Assembly: GCA_023664605.1 (NCBI GenBank)
Contig: JAMPFF010000033.1
Coordinates: 1-32,793, forward strand
Direction: 5' to 3'
Source of the DNA: Clostridium sp.
GTDB lineage: Bacteria; Bacillota; Clostridia; Lachnospirales; Lachnospiraceae
Length of the DNA: 32,793 bases
In this document: in pieces, positions 1-32,793 of the stretch
How positions within the stretch are numbered: position 1 is the first letter of the stretch
Layout of the letters: every line of letters starts with the position of its first letter
Translations under genes and position numbers: made by a program
The notes under the pieces: model-generated
What the model was told of the DNA's origin: nothing
Seen by the model: the letters and a program-made list of their open reading frames with translations, nothing else
Databases searched by the model: none

Positions 1-18
1 AGGAGGTGATTCTTATAA

Positions 19-531
19 ATGGCACGAATTAACTTAGGTCATGTAAAAGGCACTGGAATAAAAGCTGTTATTGAATACTTTGGTTTATCAAAAAGTAATA
101 CTACAGAGCCTACAAACTGGCAAACAACCTGTCCATTAATGACTGATAAAGATAAATATTTATGGAGTTATTCTATAATTCAATTTGACGATAATAAAAC
201 AGATGATATTCAAACAAATAAAAGGGTTATTGGAACTTATGGCGACCACGGCACTTTATGGTCTTATGGCACTTCTATCACTGGTTCAAGCAAGAATCCA
301 ACCGTATTCCCTGATTCTGGTATATCTTATGCTGTTTTGGGTGATGCATATGTGAACATTGAAACATGGGACGTATATGAGTGTGTTACTGGCGGTGATG
401 CTAATACAGCAACATGGAGATATTTAAATAATATCAAGGGCGAAACTGGTGACAATGGCATTTCCGGAATTGAATATTATGAGAATGAACCTACAAGTAT
501 AATGAGTGGAATGACGTGGATTGGAAACTAA
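19..531 (+). CDS. Phage tail/baseplate-associated protein with collagen-like stretch
   Basis: A 170-residue protein built of modules seen in tail fibres and minor structural proteins of Firmicutes phages. A segment around residues 10-75 (GTGIKAVIEYFGLS..., DKYLWSYSIIQFDD, RVIGTYGDHG) resembles the repeated Tyr/Trp-rich modules of those proteins. A second segment, LGDAYVNIETWDVYECVTGG, is followed by a short Gly-rich collagen-like linker (GETGDNGISG) and an end of the form MTWIGN. The start is set by a perfect AGGAGG at bases 1-6 before the ATG at 19. The next gene follows 15 bases after the stop with its own AGGAGG, so the two are probably co-transcribed. The protein is short for a tail fibre and could be one piece of a split structural gene. 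Family assignment is from residue pattern only. Confidence 0.6.
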   Translation: MARINLGHVKGTGIKAVIEYFGLSKSNTTEPTNWQTTCPLMTDKDKYLWSYSIIQFDDNKTDDIQTNKRVIGTYGDHGTLWSYGTSITGSSKNPTVFPDSGISYAVLGDAYVNIETWDVYECVTGGDANTATWRYLNNIKGETGDNGISGIEYYENEPTSIMSGMTWIGN

Positions 532-546
532 AGGAGGGAAACGATT

Positions 547-882
547 ATGTCACAATATGAACATGAGTTTAGTAGTTTTCCTTCCAAGAAAATTACCAGA
601 CATGATTTTAAAAATGTAGATGATAACATAGCAGATGTTATCAATCAAATCAATTCTCTTCGTTCACAGGGGTTATATAATCAGGCTTCTCGTATTATAC
701 AGAATAACTTTGATATACTCTCCCATTACATAGTTGACGCTATTACTTTTAGGACTTGGGAAGAAGAAATTTATAATACCCAGAAATATGCACGACAAGT
801 ACAGCAGTCTATTTACTTTGATGAATCTGAGGAAGATTTTGATGGTATAGAGGGTGATGTGTGGCTTGGGGGTGATAGTTAA
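547..882 (+). CDS. Small phage protein, paralogue of the next gene
   Basis: A 111-residue acidic protein of unknown function. It begins after AAAGGAGGG with an ATG at 547. The middle (SLRSQGLYNQASRIIQNN) is predicted helical. The C-terminus carries IYFDESEEDF and ends EGDVWLGGDS. The next protein has the same order of elements (LIAQGKYSEASDYINQQ, then IYYDEEERF, then KGTIWM), so the two are likely diverged tandem duplicates. The stop overlaps the next start as TAATG, which suggests translational coupling. Its place between a tail protein and the variable tail protein suggests a structural or tail-associated role; that is inference only. Confidence 0.6.
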   Translation: MSQYEHEFSSFPSKKITRHDFKNVDDNIADVINQINSLRSQGLYNQASRIIQNNFDILSHYIVDAITFRTWEEEIYNTQKYARQVQQSIYFDESEEDFDGIEGDVWLGGDS

Positions 883-1337
883 TGCTATGTAATCCTATGT
901 CCTGCTATCCCTATAAGGTTGACCCTATGGTATTTTTTCAGGATAATAATCTTGAAAAAGTAGAAATCATGCAGCATTATAATGATTTAATTGCACAGGG
1001 TAAATATAGTGAAGCAAGCGATTATATTAATCAGCAGGAAGGCATTTATGGATTTTTTTCTGATTTTTTAAATCTTATAGAAAACCGTATTTATGCAACA
1101 CAAGAATACTTGTTGAGTAAGCCACCTAAAAAGCAACCTTGTATCTATTATGATGAGGAAGAAAGGTTTTCTATCGGTGACTTACATATCTTTGATGATA
1201 ATGATATAGAAGAAGATTTATCATCTGTCTCATTATTTTCAGATAATGACGAAGAAGAATCGTCTGATGGTCTTTGTATGTTTACAGGCGAAGAAGCACC
1301 GCCTCCTAATGCAGTCAAAGGAACTATCTGGATGTAA
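882..1337 (+). CDS. Small acidic phage protein, paralogue of the preceding gene
   Basis: A 151-residue protein whose ATG at 882 shares its A with the stop of the preceding gene. Residues 30-75 (IMQHYNDLIAQGKYSEASDYIN, with NRIYATQEYLL after it) match the preceding protein. The C-terminal third adds an acidic stretch rich in Asp, Glu and Ser, and the protein ends APPPNAVKGTIWM. Ends of the type G-(D/T)-(V/I)-W are common in small proteins next to tail genes of Firmicutes prophages. I do not recognise a defined function. An intrinsic terminator follows at 1368-1390. Confidence 0.6.
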   Translation: MLCNPMSCYPYKVDPMVFFQDNNLEKVEIMQHYNDLIAQGKYSEASDYINQQEGIYGFFSDFLNLIENRIYATQEYLLSKPPKKQPCIYYDEEERFSIGDLHIFDDNDIEEDLSSVSLFSDNDEEESSDGLCMFTGEEAPPPNAVKGTIWM

Positions 1338-1367
1338 ATAAAATAACAAATAATATTAAATATCAAG

Positions 1368-1390
1368 ACACCTTTCGAGGTGTTTTTTTT
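1368..1390 (+). terminator. Intrinsic terminator just upstream of the variable tail gene
   Basis: A six-base-pair stem ACACCT/AGGTGT closes a stable TTCG tetraloop and is followed directly by a run of eight T (1383-1390). It ends only 22 bases before the ATG of the variable tail gene, which leaves no room for a promoter between them. Confidence 0.75.
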
Positions 1391-1412
1391 GATGAAGAAA
1401 GGAAAAATTCAT

Positions 1413-2006
1413 ATGGCAATAAATGAACAAATTGTAACAGGAAGAAAGTGGAGAACACTTGTTGATGAAGCTACTAAACTATGGCAGAGAATTTCTTTTT
1501 GGACTAAGGCAAGTGATGTAGAGTTTGATGATGGACAAACTGCGGAAAATAAAATGGGCGCAATTAGCGGTATTACGTCTGATTTGAATGGTGAATCTGA
1601 AAATATTGCTGCTTCTATTAAGGCGGTTAATCAACTAAATAATCAATTAAACGGCTGTGATTTTAATCCAAAGGAAGATGGTTTATATGTAACTTATACT
1701 CTTCCGGGAGGTGCTGATTCAGTCACAAAAAAATTGGGTGAATATGAGGTTATATCTGGTCAATATACATTGTCATACACCAGTCAAATTCGCACTGTAC
1801 CTGTTCCGCGTCGTCCGCGGTTAATACTGATAGATTGTATTTCAGGTCAGGGCGTAAACCTAAAAGGCGGTTTTTGGTCTGGAATAGAAAAAGCAAATAG
1901 TTCTCAAACAGTAAGCTGGTATGTAAAGTCTGTTTCAGACAGTCAAGTAGTTTTCGGAACACTTTGGGATACTACAATCACTTGGCAGTATTATATTCTA
2001 TATTAA
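1413..2006 (+). CDS. Phase-variable phage tail protein, expressed form (cassette A)
   Basis: A 197-residue protein. The ATG at 1413 is chosen because GAAGAAAGG precedes it at good spacing; a GTG at 1380 lies inside a terminator. Residues 1-74 (MAINEQIVTGRKWRTLVDEA..., SFWTKASDVEFDDGQTAENK, SDLNGESENIAASIKAVNQ) resemble the conserved N-terminus of Lachnospiraceae phage tail proteins and form the constant part. Residues 75-79 (LNNQL) are encoded across the 14-base recombination core at 1636-1649. Residues 80-197 are the variable part, with a GADSV motif and the pattern RPRLILIDC. Three silent cassettes downstream carry the same LNNQL junction in the same frame. The stop lies six bases from the stop of convergent cassette B. 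The likely role is host-surface recognition at the tail tip, inferred from similar systems. Confidence 0.75.
   Translation: MAINEQIVTGRKWRTLVDEATKLWQRISFWTKASDVEFDDGQTAENKMGAISGITSDLNGESENIAASIKAVNQLNNQLNGCDFNPKEDGLYVTYTLPGGADSVTKKLGEYEVISGQYTLSYTSQIRTVPVPRRPRLILIDCISGQGVNLKGGFWSGIEKANSSQTVSWYVKSVSDSQVVFGTLWDTTITWQYYILY
1636..1649 (+). repeat. Inversion site 1, at the constant/variable junction
   Basis: Core TAAATAATCAATTA inside the tail gene. It is identical to the cores of sites 2, 3 and 4. Its left arm (AATCAAC) belongs to the constant region and differs from the TTTACTCCAT arm of the other three sites, as expected if strand exchange takes place within the core. With cassette B the identity extends to TAAATAATCAATTAAACGG. 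The core is an imperfect dyad (TTAA at one end, TTAA-like at the other). Confidence 0.8.
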
Positions 2007-2012
2007 CTTTTG

Positions 2013-2437
2013 TTAATTAAATGGTGAATCTGCAAACATATATGAATATCCGCTGTTTTCGTTTAAATCCATTTTTTTACCTTTTACAAGTTTACCATAA
2101 TCGCTACTGCCGTTAGGAGATATACTTTTATAGTACACATTTTGCAATGCAGTGACCCACATATAGTTGCTTTCTCTTTCTCTATATAATTTAAGTAGTT
2201 TTATATCAAACAAATCAACATCTAAAGATGTATTTGAATTGACCGAGACAAATGTTTGTTTCAGTTCAGATTCATCAATAAAACTAAAAGATAACATAGT
2301 ATCAATAATCCTATGGTAAACAGTTAATATTATAACTTTATCGAAACTACCCAATTTTTTTCGCACTGCATCAGCACCTACAATATAAAAATCTTTCCCG
2401 GACTGCTCAAAGGAGCAACCGTTTAATTGATTATTTA
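2013..2437 (-). CDS. Silent C-terminal cassette B of the variable tail protein
   Basis: An open frame without its own start signal that runs leftward from inversion site 2. Read from the core it gives LNNQLNGCSFEQSGKDFYIV, then GADAVRKKLGSF, which matches LNNQLNGCDF...GADSVTKKLGEY of cassette A. Fused to the constant region it would give a protein of about 215 residues, 136 of them from the cassette. Beyond the first 35 residues it differs from A, C and D and lacks the RPRLILI-type pattern. It converges tail to tail with cassette A; the two stops are six bases apart. An internal GTG at 2366 is not a convincing start. Confidence 0.75.
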
Positions 2438-2447
2438 ATGGAGTAAA
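2424..2447 (-). repeat. Inversion site 2 (cassette B)
   Basis: On the minus strand the site reads TTTACTCCAT followed by TAAATAATCAATTA, 24 bases identical to sites 3 and 4. Its orientation is opposite to site 1, so recombination between them inverts bases of about 1640-2435 and replaces cassette A with B. Confidence 0.8.
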
Positions 2448-2531
2448 TTTTTTATTATATTACTAGTTACAAATGTAAAGATTTAATACTTTATATCGTA
2501 TATTTATCATAATTTAATATTAATATTTTAT

Positions 2532-2557
2532 GAGATGCCGATTTATTTTGACATCTC
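2532..2557. other. Hairpin in the leader of the 247-residue tail-associated gene
   Basis: GAGATG (2532-2537) and CATCTC (2552-2557) can pair around a 14-base AT-rich loop, followed by TTCTTTAG. The T run is broken, so termination is uncertain. The rest of 2450-2577 is AT-rich with no other clear signal apart from the AAAGGAGA ribosome binding site. Confidence 0.3.
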
Positions 2558-2577
2558 TTCTTTAGAAAGGAGAATTT

Positions 2578-3321
2578 ATGAGTAAAATTATTTTTCTCAA
2601 AAATCCATCTTATATATATGATGCTGAATTCTATCAAATCGGACAGCATCAAATCAGATTAGTTTTTACAAACCAAATACCTAAAAATGATATTCTTTTA
2701 TCAGGGTTACAATTAGTTAATGAATACAATGGATTTATTCAAACCAAACGTGAAGATTATAAGTATATTTACAGAAAATATGATGATAATCCATTAATGG
2801 TTGAATTATGTAATGATGACATTGAATATGTTGAGCCAGAACCAGTTGTTATTCCAGAACCAGAGCCTTATGTGCCTACATATAAAGAAGTTTTAACTAA
2901 CAAAATTAATGAATTGTCTTATATCTGTCAAGCTACTATTGAGTCTGGTTTAGAGATTAATGGTTTACACTACTCTTATACCGAAAAAGACCAAATTAAT
3001 TTGAATGATATTGTAAGTACTGTAAAACTTACAGGACTACCACTTGGGTATCATGCAGACAGTCAAAATTGTGCTGAATATACTGCTGAAGAATTAATGA
3101 GCATTTATATTAAACTTGCTATGAATAAATATTGTCAACAGACCTACTTCAATCAGTCAAGAGAATATTTAAAGTCTTTAGAAGAGTCAGATAAAAATAA
3201 GAAAATTATCGAATCGTATGCTTATGGCACACCATTAACAGGAAGTTACCTTGAAACTTACAATAATATGGTTAATTTATATAATGCTCAAATTCAAGCA
3301 TTATTCCCTGATACAAAATAA
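2578..3321 (+). CDS. Phage tail-associated protein, DUF4376-like
   Basis: A 247-residue protein with an ATG at 2578 preceded by AAAGGAGA. Residues 1-80 (KIIFLKNPSYIYDAEF...) form a compact N-terminal part. A Pro/Glu-rich linker (PEPVVIPEPEPYVP) at about residues 87-100 leads to a helical C-terminal part, with CQATIESGLEINGLHYSYTE and DQINLNDIVSTV, like the DUF4376 domain of tail-fibre-assembly-type proteins. It lies between inversion sites 2 and 3, so its orientation would flip whenever those sites or sites 1 and 4 recombine. Position and domain type suggest a chaperone or structural partner of the variable tail protein. The domain call is from residue pattern and is moderately sure; the role is inference. 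Confidence 0.55.
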   Translation: MSKIIFLKNPSYIYDAEFYQIGQHQIRLVFTNQIPKNDILLSGLQLVNEYNGFIQTKREDYKYIYRKYDDNPLMVELCNDDIEYVEPEPVVIPEPEPYVPTYKEVLTNKINELSYICQATIESGLEINGLHYSYTEKDQINLNDIVSTVKLTGLPLGYHADSQNCAEYTAEELMSIYIKLAMNKYCQQTYFNQSREYLKSLEESDKNKKIIESYAYGTPLTGSYLETYNNMVNLYNAQIQALFPDTK

Positions 3322-3356
3322 ATTATAAAAAATGCCTCGATTCAAACATATGTTCG

Positions 3357-3410
3357 TATTATAATAGTCTCTACATACACATTAAATTCATAAAGGAGGC
3401 TATTATAATA
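3357..3410 (+). promoter_or_regulatory. -10-like box and RBS-sequestering inverted repeat before the recombinase
   Basis: The arms TATTATAATAGTCTC (3357-3371) and GAGGCTATTATAATA (3396-3410) pair over 15 positions, with one G-U pair, around a 24-base loop. The 3' arm contains most of the GGAGG ribosome binding site and the A of the ATG. The 5' arm contains TATAAT (3360-3365), a plausible -10 box, though no good -35 is seen. A transcript started there would lack most of the 5' arm and leave the ribosome binding site free. A transcript entering from upstream would fold and hide it. Confidence 0.5.
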
Positions 3411-4423
3411 TGACAATGCAAAAAATTGATAAGGATTATTTATTTAAGGTAACAGTGAGAATGATTGGTGATGAGATGCATTTTAATGATACACAAATGC
3501 AAAAATCAATTAATATTCTCACCAATGTTTTTTCTGAGGTTGATTTCGTTTCTTCTGAAAACATGCTGTCAATCAACAAATGTGGCAATAATACTATCAT
3601 TAAAAATTTTGTAGGCTGTAAAAGGCTTGCAGGTATTAAAGACAGTAGTTTGGAACAATATGTAATAAGCGTTTCTTCTTTACTAAAATACTGTCCAAAA
3701 GATTTAATTCAAATTACTACCGACGATATTAGGCGATTTTTATTAAATTATGAGAAAACTGTATGTAAAACTACTGCTAATAATTGTAGAAGAAACTTAA
3801 ATGTATTTTTTCAGTTTATGGAAGATGAAGAATATATACCTAAAAATCCCGTAAAGAAAATACCTAAAATAAAAGAAGGAAAGAAATATAAACGGTTTTA
3901 TACGGATTTAGAAATTGAATCTATGCGAGATGCTTGTATTAATAAGCGTGAATTGGCATTGATAGACCTATTAATTTCTTCTGGTCTACGAGTCAGTGAA
4001 GTAAGTAACATTATGTTATCTGAGATAAATTGGGAATCAAGAACAATTATTATTCATGGTAAGGGTGACAAAGATAGGATTGTGCCATTTACGATACGAT
4101 GTAAAAAACATTTACAGGAGTATTTATTAGAAAGAGGACTTATAAGCAATTATTTGTTTTGTGCCACAAAAAGTCCATATAATAAATTAGGTACGGGTAC
4201 AATTAATAACATAGTTAAAACTGTTGGCGCAAGAATTGGGCTGCCTAATATTACTGTACATTGTTTTAGGCGATGGCTTGCAAGTGATTTAAATAAAAAG
4301 GGTGTTGACCCAACAATTATTCAAGAAATATTAGGTCATGCTTCTTTTGAAACCACCCAAAAACACTACTTATCAAAATCATATGATAAAATATCATATA
4401 TACATAATGTATATGCAGGATAA
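3410..4423 (+). CDS. Tyrosine recombinase, probable shufflon invertase
   Basis: A 337-residue protein, complete and of usual length for an integrase/Xer-type tyrosine recombinase. It has an N-terminal core-binding domain (about 70-150) and a catalytic domain (about 160-335). All catalytic residues are visible: Arg194 (SSGLRVSEV), Lys218 (GKGDKDR), His284 and Arg287 (HCFRRW), His310 (LGHAS) and the nucleophile Tyr320 (QKHYL). The start is ATG 3410 after AAAGGAGG. It lies between inversion sites 2 and 3, inside the array of cassettes, which points to inversion of those cassettes as its task, much as Rci acts in the R64 shufflon. It could instead be an integrase, but it is about 1.3 kb from the probable attachment boundary and has no excisionase beside it. 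Expression may be limited by the hairpin over its ribosome binding site. Confidence 0.85.
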   Translation: MTMQKIDKDYLFKVTVRMIGDEMHFNDTQMQKSINILTNVFSEVDFVSSENMLSINKCGNNTIIKNFVGCKRLAGIKDSSLEQYVISVSSLLKYCPKDLIQITTDDIRRFLLNYEKTVCKTTANNCRRNLNVFFQFMEDEEYIPKNPVKKIPKIKEGKKYKRFYTDLEIESMRDACINKRELALIDLLISSGLRVSEVSNIMLSEINWESRTIIIHGKGDKDRIVPFTIRCKKHLQEYLLERGLISNYLFCATKSPYNKLGTGTINNIVKTVGARIGLPNITVHCFRRWLASDLNKKGVDPTIIQEILGHASFETTQKHYLSKSYDKISYIHNVYAG

Positions 4424-4474
4424 AATTTGTAAGGATTATTACTCTGTTGAGTGGTAATCCTTATTTTTTACGAT

Positions 4475-4498
4475 TTTACTCCATTAAATAATCAATTA
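4475..4498 (+). repeat. Inversion site 3 (cassette C)
   Basis: TTTACTCCAT followed by TAAATAATCAATTA, 24 bases identical to sites 2 and 4. It has the same orientation as site 1. Recombination with site 2 would invert the central unit holding the recombinase, and recombination with site 4 would swap cassettes C and D. Recombination with site 1 would delete the segment that carries the recombinase. Confidence 0.8.
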
Positions 4499-4861
4499 AA
4501 GGGCTTTGACCCCGTACTTGATAAATCTGGCAAAATTACTGGATATAAAACCAGTATTGGAGGTGCAGATACAGTATTCCCTTTTAGTTCGTTTTATCTT
4601 CTAGAATCTGGTACCGCCACTGTTTATCCATGGGCAACGACTATATCACTTAAAAATAAAACCAAGCCTAAAGTCATCATTACGTACAGTGTTTCCAGTA
4701 ATTATCATAACGCCGTATATTGGGAACCAGGCGCATATGGATTAGATGACAGACTAACAAACAACGACCATCTATTGCCATACGACGTAACCGATACATC
4801 ATTTAAGATAAAAAGTGGAAATGAAGTCACATATACAGTCAATTACTGGTGTTTTGGTTAA
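4485..4861 (+). CDS. Silent C-terminal cassette C of the variable tail protein
   Basis: An open frame running from inversion site 3 without its own start signal; a GTG at 4451 has no ribosome binding site. From the core it reads LNNQLKGFDPVLDKSGKI, followed by IGGADTVFPF and later NKTKPKVIITYSV. The GGADTV and KPKVIIT patterns correspond to GGADSV and RPRLILI in cassette A and to GADTF and RPQIIIG in D. Fused to the constant region it would give about 199 residues. It converges with cassette D, the two stops being one base apart. Reaching the expressed position needs two inversions (C/D swap, then sites 1 and 4) or a deletion between sites 1 and 3. Confidence 0.75.
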
Positions 4862-4862
4862 A

Positions 4863-5218
4863 TTAATACGCATATTTATAATGCCATCCTCTACTTTCAT
4901 TGTTTAGTAATACAAAACGGTCATCGTAAACAGCTAACCAACCAGTAAAGTTGGAAAAAGTTGAGCTTTGTTTTCCACCATCGATATTGATATAGAAAAA
5001 GCCGTACCCATGCCATTCTGTTCCGATGATAATTTGAGGTCGAGCAGGAGTCTTAATTGTGACGTTATCGCCTGATGTATAGCCCTCAACCCATGTCAAA
5101 TTAAGAAAAGGGATGAATGTATCAGCACCCCGCGCAGGGTCGGTGTTAAACCCATACTTGCCGTTCTGAACATCCGGACAGAATATAGTACCATCCGGGA
5201 ACGATAATTGATTATTTA
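4863..5218 (-). CDS. Silent C-terminal cassette D of the variable tail protein
   Basis: An open frame running leftward from inversion site 4. It reads LNNQLSFPDGTIFCPDVQNG, then RGADTFIPFLNLTW, then ARPQIIIGTEWHGYGFFYIN, with the same layout as cassettes A and C. Joined to the constant region it would give about 192 residues. It has no start codon with a ribosome binding site; a TTG at 5099 is internal. One inversion between sites 1 and 4 (about 1640-5215) would express it and would flip the recombinase and the 247-residue gene at the same time. Confidence 0.75.
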
Positions 5219-5228
5219 ATGGAGTAAA
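5205..5228 (-). repeat. Inversion site 4 (cassette D), right edge of the array
   Basis: On the minus strand TTTACTCCAT followed by TAAATAATCAATTA, identical over 24 bases to sites 2 and 3 and opposite in orientation to sites 1 and 3. The bases to its right (5229-5390) are AT-rich and show no gene. Confidence 0.8.
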
Positions 5229-5390
5229 TATACAAATCTATCGTGTTATAATCTCATATAGTATTAAATAAGCGATAAAAATGTAATTATGAAAAATTAT
5301 CGAATTTAATATTTTATTTGCCAAATAAAGCCGTTAGACGTGTTTATTAATGTGTTGTAGATTATTATATTGACTCTAATTTAAATATTT

Positions 5391-5537
5391 TTATTGACAT
5401 TCATTAACATCAAATTCTATAGTATCGCCCTCTTGTATATCTTCCGTAAACCATCTTCTGGCAATATCTATAAGACTGCCATTATCAAGTTGACAATTTA
5501 CTACCATGTCATCAATTCGCAAAATTGTAAGTTTCAT
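5391..5537 (-). CDS. Small DUF3006-like protein
   Basis: A 48-residue protein. The ATG at 5537 is preferred over an upstream in-frame start because GAAAGGG lies about nine bases before it. The sequence (MKLTILRIDDMVVNCQLDNG, then IARRWFTEDIQEGDTIEFDV) matches the pattern of DUF3006: a short beta-rich protein starting with a hydrophobic strand, an ID/RIE-like motif, and the EGD turn near the end. The function of the family is unknown to me. It is the last gene of the AT-rich element and is transcribed opposite to the tail genes. It lies about 220 bases from the disrupted germination gene. Confidence 0.55.
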   Translation of the reverse strand: MKLTILRIDDMVVNCQLDNGSLIDIARRWFTEDIQEGDTIEFDVNECQ

Positions 5538-5678
5538 AAAATAACACCCTTTCGCCATATCACATTGATTATATTGTAACATTAAAGAGATATTATTGCA
5601 CTATTTTAAAAATATTGATATTATAGCAATTACTTTATTATATCCAATTAATTATTATCATATCAAAGCTCTTAAAAT

Positions 5679-5765
5679 GGTGTAAATTTGGTGTAAAATA
5701 AGTTTATATCAGTATCAGATTGTTGATTTTACGGTATTTATCAAGGTTTGTAGTTACTTCCGAGT
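5679..5765. other. Probable prophage attachment junction
   Basis: Base composition changes sharply here. On the minus strand the germination protein frame follows its family up to SGWFNSEV (about 5762) and then reads TTNLDKYRKINNLILI and a stop. Close by, GGTGTAAA occurs twice (5680-5687 and 5691-5698) and could be arm-type integrase sites. The exact core cannot be set from one end. Confidence 0.5.
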
Positions 5766-6912
5766 TGAACCACCCGCTCTGCACCGAAAATTCGCCCAGA
5801 ACAAGCGCCGCCATCACGCTAAGAGGCGTGCTTAACATATTCGGCGTATTGATTGCCGCCAGCTTTAGTCCGTCGATGGCAAGTTCCAATAACAAAAACT
5901 GCGCAATGAGGGGTATATTGGACGGCTCTTTCACCATAATAAAGCTAAACGACTCCGGTATCCATTCAGGGTTCTGCATTAACAGTAAAAAAGTCGGCGT
6001 AATCAAATACGTTAAAATACCGATTAAAAAGCGCGAAAGCCGCAGATACGTTCCGGTAATGGGCGGGAAATAATAATCGTCCGCCTCCTCCACAATATCA
6101 AAAATGGAAGTCGGCACAATCATGGCAGAGGGCGAATTGTCCACCAGAATAATGATATCCCCCTCCAAAATCTGCGCAGACGCCGTATCCGGACGCTCCG
6201 TAAACTTGAATTTCGGAAACGGGTTAAACCAGTTTCTTTGATAAAGGCATTCCGCAAGGCTCTCCTGATTCATTGTCAGCGCATCCACCTTGATTTCTGA
6301 GATTCTTTTCTTAATCTTATCTAAAAACTTATGGTCCACCCGGTTATCCATATAGCATAGCACAATGTCTGTCTTGGAGCTTTTTCCTGCGTTCATCATC
6401 TCCATCCGAAGGTTAGTGCTTCTGATTCTGCGGCGGATTAACGCCGTATTAAAAACCACCGTTTCCACAAAACCATCCTTAGAACCTCGCAGCGTCTTGT
6501 CCTTCTCCGGTTCCTCCACCCCTCTTGCGGGATAGGTTCTGGAATCGATTAAAACGCATCTGTCATAACCTTCAATAAAAAGCGCAAAGACACCGGATAA
6601 TATATTATAAAAAATATCATCCCATTTATCCTTTAAATCAATTTCCACATAAGGCGTGGCTTTTTTCGACATTTCATACGCGCTCTCCGGCATATCCTCC
6701 GGTTTGATGCTGATAAAATACTGTAACATTTTCATCATCAAATCGTCTTTGCAAAAACCATCTATAAAATAGATGCACGCCTGCTTGCCTCCTACTTCTA
6801 TAACTCTGTATACAATATCAAAACTGACATCCGGCTGTAAGCGTTCTTTTAAATAACTCATGTTTTTTTCTAATGATGTTGTCATTTTTACTTCATTATT
6901 TTCGCTTTGCAC
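5704..6912 (-). pseudogene. spoVAF: SpoVAF/GerA-family spore germination protein, 3' end lost
   Basis: A 402-residue reading frame. GTG 6912 is chosen because GGAAGGAGT precedes it by nine bases. The N-terminus (TSLEKNMSYLKERL, SFDIVYRVIEVGGKQA, IDGFCKDDLMM) fits SpoVAF better than GerAA. The membrane part begins at about residue 290 (YLRLSRFLIGILTYLITPTF). Family members have about 490 residues and continue after GEFxVxSGWF into further membrane segments. Here the match ends at SGWFNSEV and a 16-residue unrelated tail encoded by AT-rich DNA follows. The most direct reading is that the phage element inserted into this gene. Such proteins sit in the spore inner membrane and act in germination. 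If the element excises, the intact gene could be rebuilt; otherwise it is a pseudogene. The other half would lie beyond the left edge. Confidence 0.75.
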
Positions 6913-6976
6913 AAATAAAAACTCCTTCCAAAACATTTTTTCTTAGTATGTCTTTGGAAGAAGCGTTTTATACAAA

Positions 6977-7417
6977 TCATTGTGTTCCGGTGCTTCCATG
7001 CCCGCCCCGGTCCGCATTGCCAAGGCTTGCCACTTCATCAAAAACAAGCTTCGGCTGATTTTTCATGATGCGGAACTGACAGATTCTATCATTGACATGA
7101 ATCTGCGTGTCACGAACCGCTAAAACCGGCATAAACCACTGGTCGTTATCCCCGCAGTAAGAGGCGTCGATAACCCCCTGATGGTTGGTCTGGATAATGC
7201 CAAAATTCTTAAAAGTCGAGCTTCTCGGCACAACATGCGCCTCATATCCCGCCGGCAGCTCCATCGCCACCCCCAGAGGAATCAGCTTAAACTCACCTTT
7301 TTGCAAGGTAACATCCTCTGCAGCGCGCAAATCAATCCAATCCGATTTGCCGTCTATGTATGTAAGCTTTTCTATTTTGTCCGTAAAATATTTAATCTTA
7401 ATCGTTTTCATGCCCAT
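6977..7417 (-). CDS. dut: dUTP diphosphatase (dUTPase)
   Basis: A 146-residue protein that hydrolyses dUTP to dUMP and pyrophosphate, keeping uracil out of DNA and feeding dTMP synthesis. The motifs of trimeric dUTPases occur in order: [10 protein letters not shown] (25-34), [11 protein letters not shown] (64-74), [10 protein letters not shown] (81-90, with Asp84), NDRICQFRI (109-117) and [10 protein letters not shown] (137-146). In motif 5 the usual stacking Phe of GFGSTG is replaced by His, and motif 3 has YCGD where YRGE/D is common. A ribosome binding site GAAAGG precedes the ATG at 7417. It is on the same strand as nrdG and nrdD, which fits a deoxynucleotide supply cluster. Confidence 0.88.
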
Positions 7418-7440
7418 TTATCATGCCTTTCTCTTAGATA

Positions 7441-7554
7441 TTTGCGTCAAAACGTTATCAGTGTTGGCGCAAATTCGTGTGTGAAGTTTTAGAAGTTCTT
7501 AACAAAACAGCCTTTGCTATGTGAGTAAGACTTACTACACAAGTCAGAACTTCT
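7441..7554. other. Intergenic inverted repeats between nrdG and dut
   Basis: Three structures lie in 143 bases without a gene. TTTGCGTCAA (7441-7450) faces TTGGCGCAAA (7464-7473). AGAAGTTCT (7491-7499) faces a perfect AGAACTTCT (7546-7554). Inside the latter, AGTAAG-A-CTTACT forms a 13-base palindrome (7524-7536). None has a clear T run for termination on the minus strand. Confidence 0.45.
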
Positions 7555-7561
7555 CTTCATA

Positions 7562-8062
7562 CTATTCACAATATAATACCGGAACGAAAGCGTCCTCTTT
7601 TTTTAAAGTTGCCTGCACATCAATTACCCGTTGGTTTTTACTTCCTTTCCAGCGTAGAGTCGTCTCTTTCTGCGCCGCAATAAACTCGCCGTCCACCAAA
7701 ACGTCTATATACTTCATCGCGGCGTCCTGCATGATATTCTCCCACACATCCCCGGTATACATCCAGATGGTTTTCGCCGGATATTTCTGCTTAATCTCCG
7801 CCATCAGATTCCTGACCTCCGGCCTGTTCGCCGCATGAAACGGGTCGCCGCCCGAAAAGGTAATCCCTGAAATATAAGGCTTATCAAGCTGCTCATATAT
7901 CTCCTTTTTAGCCTCTTCGTCAAACAACAGCCCGCCGTCGGGATCCCATGTCAGAGGATTCTGGCATTCCTTACAGCAATGGGAACAGCCCGCGACCCAT
8001 AATACCACCCGCAGCCCATCTCCATTCAACATATCATCTTTCGTAATATTATGATACCTCAT
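7562..8062 (-). CDS. nrdG: Anaerobic ribonucleotide reductase activating protein
   Basis: A 166-residue radical SAM activase that makes the glycyl radical on NrdD. The 4Fe-4S motif is CX3CX2C at Cys26, Cys30 and Cys33 (GCSHCCKECQNP). The characteristic GITFSGGDPF motif and the following DVLVDGEF segment are present. Length is usual for the family. The start at 8062 follows a purine-rich leader (AGGAAAGATAGAGA). It lies 158 bases downstream of nrdD on the same strand, separated by two strong hairpins, so it is probably expressed from the nrdD promoter. Confidence 0.92.
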   Translation of the reverse strand: MRYHNITKDDMLNGDGLRVVLWVAGCSHCCKECQNPLTWDPDGGLLFDEEAKKEIYEQLDKPYISGITFSGGDPFHAANRPEVRNLMAEIKQKYPAKTIWMYTGDVWENIMQDAAMKYIDVLVDGEFIAAQKETTLRWKGSKNQRVIDVQATLKKEDAFVPVLYCE

Positions 8063-8069
8063 TCTCTAT

Positions 8070-8118
8070 CTTTCCTATCCCTTGTTTTCCTATTTCTTGT
8101 TTTCCTATTCTTTGCCTT
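8070..8118 (-). repeat. Short purine-rich tandem repeat in the nrdG leader
   Basis: On the plus strand about three imperfect 15-base units occur (CCTATCCCTTGTTTT, CCTATTTCTTGTTTT, CCTATTCTTTGCCTT). In the nrdG messenger they give a purine-rich stretch directly before the start codon. Confidence 0.5.
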
Positions 8119-8133
8119 TACTTTCATTCTTCG

Positions 8134-8210
8134 ACAGAATTGCGTTTTTGCAATTCTGTTCGGCGAAACTTAGGATTTCTTAGGCGATGTTCCAACGCCT
8201 TAGAAATCCT
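8134..8210 (-). other. Two strong hairpins between nrdD and nrdG
   Basis: The arms ACAGAATTGC (8134-8143) and GCAATTCTGT (8150-8159) form a perfect ten-base-pair stem with a six-base loop. AGGATTTCTTAGGCG (8172-8186) and CGCCTTAGAAATCCT (8196-8210) form a 15-base stem with one mismatch and a nine-base loop. Neither is followed by a proper T run on the minus strand. They may be messenger-stabilising or processing structures that set the NrdD to NrdG ratio. Confidence 0.55.
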
Positions 8211-8219
8211 TTTCGACGT

Positions 8220-10409
8220 TTACATACTTTTTCGTTCCGCAATCTCCGCCATCTTAGCGTCGCTCAACCTCGTATCGCCATGCACGCGCGAATATGCCAA
8301 ATACCCGTTCATTCTGTCGATTTTCGTCAGGTTGCGGCTGCCGCAGACCGGACATACATCCATTTCCAGTTCCTGATGCCCGCAGTCGTCGCAGTAGGCA
8401 AGCGAAAGATTGACACCCTCATAAAATCCCATATCCATCGCGCGCCTGATTAACGTCTTGATTGCCTCGACATTATAATCAATCGGATATTTCACATACT
8501 GAATCTTTCCGCCGTTTGCCAATTCCCAGAAACGATATTCCTTATCCTGCTTTTCTATCGGCGTAATATCCTCCGTCACATGACAATGGAAGCTGTTGGA
8601 GACATATTCCCTGTCGGAAACCCCCTCTATAATGCCGTATTTCGCACGGAACTGCTTTACCTGCAGACCGCAGAGATTCTCCGCGGGCGTTCCGTAAATC
8701 GCGTATAAATGCCCGTCCGCTTCTTTATACTCGTTAATCTTATTATTGATATGCTCTAGCACCTCAAGCGCAAACTGCCCGTCCTCCACCAGAGACTTCC
8801 CATTAAATAACTCCTGTAATTCATTAAATGCCGTAATGCCGAAACTTGCCGTTGCGGTCTTTAAAATCGGTTTAATCTTATCATGGAGCTGCAAATGCCC
8901 CCCGTAAAAACCGCCCTCACAATAGGCAAGCGGATTGGTAGACGCCCGCATCTCGCCCAGATACGCATAGGTTCTGATATGTAACTGGCGGATTAAATTC
9001 AAATAATAATCCAGTACGTCGTAAAAATCCTTTCCCTCCTGGCGCGACTTAGCCAAAATCATCGGTAAATGCAGGGAAACGACGCCGATATTAAATCTTC
9101 CCACAAAAACGGGCGCATCCTCGTCGTCGGCAGGATGCATACCGCCTCTTTCATACCAAGGCGACAAAAAAGCGCGGCATCCCATAGGGGAAATCACCTT
9201 TCCGTACTGCTTATACATGCTCGCAATATAGCCTTTGCCGGTAAGGCTTAACCAGTCCGGATACATTGTCTTTGCCGAACAGCGTACGCCCGCTTCAAAG
9301 ACCTCTTCCAGTTCTTTACCCGGTCCATGCAGGTTCTCATCATAGAGAAAGACTATTTTGGGGAAAAGCACCGGCTTTTTACACTCTTTTTTACCCTGTC
9401 CTTTTCTGCGCACATTCAGCATGATAATCGTTGCCAGTTTCGCAAATCTTCCGGTTCCGATGCCTGCCGTTACGGTAATGAACGGATAATCGCCGCGGCT
9501 GCTCGCCACCGTATTAAATTTATACTCCCAGCCTTGGAAGCCCTGCTCAAATTCCCGTTCCACATCCGCTAACGCCTCCGCTTCGGCAGTCTCTTTATCC
9601 AATCCGAAACGGGCATACTTCGCCAGACTCTTCCGATAGGTCTTCTCCGCATACGGCTCTAATATTTTATCCACTTCCGGCACGGTAAAACCGCCATACT
9701 GCTGGCTTGCCGCACTTAAGACAATATCCCCGATAACGTCAAAGGCAACGTCTAACGTTTTCGGCTCGTTGTACCAGATATTGCCCATTTCAAAGCCGCC
9801 CTGTAATACTTCGGCAACATTAAAAAGACAGCAATTCATCGTATCTCTTCTTGCCGACATATCATGTACATACAGATAACCGTCTCGACACGCCTGAATC
9901 TCCTCCGTCGTCATAAAAAATTTCTGGTACAATTCTTTATTAAACTGATTAAAAATAAGGCTCCGCTTCGTGGAAACAAGCGCGCTGTCCGTATTAGCGT
10001 TCTCCTTGTCCCCGATATACATAATGGACTGGCTCTTTTTATAAACATCATCCATCATGCGTACGAAATCCTGTTTATAATTCCGATAATCCCTGTAACT
10101 TTTCGCTACAATGGGCTTTACCTCTTCCAACGCGCTTTCCACTACATTGTGCATAATCTGAATTGGAATCTGTTCTTCCTCCAATTCGTTTACCCGGTCC
10201 ACTACCGTCTGACAGATATGCCTTTTTTCTTCTTCCGTAAACTTTGTCAAGGCACGGTAAGCGCTTTTCCCGACAGCATCGATGACTTTCTGAACGTTGA
10301 AGTTTTCCAGGCTGCCGTCTTTTTTGATGACCTTTACATCTTTTTGCGGCCTATATTCTGCTCCATAATTCGCATCCACTGCTCCCGTCTCTTCTAAAAG
10401 ACTACTCAT
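8220..10409 (-). CDS. nrdD: Anaerobic (class III) ribonucleoside-triphosphate reductase
   Basis: A 729-residue oxygen-sensitive enzyme that reduces NTPs to dNTPs with a glycyl radical. An N-terminal ATP-cone spans about residues 25-115 (VIKKDGSLENFNVQKVIDAV). The catalytic barrel includes DMSARRDTMNCC and GCRAFLSPWYERGG. Near the C-terminus are the four zinc-binding cysteines (CDDCG and CPVCG) and the radical site Gly702 in RMNGYLA. The ATG at 10409 follows GAGGGAG at good spacing. A consensus sigma-A promoter and two NrdR-type boxes lie upstream. With nrdG and dut it forms a deoxynucleotide module. Confidence 0.95.
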   Translation of the reverse strand: MSSLLEETGAVDANYGAEYRPQKDVKVIKKDGSLENFNVQKVIDAVGKSAYRALTKFTEEEKRHICQTVVDRVNELEEEQIPIQIMHNVVESALEEVKPIVAKSYRDYRNYKQDFVRMMDDVYKKSQSIMYIGDKENANTDSALVSTKRSLIFNQFNKELYQKFFMTTEEIQACRDGYLYVHDMSARRDTMNCCLFNVAEVLQGGFEMGNIWYNEPKTLDVAFDVIGDIVLSAASQQYGGFTVPEVDKILEPYAEKTYRKSLAKYARFGLDKETAEAEALADVEREFEQGFQGWEYKFNTVASSRGDYPFITVTAGIGTGRFAKLATIIMLNVRRKGQGKKECKKPVLFPKIVFLYDENLHGPGKELEEVFEAGVRCSAKTMYPDWLSLTGKGYIASMYKQYGKVISPMGCRAFLSPWYERGGMHPADDEDAPVFVGRFNIGVVSLHLPMILAKSRQEGKDFYDVLDYYLNLIRQLHIRTYAYLGEMRASTNPLAYCEGGFYGGHLQLHDKIKPILKTATASFGITAFNELQELFNGKSLVEDGQFALEVLEHINNKINEYKEADGHLYAIYGTPAENLCGLQVKQFRAKYGIIEGVSDREYVSNSFHCHVTEDITPIEKQDKEYRFWELANGGKIQYVKYPIDYNVEAIKTLIRRAMDMGFYEGVNLSLAYCDDCGHQELEMDVCPVCGSRNLTKIDRMNGYLAYSRVHGDTRLSDAKMAEIAERKSM

Positions 10410-10436
10410 ACCACTTCTCCCTCACTTATTATCTAT

Positions 10437-10484
10437 ACTACAAAATATAGTTCTTGTTGACATAACTTATCTATATTTTGTGGT
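10437..10484 (-). promoter_or_regulatory. Pair of NrdR-like boxes upstream of nrdD
   Basis: ACTACAAAATATAGTT (10437-10452) and ATCTATATTTTGTGGT (10469-10484) match one another in inverted sense at 14 of 16 positions. They resemble the NrdR box (ACACTATATATAGTGT type). Their centres are 32 bases apart, about three helical turns, which is typical of NrdR operators. They lie just downstream of the predicted -10, a position suited to repression. No nrdR gene is in the window. Confidence 0.75.
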
Positions 10485-10492
10485 TTAGAAAT

Positions 10493-10521
10493 AGTATATG
10501 CTAATACCTATCCTGTGTCAA
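10493..10521 (-). promoter_or_regulatory. Sigma-A promoter of nrdD
   Basis: On the minus strand a perfect TTGACA (10516-10521), a 17-base spacer and TATACT (10493-10498). Transcription would start near 10486, next to the NrdR-like boxes. Confidence 0.8.
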
Positions 10522-10545
10522 TCTCTATCGGAAAATAAAATTGCC

Positions 10546-10577
10546 AAAAAAAAGGAATATGTTTTGTAACATATCCC
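10546..10577 (-). terminator. Intrinsic terminator after the WYL regulator gene
   Basis: On the minus strand a ten-base-pair stem (arms 10568-10577 and 10554-10563, one G-U pair) with a four-base loop is followed by eight T. It ends the operon upstream of the nrdD promoter. Confidence 0.85.
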
Positions 10578-10593
10578 AAAATTTTTCACTTCT

Positions 10594-11586
10594 TTATTGA
10601 TAATTTTTAATGACATTACGCAGATAATCCCGATACTGCCCGACAATATCGGCCGGCGCTATCAGACATGCCCCGTCTCCCAACCCGGTAAGCCATCCGA
10701 AAAACTGACCGCTGACAGCCACCGTCACCCGGACGGAAAAATGTCCGTCATCCCTTTGGCGGATGGAAACATCCCTGCCGAACCTATCCATAACAACCCC
10801 TATTAAATGATTTTGGAATTGTATGGTAACGCTCTGCTCTATTCCACCAAACATACCGAATGTCTTATTCGCATAATCCGCAATGTCAAACCGTTCAAAA
10901 AGAGACGCTCCCTCTCTTTTCACCCCCGTCAATATCTGTATATTGCCCATCTTATCCACACGGAAATGCTTTATTTTATCTTCCTCTTTATCATGTGCAA
11001 TCAGATAATAATTCTCATCCTTACAGGTAAGCGCCCACGGACTTATACGGTATAGTTTTCCCTCTTTGCGCGGAACAAGCTGTTTTTCCAAATTCCATTC
11101 CAGATATTGAAAGGAAATCTGCTCATTGTTCTGTATGGCCTTATGGATATCGTCCACAATATAATATATGCTTTCATTGGCGGTTTTAATGCGGTTTGCC
11201 ACATATACCTGCCTCTGTAGCTGCTTTGCCTCTGATTTGGAAGCCAGTTTTTCAATTTTATCGATAAGCTCCCTTGATTTTTTCAGCGTAATAAATTTGG
11301 AGGACTGCACGACCTCCACCAAAAGCTTTAACTCCGCAAGCTCAAACTCCCTGCTCGCCAGATAATAACCTCCGTTTACTCTGGACTTCGTCAAAATAAT
11401 ATCATACCCAAAGTCCATTAACTGGTTCATATCGTCATAAATGCTCTTCCGTTCCGCTTTCACATCATACTTCGCCAGTTCCTCAATAAGCCTTTGCGCA
11501 CTCATACAATGCTCTTCGTCCGTCTGCTCCGATAAAATTTTCAAGATATACAATAATTTCAATTTTTGGTTGGATGATTTCGGCAT
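10594..11586 (-). CDS. WYL-domain transcriptional regulator
   Basis: A 330-residue DeoR/YafY-type regulator. Residues 5-65 are a winged helix-turn-helix (LKLLYILKILSEQT, then MSAQRLIEELAKYD and ERKSIYDDMNQLMDFGYDI). A WYL domain covers about 140-220 (ISFQYLEWN, LYRISPWALTCKDENYYLIA, HFRVDKMGNI), with a C-terminal WCX-like part after it. These proteins usually bind DNA and sense nucleotide-type ligands or DNA damage through WYL. It is the last gene of the minus-strand operon, 15 bases after a small membrane protein gene, and is followed by a clear terminator. The ribosome binding site (AGAGAGA) is weak. The target is not evident from sequence. Confidence 0.85.
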   Translation of the reverse strand: MPKSSNQKLKLLYILKILSEQTDEEHCMSAQRLIEELAKYDVKAERKSIYDDMNQLMDFGYDIILTKSRVNGGYYLASREFELAELKLLVEVVQSSKFITLKKSRELIDKIEKLASKSEAKQLQRQVYVANRIKTANESIYYIVDDIHKAIQNNEQISFQYLEWNLEKQLVPRKEGKLYRISPWALTCKDENYYLIAHDKEEDKIKHFRVDKMGNIQILTGVKREGASLFERFDIADYANKTFGMFGGIEQSVTIQFQNHLIGVVMDRFGRDVSIRQRDDGHFSVRVTVAVSGQFFGWLTGLGDGACLIAPADIVGQYRDYLRNVIKNYQ

Positions 11587-11601
11587 AAAATTCTCTCTAT
11601 A

Positions 11602-11784
11602 TTATGCATTATCATTTCCGGAAGCCGACTGCTCCACTTCGGCGCCGCCTGATACGGCCAGTTTCTGGTCTTTACTCTTGCGCCATTTTGCGCCAATAAT
11701 GCAGGCAATAATAACAAGTGCGATAATCAGTACAAATAATAACAGATAAGAAAAAAAGGAATTCAAAAACAAAATTATATTATT
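11602..11784 (-). CDS. Small single-pass membrane protein
   Basis: A 60-residue protein with one long hydrophobic helix (residues 2-30, FSYLLLFVLIIALVIIACII), then a basic stretch (AKWRKSKDQK) and a small polar tail. This pattern predicts the N-terminus outside or as a signal anchor, with the tail in the cytoplasm. ATG 11784 is chosen for AAAGGA seven bases upstream; an alternative ATG at 11823 would add 13 residues and has AAGGGG close by. It sits between rnhA and the WYL regulator gene on the same strand. No family is recognised. Confidence 0.55.
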   Translation of the reverse strand, partial: NNIILFLNSFFSYLLLFVLIIALVIIACIIGAKWRKSKDQKLAVSGGAEVEQSASGNDNA

Positions 11785-11876
11785 CATCTGCTTGTCCTTT
11801 CCGGTATGCCCTTTATATGGCATCAATACCCCTTAATGTAATTTCATATGAAACAGGAATTTTCATACTACTTTTA

Positions 11877-12362
11877 TTATTGTATCACTGTTTGCACCGT
11901 ATCGTCAAGTAGCATCGTTCCATCCGCCGCGGTTGTCGCAAGCAGGTCGCATCTTTCGTTTTCAGGATGCCCGTCATGCCCTTTTACCCACTCAAAAGTT
12001 ACCCGGTGTGGCTCTTTTGCTTTAAGTAAACGCTGCCATAAATCCACGTTTTTAACGGGCTTACTGCCCGCGGTTTTCCAATTTTTTGCAAGCCAGCCCT
12101 CAATCCAATGTTTATTAAACGCATCCGTCACATACTTGGAATCGGAAACAAGCGTTACCTCACAGGGCTTCGTCAAAGCCTCCAGCCCGATGATAACCGC
12201 CATAAGCTCCATGCGGTTATTGGTCGTTTTCTTATATCCCGCACAATATTCCCGCTCATGCAAAACCCCTTTCGGGTCTATATACTGCAAAATGGTTCCG
12301 TACCCGCCCGGTCCCTCCGGGTTCCCTCTTGCCGCGCCGTCCGTATAAATCGTCACTTTCAT
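11877..12362 (-). CDS. rnhA: Ribonuclease HI
   Basis: A 161-residue endonuclease that cleaves the RNA strand of RNA-DNA hybrids. The catalytic acidic residues are Asp8 ([10 protein letters not shown]), Glu52 (NNRMELMA), Asp74 (SDSKYV) and Asp139 ([12 protein letters not shown]), with His129 in KGHDGH. This is the E. coli type arrangement, including the basic handle region (about 80-100). The start is ATG 12362 or the adjacent ATG at 12365; both overlap the stop of the MutS-like gene as ATGA, so translation is probably coupled. Confidence 0.93.
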
Positions 12363-14098
12363 CATACCCCTTCTTTCCACTTCCCGGTCTGTAAAAATGT
12401 CTGCGCCATCTTCTCGGCGTCCTCTACCAGCCCTTTTTCATAACCGAGCATCTTTAACAGCGCAATCGCATTTCTGGAAACCGCAGCCCCTTTCTGCAGA
12501 CGGTACGGGAAGAAAATATCGTCCTCTGCAATTTCTTCCTCAAAATGATAATTTTCATAGACGTCCGCCAACAGTTTTGTCAATTCCAAATCATGGGTCG
12601 CCGCAAAACAGATAACGTGCTTTCCCGATAAGGCGCGCAAAATCTGCGTAGACGCCGAAATCCGCTCTACCGTATTCGTTCCCCTAAGCACCTCGTCCAC
12701 AAAACATAATACATATTGATTGTTTTTCTCCGCCTCCCGCACACGCTCCAAAATTCTGCGGATAGATTTTACCTCTACCATATAATAGCTGTCGCCGCTC
12801 TCCAAATCGTCCTTTAAGGACATGGAAGAGTATACTTGAAACATGGACGCCTTATAAGAATGCGCCGTGCAGGTGTGTATCGTCTGCGCCAAAATAACGT
12901 TTAACGCCGCCGCCCGCAGAAAAGTAGACTTTCCGGAGGCATTGGAGCCTGTTAAAAGAACGCCTCTTTCCACCATAATATCATTTTTTACCGGCTCATT
13001 TAATAACGGGTGATATAGCTGCTCTATCTCCAAATATGCCTTTCCCGCTTCCGTTTCCCGCACCCCATTCAAAACCGACGTCAATTCGGGAACGCAATAC
13101 CCATTATGCAGGCTGGCGCGGTACTCTCCGACAACAACCGCGCTTTCCAACGCCCCTATCGTCGTAACCATATCGTCGATTTCATCCCTATGCGACCTCA
13201 CCGCCCGCAGCATTTGATTGAATTTAATCAAATCCAGATAAAAAATCATCCTTATATAGTCAAACAGCAGTTCCAGTAAATTGCTGCTGGTGGAGATTCC
13301 GCCGCCGCCCGATAAAACGATAAAGGAATTGCGCCTGAAGCCATCCATTGCCTTATAACATTCGGAAAGCTTTTTTCTCTCATTTACAATTTCGTCTACC
13401 GGTTCTTTTGCCATACTGTCCGCGGCTTCCAAAAGCCTTGCAATATAACGGAAACTCGTAATATAAGGCTCTATTTCCTGCTGTTCTTTATAATAAAATA
13501 TCATATTCCTGCACAAAAAAATCAATACCGCGCATATCCCTATCGGCACCGAATAAAACATCATACTGATACTTATCAGTATCAATATAATGGCAAGATA
13601 ATAGCGGATGCTGTTACGCTCCCCCAAAGTCTCCAGATAGTCTAAATATTCATATAAAGAATATTTTCCCATCCTGCCAAGTTTCGCAAACTGCACCTGC
13701 ATTGCCACCCGCTCGTTCTCATGCTCCATAAAATAGCGGATATGCTTTTCAAACGCTTGTGCCTCTTCTGTCGTCTGCATGGGCGTACGGAGCTTGTAAT
13801 AGAGGTATTCATCCCCCGCCGCGCTGTGGGAATAATTGATGTTACGGTATACGTCGTCCAGATTTAAGTCGTTCCATGTAATATCGTCTATCTGATACGG
13901 CGCTTCATGCTTTTTATAATACATGGAAATATGCGCCTCCAGCTCGCCCGGTTTATATTCCCTTTCATTTGCCGCGCCGTATTCTTCATGCAGTTTTTTT
14001 ATAAAGTCTTTCCGGCTGCGCTTACTGTCCAGATAGCCCTTTCCCATAATTAACAGAATAAAGAGAAACAGCGCGCCCGCCAAAATAAGATAATCCAT
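12362..14098 (-). CDS. Membrane-anchored MutS-family ATPase
   Basis: A 578-residue protein with a MutS-type ATPase domain at the C-terminus: Walker [10 protein letters not shown] (384-392), Walker B CFVDEV (Asp468, Glu469) and the ATHD switch. Unlike MutS it lacks the mismatch-recognition domain and has a membrane segment at residues 2-19 plus a hairpin of two at about 167-200. This layout is known in Firmicutes as an uncharacterised MutS-related membrane protein. The core and lever parts (about 75-330) are recognisable as helical. It begins one base after the mtaD stop and overlaps rnhA. What DNA or other substrate a membrane MutS handles is unclear; canonical mismatch repair is unlikely. 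Confidence 0.8.
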
Positions 14099-14099
14099 G

Positions 14100-15404
14100 T
14101 TATTTTTTATCCCCTATCTGCTTTTTAATTTCGGCTGCCCTGGCATAGATACCGTCCTCGTCAATAAAATCTGCAAATTTTCCATCCTCATACAAAATCC
14201 GTCCGTTTATCATCGTCATCTTAATATTCTGTTTACTGCCGCTGTAGACAATATTTTTCGGAATATTATTGACGGGCTGCATATTGGGTTTATGCAAATC
14301 AATCATAATGATATCCGCCAGTTTCCCCGCCGCCAGAATATCCGTATCCGGCAGGCACATTGCCATGGAACCGTTTACGGTCGCCATCTTTAATACCTCC
14401 CAGGCATCCACTGCCGCGGCGTCATCTTCCCGCAGCTTGGCAAACCCCGTTACTAAAAACATCTCCCTGAACATATCCAGGCAGTTATTGCTGGCGGGTC
14501 CGTCCGTTCCGATTGCCACTTTAATGCCTCTTTTTAAATATTCCGAAATCGGGGCAATCCCGCTTGCCAGTTTGGCATTGGAAGCCGGATTTGTCACCAC
14601 ATAGAGTCCTTTTTCCTGAAAAATATCCATATCTTTTTTACTCATATGGACGCAGTGATAACCGCCCCCGCCATAGTCGAACATACCAAGCCTGTCCAAA
14701 AATACCGGCGGCGTCATGCCATAACGTGCCTTGCACTCTTCCACTTCCGAAACCGTTTCCGAAATATGCGCATAAACCGGCGCTTTATAGCGGTGGGACA
14801 AATCCGCTATCTGTTTTAACAACTCTTTAGAACAGGTATATTCCGCATGAAAGCCTAATTGATAACTGAGTAACGGATGTTTTCCATTGAGTTTCTGAAA
14901 CATATCCTCTACCATCTCTACCGACTGGCTGAAATTATTCACTGCGCCTGTCTGCACGCAGCGCATTCCCATATCCACGCAGGCGTCAGCTATCGTTTCA
15001 GGCGTTAAATACATATCGAAAATAGCGGTAATCCCGCTTGTCAAGTATTCTAATATGGCAAGCTTTGTCAGATGGTATATCATATCGCCGTCCATTTTGG
15101 CTTCCACCGGGAACACCTGCTCGTTTAACCAGGACTGCAACGGCATATCATCCGCATAGGAACGTAATAATGTCATGGCGGAATGTGTGTGCGCATCCTT
15201 AAATCCCGGCATCAAAACATTGCCCGCACAGTCGATTTCCCTGTCCCAGGCAATACTCTGTAATTGCAGATTTTTAAAAACCTTGTCCGTGTCCGTCCCG
15301 TCTCCCGTATAGATAATCCGCTCGTTTTGAACCCAGACTTCCCCCTCCGTGATTTTATCATCTTTCATCGTCAGTATTCTGGCATTATACAATCTGATAT
15401 TCAT
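14100..15404 (-). CDS. mtaD: 5-methylthioadenosine/S-adenosylhomocysteine deaminase
   Basis: A 434-residue metal-dependent amidohydrolase that deaminates adenine-containing nucleosides such as MTA and SAH to inosine derivatives. Metal ligands are visible: His72 and His74 (DAHTHSAM), a later His in GFHAEYT, the HISET motif, HCVHMS and the Asp in GTDGPASNN. The C-terminus has the typical strand NGRILYEDGKF. Length matches the MtaD/SsnA group. Adenosine, guanine or other aminohydrolase activity cannot be excluded. It shares an operon with purine nucleoside phosphorylase and cytidine deaminase, which supports nucleoside salvage. Confidence 0.82.
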   Translation of the reverse strand: MNIRLYNARILTMKDDKITEGEVWVQNERIIYTGDGTDTDKVFKNLQLQSIAWDREIDCAGNVLMPGFKDAHTHSAMTLLRSYADDMPLQSWLNEQVFPVEAKMDGDMIYHLTKLAILEYLTSGITAIFDMYLTPETIADACVDMGMRCVQTGAVNNFSQSVEMVEDMFQKLNGKHPLLSYQLGFHAEYTCSKELLKQIADLSHRYKAPVYAHISETVSEVEECKARYGMTPPVFLDRLGMFDYGGGGYHCVHMSKKDMDIFQEKGLYVVTNPASNAKLASGIAPISEYLKRGIKVAIGTDGPASNNCLDMFREMFLVTGFAKLREDDAAAVDAWEVLKMATVNGSMAMCLPDTDILAAGKLADIIMIDLHKPNMQPVNNIPKNIVYSGSKQNIKMTMINGRILYEDGKFADFIDEDGIYARAAEIKKQIGDKK

Positions 15405-15493
15405 ACAATCTTTCTATTCCTTTCTGCTTTGCCATATTTTCTCCGCATCATACTATCAGGCATCTGCGCTTTCTTTTGGTGCAGCATATGCCC

Positions 15494-15919
15494 TTAATCT
15501 GTTAAATTAGCCGCGCCAAACCCATCCGGCAGTAACGCATCCAAAGTTTTTACCTCATATTCCGTAACAGACTTCGCCACAATCACCTGAAATGAGCGCG
15601 GATCGCAAAATTCCATCATCACCTGGCGGCAGACGCCGCACGGATAGGCATACTGCGAGATGGGCGCGCCCTCCACGCCGCCCACAATGGCAATCGCGCA
15701 AAATTCCCGTTTTCCCTCGCTGAGAGCCTTAAAAAACGCCGTCCTCTCCGCGCAGTTTGTCGGCGAATAAGCCGCATTTTCTATATTACAGCCCGTATAA
15801 ATACTGCCGTCTTTTGTTAAAAGCGCCGCCCCCACCTGATAATGCGAATACGGAGAATAGGAATATTCCCTTGCCCTAAGCGCTTCACCTATTAACTTTT
15901 CTATCACGTTTTTATCCAT
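15494..15919 (-). CDS. cdd: Cytidine deaminase
   Basis: A 141-residue zinc enzyme converting cytidine and deoxycytidine to uridine forms. The motifs NIENAAYSPTNCAERTA (Cys56, Glu58) and PCGVCRQ (Cys94 and Cys97) provide zinc ligands and the catalytic Glu. ATG 15919 fits the usual N-terminus and has GAGGGAG upstream at somewhat long spacing. An in-frame ATG at 15952 overlaps the punA stop (ATGA) and would add 11 residues. It lies directly after punA, for coupled nucleoside salvage. Confidence 0.92.
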   Translation of the reverse strand: MDKNVIEKLIGEALRAREYSYSPYSHYQVGAALLTKDGSIYTGCNIENAAYSPTNCAERTAFFKALSEGKREFCAIAIVGGVEGAPISQYAYPCGVCRQVMMEFCDPRSFQVIVAKSVTEYEVKTLDALLPDGFGAANLTD

Positions 15920-15948
15920 GGCAGACTCACTCCCTCTATCATCTGCTT

Positions 15949-16785
15949 TCATGAACAGAGCGCCCCAAACTTTTTCACGGATTCCGTCAATAATTTCTCG
16001 AATTTAGACGCGACGGCGTTTGCCGCCTCCTGCACCTCTTCATGGGTCAGCGGTGAACTGTTCATGCCCGCCGCAAGGTTGCTGACGCAGGATACGCCGC
16101 AGATTTTCATGCCCATATGGTTCGCCGCAATCGCTTCTACCACCGTACTCATGCCGACCGCGCTCGCGCCAAGCGTCTGTAACATCTTAATTTCCGCCGG
16201 AGACTCGAAAGACGGACCCGTAAGCTGCGCATATACGCCCTCAAACAGTTCGATGTCATTTTCTTTCGCCGTATTTACAATAATTTCCTGCAAATCCTCA
16301 TCATATACATGCGTCATGTCGGGGAATCTGGTTCCCAGCTCGTCAATATTCGCTCCGATTAACGGATTGGGCGCAAAGCAGGAAATATGGTCCTTAATCA
16401 ACATCAGGCTTCCTGCGTGGAACTTGGGATTGATGCCGCCCGACGCATTTGTTAAAAATAAAATTTTAGCCCCCATCATCTTCATTAAGCGCGCCGGAAG
16501 CACAACGTCCGTAATCGGATATCCCTCATAATAATGCACTCTTCCCTGCATTAGCACAACCGCTACGTTCCCGATATAGCCGAAAATAAATTTACCGGCA
16601 TGTCCGGGTACGGTAGAAACCGGAAAGCCCTCTATCTCCGAATAAGGAAGCTCTGCTTTTACATCCACGGTTCTTGCGAAATTGCCAAGCCCCGAACCAA
16701 GCACAACCGCCACATCCGGCTTAAAATCTATCCTGCTCTTATAACACTCATAACATTTTAATAACTTTTCATATACTTCACCCAT
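15949..16785 (-). CDS. punA: Purine nucleoside phosphorylase
   Basis: A 278-residue trimeric PNP that splits purine nucleosides with phosphate into base and ribose-1-phosphate. Motifs in order: VLGSGLGNF (phosphate loop), VPGHAGKF, GRVHYYEGY, LTNASGGINPKFHAG, YAQLTGPSFESPAE (base binding) and GMSTVVEAIAANHMG. ATG 16785 is chosen because AGGAGG precedes it by eight bases. It appears to be the first gene of the operon that runs through cdd, mtaD, the MutS-like gene, rnhA, a small membrane protein and the WYL regulator. Confidence 0.93.
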   Translation of the reverse strand: MGEVYEKLLKCYECYKSRIDFKPDVAVVLGSGLGNFARTVDVKAELPYSEIEGFPVSTVPGHAGKFIFGYIGNVAVVLMQGRVHYYEGYPITDVVLPARLMKMMGAKILFLTNASGGINPKFHAGSLMLIKDHISCFAPNPLIGANIDELGTRFPDMTHVYDEDLQEIIVNTAKENDIELFEGVYAQLTGPSFESPAEIKMLQTLGASAVGMSTVVEAIAANHMGMKICGVSCVSNLAAGMNSSPLTHEEVQEAANAVASKFEKLLTESVKKFGALCS

Positions 16786-16828
16786 TACCAATACCTCCTG
16801 TTTTTTATGAATCTTTTAATACCTTTCT

Positions 16829-16837
16829 AGTATACCA
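16829..16837 (-). promoter_or_regulatory. Extended -10 promoter of the punA operon
   Basis: On the minus strand TGGTATACT, an extended -10 (TGn before TATACT), about 45 bases before the punA ATG. No good -35 is seen, which is tolerable for extended -10 promoters. Confidence 0.45.
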
Positions 16838-16850
16838 TTTATTGGCATAA

Positions 16851-16880
16851 GAAAAAAGAGATATCTTACGCGATATCCCT
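16851..16880 (-). terminator. Intrinsic terminator after spoIVA
   Basis: A stem built on GATATC/GATATC with flanking pairs (16857-16880) and a six-base loop is followed on the minus strand by six T. It separates spoIVA from the punA promoter. Confidence 0.75.
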
Positions 16881-16917
16881 TTCTTTTTCATGTAATAAGA
16901 AATTGCTGTAATCGTAA

Positions 16918-18405
16918 TCAAATGATAATGCACACCATGCCGCCGTTACTGTCGTTTACAATTTTTTGCATGGTTTCCTGCAATTTTACCTGACTTTCTT
17001 CATTTATCATCGCAATTTTGGTAGAAATTCCATCATTTACCAGTTGTTCTATCGTTTTTCCGAAAATATTGGTCTCCCAGATACCCTCGTCGCTTGTGCC
17101 GGTGTCCGATATATACTGGATTAAATCCTTCGCCTGCGCTTCCGTGCCGACAATCGGCGAAATTTCCGTTTCGATACTCGCCTTTATCATATGGATGCTC
17201 GGACTCTCCGCTTTAATTTTTACGCCGAATTTATTGCCCTGCTTGATAACTTCCGGTTTTTCCAGGACAATTTCCTCCTTATCCGGCATCACGACGCCGT
17301 ATCCTTTATAGCGGACGGACTCCATCGCATGTAATACTTTCGTGTATTCCCTTTTCATCTTTGCCATCTCTTTTAACGTAGATAACATCTGATATTCACT
17401 GGTGATGGATTCCCCTACCAAATCGCTTATCATTTCATAATAATAGGTATCATCCAAATCCAGCACAATTTTGACGCTGCCCTCCGACATATTGATGCCG
17501 TCAAGCTTGCACTTTTTAATATATTCGCTTTCCAAATCAAAATTGGCTTTAGTGATATCCCTGACATTTGTCAGTTCTCCCATCAGCATCTTAATCCGGC
17601 TGATAATATCCTGTTTCATTTTATGCTCATAGGAAAGCATTTCCACCCATTTCGGCATATAAAACTCTATCATTGTCAGCGGAAATTCATATAGGATATT
17701 TTCCATGATACGGTTAATATCCTCTTTCTTTAACTGTTCGCAGTTGACAGGCATTACCGTAACCTGATATTTCTCATGTATTTCATCCGCTATCTGCCTT
17801 GTTTCCTCCGCATAAGGTTTCGCGGAATTTAAAAGCACCAGAAACGGCTTATGAATTTCCTGTAACTCCCTGATGGTTTTTTCCTCCGGCTCTAAGAAGC
17901 TGCTTCGCGGCAGTTCGCCGAAGCTTCCGTCGCAGGTTACGACAATCCCAATGGTAGAATGGTCTTTAATGACCTTGCGCGTTCCGATTTCCGCCGCTTG
18001 CGTAAACGGAATCTCCTCCGCAGACCACGGCGTTTTTACCATTCTTTCGGCGTCCTCTTCCATATGTCCCGTCGCGCCGTCCACCATATAGCCGACGCAG
18101 TCAATCAGCCTGACCTTAACGTCAATATCCGGCCCCAGTTGAATCCGCGCCGCCTCTTTCGGAATAAATTTCGGCTCCGTCGTCGTAATCGTCTTTCCAC
18201 CTGCGCTTTGCGGTAATTCATCCTGTGCGCGCTCTTTCTCATGTTCGTTTTCCATAAACGGCAGAACCAATAAATCCATGAATCTTTTGATAAAAGTGGA
18301 TTTTCCGCATCTTACAGGGCCTACAACGCCTATGTATATCTCTCCGCCCGTCCTATCCTGTATGTCCTTGTATACCGCATATTCATTTCTGTTATTAATG
18401 TCCAT
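16918..18405 (-). CDS. spoIVA: Stage IV sporulation protein A (spore coat morphogenetic ATPase)
   Basis: A 495-residue protein, close to the 492 of Bacillus subtilis SpoIVA. It is an ATPase that polymerises on the forespore surface as the basement layer of the coat. The Walker A motif is GPVRCGKST (29-37). The Walker B-like segment VRLIDCVGYMVDGA and SpoIVA-specific stretches (TEPKFIPKEAARI, FVETNIFG-like WETNIFGKTIEQLV) are clear. The C-terminus ends in hydrophobic residues (GGMVCIII), as is usual. The ATG at 18405 has GGAAGGGG upstream, separated by seven T. That ribosome binding site lies in the 3' arm of a terminator for the upstream operon, and a sigma-E type -10 lies just before it. Confidence 0.95.
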   Translation of the reverse strand: MDINNRNEYAVYKDIQDRTGGEIYIGVVGPVRCGKSTFIKRFMDLLVLPFMENEHEKERAQDELPQSAGGKTITTTEPKFIPKEAARIQLGPDIDVKVRLIDCVGYMVDGATGHMEEDAERMVKTPWSAEEIPFTQAAEIGTRKVIKDHSTIGIVVTCDGSFGELPRSSFLEPEEKTIRELQEIHKPFLVLLNSAKPYAEETRQIADEIHEKYQVTVMPVNCEQLKKEDINRIMENILYEFPLTMIEFYMPKWVEMLSYEHKMKQDIISRIKMLMGELTNVRDITKANFDLESEYIKKCKLDGINMSEGSVKIVLDLDDTYYYEMISDLVGESITSEYQMLSTLKEMAKMKREYTKVLHAMESVRYKGYGVVMPDKEEIVLEKPEVIKQGNKFGVKIKAESPSIHMIKASIETEISPIVGTEAQAKDLIQYISDTGTSDEGIWETNIFGKTIEQLVNDGISTKIAMINEESQVKLQETMQKIVNDSNGGMVCIII

Positions 18406-18450
18406 AAAAAAACCCCTTCCATACTTACTAAAATGTATGTAGAAGAGGTT
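18406..18450 (-). terminator. Terminator of the XrtG operon overlapping the spoIVA RBS
   Basis: On the minus strand the arm at 18435-18450 pairs with the arm at 18411-18424 (about 14 pairs, a two-base bulge), then T7 at 18412-18406 ends right at the spoIVA ATG. The 3' arm includes the ribosome binding site GGAAGGGG. Confidence 0.65.
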
Positions 18451-18461
18451 TTGTTTATGAC
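18432..18461 (-). promoter_or_regulatory. Candidate sigma-E promoter of spoIVA
   Basis: On the minus strand CATACATT (18432-18439) matches the sigma-E -10 consensus. A weaker GTCATAA (18455-18461) lies 15 bases upstream as a -35. Start of transcription near 18425 would give a leader of about 20 bases containing the ribosome binding site. spoIVA is a known sigma-E gene in Bacillus. Confidence 0.6.
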
Positions 18462-18917
18462 TTATTTCATATTTCGATTTTCTCCGTAAAGACCCATATT
18501 CTTTCTTGTCAGATTATCATACCATTCATCCCATATATCGTCTTCGTCAAAAAGCGCATTGATAATATATGACCTTGTCGGCGTCTCGCTCACCTCTAAC
18601 ATCATTAAAATCCAGCCCTCCTGAATGATATTATCCTGAATCAGCCTGAAAAAATATTTAGCGGCGTTCTCCACCGTGGGAACGACCGAATCAAACGGTT
18701 TACATTCATTTAGCAGCTTATCCTGGTACTGCTCCATAATCTCATCCATTTTCCGCTCGATATTGGCAAACGGCGTCATATCGCTCTGCGCGGAAATAAC
18801 GCTTAAGATGATTTCCCACGTATGCGGATGCACCTCTCCGGGCTTATCGTCAATGATAATGTAATGATTCATATTCAGATAAAATTTAAATTTATACTGT
18901 CTGTACGCTTTTTCCAT
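18462..18917 (-). CDS. QueD/6-pyruvoyl-tetrahydropterin synthase-like protein, XrtG-associated (copy 1)
   Basis: A 151-residue protein of the 6-pyruvoyl-tetrahydropterin synthase fold. The three zinc-binding histidines are present: His18 (LNMNHYI), His30 and His32 (VHPHTWE). The catalytic Cys expected four residues before the His-x-His motif is absent, and the Asp-His pair before LNE is QDK here. The VPTVENAA and LEVSETP motifs remain. The canonical synthase reaction is therefore doubtful; a binding or altered catalytic role is more likely. It starts after AGGAG at 18917 and overlaps the glycosyltransferase gene by 26 bases. It is the last gene of the XrtG operon. Such a QueD-related family is known to accompany XrtG. 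Confidence 0.75.
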   Translation of the reverse strand: MEKAYRQYKFKFYLNMNHYIIIDDKPGEVHPHTWEIILSVISAQSDMTPFANIERKMDEIMEQYQDKLLNECKPFDSVVPTVENAAKYFFRLIQDNIIQEGWILMMLEVSETPTRSYIINALFDEDDIWDEWYDNLTRKNMGLYGENRNMK

Positions 18918-20298
18918 GCCGTATCTCCTGTTTTGAAGGTTTTTCCAATATTTTAAGCAGCAAATCCCGAATGCCGAATATAAAGAAGAAATCTTTCCTT
19001 ACCGTATCTGTTACCATCTTGCGCTCTTCCGTAAAAGTCAGCGTCTTCCAACTGCTCTTTCTCTTAATGGAGTTGATAATGCCCGCAAAACGGACAAAGA
19101 AAGCAAACAGGTTGAAAATCGGCAGTATAAAAAGATAGAGCAGCTTTCTTGCATAATACCTGCGCAGCGACGGATAGCCTTTTAAAAACGATATAATATT
19201 CAAGTAGTATAAGAAAGAACTGAATACATAAAGTCCGTAAATCAAAAGGCAGGCTACCAGAACATTATGAAAATTATAATTCATGCAGCCTAACGCAATC
19301 AGGACAAAATACCAAATCATCCGCGGAAAAGCAAAGGTATGGTCGGTCATCAAAAGGCGGATGACAAAATCGTTAAAATACCCGGTCAGCGGTCTGTGGA
19401 GTTTATTTTTCAAAAACATATGGGAAACTTCCAGCTCGCCAATCTGCCATCTCTGCCGCTGCGTATAGAACTTATTCACACTTTCAATCGGGTCTACCAT
19501 AAAGATAGCGTCGTTGCACAGATGCACTTTTTTCTTTAAAATAGCCCTGATTTGGAACGTCAAGTGCGTATCTTCGCATATTGTGTTCGTATTATATAAA
19601 AAGGTTTTCATCAATATGGATTTACGGAAAGACGAGAACGCGCCCGACAGCGTATAGATACTGTTAAACTGCGACTCAAAGTTTCTGCCCGCAAGGAATG
19701 CCTGTGCATATTCCATAAATTCAAGTTTTCTGAACTGTTTTAAGAAAAATCCCTTTGTCCGCTCAATCAGCGCTGGTTCAATTAAAATAACACCTGTCAT
19801 ACAATCGATATCGGGATACGTCTCAAACTGTCTGACAATATTCATCAGCGCGTGTTCATCCAATACGCCGTCACTGTCAATATTGATAATATATTTACCG
19901 TTACTGTTAAAAATCGCTTTATTTAACGCTTTCGACTTACCCTGCTTCGAGTGCATCCACCACATGGCAAGCTCCGGGAAGTCAATCTGCGCCCTCTGGA
20001 AGATAGAAAAACTGTCGTCTTTAGAACCGTTATCGACCAGCATAATTTCTATTAAATGGTTCGGATAAGTGGATTCATGGATAGACTGGATGCAGCGGTA
20101 CAACGTCTGTCCCGAATTATAAACCGGAATCATCAAGGTGATATTCGGTAAATAGTCCAGTTTAATCTCCTTGCCTACCCTGACGCGTTTAAACAGCAGA
20201 ATAAAGAAATTGCCTACCGCGGGGACAATCTCTATCAAAAGCGGAATAATAATCCATGCCGCCCAGAAAAATACTTCATTTGCCAGCTTCGTTATCAT
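18892..20298 (-). CDS. Family 2 glycosyltransferase, XrtG-associated
   Basis: A 468-residue membrane glycosyltransferase. An N-terminal membrane segment (about 8-36) precedes a GT-A domain: VDNGS (Asp89), the DxD motif DSD (141-143), the ED acid/base pair (242-243) and QRQRW (280-284), typical of processive GT2 enzymes. C-terminal membrane segments follow (about 315-405). ATG 20298 is preferred for AGGAG upstream over a TTG at 20304. It overlaps the XrtG gene by 23 bases and the next gene by 26. A GT2 of this type regularly neighbours XrtG. It may glycosylate the sorted protein or make a glycan that receives it; the sequence does not say which. Confidence 0.83.
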   Translation of the reverse strand: MITKLANEVFFWAAWIIIPLLIEIVPAVGNFFILLFKRVRVGKEIKLDYLPNITLMIPVYNSGQTLYRCIQSIHESTYPNHLIEIMLVDNGSKDDSFSIFQRAQIDFPELAMWWMHSKQGKSKALNKAIFNSNGKYIINIDSDGVLDEHALMNIVRQFETYPDIDCMTGVILIEPALIERTKGFFLKQFRKLEFMEYAQAFLAGRNFESQFNSIYTLSGAFSSFRKSILMKTFLYNTNTICEDTHLTFQIRAILKKKVHLCNDAIFMVDPIESVNKFYTQRQRWQIGELEVSHMFLKNKLHRPLTGYFNDFVIRLLMTDHTFAFPRMIWYFVLIALGCMNYNFHNVLVACLLIYGLYVFSSFLYYLNIISFLKGYPSLRRYYARKLLYLFILPIFNLFAFFVRFAGIINSIKRKSSWKTLTFTEERKMVTDTVRKDFFFIFGIRDLLLKILEKPSKQEIRHGKSVQTV

Positions 20299-20884
20299 AC
20301 CCAAACTCTCCTACCCGTTGTTTTCGTATCTGCGCCCTTGTAAATACATAAAAATATAAAATGATGGAAAGTGCATAGAATATCAGCCTTCCAACAATCG
20401 TATGCGCCACATAATAAGATTCATTTCCAAATTGGTTAATAATCACGCAGATGGAAAAGAGCCTGATAATATTTGCCACAATAATCCATACAATGCCGAT
20501 TATCGATATGCCAAACTTCTCTTTTACATTATATACCGCAAAAAACCACACCAGGGAAATAAATACCAGAATCTCTATGACGCCGCCGCACTCAAAATCC
20601 ACATATAAGGAAATCGGTCCATCCGCATTTTCCACGAAAAGGATGGAATGCGATGTATATGCCTTGAAAATGCCTAAAGCATTCCCCAAAATCCCTGTTA
20701 AGAAACAGGTTAAAGTAGTCAATATCTCCGTCAATACATTTCTAAGCAGAGCAAAAGAAAACAGAAACGTGCCGATACTTCCTGTCAGAAAGTAGAAAAA
20801 CTCCAGTTTTCTCCTTTTGAATACGGTCAGAATATAAATCCAGGCAATGAATAACACAAGAAATAAAATAGCTGTCTTAACCAT
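20276..20884 (-). CDS. xrtG: Exosortase family protein XrtG
   Basis: A 202-residue polytopic membrane protein with about six hydrophobic helices. The exosortase catalytic residues are in place: Cys99 in DFECGGVIE, Arg141 in ANIIRLF and His161 in YYVAHTIVGR. Exosortases are thought to cleave a C-terminal sorting signal and transfer the protein to an acceptor, by analogy with sortase and archaeosortase. ATG 20884 is chosen for AGGAGG five bases upstream. It overlaps the preceding gene by eight bases. Its neighbours (GT2, two QueD-like proteins, a Firmicu-CTERM protein, a PTPS_related membrane protein) are the known companions of XrtG. Confidence 0.87.
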   Translation of the reverse strand: MVKTAILFLVLFIAWIYILTVFKRRKLEFFYFLTGSIGTFLFSFALLRNVLTEILTTLTCFLTGILGNALGIFKAYTSHSILFVENADGPISLYVDFECGGVIEILVFISLVWFFAVYNVKEKFGISIIGIVWIIVANIIRLFSICVIINQFGNESYYVAHTIVGRLIFYALSIILYFYVFTRAQIRKQRVGEFGYDNEAGK

Positions 20885-21353
20885 TTTTACCTCCTCCCGG
20901 CATAGTCTGCTCATATCTTCGCTGTACTCGTTCGCAATACTCGTCCACCATACCGTCCGGCGTCAGACTGAAAACATTGCCAATCATCGGTCTTTCCCCT
21001 ACGCAGTAAGTGGATATCGGACTGTCACCCACCTCAAGAAGTAAAAGCCTCATCCCGTTTCTTGCAAAAATCGGTTTCAAATCCCCATAAAAAACCTCGC
21101 CCATATTCTCCAGCGTCGGTACCAGTTCCATAAAAGGAGCCAGTTCGTTTAAACGAATCCCCTGATAGTGCGCAAAATAACGTTCCAGAATCTTCTCGCT
21201 GCTTAAGAATATAGGGTGGTCGTCCTGCTCCTCTATGACATATATGCCCACACAAAATGTGTGGGCATGCATTTTCCTAGGGTCGTCTAAAACCAGATTA
21301 TGCATCGCATTAAAAGTTACATGGTATAAATATGCTTCATGCCTCTCGCTCAT
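20877..21353 (-). CDS. QueD/6-pyruvoyl-tetrahydropterin synthase-like protein, XrtG-associated (copy 2)
   Basis: A 158-residue protein of the same fold as the one encoded at 18462-18917 but clearly diverged. Zinc-type histidines are His18 (FNAMHNL), His29 and His31 (MHAHTF). The catalytic Cys is missing, and the Asp-His dyad is replaced by the sequence QGIRLNE. VPTLENMG and LLEVGDSP correspond to the PTxEN and C-terminal Glu motifs. The ATG overlaps the stop of the surface protein gene as ATGA. A perfect ten-base-pair hairpin (21244-21268) lies in the codons for the MHAHTF region. A function other than pterin or queuosine synthesis is likely. Confidence 0.72.
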   Translation of the reverse strand: MSERHEAYLYHVTFNAMHNLVLDDPRKMHAHTFCVGIYVIEEQDDHPIFLSSEKILERYFAHYQGIRLNELAPFMELVPTLENMGEVFYGDLKPIFARNGMRLLLLEVGDSPISTYCVGERPMIGNVFSLTPDGMVDEYCERVQRRYEQTMPGGGKNG

Positions 21354-22891
21354 GCAAATGCCATATCCTCCTTATTGTCCCTTTTCTTCAACCATACATA
21401 GCTTGCGGGAACCAGTAAAAATACTGCCGCCGCAAAAGGCTCTGCTCCGGTCGGGGAACCCGCCGCGGTGAGCCTGTCACGCATCAGGTTGGGGGTAAAG
21501 AACTGAACCATACTGAAATTATCCAGATTTACCGAACCATTCTGCGTCTGGAAAGCCTCCATCGGAATCTTTAATTCCAACGAATTATTCACTCCCGTTT
21601 CCGTTACATGATAGTAAGCGACAGCGCCGTCCACGAGACTGTAGGAGGGATCAAAATTTCCATGCCTTACATCTACCACATACGTTCCCGCCTCCGGCGT
21701 CCAGTTGGTAATCGGTTCGCCGTTACCCTGCTGCGTAACCTCGAATTTCGTATCTACGCCGTCAATATAAAAATTAAAATCATCTCCGTTGCCATGCGCC
21801 GCTTTTTCATTTTCTGACGGGCTGAATGCCCAGATGCCGCCGTAAATCGACGCATAAGTAATCTTCAAATAAACGTTATCGCCATCGCAGTATAACTGCA
21901 TCGCATGACGGACAACATTATCATAGGTTCCCTGCTCGCATATATGCTGCTCGGTCTCTCCCGTTTCCTGATTGGTAATCCAGTAACCGTTTACCCAGCA
22001 GTTTCCGGAATCCTCATTATTCATTTCATAAACTAACGGGATATCATCCCATCCGCTGAATGTACCATCTACCGGCGGAGCGTCGCTGCTGCTTCCCATT
22101 TCCGCATCCAAGCCCAGCGCGTCTGCTATGGTCTCCAGAATACCGCCTTCTTTTTTCTCTGTATCCTCTGCCTCTGCCGCACCGGCTGCGCCCTGACAGA
22201 TAATCATAATCAGGTTGCCGTTTTCATCCACATAGCTGTCCATAACCGTATCTTTTGCGTATGTATCGGAAAGCGCATACTGTTTGATAACATTCTCCAC
22301 ACCGTCGTAGCTGTCTGCGATTGTCGTATAATCCACGCCGACTAACGTAGAGGGAACAACTTCCTCTCCCGCCTGATTCACATATACTTTTTCAGACGTC
22401 TCCACAGCGTCCGTCTCCGCTCCATCCGCCGCCGCAATACCGTCGTCTGCCGTGCCGTCCGTGGTTTCGCCGTCTCCGGCTGCGCCATCCGTAACGTCGC
22501 CGCTGCCATCTGCAGTTCCGGTTCCATCTGTTGTCTGAGTCCCTGTTTCGTCCGTCGTCTGGGTTCCCGTTTCTGTTCCGGCTGCGCCGCTTTCTCCGGT
22601 AGTTTCTGTATTTCCATCTGTTACGGTCTGCTGTGCGGCATTTTCATCCGTTACGGCGCTCTCAACCGCCGTTTCCGCAGCCTCCTCTGTTTTTTCTGCC
22701 TGTTCCGTGTTGTCCGTGCTGTCAGCCGCCGTGACGTCTGCAGAAGTATTTACGGCGGACGCCGCTTCTCCTACCGGAATGTTACTATCCGACATTCCCA
22801 TTTCCTCAGCGTATACGAAATTCATATTCATGCTGAGCATCGCAACTGACAACAGTAAGGTAAGCGCCAGTTTCTTTGTACGCTTTCTCAT
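21350..22891 (-). CDS. Secreted surface protein with Firmicu-CTERM-type sorting signal
   Basis: A 513-residue protein. ATG 22891 is chosen for AGGAGG eight bases upstream. A signal peptide covers residues 1-28 (RKRTKK, a hydrophobic core, cleavage after VYA). Residues of about 30-180 are a low-complexity Thr/Ala/Gly/Asp/Glu stalk. A folded region follows at about 265-475 (DGTFSGWDDIPLVYE, DGDNVYLKITYA, DDFNFYIDGVD), resembling a beta-sandwich of carbohydrate-binding type. The last 38 residues are AAGSPTGAEPF, a hydrophobic stretch AAAVFLLVPASYVWL and KKRDNKED: motif, helix and basic tail, as in the Firmicu-CTERM signal. It is the only such protein in the operon and is the likely XrtG substrate. 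Confidence 0.82.
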   Translation of the reverse strand: MRKRTKKLALTLLLSVAMLSMNMNFVYAEEMGMSDSNIPVGEAASAVNTSADVTAADSTDNTEQAEKTEEAAETAVESAVTDENAAQQTVTDGNTETTGESGAAGTETGTQTTDETGTQTTDGTGTADGSGDVTDGAAGDGETTDGTADDGIAAADGAETDAVETSEKVYVNQAGEEVVPSTLVGVDYTTIADSYDGVENVIKQYALSDTYAKDTVMDSYVDENGNLIMIICQGAAGAAEAEDTEKKEGGILETIADALGLDAEMGSSSDAPPVDGTFSGWDDIPLVYEMNNEDSGNCWVNGYWITNQETGETEQHICEQGTYDNVVRHAMQLYCDGDNVYLKITYASIYGGIWAFSPSENEKAAHGNGDDFNFYIDGVDTKFEVTQQGNGEPITNWTPEAGTYVVDVRHGNFDPSYSLVDGAVAYYHVTETGVNNSLELKIPMEAFQTQNGSVNLDNFSMVQFFTPNLMRDRLTAAGSPTGAEPFAAAVFLLVPASYVWLKKRDNKEDMAFA

Positions 22892-22916
22892 GGTGTATTC
22901 CTCCTTTTCTACCCTC

Positions 22917-25313
22917 TTACTGCTTTGTTTCATTATTTTCTAACAGAACATATATGGCAATCCACATAACGCATAGCATCACCAGACCCAGAATGCTGAG
23001 AAACATTCCAACTCTCTGTCCTGCATAAACAACCTTAAATATAGTATCTCCCTGATTCACCACCAGAAGATTTTCCTGCGTGGAAACGATTCTGTCCGCT
23101 TCCAGCGCGTCCACGCCCGCTATATTGCAATTTACCCTGTCCGCCTGCGTATGCACCGCAATCTGCGCCGCTTCCCTTTCTATCTGCACCGGCACAATGT
23201 CCGATACCGGCAGCTCTTGCGAGGAAAGCTGCAGCGCCTCGTCCAAAAAACGCTTTAAATCCTGATTATGCGTTGTCAGATAATAATATAACAGGTTAAA
23301 TCCCATAAAAGTAACATTGGGGTCGTGGTTTTGTCCTAAATATACCAAATGGCTCTTATTTTCATAAACCGTCTCTTTTAAAACATCTTCGCAGCCGGAT
23401 ACATATACCGTGTCCCAGACGGCATAACCGCCCGCCTTAAAGTCCAGTTTGAATTGATTGCCGTTATCGTTCTCCAATACGGGAAAGTCCTCCGTAAACT
23501 GTACAAACTGCGCATATACGTCCATGAACTCGTTTTTACCCGTCAGGGCATTTATCGGTATATGCTGCATATCAATATACACTTCCGTTCCTTTCGTGGA
23601 AAGTTCCTTGAGCATATTTTCCGCTTTTTCCTTATCGCGGTATGTAAATCCCGATAAATACAGCTTATGATACTGTGACAGTTCCTCTATTGTATAATCC
23701 TCCAAACAGGTACTTGCTCCATACCCGAAAGACGGATAGATATAGGCAATATAAAACGCGTTCTCGCCGATTGCTAGATTTTCATACTGCGCTGCAACGC
23801 CATATGTGCCATTCACTGCCGATGCCTTTAGCACGATTGCCTTGTCGTTCTCCGCCTGTATGCCATAACCGTTACGGTTTGCCGCAGCAATCAGCGTATC
23901 ATATGCGCCTTCTTCCAGCAGTTCTTTTAAAATAACAACTGTATCGTTACCATATAGCAAGGTTCTGTCAAACATATAGTCATAGAAGCCGTCCAGAAAC
24001 GCTTCCTTTAAACTCATTTGATTCTGTATCGTCAGCGCATTTTCATAATTCCATCCGAACATAACATCCACATCCTGACGGGTAAAGTACCACTGTGGAA
24101 ATGCGCCAAGCGTTGTCATATCCATAAGCGCCACTCTGTTATCCGTACAGGCCGCCGCTTCGTCCAACAGGTATTCCCCTATCAATTCCCTGTCTGTTTC
24201 CAGTATATGCGTTCCGTCCTCCATCGTCAAAAGCGCCGGGATATTGCTTCCCGTCATAACGACTAACGCAATCACCAGGAAAAGCGGTTTTAATTGTTCC
24301 CAGCAAAGCAGCGTAATTAACAAAACAACTGTTACGATTAGGGTATACCAGTAACTTTTCTGCAACACCGGAGACGATATCAGCTTCATAACCGGCTCCA
24401 TCACGGAAAGTGATAAAACGCCTGCGATGACGGCCAGCAAAAAGCCGGCCACCCGGCTTCTGTTCGCGGTAATAAGACCAATAACGGCAACCGCGAATAC
24501 CGGAATGCCAAAGGCAATCTCCGCACTTCCCTGCAAGTCATAATCGCGCGTCAAAAGCCCTCCCGATAACGCCGGATAAAGGAAATATCCCATAACAAGA
24601 TAAAGCAGTCCAATATCAGCCAACGCCGCCAGCCCGTATTTCCATGTTCCGGAGGCTGTCATAAACAAAATCAGATAAACCAGCATAACAATGCCAAACG
24701 CTATCGACAGCACATAGTTTGATAAAATAAACAAACAATACAACGCCGAAAACGGTAGTAACGCCATCCTGCGGCCCCATCTGCAGAAATCATCCAAAAA
24801 ATATAGTAAAAGCGGCATCAGCGCCAGCCCCATCACCATATCAAGAGAACCTTCCAATATCACAGCGGAAAAAGTAGCCGGCAACAACAAAAAAGTAAGT
24901 CCCGTAAAAAATGCCGCCGCCATTTTCTTGTGCCTGATACCGAATAAATAAAATCCCATCTGCGAAACAAACGTCATAATGCCGTAAAACACGCAGATAG
25001 CGATATAGCTGTCCGCACCGAATATGTAGGATATCGCCGCTGTCAAAAAATATGCGGCAGGCGCAGTACAGCGGAAAATCTCATAGCCATTATACCAGTC
25101 CGGCGCGTATAAGGGAAACATAACGCCCTCGTTCCATGAATCCGCAATGATATCCAATTTATACAACTGCCCGTATACGGCGCTTCCATACAGATAAATT
25201 CCGGAATGATACAGATAAAAGCCCACACATAAGGCAACAGCAGCAGCCAAAACAACCGCTATTATGCACCAAGCCAGCCAATATGTGATATGAATAGATT
25301 TTTTCTTCTGCAT
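22917..25313 (-). CDS. Large polytopic membrane protein, PTPS_related type, XrtG-associated
   Basis: A 798-residue protein. The N-terminal half has about a dozen membrane helices, with a first-loop segment YGQLYKLDIIADSWNEGVMFPLYAPDWYNGYEIFRCTAP split over 44-85 that fits the PTPS_related membrane family (Asp and Glu in outer loop 1, as in GT-C glycosyltransferases). Residues of about 370-760 form a large extracytoplasmic domain, and one last helix (about 765-790) precedes a short tail. A polyprenyl-sugar-dependent glycosyltransferase or a lipid-linked carrier role is possible by analogy only. The ATG at 25313 follows GGAG. It is the first gene of the XrtG operon, and the next coding region starts 26 bases after its end. 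Confidence 0.72.
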   Translation of the reverse strand: MQKKKSIHITYWLAWCIIAVVLAAAVALCVGFYLYHSGIYLYGSAVYGQLYKLDIIADSWNEGVMFPLYAPDWYNGYEIFRCTAPAAYFLTAAISYIFGADSYIAICVFYGIMTFVSQMGFYLFGIRHKKMAAAFFTGLTFLLLPATFSAVILEGSLDMVMGLALMPLLLYFLDDFCRWGRRMALLPFSALYCLFILSNYVLSIAFGIVMLVYLILFMTASGTWKYGLAALADIGLLYLVMGYFLYPALSGGLLTRDYDLQGSAEIAFGIPVFAVAVIGLITANRSRVAGFLLAVIAGVLSLSVMEPVMKLISSPVLQKSYWYTLIVTVVLLITLLCWEQLKPLFLVIALVVMTGSNIPALLTMEDGTHILETDRELIGEYLLDEAAACTDNRVALMDMTTLGAFPQWYFTRQDVDVMFGWNYENALTIQNQMSLKEAFLDGFYDYMFDRTLLYGNDTVVILKELLEEGAYDTLIAAANRNGYGIQAENDKAIVLKASAVNGTYGVAAQYENLAIGENAFYIAYIYPSFGYGASTCLEDYTIEELSQYHKLYLSGFTYRDKEKAENMLKELSTKGTEVYIDMQHIPINALTGKNEFMDVYAQFVQFTEDFPVLENDNGNQFKLDFKAGGYAVWDTVYVSGCEDVLKETVYENKSHLVYLGQNHDPNVTFMGFNLLYYYLTTHNQDLKRFLDEALQLSSQELPVSDIVPVQIEREAAQIAVHTQADRVNCNIAGVDALEADRIVSTQENLLVVNQGDTIFKVVYAGQRVGMFLSILGLVMLCVMWIAIYVLLENNETKQ

Positions 25314-25363
25314 CTATCAATCTCCGGTTTCCCTGTAATAATACTTTTCCACAATAATACACT

Positions 25364-25392
25364 ATTCTATTTATTCTATTAGGATATCACAA
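25364..25392 (-). promoter_or_regulatory. Candidate sigma-A promoter of the XrtG operon
   Basis: On the minus strand TTGTGA (25387-25392), 17 bases, TAGAAT (25364-25369), about 50 bases before the first ATG. The match is moderate. No terminator is clear between here and the lactonase-type gene upstream, so read-through is possible. Confidence 0.4.
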
Positions 25393-25428
25393 AGAGCCGC
25401 AAAAATCAATTATTTTTTCGTTTTTTCC

Positions 25429-26490
25429 CTACTTTGGAAGCTTATGGAAAATAATACAGTTCGGCTGCGGAACCTGTATCTCTTTTCCGTTCATAATCAG
25501 CAGACCTCTCTCTAAATCCACATTAAAGAAAGTCATTGTATTCGTCTCATGATTCAAGGAAACGAGATGCCTGTTATCCGGGAACAGATTTGCATCTTTC
25601 GGGTAATCCCCGCTGATAGGCAGGCAGAGCACCTTATCTAACAGTCCCGTCTCTTCGTCTATTTTATAAATGACCGCGCTGTTATCTCCCGCATTGGAGC
25701 TTACCAGATATTTAAAATCCGCGGAAATATTTAACGCGCTCGCCGCGGAACCGCCCGCATGGTAATCGTTTAACGTAGGAACCGTCTGGATTTTTTCAAA
25801 TTCGGGATTGCCGTTTATCTCCTGATAGGTATAAACGTCAATGCAGTTTTTCAATTCATGCACGATATACAGATATCTGCCGTCCTTGGAAAACTTCAAA
25901 TGCCTTGGCGCCGATTCCTGCTCGCTGCGAATCATATCAATCGGTCTTAACTTTCCGTTTACATGGTCGAGCCGGTAGACGTTCGTATGGTCCATTCCCA
26001 AATCCGCGGCGCATAAATACTTATTGTCCCTCGTCATTTTCACGCAGTTGACATGCGGCCTGAAATTACGCTCCGCAATGCTGCCCAGCCCTTTATGATA
26101 AATTTCCTCCGTAATTTCGCCGATGCCGCCATCCTCGCGCAGTCTTAACACCGTAATCTTACCGTCATGATAGCCGCCTACAAACAGGAATTTATCCTCA
26201 TAGTCCGTGGAAAGATAGCACCCTCTCATGCCGTTGATGCTGCCGTCGTTTACTTTTTCCAAATCCCCCGTGGAAAGGATACGGTAGGCTTCCACCCCGA
26301 AATCCGTAATGGAATATAAAAATTTCTGGTTATGTGAAATGCTGATATAGGAGGAATTTGTAATTTCTACCTGATTTTTTTCCGTCATACGGCCGTTTTC
26401 CATATCCACATCATAAATTCTGATACCATATTTATCCTTATTGCCAATGGTATACGTAGAAACATATGCTACATATTTATCTTTGCTCAT
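25429..26490 (-). CDS. pgl: Lactonase-family seven-bladed beta-propeller protein (6-phosphogluconolactonase-like)
   Basis: A 353-residue cytoplasmic protein of the YbhE-type lactonase family, which hydrolyses 6-phosphogluconolactone in the oxidative pentose phosphate pathway in some members. Repeating blade motifs are visible, for example SAPRHLKFSKDGRYLYIVHE and FRPHVNCVKMTRDNKYLCAA, and SLNHETNTMTFFNV near the end. There is no signal peptide. The ATG at 26490 follows CGGAGGAAA. Its own promoter lies at 26522-26550, divergent from that of potABCD. The exact substrate cannot be told from sequence; many family members are uncharacterised. Confidence 0.78.
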   Translation of the reverse strand: MSKDKYVAYVSTYTIGNKDKYGIRIYDVDMENGRMTEKNQVEITNSSYISISHNQKFLYSITDFGVEAYRILSTGDLEKVNDGSINGMRGCYLSTDYEDKFLFVGGYHDGKITVLRLREDGGIGEITEEIYHKGLGSIAERNFRPHVNCVKMTRDNKYLCAADLGMDHTNVYRLDHVNGKLRPIDMIRSEQESAPRHLKFSKDGRYLYIVHELKNCIDVYTYQEINGNPEFEKIQTVPTLNDYHAGGSAASALNISADFKYLVSSNAGDNSAVIYKIDEETGLLDKVLCLPISGDYPKDANLFPDNRHLVSLNHETNTMTFFNVDLERGLLIMNGKEIQVPQPNCIIFHKLPK

Positions 26491-26521
26491 GGGCTATTTC
26501 CTCCGTTTATTTCATAAGCTG

Positions 26522-26550
26522 ATTTTACCATAAATTTTAATACTTGTTAA
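26522..26550 (-). promoter_or_regulatory. Sigma-A promoter of the lactonase-type gene
   Basis: On the minus strand TTAACA (26545-26550), 17 bases, TAAAAT (26522-26527) preceded by TGG (extended -10). It is divergent from the potABCD promoter, whose -35 begins 20 bases away. Confidence 0.6.
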
Positions 26551-26569
26551 TTGTTTTTTTCTGATTTTA

Positions 26570-26597
26570 TTGACATTTCCATTTTCATATGTATAAT
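26570..26597 (+). promoter_or_regulatory. Sigma-A promoter of potABCD
   Basis: Perfect TTGACA (26570-26575), 16 bases, perfect TATAAT (26592-26597). Predicted start near 26604, about 50 bases before potA. Confidence 0.85.
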
Positions 26598-26610
26598 GAA
26601 TACCACTTAT

Positions 26611-26622
26611 CCCAATATTGGG
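26611..26622 (+). promoter_or_regulatory. Palindromic candidate operator of potABCD
   Basis: CCCAATATTGGG is a perfect 12-base palindrome at about +7 to +18 of the predicted transcript, a typical repressor position. The regulator is not identified. Confidence 0.4.
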
Positions 26623-26654
26623 CATAGGAGATAATAATCCAGGAGGATTTTTTC

Positions 26655-27728
26655 ATGAAAAAAGAATTGATTAGACTGGAGCATATTTCAAAATCTTTTG
26701 ACGGACAGATGGTGTTGGACGATTTGGAATTACATATTCATGAAAATGAGTTTGTCACTTTGCTTGGCCCCAGCGGGTGCGGAAAGACAACGACGCTGCG
26801 CATTCTGGGCGGTTTTGTCAATCCGGACGCCGGAAAGGTTATTTTTGACGGCAAAGATATTACGAATGTAGCGCCCAATAAACGGCATTTAAACACCGTA
26901 TTCCAGAAATACGCCCTTTTTACACATATGACAATCGCAGACAATATCGCCTTTGGCTTAAAAATCAAGAAAAAATCCAAAAGCTATATCGACGATAAGA
27001 TAAAATACGCCTTAAAATTAGTCAACTTAGAGGGCTATGAGAACCGGATGCCTGACTCTTTAAGCGGCGGACAGCAGCAGCGCATCGCCATTGCCAGGGC
27101 GATTGTAAATGAACCGAAAGTCCTTCTTTTGGATGAGCCGCTTGGCGCACTGGATTTAAAATTGCGCCAGGAAATGCAATATGAACTTATCCGCATGAAA
27201 AATGAGCTTGGCATCACATTTGTCTATGTCACGCACGACCAGGAAGAGGCGCTTACCATGTCCGATACGATTGTCGTTATGAACCAGGGCTATATCCAGC
27301 AAATCGGCACGCCGGAATCCATCTATAACGAACCGGAGAACGCTTTTGTTGCGGATTTTATCGGCGACAGCAATATTATTGCCGCTACAATGATTGAAGA
27401 TAAGCTGGTGGAAATTCTAGGTGCAAGATTTGCCTGTGTCGATACCGGATTTGGCACCAATAAAGCCGTAGACGTCGTTATCCGTCCGGAAGATGTGGAA
27501 CTGGTAGAGCCAAAGCAGGGTACGATACAAGGCGTTGTCACGCATTTGATTTTCAAAGGCGTGCATTATGAAATGGAAGTGCAGGCAAATGGCTTTGAAT
27601 GGCTTGTACACTCCACTGCGCTTACGCCTGTCGGAACTCGTGTAGGCATCCAAGTGGACCCTTTTAACATACAGATTATGAACAAACCGGAATCCGAGGA
27701 CGAGGAGGCGATACCCATTGAACTTTAA
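26655..27728 (+). CDS. potA: Spermidine/putrescine ABC transporter, ATP-binding subunit
   Basis: A 357-residue ATPase that powers polyamine import. Walker [10 protein letters not shown] (38-46), signature LSGGQQQR, Walker B VLLLDEP and the switch VTHDQEE are all present, and a TOBE domain forms the C-terminal third ([25 protein letters not shown]). Length matches PotA. The ATG at 26655 follows AGGAGG. Its stop overlaps the potB start by 11 bases. The order potA-potB-potC-potD is that of Firmicutes and E. coli operons, and the operon has a near-consensus promoter. Confidence 0.93.
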
Positions 27729-28530
27729 AAAGAAATTTCTTGCCGCCCCCTATATTGTATGGTCAGCTCTGTTTATTATCATACCGCTTTGTATGATATT
27801 ATACTATGGCTTAACGGATAAAACCGGCGCGTTCACCTGGGCAAACGTCGCCGCCATTGCTTCTGTCGGACACGCAAAAGCGCTCTGGCGTTCCCTGTTT
27901 TTATCCATAGTCAGTACGGTTATATGCTTTATCCTCGCTTATCCGTTAGCTATGATACTATCGAATATGAAAGGGAACCAATACCGCTTTCTTATTTTAA
28001 TATTTATCCTGCCCATGTGGATGAACTTTTTGCTGCGTACGCTCTCATGGCAGACTCTATTAGAGAAAACAGGTGTTATCAATAGTGTTCTCTCCTTTTT
28101 GGGGCTTCCGGCATTAAAGATTATCAACACCCCCTATGCCATTATTTTAGGCATGGTTTATAACTTTCTGCCTTTCATGGTGCTGCCGCTTTATAATGCG
28201 CTGTCCAAAATTGATGAAAATGTCATTAATGCGGCAAAGGATTTGGGAGCAAACGGCATCCAGACTTTCTTTCGCGTAACGCTGCCGCTTTCCGTTCCCG
28301 GCATTATCAGCGGAATTACGATGGTCTTTGTACCGGCTTTAACAACCTTTGTTATCAGTACGCTGCTTGGCGGCAGTAAGATTTTATTAATCGGAAATGT
28401 TATCGAGCAGGAATTTACGCAGGCGGGCAACTGGCATCTTGGCAGCGGCCTTTCTATTGTTTTAATGATTTTTATTTTGATAAATATGTTTGTAAGCGCC
28501 CTTTTGGAAAAGAAAGACGGAGGTGATTGA
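27718..28530 (+). CDS. potB: Spermidine/putrescine ABC transporter permease PotB
   Basis: A 270-residue inner-membrane permease with six predicted helices. The EAA loop that contacts PotA is seen at [24 protein letters not shown] start at 27718 is used, with GAGGAGG at good spacing upstream; no ATG lies nearby in frame. It overlaps the end of potA. The potC start follows within five bases of its stop. Confidence 0.92.
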
Positions 28531-28534
28531 CGCG

Positions 28535-29341
28535 GTGAAAATTGTAAAAAAAATTTATGTAGCGCTCATTTTTTTATTTTTATACGCGCCTATCGCAACT
28601 TTAATCGTCCTGTCTTTTAACGCCAGCAAGACAAGGTCAAAATGGGGCGGCTTTACGCTGAAATGGTATATTTCACTGGCACAGGATGAAACCATCTTAA
28701 AAGCGCTCGGCACAACGTTATTAATCGCGTTCCTTTCCTCGCTTGCCGCAGTCTTAATCGGCACGGTTGCCTGCATCGCCATGACGGGCATGAAACGGAA
28801 ACCCAAAGCCGCCTTAATGGCCGTTACCAATATTCCCATGCTGAACGCGGATATCGTAACGGGCATCTCGCTGATGTTACTGTTCATCAGTTTAGGGCTG
28901 CGGTTCGGATTTGGCACGATTTTACTGTCTCACATTACATTTAACATTCCATATGTTATTTTATGTATCATGCCAAGGATGCAGCAGTTAAATCCAAGCG
29001 TCTATGAAGCCGCCCTGGATTTGGGAGCATCTCCCGTCAGCGCATTTTTTAAAGTGATGCTTCCGGATTTGGCTCCGGGTATTTTATCCGGCTTCCTAAT
29101 GGCGTTTACAATGTCTCTGGATGATTTTATCATTACACATTTTACAAAGGGCGCGGGCATCGATACGTTATCCACCAAGATATATACGGAAGTCAAAAAG
29201 GGCATTAAACCGGAAATGTATGCCTTATCCGCCATTATCTTTCTGACGGTTCTGGTATTGCTCTTTTTAGTGAATGTTACGCCGGAGAAAAAATCGGCAT
29301 CTGATAACAAAAACATGAAAAAAACAAAACATCCATTTTAA
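28535..29341 (+). CDS. potC: Spermidine/putrescine ABC transporter permease PotC
   Basis: A 268-residue permease, partner of PotB. The helices and EAA loop (YEAALDLGASPVSAFFKVML) are typical. GTG 28535 (MKIVKKIYVALIF) is chosen because CGGAGG lies about 11 bases before it; an upstream in-frame GTG at 28523 overlaps that ribosome binding site. The C-terminal tail is Lys-rich. potD follows after 39 bases with its own ribosome binding site. Confidence 0.92.
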   Translation: MKIVKKIYVALIFLFLYAPIATLIVLSFNASKTRSKWGGFTLKWYISLAQDETILKALGTTLLIAFLSSLAAVLIGTVACIAMTGMKRKPKAALMAVTNIPMLNADIVTGISLMLLFISLGLRFGFGTILLSHITFNIPYVILCIMPRMQQLNPSVYEAALDLGASPVSAFFKVMLPDLAPGILSGFLMAFTMSLDDFIITHFTKGAGIDTLSTKIYTEVKKGIKPEMYALSAIIFLTVLVLLFLVNVTPEKKSASDNKNMKKTKHPF

Positions 29342-29380
29342 AACATTAGTGTAAGATTAGGAAGAAAAAGGGGTGACAGC

Positions 29381-30436
29381 ATGAGAAAATTACCGGTAAT
29401 CGCATTGTGCGCAATAACCGCTCTTCTGCTTGGCGGCTGCGGCGCGGATAGAAATGGAAACGACGTCGTTATCGTCTATAACTGGGGTGAATATGTAGAC
29501 CCCGAAACGCTTGAACTTTTTGAGGAAGAAACGGGCATTCAGGTCGTGTATGATGAATTTGAGACAAACGAAACCATGTATACAAAAGTAGAGGCAGGCG
29601 CGGCTGAATATGACGTTGTCTGCCCTTCCGATTATATGATACATAAGCTGATAGAAAACAATTTGGTACAGGAACTTGATTACTCTCACATTCCCAATGC
29701 CAAGGCCAATATCGGAACCCAGTACTGGAAGCAGTCGCGGGAATTTGACGCTGAAAATAAATATTCTGTTCCCTACTGCTGGGGAACCGTGGGCATCCTC
29801 TACAATAAAACTCTGGTTGATGAACCTATCGTAAGCTGGGCGCAGCTTTGGGAGGAAAAATATAAAGACGAGATTTTGATGCAGGATTCCGTCAGAGACG
29901 CTTTTATGGTGGCAGAGAAACTATACGGCTATTCCCTCAATACGACAAATCCCGACGAACTGCAGAAAGCCAAAGACGCCCTGATTGCGCAAAAGCCTCT
30001 GGTACAGGCTTATGTCGTTGACCAGGTGCGCGATAAGATGATTGGAAACGAGGCCGCCATCGGCGTTATCTATTCCGGCGAAGCCATCTATACGCAGTAT
30101 GAAAACCCTGACTTGGAATATGTTATTCCCAAGGAGGGAACAAACGTCTGGATTGATTCCTGGGTTATCTTAAAAGATGCGCCGCATAAAGAAAATGCAG
30201 AAAAATTTATTGATTTCATGTGCCGTGCGGATATCGCCCTGAAAAATTTCGAGTACATTACCTACTCGACGCCAAACGTGGCGGCGCAGGCATTGATTGG
30301 GGATGAAGCAGTCAAAAATTCACCGATTGCCTTTCCTGACCTTTCCGCCTATGACAATCTGGAAAGCTACAGCTATCTCGGGGAAGAGGGAGAAACTTTA
30401 TATAACGAACTCTGGAAAGAAGTGAAGTCCTACTAA
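29381..30436 (+). CDS. potD: Spermidine/putrescine-binding lipoprotein PotD
   Basis: A 351-residue extracytoplasmic solute-binding protein tethered by a lipid anchor. The signal peptide ends in LLGGC with Cys20 as the lipidated residue. The PotD family signature VIVYNWGEYVDPETLELFEEE (split here at the Glu run) follows, with the ligand-binding YDVVCPSDYM and PYCWGTVGILYN segments and a late WIDSWVILKDAP. It delivers polyamine to PotBC. It is the last gene of the operon; a seven-base-pair hairpin spans its stop codon, but without a T run. Confidence 0.93.
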   Translation: MRKLPVIALCAITALLLGGCGADRNGNDVVIVYNWGEYVDPETLELFEEETGIQVVYDEFETNETMYTKVEAGAAEYDVVCPSDYMIHKLIENNLVQELDYSHIPNAKANIGTQYWKQSREFDAENKYSVPYCWGTVGILYNKTLVDEPIVSWAQLWEEKYKDEILMQDSVRDAFMVAEKLYGYSLNTTNPDELQKAKDALIAQKPLVQAYVVDQVRDKMIGNEAAIGVIYSGEAIYTQYENPDLEYVIPKEGTNVWIDSWVILKDAPHKENAEKFIDFMCRADIALKNFEYITYSTPNVAAQALIGDEAVKNSPIAFPDLSAYDNLESYSYLGEEGETLYNELWKEVKSY

Positions 30437-30472
30437 ACAGCGGGACTTCCATATCATTTCTAATATAAATCA

Positions 30473-31768
30473 TCATAATAATAGAGCGTCTACTTTAATA
30501 ATTCTTCCTCCTATATCCCACCGTTCGCCTATCTTACCATAAATTTCTATCTTATCATAAGGATAGTCCTCATCCGCAACACCGATTGTCTCATAAGTGT
30601 AATCATAAGCGTCGTCTCTATAACCGTAATATGCACGAATCAATCTGTTCCTTTCATCAAATTGATTTTCTTGTGCGACAGATGAATCATACTCACTTAC
30701 ATTATCGGCTTCATCCCGCTCAAAGTATTTGTTCAGCTCTTTTATACAGTTTCCATTATCGTCATATTCATATTCCTTGCCATGTGTTTCAGAATATGTC
30801 ATGGAGAAGCTGCTTACCAAGTAACCCTTTTCATTATATGTATACTCATATGTATATTCTCCAACGATGGGGTCACCGCTAACTCCCTCCACCTTTATCA
30901 AATGTCCGGCATCATCATAAGTAAATTTTTGGTATGTTGTTCCACTACTGCTTTCATAATCAAATCTGGTTATCTTTATCAGATTTCCGGAATCATCATA
31001 TGTATTTTCATAACGCGAATATGGATAATAAGATACATAGGTATCGCATTCGTACCCCTCAAACAGATTAAGTTTTCCCTCCGCATCATATTCGACCGAC
31101 AAAGTCTTATTTCCCATTTCGTCATATTCATATCTGTATTGCTCCGCAACATTTCCATCTGCGTCGAAGAGATACCTCATCTCCCATGACTGTTGTCCGG
31201 AATCGGCATATACGAAACATCTGTCCAAATTACCGTCATCACTATATTCCCGCAGCATCCTGCCTAACAATCTACCCGCCCCGTCATATGTATATTCTGT
31301 CTGCGTGTATAATCTCCTGTATGCTTCTCTCCATTCATCATCGCCATAATGCCAATCGGTTGCCCTGATTAAATTGCCGGCAGAATCATATTCATATTCC
31401 CATATGTGATTACGCATCGTGTTCAGATATCGAAGCATATGCCCTTCTTTATCATACTCATATTGTTCGCTGACTATACCACTCTGCGTTTTTACTGATG
31501 CTAAAAGCGCCGTATTGTCCGTTAAGGGCATTCCCGCTGCATTTAATGTTTCAGAATCACTTTCCGGCGTTTCTTCATCCATAATCTCTATTATTGCTTC
31601 GTCCGTTGTTGCTTCATCCATAATCTCTATTGTTGCTTCGTCCGGCGTTTCCAAAGCTGTATTATTCTCATTGTCCGGCAAGGCTTCCGGTTCTTTTTCT
31701 CCACAGCCTGTGAACATTCCCAAAACCATACAGAGACATAATATGATATAAGTTGACTTTGCTTTCAT
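30473..31768 (-). CDS. Lipoprotein with RHS-type YD repeats
   Basis: A 431-residue lipoprotein. The signal peptide ends LGMFTGC, with Cys22 as anchor. Residues of about 25-75 are an acidic linker containing a 13-residue duplication (EATIEIMDEATTD, EAIIEIMDEETPE). From about 110 to 400 there are repeated YD-type units (YDSAGNLIRATDW, YDGAGRLLGRML, YDDSGNLIKITRFDY, YDDAGHLIKVEG, YDDNGNCIKEL), which would form an RHS-like beta structure. No core protease motif or C-terminal toxin domain is present, so this is not a full RHS toxin. The ATG at 31768 follows GAGAGG. The partner or ligand is unknown. Confidence 0.72.
   Translation of the reverse strand: MKAKSTYIILCLCMVLGMFTGCGEKEPEALPDNENNTALETPDEATIEIMDEATTDEAIIEIMDEETPESDSETLNAAGMPLTDNTALLASVKTQSGIVSEQYEYDKEGHMLRYLNTMRNHIWEYEYDSAGNLIRATDWHYGDDEWREAYRRLYTQTEYTYDGAGRLLGRMLREYSDDGNLDRCFVYADSGQQSWEMRYLFDADGNVAEQYRYEYDEMGNKTLSVEYDAEGKLNLFEGYECDTYVSYYPYSRYENTYDDSGNLIKITRFDYESSSGTTYQKFTYDDAGHLIKVEGVSGDPIVGEYTYEYTYNEKGYLVSSFSMTYSETHGKEYEYDDNGNCIKELNKYFERDEADNVSEYDSSVAQENQFDERNRLIRAYYGYRDDAYDYTYETIGVADEDYPYDKIEIYGKIGERWDIGGRIIKVDALLL
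31573..31644 (-). repeat. In-frame 39-base tandem duplication in the lipoprotein linker
   Basis: Two 33-base units (31573-31605 and 31612-31644) differ at one position and are offset by 39 bases, a whole number of codons. They encode the repeated acidic EA-I-EIMDE segment. Confidence 0.8.
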
Positions 31769-31793
31769 ATATTATTTTCCTCTCTGCTTTTTA

Positions 31794-32321
31794 CTACTTT
31801 CCAAGCGCCTGAAAAGAAGCGCTGACCGCATAGGCAACGTCTTTATCACTCATAATGAACAATATCAAATCCCCTATGTTTTCCACCAGAACGGTCTCTG
31901 CGCTGGTGCAGACCCACTTATTGACGTCGGCATTCGCCTTTAACTGCTCTTTTACCGTATCGACATCTTCCGGCTCCACCCGCAGCAGCACGCACTGATA
32001 AGGAATCGAAGATATCATTGGCACGGAATAAAGCCCCTCCGTATAAGGGATGTCCGCCACACCCAAAAGCGCCTGTTCATTTTCCGCTGTCAGGGTATCA
32101 TAGACATAGTTCTGCATCGCCTCTTTCGTTTCGGCGTCCAGATTATCCAGCCCGGCATAGATTTGCGTGATAATATCCGGCAGTTCGCCCTCTATCACAG
32201 TTGTCTGCGCACTATCCGCATCCGTCTTTCCGCACGCACTGCAAAACATGGCGGCAGACATACATAATAATAAAATAACACTTATTATTCTTCGGTTCTT
32301 TTTCAGCATATTATCTGTCAT
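31794..32321 (-). CDS. Putative lipoprotein, DUF4358-like
   Basis: A 175-residue protein. The signal peptide has a basic start (KKNRR), a hydrophobic core (IISVILLLCMSAAMF) and a likely lipidated Cys30 in CSAC; the Cys at -3 is unusual for a lipobox. The rest (LPDIITQIYAGL, SVPMISSIPYQCVLLRVEPEDVDTVKEQLKANAD, GDLILFIMSD) fits the pattern of small DUF4358 lipoproteins of Clostridia. The ATG at 32321 follows AAGGAGG. The function is unknown. It is adjacent to the YD-repeat lipoprotein on the same strand, 25 bases upstream of it, so co-expression is likely. Confidence 0.6.
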   Translation of the reverse strand: MTDNMLKKNRRIISVILLLCMSAAMFCSACGKTDADSAQTTVIEGELPDIITQIYAGLDNLDAETKEAMQNYVYDTLTAENEQALLGVADIPYTEGLYSVPMISSIPYQCVLLRVEPEDVDTVKEQLKANADVNKWVCTSAETVLVENIGDLILFIMSDKDVAYAVSASFQALGK

Positions 32322-32347
32322 AAACTATCCTCCTTAAATTTAATACT

Positions 32348-32793
32348 CTATAAGCACAATTCATATTGATACTCTAAACTATCTTCCGTGGCAGACCTGT
32401 TTCTTCGTCCACCCCACTCACCGGTCCGGCTCATGCCAAGTTTTTCCATAACCTTATAGGAAGCCGCATTCTCAGTATCACAATGCGCCAGAAAACGGTT
32501 TATTTTTATTTCTGTTTTTACATAATCAATCAGCGCTTTCGCCGCTTCATAAGCAAATCCATTTCCCCAATAATTCTTATTGATAATCCAGCCAAGTTCG
32601 CCCGTATCATTTTCAAAATACACACTGACAGCGCCAATATGGATATCATGATATATAATTGCAAATTCTAAAAATGTCGGTTTTTCCTTTTTCCATTCAT
32701 CCTCAACATTTGTCAAAAATTCTTCTGCCTCTTCCACCGTTTCATCCGGCAAATGGCACATATATTTTGTATTTTCGTAATCCATCGCATATT
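32348..32793 (-). CDS. GNAT acetyltransferase, RimJ/RimL type, 5' end cut by the window
   Basis: At least 145 residues. The acetyl-CoA binding region is INKNYWGNGFAYEAAKALIDY, followed by INRFLAHCDTENAASYKVMEKLGM, which is the RimJ/RimL pattern. The visible ATG at 32785 has no ribosome binding site, and the first residues (DYENTKYMCHLPDET) look like an internal segment after the usual first strand, so the true start lies beyond base 32793. Substrates of this family include ribosomal protein N-termini, antibiotics and small amines; the substrate here cannot be told. Confidence 0.75.
   Translation of the reverse strand, partial: YAMDYENTKYMCHLPDETVEEAEEFLTNVEDEWKKEKPTFLEFAIIYHDIHIGAVSVYFENDTGELGWIINKNYWGNGFAYEAAKALIDYVKTEIKINRFLAHCDTENAASYKVMEKLGMSRTGEWGGRRNRSATEDSLEYQYELCL

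Follow-up and report, generated by a model that had tools for sequence, protein, structure and literature searches.

Does the tail gene of this prophage, which lies ahead of several further open frames that could serve as its C-terminus, change its end by DNA inversion, and if so, by which enzyme and at what moment? We addressed this in contig JAMPFF010000033.1 of a Clostridium sp. (Lachnospiraceae; GCA_023664605.1), the whole 32,793-nt stretch of which is here called the window. The draft genome comprises 78 contigs, the left part of the prophage lies off the contig, and the host is probably a gut Clostridia bacterium. The locus is very probably a shufflon in which a tyrosine recombinase exchanges the C-terminal end of a small tail protein of the phage (Table 1).

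As the initial annotation had it, the 14-bp core TAAATAATCAATTA occurs as an exact copy at four places in the window and nowhere else, in alternating orientation (1636+, 2424-, 4485+ and 5205-). No 14-mer exceeded three copies in 200 dinucleotide shuffles of positions 1-5700 or in 60 of the whole window, and these shuffles led us to reject a chance origin of the repeats. The silent sites 2, 3 and 4 have in common a longer, 24-nt repeat, TTTACTCCATTAAATAATCAATTA. All four cores read LNNQL in a single codon phase, and together with the 74 constant residues this gives the identical 79-residue start that had been proposed. The cassettes are indeed paired tail to tail, with the stops of A (2006) and B (2013) separated by 6 bases and those of C (4861) and D (4863) by 1 base, and the products foreseen for A, B, C and D are recovered at 197, 215, 199 and 192 residues (74 plus 123, 141, 125 and 118). 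In shuffled sequence, 9 of 40,000 randomly chosen positions gave a frame open for 118 codons or more. The proposal that A alone has a start signal stood in part: the silent frames B, C and D have stop codons upstream, however the mechanical list of open reading frames offers alternative starts. For C this is a GTG at 4451, inside the predicted terminator stem at 4429-4464, while the sole listed starts of B (GTG, 2366) and D (TTG, 5099) fall within the cassettes.

Table 1. Features of the array and its immediate surroundings; ribosome-binding sites were judged by eye.
Feature	Position	Strand	Remark
Intrinsic-terminator-like hairpin	1365..1386	+	directly before the shuffled gene
Constant 5' part of tail protein	1413..1634	+	74 codons; ribosome-binding site
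Crossover site 1, expressed	1636..1649	+	LNNQL codons from 1635
Cassette A, expressed C-terminus	1650..2006	+	
Cassette B, silent	2013..2423	-	first ~90 nt like exposed cassette of L043
Crossover site 2	2424..2437	-	25-nt repeat common to sites 2 and 4 reaches 2448
DUF4376-like / phrog_1348 tail-fibre-like gene	2578..3321	+	Pfam E 0.0023 (below cut-off); PHROG E 5.4e-8
Predicted recombinase promoter, TCGATT-17-TATAAT	3337..3365	+	LexA-type box CAAACATATGTTCG at 3343-3356 in spacer
Tyrosine recombinase	3410..4423	+	337 aa; PF00589 E 4.3e-30 and SAM-like domain
Terminator-like hairpin	4429..4464	+	16 pairs; between recombinase and silent cassette C
Crossover site 3	4485..4498	+	
Cassette C, silent	4499..4861	+	
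Cassette D, silent	4863..5204	-	
Crossover site 4	5205..5218	-	repeat common with site 2 reaches 5229

The assignment to the phage tail comes from the surroundings and from homologues. The neighbours of the shuffled gene are phage tail genes by PHROG profile matches, and two of the ten aligned members of the tail-protein group match a PHROG tail-fibre family; homologues of the constant region are 59-65% identical over an 80-aa region. The protein of the window itself has no PHROG match, a sub-threshold match to the tail-fibre repeat PF03406 (E 0.0099) and, in its expressed form, no tblastn match among phage records. Alignment of the group against solved structures was uninformative (best E 0.22), as was an AlphaFold2 model of cassette C (mean pLDDT 39.8), which therefore gives no receptor-binding fold. 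An exchange of cassettes may alter the choice of receptor.

Two genes inside the array were absent from the initial annotation. One encodes an intact, XerC/D-like tyrosine recombinase, in which R194, K218, H284, R287, H310 and Y320, which we take to be the catalytic residues, are invariant in all four aligned recombinases (that of the window included). It falls short of the curated cut-offs for the housekeeping XerC and XerD (126.9 against 335.15 bits and 120.9 against 329.6 bits, respectively), and in the tree it stands outside the XerC/D-like rows and groups with recombinases of hsdS arrays. The XerA_Arch/integron model is likewise not reached by it (190.6, cut-off 220), whereas the recombinases of L035, L031 and L032 pass. 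The other gene is DUF4376-like, and its homologues adjoin the recombinase in L042 and L044, and by eye only in L035 (no Pfam match); in L072 such a homologue is present without a recombinase.

Comparable arrays of three to seven sites, in frame, are found in four relatives with recombinases 33-88% identical to that of the window (L042, three sites; L043, three; L045, seven; L035, four), each consisting of one exposed and several silent cassettes with a related recombinase. This comparison leaves out L046-L050 (five of nine loci; partial, 28-33% identical) and L055 (one of six). At its start, silent cassette B is similar to the cassette that L043 exposes, with 21, 22 and 29 matches in successive 30-nt blocks, followed by 9, 9 and 6. 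Together, the intact recombinase, the four like loci and this likeness of B support the proposal, and multiple inversion acting on a tail protein of the phage is the best reading. The arrays differ in layout: in the window the recombinase and the constant gene share one direction, in L043 they point in opposite directions, and L035 has the recombinase at the edge. L036 has a related recombinase, yet a matching inverted repeat was not found there. The search of 299 genomes of the family with the cassette alignment gave matches in three, one being the source genome itself. By eye, a hairpin like that directly before the shuffled gene also precedes the L042 gene, and none precedes the genes of L043, L035 and L070.

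In related genomes (L030-L032), hsdS arrays of type I restriction have recombinases of this group and sites of this outline, and the sites of the phage-tail and host hsdS arrays alike encode (L/I)N(N/S/D)(N/Q)L. The common recombinase group and site outline suggest one diversification module that serves phage tails as well as host restriction.

Signs of rearrangement came from cousins of the locus. The metagenomic phages L027 and L028, with a recombinase 47% identical to that of the window, agree at 99.3% over 3996 nt that start at the site, span the recombinase and continue past it; a 106-nt cassette start is exposed in L027 and silent and inverted in L028, with the junction at the site, and after these 106 nt the cassettes diverge. 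Their site sequence differs from that of the window, and the two L027 copies differ from each other by one central base. Furthermore, a near-identical cassette pair occurs in two cousin phages whose flanks are unalike or ~72-75% identical, suggesting that tail-tip cassettes circulate between phages. Three phage records contain the cousin site; they may be fragments, and none of them shows a recombinase. For the window, a near-identical phage with another arrangement was not found, and a pattern scan of IMG/VR gave 109 stretches with one match each and no window-like array, the pattern fitting sites 2 and 3 and not 1 or 4; in one stretch a second core is a short tandem repeat in an unrelated gene.

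How else might the locus be read? A former shufflon that no longer inverts in its source host would agree with the failure to find an alternative arrangement of the window locus, present as one copy in its own genome. It would also agree with nine homologues of the constant gene (L070-L078), in none of whose fetched regions, some cut by contig ends, a recombinase was matched; these indicate that the gene also exists without a shufflon. Against such decay speak the intact recombinase with all of its presumed catalytic residues, the identity of the four cores and the three silent frames, still open over 118-141 codons; we regard it as improbable, and the enzyme is presumably active in the source strain.

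The cassettes could instead be a reservoir for homologous recombination, the repeats being by-products rather than recombinase sites. Some ~90-100 nt after the site are common to cassettes before they diverge, and the cassette pair carried by the two cousin phages has five mismatches, all in its first 64 nt, so that its left boundary is blurred, which indicates that homologous exchange also acts. From there onward no mismatch occurs up to the second site, where the likeness ends sharply. The outline TAAA..TTA is moreover kept across loci despite differing centres, with the 14-nt cores identical within a locus except for one L042 copy, and a recombinase of the window's group lies in or beside all five complete arrays that were read; the reservoir alone is thus a very improbable account. 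Still less credit is due to a plain prophage integrase with attachment-site-like repeats, which we reject. The enzyme shares the superfamily (PHROG integrase matches) and is encoded close to the prophage's right end, beyond which chromosomal-type genes follow. It however groups with the hsdS-array recombinases, the prophage region of L043 has a separate 424-aa integrase ~9 kb away, and attachment repeats would not all open one coding frame.

In the favored shufflon, the recombinase would pair two oppositely oriented 14-bp sites and invert the DNA between them, and whichever cassette reaches site 1 would continue the reading frame of the 74 constant residues, since every site reads LNNQL in one codon frame. 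Counting configurations, inversion alone reaches 16 arrangements, four each exposing A, B, C and D; from the present order B and D are one inversion away and C two. Lying within the array and preceded by a predicted promoter of its own, the recombinase would be inverted together with the array.

That promoter bears on when shuffling may occur. The LexA-type box sits between the -35 and -10 elements, in a register that is the same in three relatives. It agrees with the Clostridia LexA operator as given in part of one source, GAACnnnnGTTT/C (PMC4234289): at 3343-3356 the minus strand reads CGAACATATGTTTG. CGAACNNNNGTTCG with at most one mismatch has 35 occurrences across the genome, and the reversed control has 61; there is no genome-wide enrichment of the motif, and the SOS argument hence rests on the place and conservation of the box. 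These two features suggest a possible coupling of shuffling to the induction of the prophage. As the promoter carries a LexA-type operator, a putative LexA control would probably raise recombinase expression, and hence shuffling, during the SOS response and prophage induction, yielding virions with mixed tail tips. On this view, the moment for a prophage to shuffle its tail would be induction, an answer that can be tested directly. More tentatively, a wider reading may join these strands: in the lysogen, LexA would keep the recombinase silent and the tail type thereby fixed, and induction would release the recombinase during virion assembly, so that a single lysogen would give particles with several tail tips; the same recombinase group and kind of site would serve tails and hsdS; and the sites would also act between phage genomes, moving cassette pairs with boundaries at or near them. 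We place this combination somewhat below even, slightly lower than before, as one of the two exchange boundaries is blurred.

The R64 shufflon exchanges several C-terminal cassettes of pilV at short sfx sites by the tyrosine recombinase Rci. The initial comparison with this system holds for the mechanism, namely C-terminal cassettes, a tyrosine recombinase and short sites. It does not hold for the target, a conjugative pilus tip adhesin in R64 and here a phage tail protein, lying among tail genes and having tail-fibre-matching homologues; the site also differs from sfx. Closest by target among described systems are instead the Rin shufflons of Actinobacteria prophages. In the sections consulted of PMC6109161, that of Bifidobacterium acts on a tail receptor-binding gene whose N-terminus is constant and whose C-terminus comes in several variable cassettes; its crossover sites are short repeats, and its tyrosine recombinase, armless and XerD-like, is a different enzyme from the integrase of the prophage. 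The window shares the constant N-terminus, several silent C-terminal cassettes entered in frame at short repeats, and the class of enzyme. The recombinase is at the array edge in Rin, as in L035, whereas in the window it lies with the DUF4376-like gene inside the invertible array, and the site is TAAATAATCAATTA rather than the 11-bp rix, TTCCCTAACCC. The window, in Clostridia, has a LexA-type box on the recombinase promoter; our comparison leaves the Rin promoter aside. The Rin-type system of Eggerthella lenta prophages, as outlined in part of PMC8778435, has a tyrosine recombinase, variable small genes, a short repeat and a separate integrase, and differs in that its repeat has 8 bp (ttccgtat), its cassettes are often H-type lectins and its host is actinobacterial.

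Tail shufflons are thus known from other bacteria, and several features of the window appear new: titles and abstract openings of the open-licence PubMed Central literature (subscription literature outside the scope) gave neither a tyrosine-recombinase shufflon of tail genes in a Clostridia phage nor a LexA-controlled tail invertase. With the present arrays, one of which has seven cassettes, the range of tail shufflons that use a tyrosine recombinase widens from prophages of Actinobacteria to phages of Clostridia. At the pneumococcal cod/hsdS locus, as partly covered by PMC4948785 and PMC7096588, the tyrosine recombinase PsrA inverts gene ends at a 15-bp repeat within the hsdS coding sequence; its target is a restriction-modification specificity subunit, that of the window a tail protein, and our hsdS comparison used L030-L032, the letters of the pneumococcal repeat (IR1) having been looked for in these two texts and not found. 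Min, Cin and Gin also swap phage tail-fibre ends by inversion (PMC6109161, in part), however these are serine recombinases, whereas that of the window is a tyrosine recombinase.

The initial annotation had proposed four copies of a 14-bp core as crossover sites, and we recovered all of them at exactly these positions (table below); a 14-mer in four copies arose in none of 200 shuffles of the region and in none of 60 shuffles of the whole window. The reading frames also bear out the claimed LNNQL entry in a single frame at all four cores and the predicted products of 197, 215, 199 and 192 residues. A 24-nt repeat is common to the three silent sites. The cassette build is a site, followed by a common adaptor of roughly 90-100 nt with a GAD motif and then a variable tip, since identities in 30-nt blocks are high near the site and then drop: the silent cassette pair of L042, a close phage relative, matches at 29, 29, 30 and 20 of 30 nt in blocks 1-4 and thereafter at chance level, and cassette B of the window against the exposed cassette of L043, another close relative, at 21, 22 and 29, then 9, 9 and 6. 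Diversity would arise from both inversion and homologous exchange within the adaptor.

Between sites 2 and 3 reside two genes that the initial annotation had missed, the second of them encoding a recombinase. Solved-structure relatives of this recombinase include XerA, XerC-like and XerD proteins, and it scores far below the XerC and XerD cut-offs. A 16-pair terminator-like hairpin separates it from silent cassette C, and may contribute to the silence of this cassette. No PHROG matches the shuffled gene itself; its assignment as a putative tail protein derives from tail-gene neighbours, from a tail-fibre PHROG matched by 2 of the 10 members in the alignment, and from a sub-threshold match to a tail-fibre repeat. 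Another terminator-like hairpin (by eye likewise present in L042) stands directly before the shuffled gene, a placement that suggests separate control.

Coordinates of features in the window and in related loci
Feature	Location	Details
Terminator-like hairpin	1365-1386	directly 5' of the shuffled tail gene
Constant part of tail gene	1413-1634	
Sites 1-4	1636 (+), 2424 (-), 4485 (+), 5205 (-)	14-bp core
DUF4376-like / phrog_1348 tail-fibre-like gene	2578-3321	Pfam E 0.0023 (under its cut-off); PHROG E 5.4e-8
Predicted recombinase promoter		-35 TCGATT, -10 TATAAT, 17 nt between
LexA-type box	3343-3356	CAAACATATGTTCG, in promoter spacer
Intact tyrosine recombinase	3410-4423	PF00589 E 4.3e-30
Seven-site tail shufflon	L045:7110-11074	Lachnospiraceae bacterium 28-4
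Four tandem genes or fragments	L072:7201-10798	like the constant gene
Inverted pair	L075:11090-11375	TAAACAGCAATTTA (L045 core)
Shared cassette pair, L090+L088	IMGVR_UViG_3300021399_000351:13680-20498	

The recombinase promoter recurs with identical layout and register in L043 and two further close relatives, L044 and L045, with the boxes CGAACAAATGTTCG, CGAACATATGTTTG and AGAACATATGTTTG, respectively, and L042 has a degraded box farther upstream. Using the strict LexA box GAACnnnnGTT(C/T), as applied to C. difficile (PMC4234289), we detected it in 4 of 5 close-clade loci (the window, L043, L044 and L045, which share ancestry and hence are not independent; absent from L042), in 0/2 metagenomic cousin phages (L027, L029), 0/2 other phage loci (L035, L036) and 0/5 hsdS (type I restriction specificity) loci; L033, with too short an upstream sequence, lies outside the count. 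A looser form is additionally found in L042 and L035, and in none of the remaining loci. The strict box turns up in 0.4-2.9% of shuffled 250-nt upstream regions, the looser one in about 4-12%. The host genome holds lexA, upstream of which there are one strict and two looser boxes, as well as CGAACATATGTTGC, sharing its core with the window box, next to a divergent gene with, by eye, a resemblance to yneA. As a counter-argument, the one-mismatch motif is not commoner across the genome than a reversed control (35 vs 61). The form YRAACATATGTTYG has its single genomic occurrence at the window recombinase promoter. Putative LexA control of the recombinase is, judged from these sequences, likely.

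This kind of system is defined by Rin, the tyrosine-recombinase tail shufflons of Bifidobacterium (PMC6109161) and Eggerthella (PMC8778435) prophages. The window system is a variant of this already described type, differing from those accounts in host group (here probably Clostridia, judging by the titles of L042-L045) and site, and in having the recombinase inside the array with a LexA-type promoter. Inversion between opposite sites would, as computed, generate 16 arrangements, four for each exposed cassette. The site pairs 1/3 and 2/4 are each in direct orientation, so deletion would also be possible, at the price of cassettes and recombinase; how it is avoided is a question likewise raised by the Rin authors (PMC6109161).

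Relatives were sought in 77 genomes of the genus, 76 of which hold some tyrosine recombinase at E 0.001, and with the recombinase in three scans of viral or genome contigs; the constant region was searched in 397 family genomes, nine of which match, the own genome among them. Recombinase identity is 88% for L042, 77% for L043, 73% for L044 and 72% for L045, with more distant phage members at 47% (L026-L029) and 33% (L035). In the five complete arrays (sites: window 4, L042 3, L043 3, L045 7, L035 4) every site is in frame and a single cassette is exposed, one site copy of L042 differing from the core by one base. L044 and L033 are truncated at contig edges, and in L036 no matching repeat was seen despite a related recombinase. 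In L045 the gene ahead of the exposed site differs, resembling the window constant region near the site only; the exposed cassette and the six silent ones of L045 each read LNSNL in frame, and two site pairs stand back to back with ~45 nt between. Because the regions of the nine other constant-gene homologues (L070-L078), some ended by contig edges, gave no recombinase hit (0/9), the shufflon is an optional rather than a fixed part of the tail module carrying the constant gene. The four tandem genes or fragments of L072 lie in one such region. The inverted pair of L075 flanks the end of a tail-like gene, and the region fetched around it likewise gave no recombinase hit; judged by eye, an inversion there would cut the product short after LNSNL.

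Evidence for recombination at such sites comes from the cousin phages. L027 and L028 are 99.3% identical across 3996 nt, and a 106-nt cassette start that is exposed in one is inverted and silent in the other, with the junction at the site; past these 106 nt the cassettes differ. IMG/VR contig 3300021399_000351 carries the L027 cassette pair with five mismatches, all at most 64 nt from the first site, and zero from there through the whole second site, past which similarity ends at once. Ahead of the first site the sequence aligns poorly, and further out there are longer matches of 72-75% identity plus a 35-nt piece at 94%. In this alignment, one boundary of the shared pair is sharp at the crossover site. 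For the other, homologous exchange within the conserved cassette start is also conceivable, since the mismatches cluster in the first 64 nt. No recombinase was found on this contig or two other records with the cousin site (0/3), perhaps fragments. As the cousin site differs from that of the window, these rearrangements support the mechanism, not activity in the window strain.

Three loci from genomes of the genus, L030, L031 and L032, encode recombinases of 35-38% identity amid type I restriction genes: all three code for Methylase_S (PF01420), L030 and L031 additionally for HsdR-type proteins, and L032 for HsdM. Three sites per locus follow the outline TAAA(C/T)..TTTA; at least one of them encodes INNNL or INDNL within a Methylase_S protein, others lying at a gene end or without a clear frame. 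These sites, inverted or direct, match the phage sites in outline, and the hsdS genes that carry them adjoin the recombinases. In a tree of 26 rows, labelled from context and computed with a program warning that long branches meet, the recombinases of phages and hsdS loci cluster together, separated from the XerC/D-like rows with support 98/95, with the phage rows L035 and L036 on the hsdS side at weaker support (87/88). Two more hsdS-type rows, L038 and L011, have direct repeats. A recombinase that also belongs to this group is located in L012 (G022:C50) next to what is by eye a small toxin-antitoxin-like gene pair, a setting that is neither an hsdS nor a phage tail array.
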